Made by a program: the position numbers and the translations under genes | In this document: positions 1 through 36,436 of the stretch, piece by piece | Numbering within the stretch: the stretch's first letter is position 1 | Layout of the letters: the number at the start of each line of letters is the position of its first letter | The notes under the pieces: generated by a model | What the model saw: only the letters and a program-made list of their open reading frames with translations | Databases searched by the model: none | Told to the model about the DNA's origin: nothing | Source: Actinomycetes bacterium | GTDB lineage: Bacteria; Actinomycetota; Acidimicrobiia; Acidimicrobiales; Poriferisodalaceae | Direction: 5' to 3' | Assembly: GCA_024228575.1 (NCBI GenBank) | Contig: JAAETH010000292.1 | Span: forward strand, 1-36,436 | DNA length: 36,436 bases

Positions 1-39
1 ACACTCGTACGGTTCGAGTGGGAGACGCTCTCGCAGTAG
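1..39 (+). CDS. possible 3' end of a gene cut by the window edge
   Basis: Reading from base 1, twelve codons (TLVRFEWETLSQ) run to a TAG at 37-39. Most third positions are G or C, as in the real genes of the window, so this could be the tail of an upstream plus-strand gene. The other two plus frames are also open here, to 59 and to 127. The frame ending at 127 would run through the 32-bp repeat and stop inside the hairpin at 123-153. The correct frame cannot be settled from this fragment. Confidence 0.25.
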   Translation, partial: TLVRFEWETLSQ

Positions 40-87
40 ACTGGTTAACCCGACATTGAATCGCGCACTAGGATCTCACGTACGCGG

Positions 88-119
88 GGAGTTCGAAAGA
101 CATCGCATGACTTCCGCCA
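88..119 (+). repeat. left copy of 32-bp direct repeat flanking the protease/META pair
   Basis: These 32 bases recur at 2765-2796 with one difference (G at 105, T at 2782). Identity stops immediately outside both ends. Each copy is followed by a hairpin: 4 bases downstream here and 15 bases downstream at the right copy. An 11-base piece, AGTTCGAAAGA (90-100), is also present inverted at 196-206. What the repeat does is unknown; it could be a recombination site, a duplicated gene end or a regulatory element. Confidence 0.85.
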
Positions 120-122
120 CGC

Positions 123-153
123 ACTGACCAGGGGCCTTCCACCCCTGGTCAGT
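123..153 (+). terminator. 12-bp perfect hairpin, terminator-like
   Basis: ACTGACCAGGGG (123-134) pairs perfectly with CCCCTGGTCAGT (142-153) around a 7-base loop. A short T-rich stretch (GTTTTG) follows within about 7 bases. It would end transcription of the gene entering from the left and insulate the protease promoter. It lies just after the left 32-bp repeat. Confidence 0.7.
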
Positions 154-252
154 TGACGTTTTGAGGGCGGTTGGTCGGCATGGGGCGTTTGTGGCTCTTT
201 CGAACTGTCCTGACCCGCAGGCCCTGCTCTCCTTGCTGATCAGCGGATAGCG

Positions 253-294
253 CTGGACGTCCAGGCTCTGGGGGGGGGTACCGTCCTTTATAGA
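253..294 (+). promoter_or_regulatory. protease upstream region: palindrome, G9 tract and -10-like box
   Basis: A perfect 12-bp palindrome, CTGGACGTCCAG (253-264), could be an operator or a small hairpin. Nine consecutive Gs follow (270-278), then a TATAGA-like -10 candidate at 289-294, 23 bases before the start codon. No convincing -35 box is visible at normal spacing. A homopolymeric G run between promoter elements could vary in length by slippage. A strong Shine-Dalgarno, GGAGGG (303-308), lies 8 bases before the ATG at 317. Confidence 0.4.
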
Positions 295-316
295 GCGTCT
301 ACGGAGGGAGTCGGTC

Positions 317-2152
317 ATGAGGTGGCTGCGTTCTGGTGCGGTGATGGTGGCTTGTATGGTCGGCGCGGCGGTGTTGGCCGTGCCGTCGACAGCTGCTGAG
401 GTTGCGACTGGCGAAGGGCGGCAGGAGGAGGTCCCAGAGGACATCTTCATGTCTGAAGATGAGGTGAACGAAGAACTCGTCGCCGACATCGATTGGAGCG
501 CTTGGTCGGACCGGCGCGCCGAGCATGGCCTTTCTCCGTTGCGAGCCGACGATCTGAGCTTGAAGGAGAAGGTTGAGATCCTTGCTCGTGAGGCCAGGTT
601 TGACATGCCGTTGCTGGCCCAGGAGGTCGGCGACTACGAGCGGTGGCAGGTGCAGCGGGAGCGGCTGCTTGACGAGCACACGAGGTTGGCTGGTGATGAC
701 GCCTACCTGGTGGGTCGTATAGATGAACGCCGGCTTGTTCTTGACGTGTGGATGCGCGAGGGATGGTCGGGAGCGGTTGGTCAAGGAATCTCCGTGCATC
801 GAACGGCGTTCAGTCGCGGTGATGTGGTGCCGCTCGTGGAGGCGATTCAGAAGCTCCCAGCTGAAGCGTTTGGTAGCAGTGTTGAGATTGACGCGATCCG
901 GGTTGGGGAGTATGGCGTCCGCGTAGAGTTGTCATCCCCCGAGGGAGTGGAGGTTCCCAGACAGGCCGTGAATCGAGGGTTGTCAGCCGTTGAAGCGGCA
1001 CGCCGATCACTCGGCGATCCGATGAATCATGTTCCGGTCGAGTTGAGCGCTGTCGAACATCGGCCTGTGGTTGATGCGTACTGCCTGAGCAGAAACCGGT
1101 GTCCGAATGTTCAGGGTGGGATGCGTGACTTCAGCAACGAATGTTCCTCGGGGTTCGTGCTTCGCAATGGCAACAATCGTGCGATCTCCACAGCGGGTCA
1201 CTGTGCGGGGTCGTTCACAAGATTCGGACTGATCGGACCGGACACCAACACGTCCGGCAACCAGGCCTTCGCTCCGAACTTCACGTCTGCGCGTGCGCCT
1301 CGCAACGATGGGTTCCATGATATTTGGGCCACGGAGAACGCTGACAGTGACTCGCTCGTTCCGACCCATTTTCGCGATCAAAACTACGGCAACAGGCCTG
1401 TCACAGCGTTTCGGGTGAGCCCGCCTCAGGGTCTCGAGGTGTGCGTGTCCGCACGGCTGCGCCTCGAACGGCGCTGCGGAATCATCACTGATGCCGCGTT
1501 CACCAACAACGACACCTTCGGGTGGCTGGAGATCGACTTCGCCCACAACGGAAACCAGGTCGGAGTCCAGGGCGGTGACTCGGGCGGCTCGGTGACCGAG
1601 CGAAACAACTCGTCAAGGGCCGTCGCGACCGTGGCAAACGCTGGAGGCCCGGCGCTTGCGACGTTTGGATTCCGATGGGGCTTCTTTCCTCGGGTTGACC
1701 CGATCCCGCTGCACTACGGCGGCTGGGCAATCCGAACCGGCAACCTCACCACAACGTTGTGGGAGAGCTTCATCGCCGGCCTATACCAGACAGCACTCCA
1801 ACGGCGAGCCAACGTCGGCGAGATCAACGGGTGGGTCAGCCAGTACTCGTCGGGCTCGTGCAGCTCCAACGCCAAGTTCCAGATCGAGTTCTTCATGAAG
1901 TCGAACGAGCTGCGCACCGGCGTGCCCCTGACAAGTCTGACCGCGGCGCAACGTCGAGTACGACGGCTGTACTGGTCAGCGTTCGGACGAGCCGCCGATC
2001 CAGGTGGGCTGACGTACTGGGCCAACCGGATCCACAACGCTTCCAACCGAGAAGCAGAATGGACGTGGGTGGTCGACTACTTCAAGAACTCATCAGAGAC
2101 CAACGTGCGAATCATCTCGCGCCGGAACCAAGAATGGGGCCCTTGTTCATGA
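317..2152 (+). CDS. secreted trypsin-like (S1) serine protease with C-terminal DUF4214 region
   Basis: A 611-aa exported protease. Residues 1-27 look like a signal peptide (basic start, hydrophobic core, cleavage near PSTAA). Residues about 30-250 are a charged pro-region. The chymotrypsin-fold domain covers about 255-475: catalytic His295 in STAGHC, probable Asp335 in HDIWATE and Ser422 in GGDSGGS. Six Cys (256, 262, 276, 296, 376, 387) suggest disulfides, with 276/296 in the usual His-loop position. Residues about 485-600 resemble DUF4214 ('LYQTALQR', 'YWSAFGRAADPGGLTYW'), a module seen in extracellular actinobacterial and cyanobacterial proteins. The start is fixed by the good Shine-Dalgarno at 303-308 and the signal peptide. 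The stop overlaps the next gene by 4 bp. Substrate is unknown; autocatalytic removal of the pro-region is inferred from family behaviour. Confidence 0.9.
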   Translation: MRWLRSGAVMVACMVGAAVLAVPSTAAEVATGEGRQEEVPEDIFMSEDEVNEELVADIDWSAWSDRRAEHGLSPLRADDLSLKEKVEILAREARFDMPLLAQEVGDYERWQVQRERLLDEHTRLAGDDAYLVGRIDERRLVLDVWMREGWSGAVGQGISVHRTAFSRGDVVPLVEAIQKLPAEAFGSSVEIDAIRVGEYGVRVELSSPEGVEVPRQAVNRGLSAVEAARRSLGDPMNHVPVELSAVEHRPVVDAYCLSRNRCPNVQGGMRDFSNECSSGFVLRNGNNRAISTAGHCAGSFTRFGLIGPDTNTSGNQAFAPNFTSARAPRNDGFHDIWATENADSDSLVPTHFRDQNYGNRPVTAFRVSPPQGLEVCVSARLRLERRCGIITDAAFTNNDTFGWLEIDFAHNGNQVGVQGGDSGGSVTERNNSSRAVATVANAGGPALATFGFRWGFFPRVDPIPLHYGGWAIRTGNLTTTLWESFIAGLYQTALQRRANVGEINGWVSQYSSGSCSSNAKFQIEFFMKSNELRTGVPLTSLTAAQRRVRRLYWSAFGRAADPGGLTYWANRIHNASNREAEWTWVVDYFKNSSETNVRIISRRNQEWGPCS

Positions 2153-2664
2153 ACCGAGGCCTGACGCTGGCAGCAGTCCTGTTGCTCGGGGGCTGTACCT
2201 CGGACTCACCGGAACCCGCCCCTGCCGCGTCGGTGTCATCATCAACTTCGACGACGGTCCCTGACGCGGCGTCGGCGTGGGGTCACAGATACGTACTCGA
2301 CGAGGCCACGATCAATGGCAATCCCTGGTCACCTGGCGGGGGAAGAGAACTCAGAGTCGAGATGCGAAGCGGCCTCTCAATGCGCTGGGGCGTCGGATGC
2401 AACGAGGCTCACAGTGTTCGCTCCAACGAAGATCCTTCGATCATCGACCAACGGTGGAGCCGCGAGCTGCAAGACTGTGGAAGTGTTGTGAACGGCGAGG
2501 AGGACGTCGTTAACACCTTCATGACCGAACGCCTCTCGGTAACTGCACTCGAGGACGGCAGTGTCCGGCTCGAATCCACCGAGACCGACTCAACCATGAA
2601 CCTCGATCGGTCCGACTGGGAAACGCTCCACCAAGAGGCAGCCCAACCAGAACCCACCACCTGA
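2149..2664 (+). CDS. META-domain lipoprotein coupled to the protease
   Basis: A 171-aa lipoprotein. The ATG at 2149 overlaps the protease stop as ATGA. The frame is open much further upstream (to 1759), but that part is Arg-rich shadow of the protease, and the signal peptide MNRGLTLAAVLLLGGC begins exactly at 2149. The lipobox ends at Cys16, so the mature protein should sit on the outer face of the membrane. After a Ser/Thr/Pro linker (17-42), residues about 45-155 match the META/HslJ pattern: GCN (83-85), a second Cys (110) and a conserved 'FMTERL' helix. The META family (HslJ, Leishmania Meta1) has no agreed biochemical function. Overlap with a secreted protease suggests a partner role such as inhibitor, anchor or folding aid; that is inference. 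Confidence 0.8.
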   Translation: MNRGLTLAAVLLLGGCTSDSPEPAPAASVSSSTSTTVPDAASAWGHRYVLDEATINGNPWSPGGGRELRVEMRSGLSMRWGVGCNEAHSVRSNEDPSIIDQRWSRELQDCGSVVNGEEDVVNTFMTERLSVTALEDGSVRLESTETDSTMNLDRSDWETLHQEAAQPEPTT

Positions 2665-2764
2665 CCTCAGCCCCACCATGCCGCCGGCCGATCTGTGCGG
2701 TCCAATCAAATGGTCACCCGTTTCGACGAGACCGCAGCTCGAAGGCAACCAAAGCTGGCCACCC

Positions 2765-2796
2765 GGAGTTCGAAAGACATCTCATGACTTCCGCCA
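2765..2796 (+). repeat. right copy of 32-bp direct repeat
   Basis: Matches 88-119 at 31 of 32 positions. It lies 100 bp after the META lipoprotein stop and is followed by the hairpin at 2811-2843. With the left copy it brackets a segment of about 2.7 kb holding exactly two complete genes. Confidence 0.85.
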
Positions 2797-2810
2797 ATAG
2801 ACCCAAGTCC

Positions 2811-2843
2811 GAACCCCGGCGCCCCTTGTAGGCGGCGGGGTTC
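2811..2843 (+). terminator. GC-rich hairpin downstream of the META lipoprotein
   Basis: GAACCCCGGCGCC (2811-2823) pairs with GGCGGCGGGGTTC (2831-2843), 12 of 13 pairs around a 7-base loop, then TTCC. It is the probable terminator of the protease/META transcript. The repeat-then-hairpin order is the same as at 88-153. Confidence 0.65.
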
Positions 2844-3073
2844 TTCCAATCCATGGGTAGTGGCCCTGTGGGCCACCCCAGTGGGCGTCAGTCAATGGCT
2901 CGGACCATGTCGGACCAGGTCCCTGCTGGTGAGCGCTTGACGACAACAGCAACTCGGGGATCATCCCAGGCTGATGTCTGGGCCTGACCTCGACTCGTCG
3001 TTGAGCTCGCGCGTGCGGTCGGGCTGCTGACGTTTCGCGCTGCGGCTCAGGAGGCGACCGCTTCTGAAGCCGC
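2844..3073. other. non-coding stretch with a possible broken reading frame
   Basis: The whole gap between genes is 2665-3073; after the right repeat and hairpin I see no intact gene. One plus-strand frame from an ATG at 2895 is protein-like (30 codons, 'SDQVPAGERLTTTATR') but is broken by TGA at 2985-2987. It resumes with 'VVELARAVGLLTFRAAAQ' and runs to TAG at 3096-3098, inside the tail of the convergent hydrolase. It could be a gene remnant or chance. No strong hairpin or promoter is visible here. Confidence 0.35.
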
Positions 3074-4210
3074 TCAGGTGCTCATGAGGGCTTGGTAGGA
3101 AGCCATCACGAGTGTTGCGCTTCGCAGATCGCCCAGAAGGTCGGCGGCCATCTTGTTCATCACGTAGCTGACGGTCATCTGATTGTCGAGGTCGGTGAGC
3201 GCAAGCGATCCGCCCCAGCCTCCCCAGAAGAAGGATCGCGGGCTCGGGAGAGGCAGCGACTCGCTCGAGAGCCCGAATCCCAACCCGAAGCGCATCGGCA
3301 CGCCGAGCACCAGGTCGGTGCCCTCGATCTGGGGGTCGAGGATCGACTCGACCGTCTCGGGTCTCATGAGCGTGACGCCGTCGAGGGTGCCGCCGCAGGC
3401 GAGGGCAGCGTGAACCCGGCCAACCGACCGTGCATTTCCGAAACCACCGGCGGCCGGAATCTCGGACGCACGCCACTCGCGGGTGCGCGGTTCGGTTCCG
3501 TCGAGCGCGGCGGATGCAAACGTGCGGAACGCGAGAGAATCTTCATCGACCTCGGCCATCTGGTTGGCAAGACCATCTGGTGGCGGGACCAATTCGCCAC
3601 ACCGGTGGTCGTGTTCTGGCCCGAAGCCGATGTGGAAATCGGCGCCGAGTGGTTCGGCGATCTCCTGGCGGAAGAAGGTGCCGAGTGAGCGGCCGTCCAC
3701 ACGACGCACGATCTCGCCCATAAGGTTCCCGTGGGTGACGGCGTGATAGCCGGACGCGGTGCCGGGCTGCCACCACGGTTCCTGGGCGGCAAGCTGCTGC
3801 GCTCGGGCATCCCAGTCGTAGAGGTCGGACGCGGCGAGGGGTCGATCGAAGCCCGACAATCCCGATGTGTGGCTCATCACCTGAGCGACCGTGATGTCTT
3901 CCTTGCCGGCGGCGGCGAACTCGGGCCAGTACCTCGCGACGGGAGCCCCTACGTCGACCAGGCCACGATCCACACACATCATCAGGGCGGTCGTTGTCAT
4001 GGTCTTGGTGGTGGAGTACACGTTGACGATGGTGTCCTCCACCCACGGATCACCAGCCGGGTTTGCGTCGCCCGCCCACAGGTCGACCACCGGCCTGCCA
4101 GCGACGGTGATGTACACCGACGCCCCAAGTTCCTCGTCGCGTTCGAAGTTGCCGACGAACGCATCCCGAACCGGTTCCCAACCACTGTCGCAATTGCCGC
4201 TGATGTCCAT
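3074..4210 (-). CDS. class-C beta-lactamase-fold serine hydrolase / esterase (EstB-like)
   Basis: 378 aa, the usual size for this family. The SxxK nucleophile motif is S66-TT-K69 in 'VYSTTKT'. A family-type Tyr (155) follows in 'SGYHAVTHG', and the third motif is the esterase-type 'WGGWGGS' (329-335) in place of KTG. 'SHTSGLSG' (113-120) is also typical. Members are carboxylesterases, beta-lactamase-like hydrolases or peptidases; the substrate cannot be told from sequence. There is no signal peptide, so it is probably cytoplasmic. It is preceded by the cupin terminator at 4281-4307 and is probably transcribed alone. Only a weak purine stretch (GGGGAT) precedes the ATG. Confidence 0.9.
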   Translation of the reverse strand: MDISGNCDSGWEPVRDAFVGNFERDEELGASVYITVAGRPVVDLWAGDANPAGDPWVEDTIVNVYSTTKTMTTTALMMCVDRGLVDVGAPVARYWPEFAAAGKEDITVAQVMSHTSGLSGFDRPLAASDLYDWDARAQQLAAQEPWWQPGTASGYHAVTHGNLMGEIVRRVDGRSLGTFFRQEIAEPLGADFHIGFGPEHDHRCGELVPPPDGLANQMAEVDEDSLAFRTFASAALDGTEPRTREWRASEIPAAGGFGNARSVGRVHAALACGGTLDGVTLMRPETVESILDPQIEGTDLVLGVPMRFGLGFGLSSESLPLPSPRSFFWGGWGGSLALTDLDNQMTVSYVMNKMAADLLGDLRSATLVMASYQALMST

Positions 4211-4280
4211 ACGATCCCCGATCTGCGATACCAGGCGCGACGCTAGACCCTTGCCGGTGCTCCGACTTCATCGTCTGGGG

Positions 4281-4307
4281 CTGGGTGCGTCCCTAGAACG
4301 CACCCGG
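4281..4307 (-). terminator. hairpin after the cupin gene
   Basis: GGGTGCGT (4283-4290) pairs perfectly with ACGCACCC (4298-4305); the stem extends outward by one wobble and one C-G pair. It begins 4 bases after the cupin stop on the minus strand and separates the LysE-GNAT-cupin group from the hydrolase. There is no long T tract. Confidence 0.55.
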
Positions 4308-4311
4308 TTGC

Positions 4312-4680
4312 TCAGATGGTCAGTCGTCTGGCTGCCGTCGCCTCGTCGCCCGTGTTGGGCGTGCCAGAGGGCTCGATCAGCAACAGCTCGGCTTCTTCAG
4401 CTGCGAACGGCTGGTGTTCGACACCGGTCGGTACGACGAAGAGTTCGCCCGGACCGAGGTGGACGTCGCCGTCGCGCATGCGGATCGTGATGTGGCCCTT
4501 CAGGACCAGGAAGAAGTCGTCGGTGTTGTCGTGATGGTGCCAGACGAACTCGCCCCGGACCTTGACGACCATCACGTCGTGTCCGTTGAACTCTGCGACC
4601 GTCCTCGGTGACCAGTGCTCGTCGAACCGGTTGAGTTTCTCTTGCAGATTGACGGCTTTGTCGGATCGAGATGTGGCCAT
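4312..4680 (-). CDS. small cupin-domain protein
   Basis: 122 aa, a single cupin_2 barrel. Motif 1 contains three consecutive His (48-50) followed by 'DNTDDFFLVLKG', and motif 2 is 'PTGVEHQP' with His89. These are the usual metal ligands. 'HHHDNTDDFF' is typical of small mannose-6-phosphate-isomerase-like cupins of unknown substrate. It lies 12 bp after the GNAT gene in the same direction and is probably the last gene of a LysE-GNAT-cupin operon ended by the hairpin at 4281-4307. Specific enzymatic activity cannot be inferred. Confidence 0.85.
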   Translation of the reverse strand: MATSRSDKAVNLQEKLNRFDEHWSPRTVAEFNGHDVMVVKVRGEFVWHHHDNTDDFFLVLKGHITIRMRDGDVHLGPGELFVVPTGVEHQPFAAEEAELLLIEPSGTPNTGDEATAARRLTI

Positions 4681-4692
4681 GCGCCGAGTCTG

Positions 4693-5172
4693 TCACCCGT
4701 CGGGCAACCCGGTCGCTCGTTCGAACCAGGTGTCGTTGCCGTACTCGCTGTCGGCCTCGTGGGTGATCTCGAATCCGCAGGCGAGGTAGAAGTTGATGAC
4801 CTCGGTCCAGCCGCTGGTGGTCTCGAGCACAACACGGCTCTTGCCCCACGATCTCGCCGTGGCCATCAGTTCTTCGACTATCCGACGTCCGACACCCGAG
4901 CGCTGTAGGTCGCGTGCCACCGACATGCGAACGATCATGGCCGCATCGGTCGACCCCTTTTCGTCCGTCCACGGAAACAACGTTCCCGTACCAACGACCG
5001 AACCTTGTTCGGAACGAACCACGACCGTTCGTCCAAGGGCGTAGATCGACAACATGTCGTCGAGGTCGGGATTCAGCGACTCGTCGATGGAGCCCCAGTG
5101 GTCGCCGAGCCCGGTGAGGATCAGCCGCCGTACTTCATGCTGGTTGGCCGCATCGAGATCCTCGAAGTACAT
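4693..5172 (-). CDS. GNAT family N-acetyltransferase
   Basis: 159 aa, a single GNAT domain. The acetyl-CoA loop is 'RDLQRSGVGRR' (87-97, Q/RxxGxG/A), followed by 'VLETTSGWTEVINFYLACGF' (115-134), the usual motif-B strand and helix. The frame stays open far upstream, but that is shadow of the LysE gene; the start chosen is the ATG at 5172-5170, which overlaps the LysE stop as TGATG. Coupling to an amino-acid-exporter-type gene suggests acetylation of a small amine or amino acid, which is inference. Confidence 0.85.
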   Translation of the reverse strand: MYFEDLDAANQHEVRRLILTGLGDHWGSIDESLNPDLDDMLSIYALGRTVVVRSEQGSVVGTGTLFPWTDEKGSTDAAMIVRMSVARDLQRSGVGRRIVEELMATARSWGKSRVVLETTSGWTEVINFYLACGFEITHEADSEYGNDTWFERATGLPDG

Positions 5173-5810
5173 CAACTCGACGATACCCGGCCTCCGAAAG
5201 CGGTGATCAGTCCCAGGCTGATGTACGAGACACCCGCCACGAGGTCCCTGCGTCGCGCCAGTTCGGGTGAGTTGCCGAATCGTTCGCTGACCCATCCCGC
5301 CGCCAGTGCGTACCCCCCGTCGCTGAGGAGGCCCAGAACGATGAACACAATCCCCAGCACCAGGAGCTGGGAGGTCGTATGCCCCGCGGACACATCTACG
5401 AACTGGGGTACGAACGCAAGGAAGAACACCGCCGTCTTGGGGTTCAGCACGTTCAACACCACCGCATCGGTGAAGACCCGTCTGGTGCTCCAAGACTCGT
5501 CGACGCTGACCTCTGTGTCGACCGGCTTGGGTAACAGCGCCCTGATGCCGAGGTAGATCAGGTAGCTGGCACCGGCCAGCTTGACCGTCGAGAACGCGGT
5601 CGCCGAGGCGACGACGATTGCCGACAGGCCCGCGGCTGCGGCCGCTATGTGGACCAATGTGCCGACGTGGACTCCGGCCACGGATACGAGGGCGGCACGC
5701 CTGCCCTGGGTGGCGCCCCGAGCGACGATGTAGAGAACTGCGGGGCCGGGGATTATCAGCAGCAACAGGGCGGCTCCCGAGAACAGGATGAGAGTCGATG
5801 CTGCGGGCAT
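5172..5810 (-). CDS. LysE/RhtB family amino-acid exporter
   Basis: 212 aa, the standard size for LysE/RhtB translocators, with about six hydrophobic segments. The N-terminal signature is 'LLLLIIPGPAVLYIVARG' with the conserved PGP, followed by a 'ATQGRRAALVSVAGVHVG' loop and 'NPKTAVFFLAFVPQFV'. Members export amino acids or related metabolites by proton motive force. It is translationally coupled to the downstream GNAT (one-base overlap) and 59 bp from the upstream metallopeptidase, so it probably heads the LysE-GNAT-cupin operon. Substrate unknown. Confidence 0.9.
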   Translation of the reverse strand: MPAASTLILFSGAALLLLIIPGPAVLYIVARGATQGRRAALVSVAGVHVGTLVHIAAAAAGLSAIVVASATAFSTVKLAGASYLIYLGIRALLPKPVDTEVSVDESWSTRRVFTDAVVLNVLNPKTAVFFLAFVPQFVDVSAGHTTSQLLVLGIVFIVLGLLSDGGYALAAGWVSERFGNSPELARRRDLVAGVSYISLGLITAFGGRVSSS

Positions 5811-5869
5811 CGACGAACCCTAGCCGTGGTGCTCGTGGCCGATGCCGGCAATAGTCGGCCCTTGTCGAA

Positions 5870-7933
5870 CTACACCGGAACGGGCGTGCACCGCGGGAGC
5901 TCAGCGTCGAGTTTCTCTCGCCACGTTTCGAAGCGTTTGCGCCGTCTGCGGCGCCTGACCCGCCAGATGACGAGGATGACGAGCAGCAACAGGACAACAC
6001 CTGCGATGGCGCCACCGAGCTTCGCCCTGAACAACCCCACGTCCTCGGCATCGTCGAGGAGTGCTCGAAGCTGTGCTGCCTCGACATCGACAAGATCGGG
6101 GTCGCCGGCGTCGTAGGCCGATCGGACCTCGAGCAACTCGGCATCGGGGTCTTGTCCCCACAAGCCGAGCTGTTCGAGAAGCGAAGGCTCGACCTTGGAG
6201 CGTTCGGTGATCGACTCGACGACGGCGATCGCTTCGAGCCAGCGTGTGATCCTCGCTTCCGAGGACGAATAGCTGTCGAAGGTGCGTTCGAAAATGCCTT
6301 CGCCGACCGCCGGGTCGTTCAGCGTGGCTGCTTCGGAGCGTGTTGTCAGCTCGTCTCGCAAGGCCAACACCGCCAGCCCTTCGTCGACCAGGCGCTCGAT
6401 GTCCTCGAAATCCCACCGTTCGGCACGTTCGCGGATACCTAGTGGAACGAACCACTCGCCGCCTGCCTCGGTCAGGCGAGCGATGTCGTCGAGGGCTTCC
6501 CTTCGTCCGGCGAGCAGGTCGACCTCGCTCCCGAGCAGGACGTACTCGCTCAACACATCCTCGAACCCAGTGGAGCCAGCGAGGTGCTCGGAGACGTCGA
6601 GCAAACGTTTCCAGTCGACCGGCCTGTCGGTGCTGCCGTCGCCCTCTTCGTCGGGATATGTGGCGGTGCCGTCGAAGAGGGCCACCACGATGTTGTCCAT
6701 CAGGTCGGGGCCGACCTCGTCGGACAGCTGGTACATGACCCAAGAGGATGTGCTGTAGCCCCAGTTCTCGGTCTCGTCGCTGGACATCATGTTGGACCAT
6801 GTGTTCAGCTGGCGGGAGAACGAGGCGGGTTCGGGTTCTTCGGGTTTGGGCGCCTCTGCTCCGAGTTCGAGAGCCGCCAGGCGTGCAAACTCCTCGGCCA
6901 TCGCCTCGGTGATCCAGCGGTCATCGGACAAGCCGTCGTTGAACCATGCGTGGCCGAGCTCGTGCAGGAAGATGGCGGTGTCGAGGTCCTCATCGATGAC
7001 GATGCGGCCCTCGTCGCCGTCGTACCAACCGGCGTACCCGTGGAAGTTCGGTTCCGACGATTGGATGATCTCGAAGTCCTTGTCCTCGGGCCAGGGTTTG
7101 CCTATCAGGCGCTCGAGGGTCGGGATGCCTTCTCTGGCCGTCTCGACGGCGAACTCTTCCCACTCGTCGTCGCCTGGCCAGGACCGAATCGTGACCATCG
7201 ACCCGGCGACCAGTATCGACCGTGGATCCAGTGCACCATCGTTGCGGGCGATGACGGTTACGAAGAAGTCGTCGGGATCGTCGATGTCTGTGGCCGAATA
7301 GACACTCCCGCCCGACTCGGTGTTCTCACTACGCATGTGGCTACCGGTCGTCTCGATCTCGAAGCCGGGAGGCAGCTCTATCGTGACGTCTAGTTGGCCC
7401 GGATCGGCTATTCCCCATGCACCGAAGAAGGCGTAGGCCGGGTTGATCCGGTCGATGAATTCGCTCCGTGGTTGTGAGCCTTCGATCCGGTAGCTGGCCA
7501 CGACGGTGGTTGTGCGGCCGTAGTTGAGATTGCGGCGGAAGGTGACCGCGGCGTAGGCGAATTCGCCTCCCTCGATCTCCTCGCCGTCGATCACTTCGGT
7601 TTCGTACTCCTCGGTGACCAGTTCGTAGGTGAGGTCTGAACTCCCGTCGGTCACCAACAGGTCGACAGCGTTGTCGGGAACCGGTACCGCGAACCCGTCG
7701 AAGTAGTACGAGTAGATCGTGTAGCCCGATCGACGGTTCGCCTTGACATTCTTCAATGTGAATGTCGCCTCGACGGTCAACTGACCCTGTGGGTCGAGCC
7801 TGTATGCGTAGGCAGCATCGACGCTCAAGCCATCGGAGGCCTCAGCGCTACGGCTTCCGACTCCGGTCGCCACCGCCACGGCCACCAGGAGCACGGCGCC
7901 GATCGTGAGGCGCGCAACCATCGAACTCAACAT
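5870..7933 (-). CDS. membrane-anchored gluzincin-like metallopeptidase (M1-related)
   Basis: About 687 aa from the ATG at 7933; ATGs at 7960, 7957 and 7921 are alternatives and none has a clear Shine-Dalgarno. Frame continuing above 7960 is shadow of the divergent GGDEF gene. A signal peptide or N-terminal anchor lies at about 5-25. A beta-rich region (35-250) precedes the zinc site HELGH (324-328). The third ligand is probably Glu343 in 'WITEAMAEE', 14 residues after the second His, shorter than the 18 of classical M1 enzymes; Glu347 would give exactly 18. A C-terminal helix (about 641-657) and 'RVRRRRRRKRF' anchor it, with the catalytic domain outside. The role could be surface peptide processing. 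Confidence 0.85.
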   Translation of the reverse strand: MLSSMVARLTIGAVLLVAVAVATGVGSRSAEASDGLSVDAAYAYRLDPQGQLTVEATFTLKNVKANRRSGYTIYSYYFDGFAVPVPDNAVDLLVTDGSSDLTYELVTEEYETEVIDGEEIEGGEFAYAAVTFRRNLNYGRTTTVVASYRIEGSQPRSEFIDRINPAYAFFGAWGIADPGQLDVTIELPPGFEIETTGSHMRSENTESGGSVYSATDIDDPDDFFVTVIARNDGALDPRSILVAGSMVTIRSWPGDDEWEEFAVETAREGIPTLERLIGKPWPEDKDFEIIQSSEPNFHGYAGWYDGDEGRIVIDEDLDTAIFLHELGHAWFNDGLSDDRWITEAMAEEFARLAALELGAEAPKPEEPEPASFSRQLNTWSNMMSSDETENWGYSTSSWVMYQLSDEVGPDLMDNIVVALFDGTATYPDEEGDGSTDRPVDWKRLLDVSEHLAGSTGFEDVLSEYVLLGSEVDLLAGRREALDDIARLTEAGGEWFVPLGIRERAERWDFEDIERLVDEGLAVLALRDELTTRSEAATLNDPAVGEGIFERTFDSYSSSEARITRWLEAIAVVESITERSKVEPSLLEQLGLWGQDPDAELLEVRSAYDAGDPDLVDVEAAQLRALLDDAEDVGLFRAKLGGAIAGVVLLLLVILVIWRVRRRRRRKRFETWREKLDAELPRCTPVPV

Positions 7934-8050
7934 CAGGTGACTTCGTCCCACCGGCATCATTGCTGAATACTTTGACAGAAGTGGTGGATCGAGTCGTGGA
8001 CTCGACCAAGCCCTGGCCTTGCTTGGGTTCATAGCGACCTCCGGCAGCCG

Positions 8051-8953
8051 ATGGGAACGGTGATGTTGTCCCACCGACCGCGCGATGCGAAGGCGCAGAC
8101 CTTTTCGGAGGCCTGCAGCCGGTTGGTGCGTCAGCTTCGGATCGCCGTGAATGTCCAGACGGTGGCTTCGGTCGTCGTGGAGGGTTCGGACGCTCGCATC
8201 GAGTTCGTCGATGACTATGGCTTCAGGCTGCAGCAGGGCGACGTCTTGCTCGATTCCGAGCGGTGGACGGTTTCCGATGTCAGGAACAGTCCATCGCGTG
8301 CCCTCACCGAGGCGGGGCGCGGTTTCTCGGTTGGATGTGTGGTGGTGGTGGCGCTGCCGGAGATGGATGGTGAACGACGCGCTCTCGTGATGCTCGATCC
8401 CGTACCGCGGCGCGATATCCCGAAACTCCAGGAGCTGGCGGTCGGCCATGCCGACATGCTCGCGACCGCTCTCGCTCTCGAATGCCGCCTCGACGAGGCC
8501 GAACACAGCTCGCTGACAGATGAGCTGACAGGCGTCGGGAACCGCAGGGCGTGGGGGGAGATGCTGGAGAGAGAGGAAGCACGTTGTGCACGGCACGACC
8601 TCGATGGCGCCGTTGCGATCATCGGCTTGCACGGTCTCGGGGCCACGAAGGACGCGACGCGACACTTTGTGGGGGACGAACAGCTACTGCGTGGTGCGAG
8701 GTCTCTTCTGGACTCGCTGCGTGTGTCGGACTTCGTGGCAAGGCTCGGCGGCGACAAGTTTGGTGTTGTCTTGACCCACACGAGCGGGATCTCGGCGAAA
8801 CAGGTCGTCGAGGTCCTCGACAAGCGACTTGAACACCGCGATGTGGATGCGGTGGTCGGGGCTGCCACCCGCAAGGGGTGTGGAACACTGCAGGCGGCCT
8901 GGGAAGCAGCCGATCGGGCGATGAGCGAAGCAAGTCCAAGCGGCGGGCGGTGA
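8051..8953 (+). CDS. degenerate GGDEF-domain protein with N-terminal GAF-like region
   Basis: 300 aa. Residues about 15-145 look like a sensory, GAF-type domain; about 152-290 is a GGDEF fold, recognised by 'LTDELTGVGNRRAW' (155-168) and the strand-loop 'RLGGDKF' (231-237). The catalytic motif is GGDKF, with Lys in place of the metal-binding Glu, and the upstream metal Asp of the 'D-x-D-x-F' strand is replaced ('IIGLHGLG'). It is therefore probably unable to make c-di-GMP and may bind nucleotide or act as a signalling scaffold. There are no membrane segments. It is divergent from the metallopeptidase with about 120 bp between. ATG at 8063 is an alternative start. Confidence 0.8.
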   Translation: MGTVMLSHRPRDAKAQTFSEACSRLVRQLRIAVNVQTVASVVVEGSDARIEFVDDYGFRLQQGDVLLDSERWTVSDVRNSPSRALTEAGRGFSVGCVVVVALPEMDGERRALVMLDPVPRRDIPKLQELAVGHADMLATALALECRLDEAEHSSLTDELTGVGNRRAWGEMLEREEARCARHDLDGAVAIIGLHGLGATKDATRHFVGDEQLLRGARSLLDSLRVSDFVARLGGDKFGVVLTHTSGISAKQVVEVLDKRLEHRDVDAVVGAATRKGCGTLQAAWEAADRAMSEASPSGGR

Positions 8954-8961
8954 GACCTTTT

Positions 8962-8979
8962 CACAGCCGCGGGGCTGTG
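8962..8979 (+). terminator. short hairpin after the GGDEF gene
   Basis: CACAGCC (8962-8968) pairs with GGCTGTG (8973-8979) around a 4-base loop, 8 bases after the stop codon. No T tract follows, so termination may be weak. Confidence 0.4.
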
Positions 8980-9041
8980 GGCAGATCATTGTGGAGTGTT
9001 CGCTTCGGCTAGATGTTGGCCAGCGGTCCTAGCCTTCTGGC

Positions 9042-10904
9042 ATGCGAATGGGACCACACCACGTGATGGGCCACGATCCCGACGGGGTTGTGGGGCACCA
9101 GTTGAATCGATCGCTGGCGCGGCGCGCATGGTCGTTTGCCAGCCCCTACAAGGGCAAGATCACCGCCTTCTTGGTCGTGGTCGTATCGGCGGCGTTGCTT
9201 CAGCTCGTGCCGCCGATCCTGTTCGGGAGGATCATCGACGAGGGTGTGGACAACCGTGATCGCGGTCTTGTCACGACGCTCTCGATCATTGTTGTCGTCG
9301 CAGCGATCGCGGATGCGGGCCTGAGTCTGCTCGAGCGATGGTTGTCGTCGAGGGTGGGAGAGGGACTCATCCACGACCTGAGGGTCGCCCTGTACGACCA
9401 CGTGCAGCGCATGCCGATCAGCTTCTTCACCCACACCCAGACGGGAACTCTCGTCTCGCGATTGAACAACGACGTGGTGGGTGCTCAGCGGGCCGTGACC
9501 GGCACCCTCGGCCAGGTGGTCTCGAACGTGATAGTTGTGGCGTCGACCCTCGTCACCATGGCGTTCATCGAGTGGCGCCTGACGCTGCTGTCGTTGGTGT
9601 TGTTGCCGTTGTTTGTTGTTCCAGCCAAGAGGGTGGGGCGAGTTCAACAGCGCCTGACTCGGGCCCAGATGGACGAGAACGCCGCCATGAACTCGATCAT
9701 GACCGAACGTTTTGGTGTATCGGGCGCCCAGCTCGTGAAGCTGTTCGGTGATCCAGACGTCGAGGTCGGCGAGTTCTCGCAGCGAGCGTCGAAGGTTCGC
9801 GACCTCGGTGTGAGGACCGCCCTCTATGGGCGCACATTCGTGCTCGCTCTCGGGCTGGTGAGTTCGATCGCAACGGCACTGGTCTACTGGATCGGTGGGC
9901 AACTGGTGATCTCGGGTTCGTTGGCGGTCGGCACACTCGTCACGTTCGCATTGCTGGTCGGGCGCATCTATCGCCCGCTGACCTCGCTGACGAGCGCGCG
10001 CGTCGATGTGATGACCGCGTTTGTGTCGTTCGAGCGTGTGTTCGAGGTGCTCGACATGCCGCGCGTCATCGACGATCACCCTGGCGCTGTTGACCTGGTG
10101 GACCCGAGGGGAGCTGTTCGTTTCGAGGATGTCGTGTTCGCCTACCCACCTGCGGCCTCGGCCGCGGGGTCGCTCGGGTACCCAGGGGCCGGTGCCGGCG
10201 ATTCCACGCCGGTGTTGAGTGACATCGATCTCGACGTCGCTGCCGGCACCATGGTCGCCATCGTCGGACCGTCGGGCGCCGGCAAGACAACTCTGGCGTC
10301 GTTGGTGCCGCGGTTGTACGACACCTCCGCAGGGACGGTGTCCGTCGATGGCCACGACGTGAAAGGTCTGACCCAGACCAGCCTTCGTTCCGCTGTTGGA
10401 GTGGTCACCCAGGATCCGCACCTGTTTCACGACACGGTGGCTTCGAACCTGAGGTACGCAAACCCGCGAGCGTCCGATGCCGATCTCGTGACGGCGTGCC
10501 GATCGGCTCGCATCCACGAGGTCATCGACTCCCTTCCGAACGGATACGAGACCGTCGTAGGAGAGCGTGGATATCGCCTATCGGGTGGCGAGAAACAACG
10601 GCTTGCCATCGCCAGGACCTTGTTGAAGGATCCGGCGATCGTGATTCTCGACGAAGCGACCAGCCATCTCGATGCCGAGAACGAAACCCTCATCCAGGCT
10701 GCGCTCGAAACGGCACTCGTCGGCCGCACCTCGCTGGTCATAGCCCACCGACTCTCGACGGTGCGATCTGCCGACGAGATCATCGTGGTCGATGATGGAC
10801 GTATCGTCGAGCGGGGGACCCATGATCAGCTCGTGGCCCAACAGGGTTTGTACTGCGAGCTGTACGCGACGCTCGAGCGAGGCCAGGTCCGGCTGGTGCC
10901 TTGA
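9042..10904 (+). CDS. ABC transporter half-exporter, fused permease and ATPase
   Basis: 620 aa in the usual type-IV exporter order: six-helix membrane domain (about 38-320), then the nucleotide-binding domain. Visible motifs are Walker A 'GPSGAGKTT' (409-417), Q-loop 'VVTQDPHLF', signature 'LSGGEKQR' (513-520), Walker B 'VILDEATSHLD' (534-544) and the H-loop His569 in 'IAHRLS'. It is a multidrug/lipid (MsbA-like) exporter acting as a homodimer or with an unlinked partner; there is no second half-transporter next to it. The NBD carries a low-complexity Ala/Gly insertion (about 370-390) before Walker A. ATG at 9042 is used; 9048 and 9066 are possible, and none has a clear Shine-Dalgarno. Confidence 0.93.
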   Translation: MRMGPHHVMGHDPDGVVGHQLNRSLARRAWSFASPYKGKITAFLVVVVSAALLQLVPPILFGRIIDEGVDNRDRGLVTTLSIIVVVAAIADAGLSLLERWLSSRVGEGLIHDLRVALYDHVQRMPISFFTHTQTGTLVSRLNNDVVGAQRAVTGTLGQVVSNVIVVASTLVTMAFIEWRLTLLSLVLLPLFVVPAKRVGRVQQRLTRAQMDENAAMNSIMTERFGVSGAQLVKLFGDPDVEVGEFSQRASKVRDLGVRTALYGRTFVLALGLVSSIATALVYWIGGQLVISGSLAVGTLVTFALLVGRIYRPLTSLTSARVDVMTAFVSFERVFEVLDMPRVIDDHPGAVDLVDPRGAVRFEDVVFAYPPAASAAGSLGYPGAGAGDSTPVLSDIDLDVAAGTMVAIVGPSGAGKTTLASLVPRLYDTSAGTVSVDGHDVKGLTQTSLRSAVGVVTQDPHLFHDTVASNLRYANPRASDADLVTACRSARIHEVIDSLPNGYETVVGERGYRLSGGEKQRLAIARTLLKDPAIVILDEATSHLDAENETLIQAALETALVGRTSLVIAHRLSTVRSADEIIVVDDGRIVERGTHDQLVAQQGLYCELYATLERGQVRLVP

Positions 10905-10980
10905 TACACCCTGGTGTCCCACCGCCGGGGCAGACTGGGGCGATGTTCGAACCTGACCAGCGGCCGGCCGAGATCCATCG

Positions 10981-12378
10981 ATGACCGTCCGGACCTGGAC
11001 CGTCGAACAGGTGTGTGCCGGCGTCCGAGAGGCTCTCGCGGCGTGTTTCCCGGACGGATTCTGGGTGCGTGGCGAGATCCAGGGCCTGCGCAAGTCAGCT
11101 GCCGGACACGTGTACTTCGATCTTGTCGAACCGGGCGCGAGCGGACGCGGCACAGATGCCAAGGTGGGGGTAGTTGTGTTTCGTGGCCCGCTGAGGGGCA
11201 TCGAGGCTGTCTTGGGCAAGGTCGGCAATCTCGCTCTCGCGGATGGCCTGGAGGTTCGCATCAGGGGCCGCCTCGACTACTACGCGCCGCAGGGTCGAGT
11301 TCAGTTCGTGATGAGCGCTATCGATCCGCGACACACGCTGGGCCAGTTGGCGGCCGATCGCGACGCTGTTCTCCGAGAACTTGCGGCAGAAGGCCTGCTC
11401 GAAGCGAACAAGCAGCGTCGCCTTCCGCTCGTGCCACTGAGGGTTGGGCTTGTCACCAGCCGGGGCAGTGCAGCCCACCACGACTTCTTGCACGAACTCG
11501 ACTCGAGTGGTTTCGCCTTCGCCATCGAGCTGGCTCAAACGAAGGTCCAGGGTGTGGATGCCCACCTGGCGATCGTTCAGGCGATCGAGTACGCGGGCGC
11601 CCTCGATGTCGACGTCGTGGCAGTGGTGCGAGGGGGCGGTGCCAAGGGCGATCTCATCGCCTTTGATCATGGCGACGTGGCCAGGGCCATCGCCAATTGT
11701 CCGATCCCGGTTCTGGTCGGCGTCGGTCACGAGATCGACAGATCCATCGCTGACGAGGTTGCGCACAGTTCCCTGAAGACTCCGACCGCTTGTGCCGGGG
11801 CTCTCGTGAGCAGGGTGCAGTCGTTTCTCGATGGCCTCGATGCTTCGGGACGAAGGATCAGGACCACACTCGAGGAACGCCTCGGTCGCGAACAAGAACG
11901 GCTCGATGCCGACACCAGACGGTTGGGCCGTGTAGCGGGATCAAATACCCAACGGGCAGCCTCGGGGTTGTCGGGTCAGACCGAACGGCTACGGCGCAGC
12001 AGCACCAGGGTGGTCGACGTCGCCTCATCGTCCATCGCCAGAACGGCGGGTTCGGTCCAGACGCTCGCTGCAACCCGGTTGGATCGCGCCGAGACGGAGA
12101 TGGAGCGTTTGGTGTGGCTTCTGACCGCCGGATCCCGGCGCCGGCTCGATTTGGCCACGCTTGCTGTCGATCACGCTGCAAGCCTCGTGCGGGTGGTACA
12201 CCCGGCGCGCACGCTCGCTCTCGGCTACTCGATAACGCGCGACCCATATGGAGCTGTCGTGCGGACCGTCGACAACGTTGCGGTCGGTGACTCGATCACC
12301 GTCGAGGTCGCCGACGGGACGATCGGTGTCGATGTGATCACAACCCGAACACAGACAAATGACGAGGAGATGCCATGA
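10981..12378 (+). CDS. xseA: exodeoxyribonuclease VII large subunit
   Basis: 465 aa. The N-terminal OB-fold DNA-binding domain ('FWVRGEIQGLRKSAAGHVYF', 27-46) is followed by the catalytic domain with 'GLVTSRGSAAHHDFLHEL', 'VVRGGGAKGDL' and 'GVGHEIDRSIADEVAH', all hallmark XseA motifs. A long helical region carries the C-terminal part that binds XseB, and 'LALGYSITR' is the usual C-terminal strand. With XseB it degrades single-stranded DNA to oligonucleotides in repair. It overlaps xseB by 4 bp (ATGA). The start is 76 bp after the ABC transporter stop. Confidence 0.96.
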   Translation: MTVRTWTVEQVCAGVREALAACFPDGFWVRGEIQGLRKSAAGHVYFDLVEPGASGRGTDAKVGVVVFRGPLRGIEAVLGKVGNLALADGLEVRIRGRLDYYAPQGRVQFVMSAIDPRHTLGQLAADRDAVLRELAAEGLLEANKQRRLPLVPLRVGLVTSRGSAAHHDFLHELDSSGFAFAIELAQTKVQGVDAHLAIVQAIEYAGALDVDVVAVVRGGGAKGDLIAFDHGDVARAIANCPIPVLVGVGHEIDRSIADEVAHSSLKTPTACAGALVSRVQSFLDGLDASGRRIRTTLEERLGREQERLDADTRRLGRVAGSNTQRAASGLSGQTERLRRSSTRVVDVASSSIARTAGSVQTLAATRLDRAETEMERLVWLLTAGSRRRLDLATLAVDHAASLVRVVHPARTLALGYSITRDPYGAVVRTVDNVAVGDSITVEVADGTIGVDVITTRTQTNDEEMP

Positions 12379-12590
12379 CCGATCGAGATGACTCCGACGT
12401 CTCCTATGCGGAGGCAGTTCAAGAGCTCGAGACCATCATCTCGGCTCTGGAAGGCGACCAGCTGGACATCGATGGGCTTGCCGAACGTGTGGCCAGGGCA
12501 GCGAACCTCATCGAGGTGTGTCGTTCGCGCATCGAGCGTGCACGGGTCGAGGTCGACAAGGTCGTCAGCGGTCTCGAGGCGCAGGGCTGA
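12375..12590 (+). CDS. xseB: exodeoxyribonuclease VII small subunit
   Basis: 71 aa, the normal size for XseB. It has the diagnostic 'SYAEAVQELETIISALEG' helix, followed by 'LDIDGLAERVARAANLIEVC' and a second helix of the coiled coil that docks on XseA. The ATG overlaps the xseA TGA, giving translational coupling and matched synthesis of the two subunits. The hairpin at 12616-12653 follows. Confidence 0.95.
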   Translation: MTDRDDSDVSYAEAVQELETIISALEGDQLDIDGLAERVARAANLIEVCRSRIERARVEVDKVVSGLEAQG

Positions 12591-12615
12591 CAAAAGAAAC
12601 TGGGCGAAAAAAGCG

Positions 12616-12653
12616 GTGGGCGGAGGGAGTCGGTGGGTCCTCCCTCCGCCCAC
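12616..12653 (+). terminator. 14-bp perfect hairpin after xseAB
   Basis: GTGGGCGGAGGGAG (12616-12629) pairs perfectly with CTCCCTCCGCCCAC (12640-12653) around a 10-base loop, 25 bases after the xseB stop. An A6 run lies 5' of the stem rather than a T run 3' of it, so as an intrinsic terminator it looks better on the minus strand. On the plus strand it may act by stability or as an mRNA 3'-end barrier. The rest of 12591-12846 shows no other clear signal. Confidence 0.65.
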
Positions 12654-12846
12654 CTGCGGGCGCTCACAGACCGGTGGGAAATCCGGAGCGCACATCATGT
12701 GACGAATGCGGCGTTGTTTGAAACCGCTATGTCTGGAGCGTCAGCATACGGAGGTGGCAGCGATGCGTCAACCTGGTGGGCCAGGAAATTGCGGCGGGCC
12801 TGGGGCCTGTCGTCAGGGCACGCTCAGAAGATGCGAAAGTGGTCGA

Positions 12847-14748
12847 ATGGAAGCGATCGTTCAATACGGATCATGGTCCTCGACGCTCTCGGCTCAAGCT
12901 GTTGCTGCCGCCGGTACCCGGCTTGGGTCGGCCAGAAGGAGGCCGGATGGAACCGTGTTGTGGTGGGAGGGACGGCCCCGGGAGCGGGGGCGAGGTGTCA
13001 TCGTCTCGATGCCGTCGGGGGGTGAGCGCACCGACGTCACGCCGGTCGACTCGAACGTCAGGTCGCGCGTCCACGAGTACGACGGTGGATCGTGGACCGT
13101 GTTCGATGACGGAACTGTCGCCTACGTAGAGAACATCGATCAGAACATCCGCCTGGTCGCCCCCGACTCCTCGATACGAGACCTCACCGTCGGCGACGAC
13201 TCGACACGCTTCGGCGACCTGACCCCTCACGGGTCGTATCTGCTCGCTGTCCGAGAGGTGCACGGCAACGACCACGTCGAACCCGTGAACGACATCGTCG
13301 CGATCGACATCACGAGCGGTGAGGTTTCGGTCGTGGCGTCGGGATCGGACTTCTACTCGAGCCCGCGGCCCAGCCCCGACGCTGGTCAGATCGCGTACAT
13401 CTGTTGGGAACATCCGGACATGCCGTGGGACACCACCGAGCTGCGCCTGGTCCGGTGGGACGACGGAGCGGTCGGGCCTGACACGTCGCTGCTGGCTGGG
13501 TGGTCGACCCAGCAGCCCACCTGGGTCGGTGACGACCTCGTGGTCATCACTGATCCAACCGGCTGGTGGATACCTCACAGGGTCGACGGACCAGGTTGTA
13601 CGACACCGCTCGTCGACCACAACATCGAGTTCGGTGTCCCCCCGTGGGTATTCGGGTCGCACACCCTTGTACCCATGGGCGACTGCCTTCTGGCAGTCGC
13701 CCATGTCGAGGGCCGCGAACGTCTGGTTCGCATCGACGATGGTCAGGTCGAGGACCTCGGATGTTCCCGCGTGGCCTTCGACTCCATCTCGGCCGCGGGC
13801 GACAACAGGGTCATCGTTGCGGCATCATCACCCACCCGTCCCCCCGAGGTTGTGGTTCTCGGACCCGGTGGGTTCGAGGAGATCGTGGTCGGTGTCGAGG
13901 CGCCGCTGAGCGGCGACGACGTCTCGATCGCCGAACACATCAGCTTCCCCAGTGGTGAACGGACTGCGCACGCCCTGTTCTATCGGCCGGCATCGTCGAC
14001 GGTATCTGCGCCCGATGGCGACGTTCCACCGCTGGTCGTTCTCGGCCATGGCGGTCCGACGGGGGCGGCCAGCGCTGGATTCGCCGTGGCCATCCAGTTC
14101 TGGACCCAGCGCGGTTTTGCCGTCGTCGACGTCAACTATGGCGGCTCGACCGGCTACGGCACCGCCTACAGGCATCTTCTCGATGGTCGATGGGGAATCG
14201 TCGACGTCGAGGACTGCATCGCCGCCGCACAACATCTTGCACAGAGTGGCCTGATCGACGCGAGCAGGATGGCGATCAAGGGTGGTAGCGCTGGTGGTTA
14301 CACAACCCTGTGTGCCCTCACGTTCCACGACACCTTCGCCGCCGGTGTCAGCCGCTACGGAATAGGCGATCTCGAGGCACTAGCGCGCGATACCCACAAG
14401 TTCGAGTCGCGATATCTCGACCGGATGATCGGCCCCTACCCCGAACGTCGGGACCTGTATCGAGAACGCTCACCCATCAACTTCACCGAACTGCTCGACA
14501 CACCAATGCTGGTCCTGCAGGGTTCGATCGATCCGATCGTCCCGCCGAACCAGGCCGAGGCGATGGTCGCCGCCCTGGCCGAGCGTCAGGTTCCGTACGC
14601 GTACCTGCTATTTGAGGGCGAGTCTCATGGCTTCCGCCAGGGCGAGAACATCACCCGGGCGATCGAGGCCGAGTACGTGTTCTTGTGCCGGGTGTTCGGA
14701 GTTGAGCCCAGCGGGCAACCCGAAGCGCTCGAGATTCACAACCTCTGA
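12847..14748 (+). CDS. prolyl-oligopeptidase family (S9) peptidase
   Basis: 633 aa, matching dipeptidyl aminopeptidase/acylaminoacyl-peptidase-like S9C enzymes. An N-terminal beta-propeller region (about 20-360) precedes the alpha/beta-hydrolase domain with the oxyanion 'LGHGGPTGA' (399-407), nucleophile Ser481 in 'KGGSAGGY', Asp562 in 'GSIDPIVPP' and His594 in 'GESHGFR'. 'DVNYGGSTGYGTAY' is a typical S9 loop. There is no signal peptide, so it is likely a cytosolic peptide hydrolase. The frame is open back to 12706, but those 47 residues are Cys/Arg-rich and not family-like; ATG at 12847 starts the conserved protein. Confidence 0.92.
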   Translation: MEAIVQYGSWSSTLSAQAVAAAGTRLGSARRRPDGTVLWWEGRPRERGRGVIVSMPSGGERTDVTPVDSNVRSRVHEYDGGSWTVFDDGTVAYVENIDQNIRLVAPDSSIRDLTVGDDSTRFGDLTPHGSYLLAVREVHGNDHVEPVNDIVAIDITSGEVSVVASGSDFYSSPRPSPDAGQIAYICWEHPDMPWDTTELRLVRWDDGAVGPDTSLLAGWSTQQPTWVGDDLVVITDPTGWWIPHRVDGPGCTTPLVDHNIEFGVPPWVFGSHTLVPMGDCLLAVAHVEGRERLVRIDDGQVEDLGCSRVAFDSISAAGDNRVIVAASSPTRPPEVVVLGPGGFEEIVVGVEAPLSGDDVSIAEHISFPSGERTAHALFYRPASSTVSAPDGDVPPLVVLGHGGPTGAASAGFAVAIQFWTQRGFAVVDVNYGGSTGYGTAYRHLLDGRWGIVDVEDCIAAAQHLAQSGLIDASRMAIKGGSAGGYTTLCALTFHDTFAAGVSRYGIGDLEALARDTHKFESRYLDRMIGPYPERRDLYRERSPINFTELLDTPMLVLQGSIDPIVPPNQAEAMVAALAERQVPYAYLLFEGESHGFRQGENITRAIEAEYVFLCRVFGVEPSGQPEALEIHNL

Positions 14749-14766
14749 ATCACAGTTTCGGGGCCG

Positions 14767-16044
14767 CTAGCCGTCTTGGCTCGTGGTCGTAGTGGTTTGT
14801 GCCGTCGCCGCAGTCGTGGTTGTGGTCTCGGCTGCTGCCACCGTGGTTGTGGTTGCGTCTGCAACGGTCGTCGTGGTTGTGGTGGCGTCTGCAACGGTCG
14901 TCGTTGTCACGACAGGTGGTGGGTCGTGTTTCTCGCATTGGCCCGACACGATCTCGTTGATGCGGTCGAACCGCGCCCCCGATCCAACGGGCTCCGGCTT
15001 ACCGTTCGTGCCCAAAACGTGAGGGTGAAAGTCGAATCCGGTCAGATTGGCATCGGTGAACTGCAGCTCGAGGATTCCGGTGTCGGCTGTGATGGTCGAG
15101 CGGGGGTGCCAGGCAAAGTTGCCCAACGAGAACGCGATCAGCTTCCCGTCCTCGAACTCGACCGGCTGGAGGACGTGTGGATGGTGGCCGATGACAGCGG
15201 TGGCTCCGGCGTCGAGGAGCTGGTTGGCGAAGGTCACGTGTGTTGGTTCGGGGCACGTGTTGCGTTCGATGCCCCAGTGCAAGGTGACGATGACGACGTC
15301 GTTCGACTCGGCGGCGACCCGGACGTTGGCGAGTACCCGGTTGCGGTCGTTTCCGTCGGCGATGCCCGGCCGCGATGTGGTGGCCCCAAAACCCCAGGGC
15401 ATCACGAGCGACGCCGCGATGAACGCGACCGACACCTCTTGTTCGGAATGACCGAGGGTGACGACTTTCGGCGTGTACGCCTCGGTGTCGGTGTTGCCGG
15501 CGCCGAGCACTGTCACCCCGGCGTCTGACAACAGGTTCATCGTGTCGATGAAAGCGTCGGTGCCGTAGTCGCGTGCGTGGTTGTTGGCGACCGTCGCCAG
15601 GTCGATGCCCGCTTCTGCGATGATGTCGGCCGCGATCGGTGGCGCTCGGAACGTGTACGTCTTGCCGGCGATGGCAGTGCCGCGGTCGGAGATTGTCATC
15701 TCGACGTTCACCATTGCCAGATCGGCGGTCGAGAGGTGTGGCTCGAGCGAGGCGAACGGGTCGATACCGGCGGGCGCAGTGCGATCCATCAGAACGTCGC
15801 CTCCCGCCATCAGGGTCCACTCGAAGGGTTCCGGCTCTGTGGTCGTGGTGACGACAGTGGTCGTGGTCGTGATCGCTGTCGTGGTCGTCGTGGCCGCTGT
15901 GGTCGTTGTGGTCTCGACCGCTGTTGTCGTGGTTGTGGTTGCATCGCTGCTGACGACCGTCGTTCCACCCGAGCAGGCCGCAGCAAGAACAACAACTGCC
16001 AGCGCTGCAACAGCGCGTGGGTATTGCTTCGATGTGTCACACAT
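14767..16044 (-). CDS. CapA-like metallophosphatase-fold lipoprotein
   Basis: 425 aa. The signal peptide ends in a lipobox at Cys24 ('LAAACSGG'). A Thr-rich linker (about 35-70) leads into a CapA/PgsA-type domain recognised by 'LMAGGDVLMDR', 'VNVEMTISDRG', 'TVANNHARDYG', 'VTLHWGIE' and 'IGHHPHVLQ', the metal-ligand motifs of the calcineurin-like fold. CapA proteins act in poly-gamma-glutamate capsule systems, but no capB/capC lies nearby, so the role is open. A second low-complexity tail (about 380-425) is made of TTTT and VADA units. The start ATG at 16044 overlaps the upstream GNAT gene by 8 bp. Confidence 0.88.
   Translation of the reverse strand: MCDTSKQYPRAVAALAVVVLAAACSGGTTVVSSDATTTTTTAVETTTTTAATTTTTAITTTTTVVTTTTEPEPFEWTLMAGGDVLMDRTAPAGIDPFASLEPHLSTADLAMVNVEMTISDRGTAIAGKTYTFRAPPIAADIIAEAGIDLATVANNHARDYGTDAFIDTMNLLSDAGVTVLGAGNTDTEAYTPKVVTLGHSEQEVSVAFIAASLVMPWGFGATTSRPGIADGNDRNRVLANVRVAAESNDVVIVTLHWGIERNTCPEPTHVTFANQLLDAGATAVIGHHPHVLQPVEFEDGKLIAFSLGNFAWHPRSTITADTGILELQFTDANLTGFDFHPHVLGTNGKPEPVGSGARFDRINEIVSGQCEKHDPPPVVTTTTVADATTTTTTVADATTTTVAAAETTTTTAATAQTTTTTSQDG
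14843..14902 (-). repeat. two tandem 30-bp units in the capA-like C-terminus
   Basis: Bases 14843-14872 and 14873-14902 are the same 30-bp unit with one mismatch (T14854/G14884). They encode the Thr-run plus 'VADA' segments of the C-terminal tail. The unit is in frame (10 codons), so copy-number change would lengthen or shorten the tail without a frameshift. Confidence 0.75.
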
Positions 16045-16813
16045 GACCCTCGACCCAGATAGTCGTTCTGCCGGCTGACTCGAAGCCCATCGACTCATAG
16101 GCCGGCACGAGGTTCTCGCCACAATGCAACCACACGGGACGGGTGTCGGTGGGGTCGGCCACGGCAGCGATTGCGGATCGTATTGCGCTGCCGGCGTGGC
16201 CCCTGCTGCGATAGCCGGGGTTTGTGCACACGCCGAAGATGCCGATTCCGTGTTCGGTCGGATGTGACGTTGCCATGGCGACCACCTGGCTACCGAGCTC
16301 GATGACGATGTGGGTCGATGGTGTGTCGAGCCAGCCGGGGCCATACAACGAACGAGCGGCCGAAGGGTTCACGCCGAATGCGGAGGCTTGCAGCTCGACA
16401 GCGGCGTTGAGGTCGTCTTCTGTGGCTATGCGGGAGTTGTCGCAATGTGCGCCCATGTCGGCTGCCGCCGTCATCACGATCCTCGAATCAATCCGGTCGA
16501 AGCCCTCGTTCTCGACGACACCATCCAGTTCAGTGGCACCTTCGACGAGGTCCATGGCCAGCTCGCGGCCCTGCCGCCGAACGAGTACCCTGGCCTGCTC
16601 GATGGTCGACAGAGATGCGCCGGGTAGTGGAATCAGGGGTCCAGACAGCTCACTCGACGGGGAGTCGGTTGAGAACAGGGTTCCGCCCGAAACGTCGTGG
16701 GCCCGGCCGCCAGGCATCCAGGACGTGAGTCGCGACCACACATCCCTCAGCGAGATGGCGACGAGTCTCGGTTCCACCTCCGGGAAACTACTGGCTCGGT
16801 GCACGGCTTCCAT
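16037..16813 (-). CDS. GNAT family N-acetyltransferase, two-part
   Basis: 258 aa. The C-terminal half (about 125-258) is a GNAT domain with 'GIGIFGVCTNPGYRSRGHAG' (R/QxxGxA/G acetyl-CoA loop) and the final 'PVWLHCGENLVPAYESMGF' motif. The N-terminal half has no recognised signature but resembles the extra domain of FR47-like acetyltransferases. It ends 8 bp inside the CapA-like gene, so the two are co-translated; a shared role in modifying an envelope component is possible but unproven. It lies 60 bp downstream of the MalY-type gene. No signal peptide. Confidence 0.85.
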   Translation of the reverse strand: MEAVHRASSFPEVEPRLVAISLRDVWSRLTSWMPGGRAHDVSGGTLFSTDSPSSELSGPLIPLPGASLSTIEQARVLVRRQGRELAMDLVEGATELDGVVENEGFDRIDSRIVMTAAADMGAHCDNSRIATEDDLNAAVELQASAFGVNPSAARSLYGPGWLDTPSTHIVIELGSQVVAMATSHPTEHGIGIFGVCTNPGYRSRGHAGSAIRSAIAAVADPTDTRPVWLHCGENLVPAYESMGFESAGRTTIWVEGHV

Positions 16814-16873
16814 CGGCAGAGATGACCGATCGAGGTGGGCCGGCGCCGCGTTTCGACGCCAGGCCGGGAGGTG

Positions 16874-18034
16874 TCACCGCCTTTGTGCAAGTGCTGTGGC
16901 CATCTGCTCGATGGCTCGCTCGATGACCTCAGAAGAGGTTGCGAAGTTCAGCCTCATACACCCGGCTCCGTTCTCACCGAAGTCGAGGCCCCTGTTGCCG
17001 ACCACTTTGGCGTTGTCGAGGAAGAACTTCGACACCTCGTCGCCGAGGCCCAGAGCCGTGCCATCGAGCCAGCCGAGGTATGTGGCCTCTGGCTTTACAT
17101 AGTCGATCTCGGGGATGTGTTCCGCGAGGAGGTCCCCGAGCAGGTTGCGGTTTGTGGTGATGAGCGATTGCATAGCTTCGAGCCAGTCGTCGCCTTCGGC
17201 CCACGCCGCCTTTGTGGCGGTGAGTCCGAAGATGTTCAGACCGCCGACGGAGTGGTTGGGCAACTCCTCGAGACCGGCGAGGACTTGTGGTGAGGTCGTG
17301 TGCATCTGGGCGAGCCTCAGAGCGGCCAGATTGAATGGTTTGCTGGCCGAAGAGAACGTGACGGTGCGCTCGGCGATGGCCGGTCCCAGCGAAGCGATGG
17401 GAATATGCCACACGCCCGGATGAAGGATCTCGGCGTGGATCTCGTCGCTCAGCACCAAGAGGTCGTAGTCGACTGCCAGACGCGCCAGCCCCTCGAGTTC
17501 GTGACGGCGCATGACCCGCCCCATCGGATTGTGGGGATTGCAGAGCAGCAGAGCCTGAACCTCACCCGCTATGCAGGACTGTTCGAGCCCTTCGATGTCG
17601 AGCGTCCAGCTATCGCCATCGCGGATCCAAGGGTTGTCGACCAGCTGGCAGTTGGTGGTCTCGAGCGACGCGAGAAACGGCGGATAGATCGGGGTTTGGA
17701 TTGCGACCCCAGCTCCATCGTCGAGACAGGTTCGGAGCACGAACTGGATCGCCTGGATCACGTCCTGGGTCAAAATGACGTCGTCGGGTTCGATCGACCA
17801 GTCGTACCTGCGCTGCATCCGCTCTGCGAACCCTTGCCTGACATCGGCGGCGAGGGTCGGCATCGGATAACCGAGATCGCCGACCGAGATCACATCGCGC
17901 ATCGCCTGGGTGATCGGCTCTGCGATCGGGAAGTCCATGTCGGCCACCCACATGGCCAGGACATCCTTCCCGTAGCGTTGCCACTTGGCACCCGGCCGAC
18001 TTCTTAGTATCTGAGGAGAATCGACTTCGAACAT
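16874..18034 (-). CDS. PLP-dependent aminotransferase, MalY/PatB cystathionine beta-lyase type
   Basis: 386 aa, the standard length. 'MWVADMDFP' (28-36) is the MalY/PatB signature, followed by 'LGYPMP', 'TPIYPPF' (114-120), 'LLCNPHNPMGRV' and 'LSDEIHAEI' with the PLP-contacting Asp197. The Schiff-base lysine is Lys232 in 'SSASKPFN'. Family members cleave cystathionine or cysteine S-conjugates (C-S beta-lyase) and some regulate maltose genes in enterobacteria. A C-S lyase role in methionine/sulfur metabolism is most likely. It heads the minus-strand group with GNAT and CapA; no strong Shine-Dalgarno precedes the ATG. Confidence 0.9.
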   Translation of the reverse strand: MFEVDSPQILRSRPGAKWQRYGKDVLAMWVADMDFPIAEPITQAMRDVISVGDLGYPMPTLAADVRQGFAERMQRRYDWSIEPDDVILTQDVIQAIQFVLRTCLDDGAGVAIQTPIYPPFLASLETTNCQLVDNPWIRDGDSWTLDIEGLEQSCIAGEVQALLLCNPHNPMGRVMRRHELEGLARLAVDYDLLVLSDEIHAEILHPGVWHIPIASLGPAIAERTVTFSSASKPFNLAALRLAQMHTTSPQVLAGLEELPNHSVGGLNIFGLTATKAAWAEGDDWLEAMQSLITTNRNLLGDLLAEHIPEIDYVKPEATYLGWLDGTALGLGDEVSKFFLDNAKVVGNRGLDFGENGAGCMRLNFATSSEVIERAIEQMATALAQRR

Positions 18035-18105
18035 GGATACACATGGTGGCCGAAACTCGAAGCGTTGGCTATTCGGCCACTCTGCGTGCTAGACATCATG
18101 CTCGT

Positions 18106-18387
18106 ATGGATTTGTCAGCCACCCTCAGCGTCGTTCTTGCTGTAGCTACTATCACTATTGCCACGGCGGTCGCGGTTGCCGTCATCGTCGCGCGGGCTCG
18201 GCGTGTGCAGCAGATCTCGAAGCGGACCACTCGGCGTTCGCGTCGACACGAGCTGCATTGGACTGCCATTCGCTACCGCAATCAGGGCATCTTGGGCGCC
18301 GATCTCCAGGAGGTCGTGTGCCGTCAGGCCAACTGCTCCCCTGGTGAGGCCGATGCAGCGATAGTTCGTGTAGGAGCAGACCTCTGA
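18106..18387 (+). CDS. small single-pass membrane protein, unknown
   Basis: About 93 aa from the ATG at 18106; the frame could start at 18043 (114 aa) but the extra part looks non-native. A hydrophobic segment (about 8-29) rich in Ala, Val, Ile and Thr is followed by a very basic stretch ('RARRVQQISKRTTRRSRR') and a short C-terminal domain with two Cys ('VVCRQANCSPGEADAAIVRV'). The topology suggests a cytoplasmic basic tail. I recognise no family. No clear Shine-Dalgarno. It is divergent from the aminotransferase and convergent with the DUF1501 gene, so it is probably transcribed alone. Confidence 0.55.
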   Translation: MDLSATLSVVLAVATITIATAVAVAVIVARARRVQQISKRTTRRSRRHELHWTAIRYRNQGILGADLQEVVCRQANCSPGEADAAIVRVGADL

Positions 18388-18432
18388 GGTGGCGCGTCAT
18401 CGCTCTGCCGTGGGTCACGGGTTCGATGTTGT

Positions 18433-18452
18433 GTGAACCCGAGGGGGTTCAC
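18433..18452. terminator. 8-bp hairpin between convergent genes
   Basis: GTGAACCC (18433-18440) pairs perfectly with GGGTTCAC (18445-18452) around a 4-base loop. It overlaps the DUF1501 stop codon and lies 45 bases after the small membrane protein gene. An alternative pairing of GGGTTC (18419-18424) with GAACCC (18435-18440) competes with it. It probably serves both strands. Confidence 0.55.
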
Positions 18453-20515
18453 CCCGCAACGGAGATGACCCTGCCAGGCACTGTTCTGTCGCCGAGTGAA
18501 CCATGGAAGCCGGCGTCTCCGAAGGCGAACACTCCACCATCGTCACCCGCCAGCCAGTAGCCGCGGCCGGTTGGTGTGGGAGCGATGGAAACAATGGGTC
18601 TGGCCAGGGTGAGGGCTCCGGTGGAGCCATGGAAGCCGGCGTCTCCGAAGGCGAAGACTCCACCGTCGTCGGCGACGAGCCAGTATCCCTTGCCGGTCGG
18701 TGTGGGGGCGATTCCGACCACGGGACGTCGCAGGGTGAGGTGACCGGTCGAGCCGTGGAACGCGGCCCTGCCGTAGGCGAAGACACCGCCGTCGGAGGCG
18801 ACGAACCAGTACCCCTTGCCGGTTGGATGAGCCGCCATGCCGACCACGGGCTGGCGGAGGCGCAGGTTGCCGGTCGAGCCGTAGAACGGCGCCTTGCCGA
18901 AACTGAACACTCCGCCATCGGCTCCGAGTAGCCAGTAGCCGTCGCCGCTCGGATGTGAGGCCATGTCGACCAGTGGGGCTGCCAAGGCTTTGCCGACCAT
19001 CGATCCGTGGAACTTCGCGTCGCCGAATGCCTCAACAGCGCCATCCTGGCGGCACAACCAGTACCCGGTGCCCGACGCCAGCAGGTCGATCCCCGCAGTG
19101 TCGCCACCGATCGATCCTCCGAAAGCCGGCTTGTTGCCGAAGTTGTAGACGCCACCGGCGTCGGTGACCATCAGATAACCCTGCCTGGACCCGGGAACAG
19201 GTGCCGGCCGCTCGAACGTGCTGTTTCCCGGTCCTGCCATGAACAATGGGAGCGCTTCGAACTCGCCGCCGAGCACCTCGTTGCTGTCGGCACCGAGCCA
19301 CGAGTCGAGCACCGTCGCATACATCGATCGGAAATCGACGACGGGTTTGAGATTCTGCCGGCTGTCGAGATCGGTCAGCGACGGGTAGTTGCCGACCAGA
19401 CCGCCCGATACATTCGCCCCGATCACGAGGGCCACGCTCGCCGTGCCGTGGTCGGTACCTGCCGATCCGTTCGTCTCGGGCCGGCGGCCGAACTCCGAGA
19501 AGGTCATCACCGTTACCCGGCTGGCGAACTGTGGATCGAGGGTCGAGAAGAAGCGCTGAATGCCGCTGTCGAGGTTGGCGAGTTGGCCGGCGTGGGTCGA
19601 GCTCTGATTCGTATGGTTGTCGAAACCGCCGAGTGATGTGTTCAGTATGCGCACCCCGACGTCGGCGTTGATGAGGCGGGCCGATCTGGCCATCTGGCGT
19701 TCGAAGTCAGATCCTCCGTTGTCCTGCCCTTCATAGGCGGAGGACAGCTGTTTGGCCAGGTCGAGTGATCCGACGCTGGTCTGTGCCACAGCATCGGCCC
19801 AGAGGCCGTGGGGTGAGTCTCCTTCGGCCATCTCGCGAATGGCGTCGTACATGCGCTGGTGATCGTCGTCGGTCTTGATCCCGAAGTCGATGCCGTGGGT
19901 CGACAACCCGGTCGCTGTCGCCGATCTGCCCCTCAGATGAAGTGGAACAGAACTGCCGAATACCACCGCCTCGAGATCGGACCGTGTTGATCCGAGACCG
20001 TCCAACCAGCGACCCAACCATCCGTCCTTCGGGGCCTCGTCGGGTGAACTCCCGGCCTTGCCATGCATCCAGTGCGCCATCGAGTCGAAGTGACTGAGCG
20101 AGGGTTCCTGATAACCGATGCCCTGGATGATGGCGACCTGCCCAGAGTCCCAGCGCGCCCTCAGGTTGGACAACGAGGGGTGCAGGGCGAGCCCATTGCC
20201 GAGATGCAACATCTCGCCCTCGTCGATGGCGAGACTGCCGCGCAGGTCTTGATAGGCGGGCTGGTTGGCAGGGATGACGGTGTTGACACCGTCGTTTCCG
20301 CCCCCGAGCTGGATCATCACGAGCACACCCTCACCTGATCCGAGCTGTGGGCCGGCGAGCGCCTCGTAGCGGCCCAGGGTGGGCCCCACCGTTGCGATGG
20401 CACCGCCAACGGCCGTCATCTGAAGGAAACGGCGGCGGCTCAGCCCTCCTGGAGTTCGGTCCAGGGGGGTCGATAGTTCTTGGTGGATCTGCTCGAACTC
20501 GAGGTCGATGGTCAC
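18449..20515 (-). CDS. Tat-exported DUF1501 protein with six C-terminal 42-aa repeats
   Basis: 688 aa. A twin-arginine signal 'SRRRFLQM' (26-33) with a hydrophobic stretch (36-48) sends the folded protein across the membrane. Residues about 60-430 are DUF1501, an alkaline-phosphatase-related fold of unknown activity ('MIQLGGGNDGVNTVIPANQP', 'SEFGRRPETNGSAGTDHGTA'). Residues 446-688 hold six repeats, the central ones exactly 42 aa, with consensus GYWL-x3-DGGVFAFGDA-x-FHGS; this length and pattern suggest a small beta-propeller or surface repeat. GTG start with an ideal Shine-Dalgarno at 20523-20529, 19 bp after the DUF1800 gene. The two families are usually neighbours and presumably work together, but no function has been established. 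Confidence 0.9.
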   Translation of the reverse strand: MTIDLEFEQIHQELSTPLDRTPGGLSRRRFLQMTAVGGAIATVGPTLGRYEALAGPQLGSGEGVLVMIQLGGGNDGVNTVIPANQPAYQDLRGSLAIDEGEMLHLGNGLALHPSLSNLRARWDSGQVAIIQGIGYQEPSLSHFDSMAHWMHGKAGSSPDEAPKDGWLGRWLDGLGSTRSDLEAVVFGSSVPLHLRGRSATATGLSTHGIDFGIKTDDDHQRMYDAIREMAEGDSPHGLWADAVAQTSVGSLDLAKQLSSAYEGQDNGGSDFERQMARSARLINADVGVRILNTSLGGFDNHTNQSSTHAGQLANLDSGIQRFFSTLDPQFASRVTVMTFSEFGRRPETNGSAGTDHGTASVALVIGANVSGGLVGNYPSLTDLDSRQNLKPVVDFRSMYATVLDSWLGADSNEVLGGEFEALPLFMAGPGNSTFERPAPVPGSRQGYLMVTDAGGVYNFGNKPAFGGSIGGDTAGIDLLASGTGYWLCRQDGAVEAFGDAKFHGSMVGKALAAPLVDMASHPSGDGYWLLGADGGVFSFGKAPFYGSTGNLRLRQPVVGMAAHPTGKGYWFVASDGGVFAYGRAAFHGSTGHLTLRRPVVGIAPTPTGKGYWLVADDGGVFAFGDAGFHGSTGALTLARPIVSIAPTPTGRGYWLAGDDGGVFAFGDAGFHGSLGDRTVPGRVISVAG
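18452..19180 (-). repeat. 126-bp periodic coding repeats (six units)
   Basis: The 3' third of the DUF1501 gene is built of units of 42 codons. The first and last are diverged or shortened, and the last two share the identical run 'DDGGVFAFGDAGFHGS'. The DNA copies have diverged mainly at silent positions. This is protein repeat structure, not CRISPR or a mobile element. Confidence 0.85.
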
Positions 20516-20522
20516 GGTGAAT

Positions 20523-20529
20523 CCTCCTC
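20523..20529 (-). promoter_or_regulatory. ribosome binding site of the DUF1501 gene
   Basis: On the minus strand this reads GAGGAGG, 7 bases before the GTG at 20515. It decides the start, because no ATG sits in the right place before the Tat signal. Confidence 0.8.
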
Positions 20530-20534
20530 GTGGG

Positions 20535-21821
20535 TCAAGCGACCTGGATGTCGGGGCTGAGCATTGTGAGAGTCAGCAGGTTTGTGTGCTGGGGCCACTC
20601 CCAGGTGGCCCGCTCGGCGTACAGGTAGTTCTCGAGCGCAGCCTTGGTTCGTGGAGCCGCATCCTCGATACCGAAGAAGCTCAACACGAGTTCGACTGCC
20701 TGGGGTGCACCAATCGACTCGATCTCGATCAGGTGTTCGCGTTTCACGGCCTTCCAGGCAAGGTGCCTGACGAAGTCGGCCTTGGCCCACGAAGCACTCG
20801 ACGACACCCAATCCTCGTTTGCGCCCCAACCCGAAGGGTTGGGAGGGTAGAACAGGGCCATTCCCATCGACTCGAGCCACCAGTCGGGCCTTGCCTCGTC
20901 GGCGCTGCTGCCTGTTCCCCACAAACACTGCACCACAAAATCGACGGGTGTGCGGACCTGGGCGATCCTGGCCTCCTCGGACCAGAATTCGTCGCTTCGC
21001 AAGATCGCTCTGAGAAGAACCCAGACCTGCAGGCCACCCGCGAGGAATTCGGCCGCGAACCGGTCCACCACGGCGTCGGCCGGGTCGGGATATGCGAAGA
21101 ACTCGAACATCGCCTTGACGAGGTGTCGGGCCGCTGTTTGTTTCTTGGACCCCTGGAGGATCTCGTCGATGACCTGAGGGCCGTCCCAGTCGCGGGTGAT
21201 ACCAAAGATCGTCTTGTTCCGATAGTCGTGGTAGTACGGATCGAACTGGTAGACGGTCCGCTCGTCGTCGAGCATGTGACCCGTCCAGGCCCTGGCCGTT
21301 TCGACGATGTCGTTCTCGGTGTAGTTGCCGACGCCGAGCAGGTGCAGTTCCAGGAGTTCTCGGGCGAAATTCTCGTTCGGGTTGCCCGCCTTGTTTCGAT
21401 AGTTGTCGAGGTAGGAGAGCATCGCCGGGCCGACCGCCATCTGGTGGGAGAGACTCCGGTAGTCCCCGAGGCCGTGGTTGCGGAACAGCTGGTTCTGGTC
21501 CCAGGTGTGCACTGCGTAGTAGGCGTCTTCTGCCGAGGTGGCGAAGTGGCCGTGCCAGAAGAGCGCCAGTTTCTCCTGTAGGGGGCGCGGAACCGTTCGC
21601 ATTCGTTCGAGCCACCACAGGACGAGATTGCGGTGTTGCTCCCAACGTTTGCCCTCGAGGTCGAGGGCTCCCGGAGGAGGGGTCGAGGCGGGATTGGCCC
21701 CGAAGTCCATCAACATGTCGATGGCTTCGTAGCGATCGAGCCCGGAGATCTCCGTCACCTGTTCGGACTTGACTGCGAAGGCCGTCCGCCGAAGCAGGTG
21801 TCTGGCATCGGCGCGGTCCAC
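20535..21821 (-). CDS. DUF1800 family protein
   Basis: 428 aa, covered by DUF1800. Visible family motifs are the N-terminal 'HLLRRTAFAVKSEQV', 'ALFWHGHFATS', 'NENFARELLELHLLGVGNYT' and the C-terminal 'PNPSGWGANEDWVSSSA'. No clear signal peptide is present, although the partner DUF1501 protein carries a Tat signal. GTG start at 21821 with an excellent Shine-Dalgarno (21828-21834). Genes of this family are nearly always adjacent to DUF1501 genes and appear in bacteria rich in surface proteins; a joint role in an exported complex is inferred. It is the first gene of a two-gene operon, transcribed from the 174-bp region upstream. Confidence 0.9.
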   Translation of the reverse strand: MDRADARHLLRRTAFAVKSEQVTEISGLDRYEAIDMLMDFGANPASTPPPGALDLEGKRWEQHRNLVLWWLERMRTVPRPLQEKLALFWHGHFATSAEDAYYAVHTWDQNQLFRNHGLGDYRSLSHQMAVGPAMLSYLDNYRNKAGNPNENFARELLELHLLGVGNYTENDIVETARAWTGHMLDDERTVYQFDPYYHDYRNKTIFGITRDWDGPQVIDEILQGSKKQTAARHLVKAMFEFFAYPDPADAVVDRFAAEFLAGGLQVWVLLRAILRSDEFWSEEARIAQVRTPVDFVVQCLWGTGSSADEARPDWWLESMGMALFYPPNPSGWGANEDWVSSSASWAKADFVRHLAWKAVKREHLIEIESIGAPQAVELVLSFFGIEDAAPRTKAALENYLYAERATWEWPQHTNLLTLTMLSPDIQVA

Positions 21822-21995
21822 TGGGTACCTCCTCGGGAACTCCCTGGGATTCTGCCCGTTCCGTTACCGAACCGTAACACGGCTCGAGGACGTTGGCGGG
21901 TCAGATCCTTTGTGCATAGGGCAGTTCGGCCGCGGAAGGTGCTCACTTGAGCGATTGTGTTACAGAATGACTATTGGTTTGTCATGTTGGGGTGA
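21822..21995 (-). promoter_or_regulatory. upstream region of the DUF1800-DUF1501 operon
   Basis: This gap holds the Shine-Dalgarno GAGGAGG (21828-21834, minus strand, 6 bases before the GTG) and two inverted repeats. GTTAC-6-GTAAC at 21863-21878 lies 42 bases before the start and overlaps a direct CCGTTA/CCGTAA pair, so it could be an operator. ATGAC-9-GTCAT at 21967-21985 lies just after the preceding hydrolase gene and could be a weak terminator or a regulator site. No confident -35/-10 pair was seen. Confidence 0.45.
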
Positions 21996-22829
21996 TCACA
22001 GATTGTCGAGAACCGCATCGCTGAACGCCGGCCACCTAGTGATTGCCCACTCGCCGAACTCGCGATCGGTCAAGACAACACAGGCCACCCGGGCATCGGG
22101 GTCGGCCCAGATGAAGGTTCCCGCTTTTCCGAAGTGGCCAAATGTCTGCGGCGAGTTGTTCTCACCCGTCCAGTGGGGCTGTTTGGTCGAACGGATCTCG
22201 ACGCCGAGGCCCCAAGTATTTGGGTCCTGGAGGCCGTAGCCGGGCAGAACGCCTGGCAGGTCAGGGAAGACCGGACTGGTCATGGCCGCCACCGTCGTGG
22301 GTGCCAGGACGTTTGATGTTGCACCGAGGAGTTCGCCGGCGACCAGCAACAGATCGTCGACCGTGCCGCGTGCTCCGTGAGCCGGTGAACCGTCGAGGGT
22401 CGTATTCGACATGCCAAGGGGTTCGGCCACACCTTGCGCGAAATACTCGGAGAAGCCCATTTCCGCTTCTGCGGCCACGGCCTCTGCGGCTATCTCGAAC
22501 GCCGAATTCGAGTAGATGCGGCGCCGTCCGGGTTCGGTCAACAGCCGACGCTGATCAGGGGCCAAACCCGAGGCGTGGGCCAGTAGATGGCGAAGTGTCG
22601 ATCGGGGAGGGCCAATGGGCTGATCGAGGTCGATGATTCCTTCCTCGAACGCAACGAGGATTGCCATCGCGGAAAGAACCTTGGTGACCGATGCCAGGGT
22701 GAAGGGGCATGCGGTGTCTCCGATAGTCCAGTGACGCCCGTCGAGGTGCACGACCCCGCAGGCTGCGTTGTTCACTGGCCACTCGTCGATCAATTCGAAT
22801 GCATCCACGGCGTCGAAGGTACCGCTCAC
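21996..22829 (-). CDS. beta-lactamase-fold serine hydrolase / peptidase
   Basis: 277 aa from a GTG at 22829 that overlaps the stop of the upstream gene as GTGA. The frame is open to 23111, but that is shadow of the neighbour. Active-site motifs are S47-VT-K50 in 'LASVTKVL', YSN (106-108) and the third motif H232-F-G in 'GHFGKAGT', with 'LLAHASGLAP' as usual. It is closer to penicillin-binding-type D-Ala-D-Ala hydrolases and small class-C-like enzymes than the EstB-like gene at 3074. No signal peptide is visible. It is co-translated with the membrane protein upstream, a coupling that suggests related roles. Substrate unknown. Confidence 0.85.
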   Translation of the reverse strand: MSGTFDAVDAFELIDEWPVNNAACGVVHLDGRHWTIGDTACPFTLASVTKVLSAMAILVAFEEGIIDLDQPIGPPRSTLRHLLAHASGLAPDQRRLLTEPGRRRIYSNSAFEIAAEAVAAEAEMGFSEYFAQGVAEPLGMSNTTLDGSPAHGARGTVDDLLLVAGELLGATSNVLAPTTVAAMTSPVFPDLPGVLPGYGLQDPNTWGLGVEIRSTKQPHWTGENNSPQTFGHFGKAGTFIWADPDARVACVVLTDREFGEWAITRWPAFSDAVLDNL

Positions 22830-24055
22830 AGAGAGGCGACCGCGATCTGCATGCCTTCGGCAAGGTCCATTTCCAAATCGGGTGTTATGCGCGTGATGGC
22901 CAGGGTGGGCCGGTGGAACGCAAGTACCTCGTTCACGCCGGCGATGAAGAGCCAATCGTTGTTGACACCCCAGCCGATCGACCTGGACTGGGTGATCGGC
23001 AGCGACACGGTCTCGTCGCTTTCCATTTCCCAGATGACCGGTGTGGCGGCGGGTTCGGAGTAGACGAGATAGGCGTCCAGTTCTGGCGAAGCTTGCGATT
23101 CGATCCACCACAGTGCATCGAAGTTCAGTGCGGCGGGCACGTCCTGGGAGGTCGATTGATCGAGGGCGATGTCATGGCGCTCGATCGAACAGTCGAGGGT
23201 TTCGCCGCAAACCCTGACCAACAGGGTGTCGGCACTCGAGGCCAGCAAAGCTCCGGGTGAGAGCAGTTCGTATGTGGGTGCACCCACGGCGCCGCTGTAC
23301 ACACCTCCGGAAGGCCCTCCTCCGACCAACAAGTCGTCTCCGACAAACCCGAAGGGACCCGACTTGGGCGGGACTGCAGGTAGCTCGACGTGTTCGCCCG
23401 CCAGATCGACCCTGATGGGGACGAACGAATCACCGCCCGGATACGGCGTAGAGATCCACAACTCGTCGTCACCCCAGACCAGCACGGAGCCTCCGGCGGT
23501 GAGCTGCCTGAAGGTGCCCTTCAAAGGATCGACCAAGCTGACGCCGGAACGGGTTTCGATTGCGAACCCATCGCCGAGACCCACGGCGTTCTTGACCGTG
23601 TCGACCCCGAGTGTGGTCAGGTCGACACTGGTGGCTCTTCCGGAGTCGACCTCGACGACCACTACTCGGGTGTCGTTGAAGGTCCAGAGCATGAGAATGC
23701 TCTCGGTCGGGTTCTCGGCGAAGGCGCCTTTGTCATCGCTGAACTGGATGGTGGTTGTGGTGGACGGCGTCGCTGCGGCACCGGGACCGTCGTCCTCGAT
23801 CACATCGGTGGCCGGTTCGGTGGTCGTGGCGAAACTCGTCGGTACGGATTCGGTCGTATCGGGGCCCTCGGTCGAGGTTCCACCTCCACCCGAGGCCACC
23901 GCCACGACGACGACGAGTAGGGCGACAAACAGGGCGACGAGGACGCCCCGCCTGACGCGAGGGTCGACCGCTACTACCTCCCCGTGCAGATCTGTTGGCT
24001 CGGCTTCCATCAGGACGGGCGTCGGGGTGCTGCGAAGTGGGCCGGTGGGGGTCAC
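22826..24055 (-). CDS. single-pass membrane protein with large extracytoplasmic domain, unknown
   Basis: 409 aa. A cytoplasmic N-terminus (1-36, ending in 'DPRVRRG') precedes one transmembrane helix (about 37-54), a Gly/Ser/Thr linker (55-100) and a beta-strand-rich region (about 105-400) with repeating hydrophobic strands and turns, reminiscent of a beta-propeller, though I recognise no named family. It carries two Cys close together ('VCGETLDCSI'), possibly a disulfide outside the cell. It starts 6 bp after the Nudix gene and overlaps the serine hydrolase by 4 bp, so the three form an operon. Confidence 0.75.
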   Translation of the reverse strand: MTPTGPLRSTPTPVLMEAEPTDLHGEVVAVDPRVRRGVLVALFVALLVVVVAVASGGGGTSTEGPDTTESVPTSFATTTEPATDVIEDDGPGAAATPSTTTTIQFSDDKGAFAENPTESILMLWTFNDTRVVVVEVDSGRATSVDLTTLGVDTVKNAVGLGDGFAIETRSGVSLVDPLKGTFRQLTAGGSVLVWGDDELWISTPYPGGDSFVPIRVDLAGEHVELPAVPPKSGPFGFVGDDLLVGGGPSGGVYSGAVGAPTYELLSPGALLASSADTLLVRVCGETLDCSIERHDIALDQSTSQDVPAALNFDALWWIESQASPELDAYLVYSEPAATPVIWEMESDETVSLPITQSRSIGWGVNNDWLFIAGVNEVLAFHRPTLAITRITPDLEMDLAEGMQIAVASL

Positions 24056-24061
24056 GGTTGC

Positions 24062-24604
24062 TCAGCCCGGCTCCATCGACCCGGCTGCCGTTTGCCCGGA
24101 CCACCGCCAGGTCCTGTCGTCGACGTAGTGGGCGAGCCTGATCAGGTGTGACGGGATCATGGGGTCTGGTAGATCCTCGGGTGAGAACCAGCCCACGGCG
24201 AGCATTTCGTGGTCGTTGACCCTGGGGTTGTCGTCGGTCACGCCCAGATAGACAGTCGTCTGGATCCAGTCGGTTTCGTCGGGCCTGTCATAGGGAGCGA
24301 CGTAGATGCCGAGCATGCCGGTCAGGGTGACCTTCACCCCGGCTTCCTCCAGTAGTTCGCGCCGTGCCGCGTCTTCGGGGTGTTCGCCGTAGTCGACGAA
24401 ACCTCCCGGGATACACCAATGACCGTGGTATGGCTGGTGGCCTCGCTTGGCGAGCAGGATCATTCCGTCGCGTTCTACCAGCACGTTTGCGGTTGGGCCC
24501 TGCTGCACCAGTTTCCACAGCGGGCCGTGTGCAGGGCACGTCGGTGCGCGAGTGCCCGAGGTGTCGACGGGCGCTGGTGTTCCGCAGTAATAGCAGTGGC
24601 GCAT
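24062..24604 (-). CDS. Nudix hydrolase with N-terminal zinc ribbon
   Basis: 180 aa. A four-ligand zinc ribbon at the N-terminus (Cys4, Cys7, Cys23, His26) precedes a full Nudix box at 68-90: G68-x5-E74-x7-R82-E83-LL-E86-E87-x-G89-V. The Nudix domain hydrolyses nucleoside-diphosphate-linked compounds with Mg2+. The zinc-ribbon arrangement recalls NADH pyrophosphatase (NudC), but this protein is shorter and lacks the NudC SQPWPFxxS motif, so NAD(H) specificity is unsupported. It is the first gene of the minus-strand operon and is divergent from aroC, with about 70 bp between. Confidence 0.88.
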   Translation of the reverse strand: MRHCYYCGTPAPVDTSGTRAPTCPAHGPLWKLVQQGPTANVLVERDGMILLAKRGHQPYHGHWCIPGGFVDYGEHPEDAARRELLEEAGVKVTLTGMLGIYVAPYDRPDETDWIQTTVYLGVTDDNPRVNDHEMLAVGWFSPEDLPDPMIPSHLIRLAHYVDDRTWRWSGQTAAGSMEPG

Positions 24605-24673
24605 CGCTTCGACCCTACCCCCGCTGGAATCTGATCCGCTCTGCGCCTCGTTGTGGCGGTACCTTCACTACGG

Positions 24674-25762
24674 ATGACAGGAAGTTCGTTCGGGCAACGG
24701 TTCAGGGTTTCGACCTTCGGCGAGAGTCACGGTGGTGGCGTCGGCGTGGTGGTCGATGGTTGTCCACCACGTTTGGTGATCGACGAGACGACCATCCAGA
24801 GGGACCTCGATCGACGCAGGCCGGGGCAGAGCCGGCTGGTGACCCAACGAGACGAGGACGACCGTGTCGAGATCCTCTCCGGTGTGTTCGAGGGTCGGAC
24901 ACTCGGCACGTCCATCGCCATGTTGGTACGCAACAACGACGCCCGATCAGGCGCCTACGACGATGTCCGAGAGATCTATCGGCCCTCACATGCCGACTAC
25001 ACAACCGAGGCCAAGTACGGCATCCGCAACTGGCAAGGTGGGGGTCGGGCGAGTGCCCGCGAGACCATCGGCCGCGTTGCTGCTGCGGCGCTTGCCCGAC
25101 AGATGCTGGCCCAGGTTGCTGGTGTCGAAGTCCTCGGCTGGGTTTCGAGCATCGGGCAGGTCGATGCCGATGTGGACGCCTCCACCGTCACTCTCGACCA
25201 GGTCGAGGCTGACCCGACACGTTGTCCCGACCCCGGTGCTGCCGCGGAGATGGCCGAGGCCATCGCGCGCGTTCGCGAGGAGGGCGACTCCTTGGGTGGC
25301 ATCGTCACCTGCGTCGCTCGTTCTGTTCCGGTGGGATTGGGCGAGCCCGTATTCGACAAACTCGAGGCCGATCTGGCCAAGGCGACCATGTCGCTCCCGG
25401 CTGCAAGAGGTTTCGAGATCGGTTCGGGTTTCGCATCCACCCAGATGACGGGACGCAGCCACAACGATCCCTTCGTTCCTGGCCCCGGTGGCCGTCCGCG
25501 AACAGCCACCAACAGAAGCGGAGGTGTGCAGGGCGGCATCTCGAACGGCGAAGACATCGTCATCCGTGTGGCGTTCAAGCCGACGGCCACAATCTTCTCC
25601 GAACAGCAGACCGTCGACCACAACAACAACGCTGTGACGCTCGCTGCCAAGGGCCGCCACGACCCGTGTGTGCTTCCGCGCGCTGTGCCGATGGTCGAGG
25701 CGATGGTGTTGCTGGTGCTCGCCGATCATTGGCTGCGCCAACAGGCGACCGACGTTCTTTAG
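24674..25762 (+). CDS. aroC: chorismate synthase
   Basis: 362 aa, the full family length. The start '[20 protein letters not shown]' is the classical N-terminus, so ATG 24674 is preferred over GTG 24653. Further signatures are '[14 protein letters not shown]', '[14 protein letters not shown]' with the conserved 'RPSHAD', '[10 protein letters not shown]' and '[13 protein letters not shown]'. It converts 5-enolpyruvylshikimate-3-phosphate to chorismate using reduced FMN, the last common step of aromatic amino-acid synthesis. No other aro genes are in the window. The stop overlaps that of the convergent PAC2 gene. Confidence 0.96.
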
Positions 25763-26616
25763 GGCTGCGGGTCGTCTCGATCGCGCAAGAAACGTTCGAT
25801 CTCGTCGGCGAGATCGTCTCCCGACACCAGCTCGTTGCGACTTCGTAGGTCGGCGTCCTGCTCGAGTCGGTGTACGTACTCGAGCACTTCCTCGTCGGTG
25901 GCGATTGCCGAGTCGACGCGCTCTTCCCAGTCGCGTACGGTCGAGTCGAGGCGCTCCGGCCAGGTTTGTACACCCAGCACAGTGTTGAGCCGGCGCAGCA
26001 GCGCCTGCTGTCCCTTTGGGTTGGTGGGGCCCGATACGTAGTGGGGCACCGATGCGCGCAGCGACATGATCGGGACACCGGCCCCATCGAGCGTGTCGTG
26101 AAGTACGCCGACGATTCCTGTGGGTCCCTGATAGCTCGGACGCGACAACCCCAGCCGCGATGCCAGCGTGGGGTCGCTGGCACTGCCCTGGATCGGAGCT
26201 GCCCGGCTGTGGGGAACAGCGGCCACGAACGACCCAACCGTGATGACCAGTTCGGTCGAGGTTTCGACCACGACTTCGAGCAACGAGTGGCAGAACGTGC
26301 GCCACTGGAGCCTCGGTTCGACGCCGGCGAGCAGCAGCAGGTCGTGGGCCGTGTCGGTCTGGGCTGCGAGGATCCGGTTATCCGGCCATTCGACGCGGGT
26401 ACGACCGTCGGGGCCGATGCCGACCTCTGGTCTTGTCTCCTGGAAATCGAAGAATTCCTCGGGATCGATGTTGGCCACCGTGGAGGCGTCGTATCGGTCG
26501 GCGAGCCAGCGAACAGCACTGGTCGCACTATCGCCCGCGTCGAACCAGCCCTCGAACGCGACCAGCAGGATCGGCCGTCTGAGACTGGGGGCTTCGTGCC
26601 ATTGGACCTGTGTCAC
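25759..26616 (-). CDS. PAC2 family protein
   Basis: About 285 aa from a GTG at 26616. The frame is open to 26940, but the extra part is Arg-rich shadow of the next gene. PAC2-type motifs are '[20 protein letters not shown]' near the N-terminus, 'DPEEFFDFQ', 'LLLLAGVEP' and '[11 protein letters not shown]' (a 'G...a.vPhtR' loop). The family is related to the eukaryotic proteasome assembly chaperone 2, and actinobacterial members are of uncertain role. The C-terminal 60 residues are acidic and helical ('[16 protein letters not shown]'). It lies 32 bp after the luciferase-like gene, probably co-transcribed, and runs tail-to-tail into aroC with overlapping stops. Confidence 0.88.
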
Positions 26617-26648
26617 GAGAACAGGATGCCGCGCCGCGTGCCGAGTAG

Positions 26649-27560
26649 CTACGTCAGCGAGGCCCGGACCTGTCCGAGCAGCTCGACCGATCGCATCGCC
26701 AGGTCGTCTGAGACCGACATCTGACGTACGGCGATGTCGCTTGCCCCCAGGTTTGAGAGCTCGGCGAAGTGTTCTGTGACCTGAGCGACGGTTCCGACCG
26801 CGACCTCGGCCGGTGCCATTCCCCGGTACCCGCTCGCGAAGATCTGGTCGAGTTGTCGGCGTGCGGTCACCTCGTCGTCGGCGACGAATACGTCCTGGCG
26901 AACCACAACACGTTGCGGCTCGTGTGAACGCCTCGCACATATCGACATGAATCGGTCGATGACATCGCCGACCGTCGCCGGCGATCCCGGTGCCACATAG
27001 AGGCTGGCGCCGAGTCGGGCCACTCGATCAAGAGCGATATCCACTCCGCCCCCCATCCACCACTGGACAGGTCGTGTGGGTTTCATCGCCAGGCGTGCAC
27101 CCGTGATGCCATACCGCTGCGAGTCGACCGATTCTCCGCTGAACAGTGCCGCAATGACCTCGACGGACTCCTCGAGGTCGTGTCCGCGGCGGTTGAAGTG
27201 TGCGTTCATGGCGGCGAACTGGCTCTCACCCCAGCCGATTCCGGTCTGGAGCACGAAGGACCCGGGGTGCATGGCGGCCAGAGTTGATACCTGTTCGGCG
27301 ACCAGGAGCGGATTCCACAACGGGAGCAGAAACAGACAGCCGATCGGGCGATCCGGGTCGGCGGGCCATTCTGCGACGAGGCGACCCATGATCGGCACGT
27401 TCTGCACGTACAGGTGGCGGGTGTTGTGGTGATCGCCGACCGTCAGGAAGTCGAGCCCAGCAGAAGCTCCTGCCCTCGTTCTGGCGACCATCTGTTCGAT
27501 GGCGTCTTCGGGCGTACGAGACCCGAAGGCCGACGTCAGGGACAATCCGACGCCGACCAT
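26649..27560 (-). CDS. luciferase-like (LLM) flavin-dependent oxidoreductase
   Basis: 303 aa. The TIM-barrel luciferase-like pattern is visible: 'GLDFLTVGDHHNT' near the N-terminus, 'NPLLVAEQVSTLAAMHPGSF', 'LQTGIGWGESQF' and 'RRGHDLEESVEVIAALFSGE'. In Actinobacteria such enzymes use FMN or F420; the cofactor cannot be decided here. The substrate is unknown. A good Shine-Dalgarno AAGGAGA (27566-27572 on the minus strand) sits 5 bases before the ATG. It follows the propeller lipoprotein by 23 bp and precedes the PAC2 gene by 32 bp. Confidence 0.9.
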   Translation of the reverse strand: MVGVGLSLTSAFGSRTPEDAIEQMVARTRAGASAGLDFLTVGDHHNTRHLYVQNVPIMGRLVAEWPADPDRPIGCLFLLPLWNPLLVAEQVSTLAAMHPGSFVLQTGIGWGESQFAAMNAHFNRRGHDLEESVEVIAALFSGESVDSQRYGITGARLAMKPTRPVQWWMGGGVDIALDRVARLGASLYVAPGSPATVGDVIDRFMSICARRSHEPQRVVVRQDVFVADDEVTARRQLDQIFASGYRGMAPAEVAVGTVAQVTEHFAELSNLGASDIAVRQMSVSDDLAMRSVELLGQVRASLT

Positions 27561-27583
27561 TCGTATCTCCTTCTCGTCTGTGG

Positions 27584-29938
27584 TTAGTACCGTCGCTCGG
27601 GGAAGTTGACCCGCCCGATCTCACCGAAGTTATCGATGTCGACCGTCAGGATCCCCTTCTCTGCAATCGTGTGCAGCTGATCGCCGACCACGACCGTCCG
27701 GCGGATCTGGGCACGCCAGTCGCTTTCGACCCACGTATGGCATTCGTTCTCGTCGGAGGGAGGAGCTTCGATCGCGACGGGCTCGGCCTCTTCGGGTGCG
27801 ATCGCGTCGCTCGAAGATGCCTCATCGTCTGTGATTTCGGTCGGTTCTGCGACGGGCTCCTCCAGCGGTTGGCCGCTGTCGTCGAAGGCCTCGATCAGCT
27901 CGATCGATCCATCCGGATTGATGCGTTCGATCGACCAACCTTCGGGGCCGTAGCACTCGCGCATCAGTGTCGTTTCCTGCTGGGAGATCCGGCCGATCTC
28001 GGTGATCGTGCCATCGCTGACGCGTAGGCCGATGGCCCCGAAGAATGATTCCTCGACGCCGTCCTCGTCGTTCCAGCCATAGGAATTGACCGGGATCACC
28101 ACGAGCTCGTCCTGTGGCCACCACAAGAATGCGCGGGCATCCCACTCGGTGTCGCTGTAGGCGTTGTCGAGGCTCCACTGAGCGACACGTGTGGGGTTCG
28201 CCCGGTCGGAGATGTCGAACAACGAGACCTGTGTGCCCGTAGTGCGGCCCTCATCGGTTGCGTCCTGGCCCACACCGAGCAACATGTCATTGCCGAGCGG
28301 GTGCAGATAGGCCGAGTATCCGTTGATCTTCAGCTCGCCGAGAACCTGTGGGTTCGTCGGGTCTGTCAGATCGATCGTGTACAAGGGATCGGTTTGGCGG
28401 AAGGTGACGACGGTGGCCAGGTCGCCCAGGAACCGGACGGCGAAGATGCGCTCTCCCTGGCCCAGGTTGTCGACCTTTCCAACCACCTGGAGCACGGCCC
28501 CACCATCGGACGCGACCGTCTCGAGAACGTAGAGCGAGCTCGACGACTGGTCGCGTTCGGTCCAGTTGACAGGGTCGTGTGTTGTGGCGATGCGAAGACG
28601 TCCTTCGTGTTCGGACAACGAGTACTGGTTCAGAACTGTCCCTGGAACCGAGCCGCTGGCCAGGTAGTCGGTTCGAACCGGGTCGGAGATGTCGAAGCGG
28701 TGCAGAGCTGTGGTGACCTCGGGGACATCGTCTCGGGGGTTGCCCTCTTCGTCGTAGTACTCGTTCCAATCGATCCACTCGGTGGTAGCGACGTAGAGCG
28801 ACTCGGTGCTGGCGTAGACGGTCTGGCCGTCCGCCATGACCGAGACGGCATCGGGCTCTGACAAGGCGCCGGCGCCGAGATCGATGGTCACGACGTTCAG
28901 CATGTTCAGACCCGAGAAGTCGGTCGGGTGATAGGCCTGTTCACAGTCGACGAGTGTGCCTTCGTCGAGCACAGAGCCGTCAGCGTTCTCGAGCACGTAG
29001 TACGGCAGCCAGTTGGCAACCGTCGAGTTGCGGATCAGGTCTCGGTTCGCCTCGGTGGCGTTCTCTTCTGCATCTTCGGCTTCACGCTGGGCCTCGAGGC
29101 CGCTGCCCCCGTACTCGGGATAGGCCCACTCGAAGCCGACGGGGCCCGACTGCACAACAATTCGGGCGACTCCATCGATCATGCGTGAACTCAGGTACCA
29201 GCCGTCGAGGTGCAGCCGGCGCTGGGTGCTCAGCGAGGAGCCGTCGATCGAGACCTCGATGAGAGTGGAGATGGCACTGCCGGTGGGAGCGATGCCGCTT
29301 CGGGCGTCGGCCAAGGGGAGGACGTTCCACTGGTTGGTGTGGGAGAGGAGAAGGACCGTGTCGCCGGAGAACAACATTTCTTCGACCCAGGTATCGACGG
29401 GCAGTGCGAGTGAGTCGACCAGTTCGGGGGACGGACCGGTCACGTCCAGAAGATGTAGGACACCCTCGGCGATGACGAGCATCCGCTCGCCGTCGGTCTT
29501 CACCAAATCGGGTTCGTCGACGCCTGTCTCCTGCACGTTTGTGCCGCTGAAGTCGACGCCGCCGGTCCGTGATCCGCTGGCGTCGCCGTCGCTCGCCATT
29601 GCTTCCCCTGCCTGAACCGTTGCTGGAGAAGTTCCTGAGTCGACAGAATCCTCCATCACGTCGTCGAATCCGCGCCACGGTCCGCCGTGCCAACCGTTGT
29701 CGAGTCCCCAGGGGCCGACGACTTCGAGGGCGTTCGATTTCACATGGTCGAGGAAGGCGTCGCAGGAATCGAATGGGGCGAGAGACGAGATGAGGCCGAT
29801 GTCGATGCCCGGTGTGCCGATGTCGATTGTTGAGTCGGTCGTCGAGCTGCTTCCACCGTCGACGGAGTCGTTGCCGTCACTCGTGCACGCTGCGGCGAGC
29901 AACACAAGTGTGATGAGGGTGATGAACAAGCGGCGCAT
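27584..29938 (-). CDS. large beta-propeller lipoprotein (PF09826-like)
   Basis: 784 aa. The signal peptide 'MRRLFITLITLVLLAAAC' ends in a lipobox at Cys18, so it is a surface lipoprotein. After a Gly/Ser/Thr linker the body matches the secreted beta-propeller domain family: 'TNVQETGVDEPDLVKTDGER' is its entry signature, followed by repeated blades such as 'LTDPTNPQVLGELKINGYSA' and 'LFDISDRANPTRVAQWSL'. A Glu/Pro/Ala-rich acidic insertion (about 700-740) interrupts the C-terminal part before the last blade. Function is unknown. The Shine-Dalgarno GGAGGT (29944-29949, minus strand) lies 5 bases before the ATG. First gene of the propeller-LLM-PAC2 group. Confidence 0.9.
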   Translation of the reverse strand: MRRLFITLITLVLLAAACTSDGNDSVDGGSSSTTDSTIDIGTPGIDIGLISSLAPFDSCDAFLDHVKSNALEVVGPWGLDNGWHGGPWRGFDDVMEDSVDSGTSPATVQAGEAMASDGDASGSRTGGVDFSGTNVQETGVDEPDLVKTDGERMLVIAEGVLHLLDVTGPSPELVDSLALPVDTWVEEMLFSGDTVLLLSHTNQWNVLPLADARSGIAPTGSAISTLIEVSIDGSSLSTQRRLHLDGWYLSSRMIDGVARIVVQSGPVGFEWAYPEYGGSGLEAQREAEDAEENATEANRDLIRNSTVANWLPYYVLENADGSVLDEGTLVDCEQAYHPTDFSGLNMLNVVTIDLGAGALSEPDAVSVMADGQTVYASTESLYVATTEWIDWNEYYDEEGNPRDDVPEVTTALHRFDISDPVRTDYLASGSVPGTVLNQYSLSEHEGRLRIATTHDPVNWTERDQSSSSLYVLETVASDGGAVLQVVGKVDNLGQGERIFAVRFLGDLATVVTFRQTDPLYTIDLTDPTNPQVLGELKINGYSAYLHPLGNDMLLGVGQDATDEGRTTGTQVSLFDISDRANPTRVAQWSLDNAYSDTEWDARAFLWWPQDELVVIPVNSYGWNDEDGVEESFFGAIGLRVSDGTITEIGRISQQETTLMRECYGPEGWSIERINPDGSIELIEAFDDSGQPLEEPVAEPTEITDDEASSSDAIAPEEAEPVAIEAPPSDENECHTWVESDWRAQIRRTVVVGDQLHTIAEKGILTVDIDNFGEIGRVNFPERRY

Positions 29939-30115
29939 TTCGGACCTCCGACGTCTTGACGAGTTGGCCTTGTCGACAGATAGGACGTTTGATCAGTCGG
30001 CTCCGGTTCCCGACACGCAAGATCTTCTCTGCCGGATCGGCGCAGAGCGAGAGCGGTGTGGTGGGCCAGACCACGGTTCCTGGCATCGAAGGTAGTGGCT
30101 TGCCTGTCGCATCAC
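29939..30115. promoter_or_regulatory. divergent promoter region between two lipoprotein genes
   Basis: 177 bp with two genes pointing outward. On the minus side only the Shine-Dalgarno at 29944-29949 is clear. On the plus side TTGACG (29956-29961) followed 17 bases later by GATAGG is a weak promoter candidate for the gene at 30116. No operator palindrome stands out. Confidence 0.3.
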
Positions 30116-31558
30116 ATGGCCGACCAGCAACACGTGAGGCACACTACGACGAGGGGCGCGGCCGTCCTGGTATTTGTCGCGTTCGTTGGCGGATCGTGTG
30201 CGTCGCTGGCTCCAACAGTTCCGACGACCGAGCCGCGGTCCACCGAAGGGTTCGAGGCGGGTGTCGAGGAATCACTCGTCGAGGACACCCCCGACGGTGT
30301 CTCGTTCGAGGAGTACGAATCGTCGGTACGACAACTCGTGAACTGCATGCAGGAAGCGGGTGCAGCAATTACCGAACCGGCCTTCGACGCGTCGAGTGGG
30401 CTGTATCGATACGACTACGACCCTGCCGGTGAAGCGGTCTATCAGGACTGTTTCGAGAGTGCTTTTGGTGGCCTCGACACGACCGGTCTCGGTGCCAACC
30501 CCGAGGTTCCCGAATCCGAGGTCTCTGGGCCTGTTGGCGATTGGTCCGGTGCGGCGTCCGGGAGCTGGCTGGCCTTGCTCGACTCTGTGCCCTTGACCCC
30601 GAACACACGCTGGGCACCTACAACAATCATCGATTTTGCCCGCGCGTCCGATGCCTTCGGAATCGATCGTCCTGGGCCCGACGCCAATGGCGCACGGGTA
30701 CTCAGCTACTTGGGAGACCTGGCTGCATCGGCCGGAATCGTTCCGGCCGGGCCTCTGGCGGCCTTCGGGCGAAGTGCCTACCCCGATCAGGTTCGGACCG
30801 AGCTCGGGTTCGATCACCGTGACTTTGATCAGCTCCTGGGCGCCGGTGTTGGCTCCTACTACCTGGTCATTGGGAGAGGTGGTTTCGATTCTGGAGCTAT
30901 CGAGGTGGCCGTCAACGGCGATCCGGTGTGGTCATCGATGCTCGAGACCACCGAACACGAGGGTGTCTCGATGTACTCGTGGGGGCTCGACCTCGACATC
31001 GACCTCGACCACATGTCGCCGACGAGACCGACTGGGCACAGTCGGCGGCTAGCGGTGGCAGGCGACGAGATCGTCTGGGCCCGCTGGACAACGGGGGCCA
31101 TCGAGGCGATCGACGCCATCGTCGACCAGGGTCGGTCATTGGCCGATGTCGAATCACTTCGTTCGCTGGCGGTCATCGGCGACGACGCAGGCTTGTTCAG
31201 TGGGGTGATCACAGCCTCGGTTGCAGAGTGGGTGACCGACATCGCTGGTTCGCGATCTGTCGAACATCTCGTCGCGCGACCAGATGCACTGCTCCTCGGT
31301 GATGGCGTCGATGATGAGGGCCGCTTCACCTTGATCGCTCTGCAATATGTCGACTCCGCCATCGCGGAGGCAGAGATGCAGTTGTTCACGGCGAGGATGG
31401 AACTTGTTGCGGGGCAGGAATCGGTCGATGGCCTTGTCACAGAACTGGACGAGCCGAGGGCCTTCGAGACCGCTGTGATCGGATCGACGCTGATCGCGAA
31501 ACTGTGGTTGACCGACGATCCGATGGTGCCCGCCGGCGAGTTGGTCGTGTTCGAGTGA
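30116..31558 (+). CDS. secreted lipoprotein-like protein, unknown
   Basis: 480 aa from the ATG at 30116 (a GTG at 30056 would add 20 unlikely residues). The N-terminus has an export signal (14-26) ending in 'VGGSC', an imperfect lipobox at Cys28, then a Thr/Pro/Glu-rich linker. Residues about 55-125 hold a 'FEEYESSVRQLVNCMQEAGA' helix and a second Cys in 'VYQDCFESAF', a pattern seen in small actinobacterial lipoproteins. The remainder (150-480) is alpha/beta with no motif I recognise. It is divergent from the propeller lipoprotein and convergent with the TetR gene, 6 bp from its stop. Confidence 0.75.
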   Translation: MADQQHVRHTTTRGAAVLVFVAFVGGSCASLAPTVPTTEPRSTEGFEAGVEESLVEDTPDGVSFEEYESSVRQLVNCMQEAGAAITEPAFDASSGLYRYDYDPAGEAVYQDCFESAFGGLDTTGLGANPEVPESEVSGPVGDWSGAASGSWLALLDSVPLTPNTRWAPTTIIDFARASDAFGIDRPGPDANGARVLSYLGDLAASAGIVPAGPLAAFGRSAYPDQVRTELGFDHRDFDQLLGAGVGSYYLVIGRGGFDSGAIEVAVNGDPVWSSMLETTEHEGVSMYSWGLDLDIDLDHMSPTRPTGHSRRLAVAGDEIVWARWTTGAIEAIDAIVDQGRSLADVESLRSLAVIGDDAGLFSGVITASVAEWVTDIAGSRSVEHLVARPDALLLGDGVDDEGRFTLIALQYVDSAIAEAEMQLFTARMELVAGQESVDGLVTELDEPRAFETAVIGSTLIAKLWLTDDPMVPAGELVVFE

Positions 31559-31564
31559 CGTTTC

Positions 31565-32107
31565 TCAGGCGACGCTGTTGACGAGCTGGTCGATTGTGTC
31601 GACGTCGGCGTCGACAGATTCCTCGGTGGCCAGGTCCGTGAGGGTTCCGAACAGCGCTGTGGTGATGACAATCGACTCATCGGCCGAGCGAGCCTCGGCT
31701 TCGAGCCTGCCCCCGATCACACTCTGGACCGCTCCGGTCACCGATCTGACGAAGGGCCGGTACAACGCCCCCTGGGTGCGGACGAGGCTTCGTGCGTCGG
31801 TGATGACCTTGACCGTACGGAGTCGATCCGTGCTCACGTTCCACGCCCAGTAGGAACGGATGAACTGATCGACCGAACCCGAACGCATCGATTCCAGGGC
31901 GATGGCGTGGCGTGAGGAAATCTCCTCGAGCGCCTCGGCCAGCAGGTCGTCCTTGGAACCGAAGTGATACACGAACGTGTAGGTGCTGGTTCCGAGCTGG
32001 TTCGCCAGGGGGCGCAGCGACGTCTGGTGGACGCCTTTCTCGAGCAGGTAGCCCACGACGTCACCGAGTAGTTCGGCTCGACGTTCTGGATCGGGCTTTC
32101 GTCCCAC
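31565..32107 (-). CDS. TetR family transcriptional regulator
   Basis: About 180 aa from a GTG at 32107, chosen because 'GRKPDPERRAELLGDVVGYL' is a normal TetR start and a Shine-Dalgarno, AAAGGAGAG (32117-32125 on the minus strand), lies 9 bases upstream. The helix-turn-helix is 'TSLRPLANQLGTSTYTFVYH' followed by 'FGSKDDLLAEAL'. The C-terminal ligand and dimer domain (about 60-180) is helical. It probably represses its own gene and perhaps neighbours; the pyrC-MDMPI-MFS genes diverge from it, and the MFS drug-type exporter would be a classical target. Confidence 0.88.
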   Translation of the reverse strand: MGRKPDPERRAELLGDVVGYLLEKGVHQTSLRPLANQLGTSTYTFVYHFGSKDDLLAEALEEISSRHAIALESMRSGSVDQFIRSYWAWNVSTDRLRTVKVITDARSLVRTQGALYRPFVRSVTGAVQSVIGGRLEAEARSADESIVITTALFGTLTDLATEESVDADVDTIDQLVNSVA

Positions 32108-32136
32108 GGGCGGCTTCTCTCCTTTGGCTGGGCATC

Positions 32137-32151
32137 TGTGCCCTGCGCACA
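32137..32151. promoter_or_regulatory. candidate operator in the TetR/pyrC divergent region
   Basis: TGTGC-CCTGC-GCACA is an inverted repeat with 5-base arms, placed 30 bases before the TetR start and 60 before pyrC. Position and symmetry fit an autoregulatory TetR site; the arms are short, so chance is possible. Confidence 0.3.
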
Positions 32152-32210
32152 CGTTCTCCTACGGATGTTCGTGGGTCCGATTCAAGGCAAAGGCGTGAGA
32201 AGATCCCTAC

Positions 32211-33251
32211 GTGACATCAATTCTGTTGCCCCGTCCAGACGATTGGCACCTCCACCTCCGCGACGACGAGATGCTCTCGGCGGTGGCTGGCTACTCCGCG
32301 AAGCGGTTCCGCCATGCGCTGGTGATGCCCAACTTGCGTCCACCGATCACGTCCTCGGCAGACGCTGCCGCCTACCGTGCTCGCATTCTCGACCAGGTCG
32401 ACGAGGGGTCATCGTTTGTTCCCCTGATGACGTTGTTCGCTTCGTCCGAACTCGACCTCGAGGATCTTCGTAGCGGCTCGGAGTCCGGTGTTGTGAAGGC
32501 CGTGAAGTTCTATCCGCCGGGTGCAACCACCAACTCCGACCAGGCGAAGGGGTCGCTCGGCTCGCTCCACGAACTGATGGAGGTACTCGTCGAACTCGAC
32601 ATGCGTTTGTTGGTCCACGCAGAGTCGACCGATCCCGACGTCGACGTCTTCGACCGCGAGGCCAAGTTCCTCGACAGGCAGCTGGCGCCGGTCTGCGAGC
32701 GCTACCCCGAGCTGAAGGTAACCGTCGAACATGTCTCGACGGCCGCTGGTGTCGACTTCGTCAATGCACACCCACAGGTCGTCGCTTCGGTGACACCGCA
32801 TCACTTGGCGCGCGAACGTGGCGATCTGCTGGCATCTGGCATGAAGCCCGATCTGTTCTGCAAGCCGGTCATCAACTCCGCGAGCGACCGAGCTGCTTTG
32901 GTGGCAGCCGCCACCGGCGGCGATTCGGGCTTCTTCCTGGGGACCGATTCTGCGCCGCACACCTCGACCGCCAAGTACGCACCGACGGTTGCCGCCGGAA
33001 TCTTCAACGCTGCGTACGGGCTCGAAGTGGTCGCTGAGGTGTTTCACCGAGCCGGGGCCATCGACAACCTCGGAGCGTTCGTGTCGGTCAACGGTGCCGC
33101 CGTGTACGGGTACGAGCCGTCCGACGAACAGATCCGGCTGACACGCGTTGAGTCGCGCGACGTCGGCGAGTCCAAACTCGTCACAGCGATCGGCGATGTC
33201 GTCATGTTCGGCGTCGAGGAAGCCGCTCACTGGATCGTCGAACCCGTCTAG
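32211..33251 (+). CDS. pyrC: dihydroorotase, class II (E. coli PyrC type)
   Basis: 346 aa with GTG start, close to the 348 aa of the E. coli enzyme. Metal site and catalytic residues are in place: His13 and His15 in 'DWHLHLRD', the carboxylated Lys99 in 'VKAVKFYPPGATTNSD', His136 in 'LLVHAEST', His174 in 'VEHVSTAAG' and Asp246 in 'GTDSAPHTS'. It cyclises carbamoyl-aspartate to dihydroorotate in pyrimidine synthesis. No other pyr gene is near. Most Actinobacteria carry the longer class I enzyme in a pyr operon, so a solitary class II gene is unusual. Confidence 0.95.
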   Translation: MTSILLPRPDDWHLHLRDDEMLSAVAGYSAKRFRHALVMPNLRPPITSSADAAAYRARILDQVDEGSSFVPLMTLFASSELDLEDLRSGSESGVVKAVKFYPPGATTNSDQAKGSLGSLHELMEVLVELDMRLLVHAESTDPDVDVFDREAKFLDRQLAPVCERYPELKVTVEHVSTAAGVDFVNAHPQVVASVTPHHLARERGDLLASGMKPDLFCKPVINSASDRAALVAAATGGDSGFFLGTDSAPHTSTAKYAPTVAAGIFNAAYGLEVVAEVFHRAGAIDNLGAFVSVNGAAVYGYEPSDEQIRLTRVESRDVGESKLVTAIGDVVMFGVEEAAHWIVEPV

Positions 33252-33284
33252 TCATCGCTCGTTGGTTTGGGTCACAATCGAGCG

Positions 33285-34055
33285 ATGAGCAGCCTGGACA
33301 ACACCGACTACATCGACGCCGTGGAGGACGTGCTGCAGCGCACGCTCGAGCTGGCGCGAGGCTTGACAGAGGACGATGGTCGGCTGCCGACCGGCTGCCC
33401 GGGTTGGTCTGTCTTCGACAACATCGCCCATATGGTCGGCCTCGAACAGGTGCTCAACGGTGCACCTGACCCCGACATCGACCTACCACCGCTCGATCAC
33501 GTCGAGTCGGACATCGACATCTATATGGAGAAGCAGGTCCACGTCAGGCGTGAACTTCCGCTCGTGTCGGTTGTCGACGAGTTGTCGGGCCTGATCCCCC
33601 GACGGATCGCTTCGTTGCGCGAGGCTGCGGCCATGGGAGACCCGCTCTTGCCCGGGCCGTTCGGCGGCCGAGCGATGTCAAAGTCTCTGCCTGTTCGAAT
33701 CTTCGACCTCTGGGCCCACGAGCAGGACATCCGGCGGGCTGTCGGGCTCCCGGTGCGAGACGATTGTGCTGCCGCCGAGATGTCGCTCGAGCGATCGATC
33801 TTGGGCTGGAGCCGTGCCATTCCCGCGATGGCCGAAGGGCTCGACGGTGTCGTTCGCATCGAGTGCACGGGTCCAGACCCGAGCGAGGTGACCGTTCCCA
33901 TCGGTCAGGGTGGCGCGGAGCTCGCCCGTATTCGAGGCGACCTCGATTCTTTGACCAGAACCTTCTGTGGTCGCGGCGATGTCGATCCAAGCCTGTTGTC
34001 TGGCGACCCGACCCTTGTCGAGCGCCTCAGCGACAACCTCAACCTCACTCCCTGA
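33285..34055 (+). CDS. maleylpyruvate isomerase/DinB-like (mycothiol-dependent type) protein
   Basis: 256 aa from the ATG at 33285; the frame could begin at a TTG 18 bases upstream. The N-terminal DinB-like bundle (MDMPI_N) shows 'LPTGCPGWSVFDNIAHMVGL' with a metal-ligand His and 'RIFDLWAHEQDIRRAVG' with the second His motif. The C-terminal third is the smaller sterol-carrier-like domain of this family. Members are metal-dependent and in Actinobacteria often use mycothiol; the specific reaction is unknown. It follows pyrC by 33 bp. Confidence 0.85.
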   Translation: MSSLDNTDYIDAVEDVLQRTLELARGLTEDDGRLPTGCPGWSVFDNIAHMVGLEQVLNGAPDPDIDLPPLDHVESDIDIYMEKQVHVRRELPLVSVVDELSGLIPRRIASLREAAAMGDPLLPGPFGGRAMSKSLPVRIFDLWAHEQDIRRAVGLPVRDDCAAAEMSLERSILGWSRAIPAMAEGLDGVVRIECTGPDPSEVTVPIGQGGAELARIRGDLDSLTRTFCGRGDVDPSLLSGDPTLVERLSDNLNLTP

Positions 34056-34133
34056 GGCTGCGTTCGCTCGAGAGGCGGACGAGATGTGTTCCCCGTGGCT
34101 GGGCGGCCAGCGATCACGCCCTAGCCTTGGGAG

Positions 34134-35678
34134 ATGCAAGAGAGTCCCCTCCCAGATCTCGACGACGTACCCGAGGGGCATCCACGGCGACAGCTGATTC
34201 TCGCTGTCATGTGCCTGTGTTTGGTGCTGATCATCGCCAGCGTCAGTTCGTTGAACGTCGCCATCCCGACGATCGTTCGCGAACTCGCTCCGACCAGCAC
34301 GCAGCAGCTCTGGATTCTCGACTCGTACGCACTCGTCTTCGCCGGCTTGTTGTTGTTCGCAGGTGCCCTTGGCGATCGTTATGGCCGCAAGCCGGCTCTG
34401 TTGGTCGGCTTGGCAATATTTGGTGGAGCCTCGACCGCCGCAGCGTGGTCGAACAGTCCCGAGCAGGTCATCGCCTTTCGATCCGTCATGGGGGTGGGGG
34501 CGGCATTGATCATGCCGGCGACGCTCTCGACGATCGCTGTTGTGTTTCCTCCAGCCGAGCGGGCGAAGGCCATCGCCGTCTGGGCTGGTTTCGCGGGCGC
34601 GGGTGGGGCCATCGGACCCTTGATGAGTGGCTTATTGCTCGAGCGGTTCTGGTGGGGATCGGTCTTCTTCATCGCAACACCGATCGTCGTCTTGGCGAGC
34701 ATTGCCATCGCTGCCGTGGTGCCCAACAGCCGCGATACCCGGCGCCGCCCCCTCGATTTTGTCGGGGCGCTGCTGTCGGTGATCGGTCTGACCGGGATTG
34801 TGTTCGGCATCATCGAGGGGCCCGAGAACGGCTGGACAGCCCCGCTGACCATCGGTGGATTTGTCCTCGGAACACTCGGCTTGGTCGGGTTCGTCTTGTG
34901 GGAGCTTCGGCGTTCCGAGCCGATGCTCGACCCGCGGTTGTTCCTGATTCCGAGGTTCGGGCTGGGGAGCCTGACCATCACAGCGGCGTTCCTGTCCATG
35001 TTCGGCATGTTCTTCCTGATGACCCTCTATCTGCAGTTTGTGGTCGGGTACACGGCCCTGGGCGCGGCGGTGCGCCTGCTTCCGTTCTCGGCAGTCATGA
35101 TCGCCCTGGCACCACGCAGCCCTCAACTGACCGCCAAGTTCGGAACCCGACGGGTGGTTTCGGCCGGGTTCATCATCCAGGCAACCGGGTTTGCGGTCGC
35201 CCAGTTCCTCGAACCCGACTCGTCCTACCTGGTCGTCGTTGCTGCGGTGGTGCTGATGGGTAGTGGCATGGCACTGCTGATGCCACCGACCACGAACGCA
35301 ATCGTCACCTCGCTCCCGCCTGACAAGGCTGGGGTCGCGTCGGCGGTCAACGACACAACACGCGAGGTCGGTGGCGCCGTGGGCATTGCCCTGATGGGAA
35401 CGCTGATGACCTCGGCGTATCAGAGCTCGCTCGGCTCGGCGACCGATTCCCTGCCACCCGAGTTGGCCGAGGTTGCCAAGGACTCAATCGGTGGAGCAGC
35501 CCAGGTGGCCTCGATCCTGGGAGGACCCGAAGCGGCCGGCTTGCTCGAGAAAGCGAACGAGGCCTATGTCTCTGGAATGCACACGGCGTACTGGGTGGCG
35601 GTGGCGACCGGACTCGTCCTCGCCGCCGTCATCGGGCGTTTCTACCCCACCGATGAGCAGGCTCACACGATCCACTGA
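34134..35678 (+). CDS. MFS transporter, DHA2 (EmrB/QacA) type
   Basis: 514 aa with about 14 hydrophobic segments, the DHA2 (14-TM) layout. Motif A is 'GALGDRYGRKPALLVGL' between TM2 and TM3, motif C is 'GFAGAGGAIGPLMSGLLLER', and 'LNVAIPTIVRELAPTSTQQLWILDSY' marks TM1-2 of this subfamily. It exports drugs or other small molecules by proton antiport. It lies 78 bp downstream of the MDMPI gene. A TetR regulator is encoded about 2 kb away, and a link between them is possible. 'MQESPLPDLDDVPEGHP' is the cytoplasmic N-terminus. Confidence 0.93.
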   Translation: MQESPLPDLDDVPEGHPRRQLILAVMCLCLVLIIASVSSLNVAIPTIVRELAPTSTQQLWILDSYALVFAGLLLFAGALGDRYGRKPALLVGLAIFGGASTAAAWSNSPEQVIAFRSVMGVGAALIMPATLSTIAVVFPPAERAKAIAVWAGFAGAGGAIGPLMSGLLLERFWWGSVFFIATPIVVLASIAIAAVVPNSRDTRRRPLDFVGALLSVIGLTGIVFGIIEGPENGWTAPLTIGGFVLGTLGLVGFVLWELRRSEPMLDPRLFLIPRFGLGSLTITAAFLSMFGMFFLMTLYLQFVVGYTALGAAVRLLPFSAVMIALAPRSPQLTAKFGTRRVVSAGFIIQATGFAVAQFLEPDSSYLVVVAAVVLMGSGMALLMPPTTNAIVTSLPPDKAGVASAVNDTTREVGGAVGIALMGTLMTSAYQSSLGSATDSLPPELAEVAKDSIGGAAQVASILGGPEAAGLLEKANEAYVSGMHTAYWVAVATGLVLAAVIGRFYPTDEQAHTIH

Positions 35679-35688
35679 CAGCAGATTC

Positions 35689-35701
35689 CCGCAGTCTGCG
35701 G
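35689..35701 (+). terminator. short hairpin after the MFS gene
   Basis: CCGCA (35689-35693) pairs with TGCGG (35697-35701) around a 3-base loop, 10 bases after the MFS stop and 13 bases before the next gene. The stem is only 5 bp, so this is weak evidence. Confidence 0.3.
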
Positions 35702-35714
35702 CTATTCTGGCTCC

Positions 35715-35927
35715 ATGGGTGATATCAGCCGTGTGGAACTCGGAACCTCGATCATCGAGGCCGAGATGATTGCTCAAGCTGCTGCGGCTGCCGGTATCCG
35801 GGTGGAGCTACTGAGAAACGGGCATCCTGAAACCGGTGGTCTTGTTGCCCTCGGGCACTCGGCGCTGCTTGTTCACAGCGAACGCGAATCCGAGTTGCGG
35901 CTACTATTGGCCGAGTTCGGCTACTGA
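35715..35927 (+). CDS. small DUF2007-like protein
   Basis: 70 aa. The pattern 'VELGTSIIEAEMIAQAAAAA', 'GIRVELLRNGH', 'ALGHSALLVHSERESELRLL' matches the DUF2007 ('putative signal transducing protein') layout, a small ferredoxin-like fold. Molecular role is unknown. It is 36 bp after the MFS gene and may be co-transcribed with it despite the short hairpin between. No clear Shine-Dalgarno. Confidence 0.75.
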   Translation: MGDISRVELGTSIIEAEMIAQAAAAAGIRVELLRNGHPETGGLVALGHSALLVHSERESELRLLLAEFGY

Positions 35928-36019
35928 CGCCGGCTCGAGGCCGCCAGCCGTCCGACCGCGATGCCTGAGCACTCGATGACTTCAGCCATGCCCGAGATGG
36001 TGAGCAGATTCCCCGGGGG

Positions 36020-36436
36020 TCAGATCGGTAGCGGAGACTTGTAGGTCTCGATGACGAACCGGGGTGTGAAGTCGTGGCGCATGAGGTTCCGTTCCGATGG
36101 CCCTCCGGTCAGCGCCGATGTCGCAGCCAGGTCGCAACCGTGCTGAGCGGCCAGCTCAAGCCGGTAGTCGATGAGGGCGGCCTGGACACCTTGGCGGCGT
36201 TTCGCTGGGACCGTGGACATGCCTCCGAGAGTCGCGAGCCTGTCGCGAATGGTTGTCGTCGCGCAGCCGACCGGTTCGTTGTGAGCCGGATCGAAGGCGA
36301 GCACCATGAACTCACCGTCGACGGCGTGGGCGGCGAGACTGAACGCGTTAGAGGCGCGGCGTTTCGCTGGGTCGGTGTGTCCCCAGCCGATTGCGGTCGT
36401 GTTCTGCCACAGCCGAAGATCGGTCGGGTTCTTGAC
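36020..36436 (-). CDS. GNAT-like acetyltransferase, 5' end beyond the window
   Basis: The frame has no stop from 36020 to the window edge, so 138 C-terminal codons are visible; the internal ATG at 36307 is probably not the start because the upstream codons read as good protein ('LWQNTTAIGWGHTDPAKRR'). The GNAT fold is shown by 'EPVGCATTTIRDRLATLGGM', the acetyl-CoA loop 'VPAKRRQGVQAALIDYRLEL' (RxxGV-type) and a final 'HDFTPRFVIETYKSPLPI' strand. Substrate unknown. Confidence 0.75.
   Translation of the reverse strand, partial: VKNPTDLRLWQNTTAIGWGHTDPAKRRASNAFSLAAHAVDGEFMVLAFDPAHNEPVGCATTTIRDRLATLGGMSTVPAKRRQGVQAALIDYRLELAAQHGCDLAATSALTGGPSERNLMRHDFTPRFVIETYKSPLPI

Follow-up and report, generated by a model that had tools for sequence, protein, structure and literature searches.

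The window analysed here, a stretch of 36,436 bp that is the entire contig C292 of a genome assembled as 960 contigs (6.15 Mb; G000), carries near one end a gene for a secreted serine protease whose stop codon is overlapped by the start of a lipoprotein gene, the pair lying between two direct repeats (Table 1). The repeat copies match at 31 of 32 positions and their identity ends at both edges, as the preliminary description had stated, and its account of a single protease with a coupled lipoprotein between them proved accurate. The 25-base repeat core, with up to three mismatches allowed, occurs at these two places only in the window, where shuffled sequences lead one to expect none. The protease shows weak similarity to a lytic endopeptidase. 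The proposed META identity of the lipoprotein could not be confirmed: the META models of Pfam and NCBIfam gave no match, and its predicted structure is of low confidence (pLDDT 53).

L007 (Vin_3) and L008 (Bpl_13), contigs that belong to other MAGs, match the repeat core exactly. Both hold the whole of a second protease-lipoprotein pair (pair A), of which positions 1-119 of the window are the end. Thus, the first repeat copy closes pair A and the second closes the pair of the window (pair B), rather than the two bracketing one unit. Pairs A and B are adjacent paralogues, with proteases 77% and lipoproteins 59% identical. The differences are concentrated at the third codon position (by position 0.17, 0.14 and 0.54 in the protease), and the genes of both cassettes have therefore been kept under selection.

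The cassettes share a layout in which a conserved head of about 86 bp (a hairpin, then TCTTTCGAAC) is followed by one gene or operon and by a tail of about 30 bp, GTTCGAAAGACATCNCATGACTTCCGCCA. The head consensus comprises the hairpin CTGACCAGGGG/CCCCTGGTCAG, then TTGACGTTTT, a variable stretch and GGGGCGTTTGTGGCTCTTTCGAAC, and the head box (196-205) is the reverse complement of the tail box GTTCGAAAGA (91-100). This head is conserved in six sequences that differ in cargo or neighbours. The preliminary description had read the locus as a shared element of repeat followed by stem. Both hairpins do exist, but the first belongs to the head of cassette B and the second to the chromosomal flank; the repeat itself is a cassette tail, followed by a stem that belongs to the next head or, at the end of the array, is the chromosomal hairpin of a tRNA gene.

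Public genomes were searched in part, and all genomes used here are fragmented. Within G000, one more near-copy of the repeat was found on contig C202, and a search for hairpin plus box returned one further head, on contig C105. In 38 further genomes from the family, the repeat core was absent at up to three mismatches. When 397 genomes of the order were scanned, under stricter filters, with a covariance model of the head, strong matches came from G000 only; the remaining matches across the order reached at most 31 bits and resemble ordinary hairpins. Rfam returned no match. Viral contigs gave no match to the core, to the right box or to the protease, and plasmids gave none to the protease. 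On C202, a Fic-domain gene stands between the same kind of head and tail. That array ends in TTCCGCTA, not TTCCGCCA, and a matrixin-like secreted metalloprotease lies ahead of the Fic cassette.

Table 1. Features of the cassette array and of related loci. Coordinates refer to the window unless another contig is named.
Feature	Location	Strand	Basis or remark
Upstream cassette A, 3' part (last codons of lipoprotein gene, stop 37-39; spacer; tail 88-119)	1-119	+	identical to L007 2433-2551 and to L008
Cassette A tail, repeat copy 1; box GTTCGAAAGA at 91-100	88-119	+	
TCCGCCA, crossover segment at the A/B junction; equals the last 7 bases of tRNA-Ser(GCT)	113-119	+	reciprocal junction comparison
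Cassette B, complete unit, 2677 bp	120-2796	+	junctions with L007; chromosomal flank common to G004
Cassette B head: hairpin 124-152, then TTGACGTTTT, box TCTTTCGAAC at 196-205	120-205	+	conserved in six sequences; 99 bits, model R1
Secreted serine protease, 611 aa; TAGHC, GDSGGS; C-terminal DUF4214	317-2152	+	77% identical to cassette A protease
Lipoprotein, META-like by eye	2149-2664	+	start codon overlaps protease stop (ATGA)
Cassette B tail, repeat copy 2; TCCGCCA at 2790-2796	2765-2796	+	
Hairpin of the chromosome, probably the displaced native terminator of tRNA-Ser(GCT)	2811-2843	+	similar hairpin in G004
Right chromosomal flank: GNAT 4696-5175, LysE 5175-5810, peptidase-like gene about 5870-8665	4696-8665	-	colinear with G004
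ISL3 in cassette A	L053 (C105 of G000) 3-1097, minus; L007 1-246		
IS110 transposase in cassette B leader; early stop of A protease	L008 353-1567; about 4080	-	
Second array	L009 (C202 of G000) 1-5310		right flank differs: kinase, binding-protein gene
tRNA-Ser-like gene ('tRNA-???'), anticodon loop apparently 6-base, abnormal	L170 (C498 of G003) 129-221	-	head directly next

A serine tRNA gene as target

On C105, the head of cassette A lies flush behind an intact tRNA-Ser(GCT) gene that ends in CCTCTCCGCCA, and this junction identifies a tRNA gene as the insertion target. Over 725 bp, comprising the head and the start of the cargo, C105 matches L008 at 99.6% identity, and the match begins exactly at TCCGCCA; to its left stand the tRNA in C105 and another tail in L008, which are unrelated. 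Reciprocally, the window and L007 are identical through position 119, the end of the cassette A tail, and diverge at 120 into cassettes B and C. Both exchanges therefore place the crossover in TCCGCCA, and the far-end copy on C202, which reads CCGCTA, hints that it falls within the first five of these bases. The tRNA gene and the repeat have only this heptamer in common, plus an out-of-register GTTCGAA. The preliminary description had also allowed for a gene end duplicated at insertion; beyond TCCGCCA, the repeat does not copy the end of tRNA-Ser(GCT).

The contig of the window begins exactly 119 bp ahead of the point at which cassettes B and C diverge, which resembles a break in an assembly graph. 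The A/B and A/C junctions may both be present together in the sampled population. One ISL3 element disrupts cassette A at an identical site in G000 and in L007, with the 8-bp duplication CATTTTCC on both sides, and this shared insertion suggests that C105 and L007 come from close strains. L008 lacks ISL3 in cassette A, has an IS110 in the cassette B leader and shows an in-frame stop early in the A protease. The bins that contain L007 and L008 do not look closely related to G000; the two contigs may derive from close strains and have been misbinned. None of the contigs spans the tRNA together with the array and the right flank.

A genome of the same genus (G004) contains an empty site. Its contig starts inside the 3' end of tRNA-Ser(GCT), the hairpin GAACCCCGCC...GGCGGGGTTC stands three bases further on, and genes for a GNAT protein, a LysE protein and a large peptidase-like protein follow with no cassette among them. 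In the window, the second repeat copy is followed by the hairpin GAACCCCGGCGCC...GGCGGCGGGGTTC and later by the same three genes, in equal order and orientation (LysE 69%, peptidase-like gene 56% identical). Because the tRNA-Ser(GCT) gene of G004 has a similar hairpin and a colinear flank, the hairpin of the window is most likely the native terminator of this tRNA, which the array has moved away from its gene; neither hairpin was flagged in a simple scan for terminators. Two further relatives (G005 and G002) also have tRNA-Ser(GCT) without a cassette. Hence, relatives differ in whether a cassette is present, and the neighbours of cassette A are different ones in L007 and L008.

Positions 3074-4680 of the window, between the hairpin and the GNAT gene, hold a cupin gene and a gene for a serine hydrolase of beta-lactamase fold that are not there in G004. 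This hydrolase gene and a phosphorylase gene upstream of the tRNA on C105 were tried as synteny anchors and dropped, since neither adjoins tRNA-Ser in relatives; synteny came from the tRNA itself.

Proposed movement and its rivals

We consider it highly probable that positions 120-2796 are one mobile cassette, presumably moved in trans, and that it belongs to a tandem array abutting the 3' end of tRNA-Ser(GCT). Precise junctions, an empty site, alternative neighbours and common ends on unrelated cargo can be read directly from the sequences compared. Site-specific recombination best accounts for the precise seven-base joins, for unrelated cargoes in varying order and for the absence of the array from a relative. 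The preliminary description had foreseen a site-specifically inserted, exchangeable cassette, which the Fic cargo, the empty site and the precise junctions support; the check that it proposed, on the genome and its relatives, came out in its favour, with a copy of the repeat beside the Fic gene, an empty site in G004 and alternative neighbours on other contigs whose junctions lie exactly at the repeat end. It was also right that the cassette holds no recombinase, and there is none in any cassette seen.

From these observations we infer excision, a recombinase acting in trans, terminator function of the hairpins and present-day activity. An excised circle would join tail and head into a site of about 115 bp, in which the inverted boxes GTTCGAAAGA and TCTTTCGAAC flank TCCGCCA. 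A site-specific recombinase supplied in trans, most likely of the tyrosine type, would act on this tail-head site and join it, at TCCGCCA, either to the end of tRNA-Ser, which carries the same heptamer, or to the point where tail and head meet in a cassette already resident. Because the break would lie in the last bases of the tRNA, the gene would be left unharmed and an identity of about 7 bp would be sufficient. The hairpin of the incoming head could then take over as terminator of the tRNA, while the native one would come to lie beyond the last cassette of the array.

As the cassettes carry no recombinase, either the enzyme acts in trans or the array no longer moves, and the cassette copies may be relics. 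No cassette head occurs in 30 integrase neighbourhoods, 10 of them from G000, and an integrase-bearing element related to the cassettes was not found in these 30, G000 being fragmented. At positions 101269-104882 of its contig C466, G000 has four consecutive tyrosine recombinase matches that resemble a recombinase-in-trio element.

The adjacency of the paralogous pairs A and B is what would be expected had a protease-lipoprotein unit and its 3' flank been doubled by unequal crossing-over, with an immobile repeat. Such a tandem duplication is, however, already contradicted by L007 and L008, where cassette A stands beside other neighbours and the breaks fall exactly at TCCGCCA. The same ends also surround a Fic gene, a head is joined to the end of a tRNA, an empty site exists, and the repeat is 97% identical between copies amid unrelated surroundings, so that we regard duplication as extremely improbable. 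A DDE insertion sequence or MITE, with its target-site duplication at variable sites, does not fit the TCCGCCA junction, identical each time, at tRNA ends and at cassette tails alike. It is unlikely, but less so, that the array is a fixed relic of larger tRNA-targeted elements that accreted and lost their integrase (CIMEs), any shuffling being due to homologous recombination between repeats. This explanation has the same site-specific origin as a mobile cassette and departs from it on whether the cassettes still move. Cassettes without mobility genes, the ISL3 in cassette A (G000 and L007) and the IS110 in the B leader (L008) are consistent with a relic, as is the described origin of cis-mobilizable elements (PMC5704250). 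Yet intact heads and tails closely enclose small selected operons with no leftover genes, the differing small cargoes keep to a single layout, and 30 bp is short for homologous recombination.

The complete sites fold far better than shuffled sequences (z -3.3 to -6.3), which, together with small cargo, one site per cassette and tandem arrays, would fit an integron-like process in which tail and head fold as a single strand in the manner of an attC hairpin. We did not count the folding towards such a mechanism because covariation is absent in the four sites, and the terminator-like hairpin alone accounts for much of it. The RYYYAAC/GTTRRRY boxes are absent, their places being held by GTTCGAAAGA and TCTTTCGAAC, and the crossover lies inside one arm, not in an outer box. 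G000 has 27 tyrosine recombinase matches, and none of nine taken from the best of them scored above the integron integrase cut-off. We regard attC-like folding as a decidedly improbable basis for movement.

Relation to known systems

The closest systems in the literature are additive islands at tRNA genes and cis-mobilizable elements. Flexible genomic islands of the additive, tRNA-targeted type have been described in 'Ca. Actinomarinales' (PMC7771536), Alteromonas (PMC4119200) and Methylophilaceae (PMC10872708), and in small marine Actinobacteria these tRNA-targeted islands grow cassette by cassette (PMC7771536). Our array resembles them in its tRNA target, in cassettes that vary between strains, in growth by addition and in repeats at the ends. 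Their repeat duplicates a portion of the tRNA, such as the final 20 bases, whereas here about 7 bp are shared and the tail is the cassette's own; moreover, a conserved head is paired with this tail on unrelated cargo, in units of 1.6-3 kb. CIMEs accrete in tandem as att-flanked units without integrase or transfer genes (PMC5704250). The cassettes likewise have flanking att sites and lack such genes, but they carry unrelated operon-sized cargo in one standard layout and show no sign of ICE or IME decay.

Of the Dehalococcoides islands at ssrA, 15 lack an integration module and 16 have serine recombinase modules (PMC3146451). These too stand in tandem behind an RNA gene with direct repeats; they differ in that the target is tmRNA, the repeat is the tmRNA 3' end and the islands are larger. 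Integron cassettes and CALINs (PMC11389934) have in common with our array small cargo, one recombination site each and integrase-less arrays, but attC boxes are absent here, no integron integrase was found among the nine recombinases tested, and the entry site is a tRNA.

New features are units the size of integron cassettes, a head and tail common to unrelated cargo, and an identity with the tRNA that extends over only about 7 bp. Tentatively, and with more doubt than conviction, these units could constitute a distinct integron-like system in which cassettes of operon size, each with a standard recombination site (about 115 bp), insert flush at the CCA ends of serine tRNAs and are reshuffled within arrays by a single dedicated recombinase acting in trans, and which this lineage would employ for swapping secreted proteins. 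In additive tRNA islands, the moving unit and its enzyme are mostly guessed; here the unit, its ends, the seven-base crossover, the empty site and the alternative neighbours are legible at the level of bases, which gives a search for the recombinase a defined site to work from. Should a single enzyme move numerous cargo genes by way of one standard site next to a tRNA, this would be integron-like gene capture outside integrons.

In a genome of a sister genus (G003), a cassette head lies behind an odd tRNA-Ser-like gene, and the system is therefore not limited to one genome. That gene is possibly a decayed tRNA retained as an integration site. On C760 of G000 (L176) and on C831 of another genome, G039 (L181), a tRNA-Ser(GGA)-like gene is present as its 3' half alone, a typical footprint of another family of integrative elements.

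What the first reader, a model, noticed from the sequence alone, without database searches (positions are those of the whole stretch)
317..2664. Trypsin-like protease translationally coupled to a META-domain lipoprotein
The ATGA overlap makes lipoprotein synthesis depend on protease translation. Secreted proteases are sometimes encoded next to an inhibitor or a dedicated chaperone. META domains have no known biochemical role, and a fixed protease-META pair would suggest one: inhibitor or membrane anchor for the protease.
Basis: partly seen in the sequence, partly recalled or inferred. Interest (0 to 1): 0.5.

Follow-up and report, generated by a model that had tools for sequence, protein, structure and literature searches.

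The report
Mobile protease–lipoprotein cassettes beside tRNA-Ser
A secreted protease gene and the small lipoprotein gene that overlaps it travel together as one unit of a tandem gene-cassette array planted at the end of a serine tRNA gene, and related bacteria carry other protease-plus-lipoprotein pairs on other mobile elements, which hints that each protease needs its own surface partner.

Summary
In detail: a 611-aa secreted S1-like protease (317-2152) overlaps a 171-aa lipoprotein (2149-2664) by ATGA. The META label is supported only indirectly. The pair is one of two paralogous pairs (A, B) in a cassette array; window 1-39 is the end of lipoprotein A. Each unit ends in a 29-nt motif (E1) whose last 7 bases, TCCGCCA, are also the 3' end of tRNA-Ser, and begins with an 86-nt motif (E2). 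On contig C105 an intact tRNA-Ser(gct) runs straight into E2 and copy A. A same-genus genome has the empty site: tRNA-Ser beside the genes that follow pair B here. In two comparisons sequence identity changes at TCCGCCA. The same elements flank a Fic gene on C202. So the pair is cargo of cassettes without their own integrase at a tRNA gene, a variant of additive flexible genomic islands. The partner need not be META: two other S1-type proteases on an integrase/relaxase contig also have overlapping lipoprotein genes, and one in a transposon-like element has a convergent one, all unrelated to META by BLASTP. I favour a cognate inhibitor/immunity or anchoring role; this is inferred.

The parts
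1..39 (+). 3' end (12 codons and stop) of the lipoprotein gene of the upstream paralogous pair A
   Evidence: 39/39 identical to L011 and L012; window 1-282 aligns to L011 2987-3268 at 99.3%; L011 2519-3025 is the lipoprotein A ORF.
91..119 (+). E1 element ending unit A; core TCCGCCA at 113-119
   Evidence: 32-nt direct repeat with 2765-2796; 2 matches in the window, 0 of 100 shuffles reach 2; core invariant in alignment with two tRNA 3' ends.
120..205 (+). E2 element opening unit B: terminator-like hairpin 124-152 and terminal CTTTCGAAC (inverted repeat of GTTCGAAAG)
   Evidence: Alignments A5, A6; fold; flank-shuffle control.
317..2152 (+). Secreted S1-like serine protease B, 611 aa: signal peptide, alpha-lytic-type pro region (about 452-1066), S1-like domain (about 1103-1726; His295 at 1199-1201, Ser422 at 1580-1582), DUF4214 region (about 1748-2125)
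2149..2664 (+). Small META-like lipoprotein B, 171 aa, lipobox Cys16, ATGA overlap with the protease
2768..2796 (+). E1 element ending unit B; core TCCGCCA at 2790-2796; right end of the array, at the place of the tRNA-Ser 3' end in the empty site of G004
2811..2843 (+). Native terminator-like hairpin, counterpart of the one directly behind tRNA-Ser in G004
4714..8544 (-). Native flank (GNAT, LysE, a large protein without Pfam hit, and a GGDEF gene on +), collinear with the stretch beside tRNA-Ser in G004
   Evidence: blastn 4714-7847 vs L056 3788-720 at 68.5%, 8325-8544 vs 254-35 at 69.1%; Pfam of the window genes

Best explanation
The protease and lipoprotein genes are the cargo of a small gene cassette without an integrase of its own. 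Each cassette is bounded by E2 on the left and E1 on the right; joined in a circle these would form one attachment site (E1-E2). Site-specific recombination at the 7-bp core TCCGCCA puts cassettes at the 3' end of tRNA-Ser, leaving the tRNA intact, and successive insertions build a tandem array: tRNA-Ser, unit A, unit B, native flank. Shown: tRNA-E2-A junction, A-E1-E2-B junction, B-E1-native flank junction, empty site in a congener, identity changing at the core, the same elements around a Fic gene. Inferred: that a tyrosine recombinase acts in trans, and that C105 and C292 belong to one locus. The gene pair itself most likely encodes a secreted alpha-lytic-type protease that folds with its own pro region, plus a cognate surface lipoprotein that restrains or holds the protease at the producer's surface (inhibitor/immunity likelier than anchor). 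This last step is inference, about 0.35 likely; the cassette step about 0.75.
For: Direct repeat, 0 of 100 shuffles. tRNA-Ser(gct) on C105 directly followed by E2 and copy A. Empty site in same-genus G004: tRNA-Ser 3' end, terminator, then a stretch collinear with window 4714-8544. Changes at the core: L011 against C105, 25/61 and 12/27 identical before the core, then E2 86/86 and 499/500 after it; L011 against L012, 300/300 before the core, E2 69/87 after it, and 79/172 beyond E2, where random window stretches average 0.50 (ungapped counts). E elements collinear in 4 distinct copies (118 columns), TCCGCCA invariant also in two tRNA-E2 loci. Same E1/E2 around a Fic gene on C202. Lipoprotein neighbours: B overlap 4 nt, A 10 nt, G004-1 20 nt, G004-2 26 nt, G245:C428 convergent and 5 nt apart; apart from A-B no pair of the six lipoproteins compared reaches BLASTP E below 0.27. 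Pro region in cis.
Against: No recombinase was linked to the array, and integrases were not searched for genome-wide. C105 and C292 are separate contigs of a 960-contig MAG; the stretch between them is seen only in other MAGs. E1 is not a copy of the tRNA end beyond the core. E2 is alike between units, so in the L011/L012 case the change at the core is a drop from 100% to 79%, not to unrelated sequence. Window against L011 shows no change at the core: both carry E2 of unit B (86/86, then 71/72), and they part only later. The META assignment is indirect. No interaction, inhibition or localisation was measured or modelled. Copy A's protease is broken in all three MAGs (insertion in C105 and L012, in-frame stop in L011), so function of that copy is doubtful. 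In G245:C428 the lipoprotein is convergent, so cotranslation is not general.
Confidence: 0.6

Rival explanations
1. Ordinary tandem duplication: an ancestral protease-lipoprotein operon beside tRNA-Ser was duplicated by homologous recombination, and E is only a terminator region copied along with it.
For: A and B are paralogues (protease 78%, lipoprotein 58% identical) in tandem; E contains a strong terminator-like hairpin.
Against: The same E1 and E2 flank an unrelated Fic gene on C202; in L012 another sequence follows copy A behind a different E2; the congener lacks everything between core and native terminator.
Confidence: 0.15
2. The lipoprotein is a membrane anchor or surface display partner that keeps the protease at the cell.
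For: The neighbours are predicted lipoproteins (by eye) in 5 of 5 cases although of unrelated sequence apart from A-B; the DUF4214 region models like phycobilisome linker domains (3pru_D Z 9.7, 115 aligned, 3.6 A).
Against: No binding evidence; G004-2 has no Pfam DUF4214 hit yet has such a neighbour.
Confidence: 0.2
3. The lipoprotein is a functionally independent passenger; adjacency only reflects co-capture by mobile elements.
For: META lipoprotein of G225 stands without a protease in the 3.4 kb read; lipoproteins are common genes (general knowledge); few independent cases.
Against: Four same-strand overlapping pairs in two kinds of mobile setting, with lipoproteins of three unrelated types.
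Confidence: 0.25
4. The lipoprotein is a dedicated folding chaperone (foldase) for the protease.
For: Such partners exist for some secreted enzymes (general knowledge); the genes overlap.
Against: The protease carries its own alpha-lytic-type pro region, the known foldase of that family (the foldase role is general knowledge).
Confidence: 0.08
5. E elements are ends of a transposon-like (MITE or IS) element rather than a site-specific recombination site.
For: Short inverted ends GTTCGAAAG/CTTTCGAAC; transposase-like ORFs nearby, named from recall.
Against: In the junctions seen, E2 follows TCCGCCA of a tRNA or of an E1; E1 and E2 are separated by different cargos.
Confidence: 0.1

Closest known systems
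Additive flexible genomic islands (tRNA-targeted gene cassettes; Ca. Actinomarinales PMC7771536, Methylophilaceae fGI-2 PMC10872708; passages seen)
   Same: Gene cassettes inserted at tRNAs, tRNA-derived repeat at the cassette end, variable content among related genomes.
   Different: Here the repeat is a fixed 29-nt E1 that shares only a 7-bp core and partial similarity with the tRNA, paired with an 86-nt E2; cargo is a protease-lipoprotein pair.
tRNA-gene genomic islands and their tandem arrays (Islander, PMC4383910; passages seen)
   Same: Integration at a tRNA gene, tandem arrangement.
   Different: No integrase gene in unit B; the distal end is not a displaced tRNA fragment.
Integron gene cassettes (recalled)
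   Same: Small cassettes without integrase in an array, recombining at a 7-bp core in a site with inverted ends (what it works like).
   Different: tRNA-Ser in the place of attI; no attC boxes seen by eye; no clear folding beyond ends and terminator; no integrase seen beside the array.
Alpha-lytic-type S1 proteases with pro region
   Same: Pro region fold, TAGHC and GDSGGS motifs.
   Different: C-terminal DUF4214 region and an overlapping lipoprotein gene.
META/HslJ domain proteins (PF03724)
   Same: Indirect profile link.
   Different: No direct Pfam hit; low-confidence model (pLDDT 52).

Membership tests
S1 (alpha-lytic-like) secreted serine protease | His and Ser active-site motifs (TAGHC, GDSGG) | tested here: met
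   His295 and Ser422 in P0001, aligned in A2; the Asp was not assigned
S1 (alpha-lytic-like) secreted serine protease | S1 fold or Pfam trypsin-type model | tested here: inconclusive
   No Pfam S1 hit; phmmer to 5mrt E 0.09 over residues 275-468; S1 part of the AF2 model is poor
S1 (alpha-lytic-like) secreted serine protease | Alpha-lytic-type pro region | tested here: met
   Top six Foldseek rows are alpha-lytic pro regions, prob 0.99-1.00, E 6e-3 to 1.2e-2; 4pro_C Z 7.1, 143 aligned, 4.2 A. No sequence hit to the pro-domain model
META domain (PF03724) | Match to the family model | tested here: inconclusive
   No direct Pfam hit; indirect link through P0006
Additive flexible genomic island | Cassettes inserted at the 3' end of a tRNA gene | tested here: met
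   tRNA-Ser(gct)-E2-A on C105; empty site in G004
[quoted passage not shown]
   Exact for 7 bp (TCCGCCA), only similar further in
Additive flexible genomic island | Variable cassette content among related genomes | tested here: met
   C105, L011, L012, C292, C202 and G004 differ in what lies before or after the core
tRNA genomic island as in Islander | Own integrase in each unit | tested here: not met
   Unit B (window 120-2796) is filled by the two genes; no further credible ORF by reading
Integron | attC site folding into a long imperfect hairpin | tested here: inconclusive
   Flanks of the terminator shuffled whole: win_E 14/300 (RNA) and 2/300 (DNA), C202 1/300 (RNA) as stable or more; with the 9-bp ends kept 22 to 295 of 300 in 4 copies, RNA and DNA, so nothing clear beyond the inverted ends
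Integron | IntI integrase | not tested

The most novel reading that the evidence does not exclude
A tRNA-Ser-anchored cassette system, working like an integron with the tRNA 3' end as the landing site, that mobilises effector-immunity-like modules: secreted alpha-lytic-type proteases each with a private, quickly replaced surface lipoprotein that protects the producer, exchanged between families of the same class.
Probability: 0.2. Interest if true: 0.75.

Novelty: new variant of a known kind. Interest (0 to 1): 0.5.

Why it matters
It gives an exact anatomy (29-nt E1, 86-nt E2, 7-bp core, empty site) for cassettes without their own integrase at a tRNA gene, which makes the recombination directly testable. 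It also turns the question of what META and other orphan lipoproteins do into a concrete assay: whether they bind or inhibit the protease encoded next to them. If they do, secreted proteases plus lipoproteins would be a mobile effector-immunity class.

Tried and rejected
Integron attC reading of E: the first fold gave z -4.2, but the control that keeps the terminator and inverted ends shows no clear further pairing (22 to 295 of 300 shuffles at least as stable); kept only as an analogy. Rfam: no match up to E 1 in window 1-3600. tRNA in the window: none.

META by structure: model pLDDT 52; Foldseek in PDB nothing at E up to 0.001; best VIA-align row 2la7, Z 5.1, 91 aligned, 4.0 A, little above unrelated rows. 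Not used as proof.

Prodomain in the G225 META lipoprotein: weak Pfam hint at 0.047; direct comparison with the P0001 pro region gives only a short stretch, hhalign E 0.024, probability 2. Likewise P0007 against the middle of P0006, E 0.001, probability 21. Left out of the argument.

A first ungapped count for L011 against L012 after the core (29/90) overstated the change, because E2 differs by an indel; the gapped count is 69/87 and is used instead. I had first counted three comparisons as changing at the core; only two do.

E1-like pattern hits judged chance: C595 (inside a 1532-aa ORF) and, among E BLAST hits, G003:C30 (inside an ORF by the listing) and G402 (by eye). The G026 pattern hit and the G245:C55 hit were not examined further, nor C66. 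In the pattern search the backward control gave 10 matches over the 39 genomes but 0 in G000, where the pattern itself gave 5.

Viral and plasmid collections: no relative of P0001 in viral contigs (the E1 pattern also none) or plasmids; P0005 hits 5 plasmid records, over its DUF4214 part only; G004-2 none. The phage collection was not searched.

Literature: META with lipoprotein/HslJ (38 papers, 12 listed), DUF4214 (4 papers), META domain with protease inhibitor (5 papers); in the titles and abstract starts seen, none pairs a bacterial META protein with a protease. A search for sponge-associated relatives was not followed up.
Full report
What is in the sequence. The window holds a 611-aa ORF at 317-2152 and a 171-aa ORF at 2149-2664 sharing ATGA. 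The first has a signal peptide (by eye), the motifs TAGHC and GDSGGS, and a DUF4214 region (Pfam 2.3e-9). The second has a lipobox ending in Cys16 (by eye). Pfam gives no META hit for the second even at E up to 10 on the domain alone. The META label rests on a chain: the profile of copies A and B finds a lipoprotein in genome G225 (1.4e-7; hhalign probability 95.9), and that protein is Pfam META (1.2e-9). A direct BLASTP between the two is not significant.

The protease. Of the AF2 model (mean pLDDT 47) only residues about 46-250 and the C-terminal helices are usable. The first stretch matches the alpha-lytic protease pro region: the top six Foldseek rows, prob 0.99-1.00, E 6e-3 to 1.2e-2; 4pro_C Z 7.1 over 143 residues, 4.2 A. 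The DUF4214 stretch resembles phycobilisome linker domains (3pru_D Z 9.7, 115 aligned, 3.6 A). The S1 assignment itself rests on motifs and a weak sequence match (5mrt, E 0.09). Since alpha-lytic proteases fold with their pro region (general knowledge), a separate foldase is less needed.

A paralogous pair. Two MAG contigs, L011 (isolate Bpl_13) and L012 (isolate Vin_3), encode a second pair A, protease 76-78% and lipoprotein 58% identical to pair B of the window. Window 1-39 is the end of lipoprotein A, 39/39 identical to both; window 1-282 aligns to L011 at 99.3%. Copy A's protease is broken in all three MAGs: C105 of the window's own genome and L012 show the two sides of one insertion with a transposase-like gene (ISL3-like, named from recall), and L011 has an in-frame stop. 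Between A and B, identity is 65.6% in the pro part, 83.2% in the S1 part, 90.1% in the DUF4214 part and 65.3% in the META part; dN/dS is well below 1 for both genes, with dS near saturation.

The repeats and the tRNA. A 32-nt direct repeat flanks the pair (88-119 and 2765-2796). With the following 86 nt it makes an element E1-E2 of 115 nt, collinear in four distinct copies. On C105 (L008) an intact tRNA-Ser(gct) runs directly into E2 and then copy A. E1 ends in TCCGCCA, the last seven bases of tRNA-Ser, and resembles the tRNA only partly before that. In G003, another genus of the family, a tRNA-like gene that ARAGORN leaves unassigned is followed by a recognisable E2 near a contig end, and a tRNA-Ser(cga) is followed by the same terminator without a clear CTTTCGAAC end.

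The empty site. In the congener G004, contig C387, the tRNA-Ser 3' end (the contig starts inside the gene) is followed by a terminator and then by a stretch collinear with window 4714-8544 (68.5% over 4714-7847), which in the window holds GNAT, LysE, a large protein and GGDEF genes. The same kind of terminator stands directly after the second E1 of the window. Between terminator and GNAT the window has in addition a beta-lactamase-family hydrolase and a cupin. So the second E1 stands where the congener has its tRNA-Ser. The own genome shows one near-identical tRNA-Ser(gct), on C105; the other tRNA-Ser-like hits are at most 84% identical. I infer that C105 and C292 are the two ends of one locus.

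Changes at the core (gapped counts). L011 against C105: 25/61 and 12/27 before the core, then E2 86/86 and 499/500. L011 against L012: 300/300 before the core, E2 69/87 after it, 79/172 beyond E2; random window stretches average 0.50. Window against L011: 112/112 before the core, E2 86/86, then 71/72, so no change at the core here; they part later (33/64), where L011 has a transposase-like ORF (IS110-like, named from recall). Two comparisons thus change at TCCGCCA, one on either side, as expected of site-specific recombination there.

Other cargo. On C202 the order is a transposase-like ORF (IS30-like, named from recall), a matrixin-like metalloprotease (Pfam 7.8e-6), a secreted 302-aa protein, a lipoprotein, E1-E2 (3617-3731), a Fic gene on the other strand (Pfam 5.4e-16; PADLOC SoFic 2.5e-15), E1 (5222-5250). 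So the same elements carry unrelated genes.

Is E an integron site? The whole element folds well (z -4.2), but once terminator and 9-bp inverted ends are kept, shuffled flanks fold about as well in 4 of 4 copies (22 to 295 of 300). E looks more like a double-strand attachment site with inverted arm-like repeats than like attC. No recombinase was identified; integrases were not searched for genome-wide.

How general is the pair? Family search: protease in 3 of 39 genomes at E up to 1e-6, one of them (G005) only over query residues 477-540; lipoprotein in 1 of 39. Class draw: protease profile in 5 of 395 (G148 and G261 match only in the C-terminal part; the G261 ORF carries an HExxH motif by eye; G148 was fetched but not read). 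Lipoprotein profile in 15 of 395, of which only G000, G245 and G375 are this lipoprotein, G225 is a META protein, and the other 11 match partial stretches that I did not follow. Only up to 3 (protease) and 9 (lipoprotein) candidates per genome were scored, so these are lower bounds. E DNA: 4 of 395 with up to 2 candidates scored, one of them (G402) judged chance; with all candidates scored, G003, G245 and G375 of 4 named handles match, G004 not.

A wider rule. Five S1-type secreted protease genes with a readable downstream neighbour were found: A, B, two on a G004 contig that also codes for a phage-type integrase and a TrwC relaxase, and one in G245 inside a transposon-like element with terminal inverted repeats (seen by eye), a DUF4158 protein and a tyrosine recombinase. 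The G004-2 and G245 proteases carry TAKHC/GDSGGL and SAGHC/GDSGAG. Four of the five have a same-strand lipoprotein gene overlapping their 3' end (4, 10, 20, 26 nt); the fifth has a convergent lipoprotein 5 nt away. Starts were chosen by eye. Apart from A-B, the lipoproteins show no BLASTP similarity (best E 0.27 over all pairs, C202's included). One of the five (G004-2) was found by its position, not by a profile. META is therefore one of several partners. Five cases from few lineages is a small sample, and no control set of other secreted enzymes was counted.

Transfer. Copy A is about 99% identical in the window's MAG and in two MAGs placed in another family of the class. This is recent transfer or misbinning of short contigs (3.4 and 4.8 kb); I cannot tell which.

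Comparison with what is known. [quoted passage not shown] passages of PMC10872708 describe repeats of the last 20 nt of tRNA-Lys; passages of PMC4383910 describe tandem islands that each have an integrase. The present array works like these and, by analogy only, like an integron. I file it as a variant of additive flexible islands.

Verdict. The cassette array is well supported; the function of the lipoprotein as inhibitor/immunity is a hypothesis with a direct test.

Noticed in passing
L007 (own contig C202) 1499-5250: Another array stretch: matrixin-like metalloprotease, secreted 302-aa protein, lipoprotein, E1-E2, Fic gene on the opposite strand, E1.
   Followed up: partly
L059/L096 (G004 contig C77): Contig with phage-type integrase, TrwC relaxase and two S1-type secreted proteases, each with its own overlapping lipoprotein gene.
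   Followed up: partly
L071 (G245 contig C428) about 1575-8200: Transposon-like element with terminal inverted repeats (by eye) carrying an S1-DUF4214 protease, a convergent lipoprotein, a tyrosine recombinase and a DUF4158 protein.
   Followed up: partly
L008 (C105) 1-1210 and L012 1-246: Transposase-like gene inserted into the protease gene of copy A at the same place in two MAGs placed in different families; 7-8 bp at the junction are present on both sides.
   Followed up: partly
L077 456-1925 (G225): 489-aa lipoprotein with a META domain and a C-terminal stretch with a weak hint of an alpha-lytic pro domain (Pfam 0.047).
   Followed up: partly
L012 2640-3379: A different unit follows the E1 of copy A in MAG Vin_3; its genes were not identified.
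   Followed up: no
L058 (G003 contig C105): tRNA-Ser(cga) followed by the same terminator as in E2 but without a clear CTTTCGAAC end; possibly a diverged E2.
   Followed up: no
window 3074-4680: Beta-lactamase-family hydrolase and cupin genes between the array and the native flank, absent from the congener G004 at this place.
   Followed up: no
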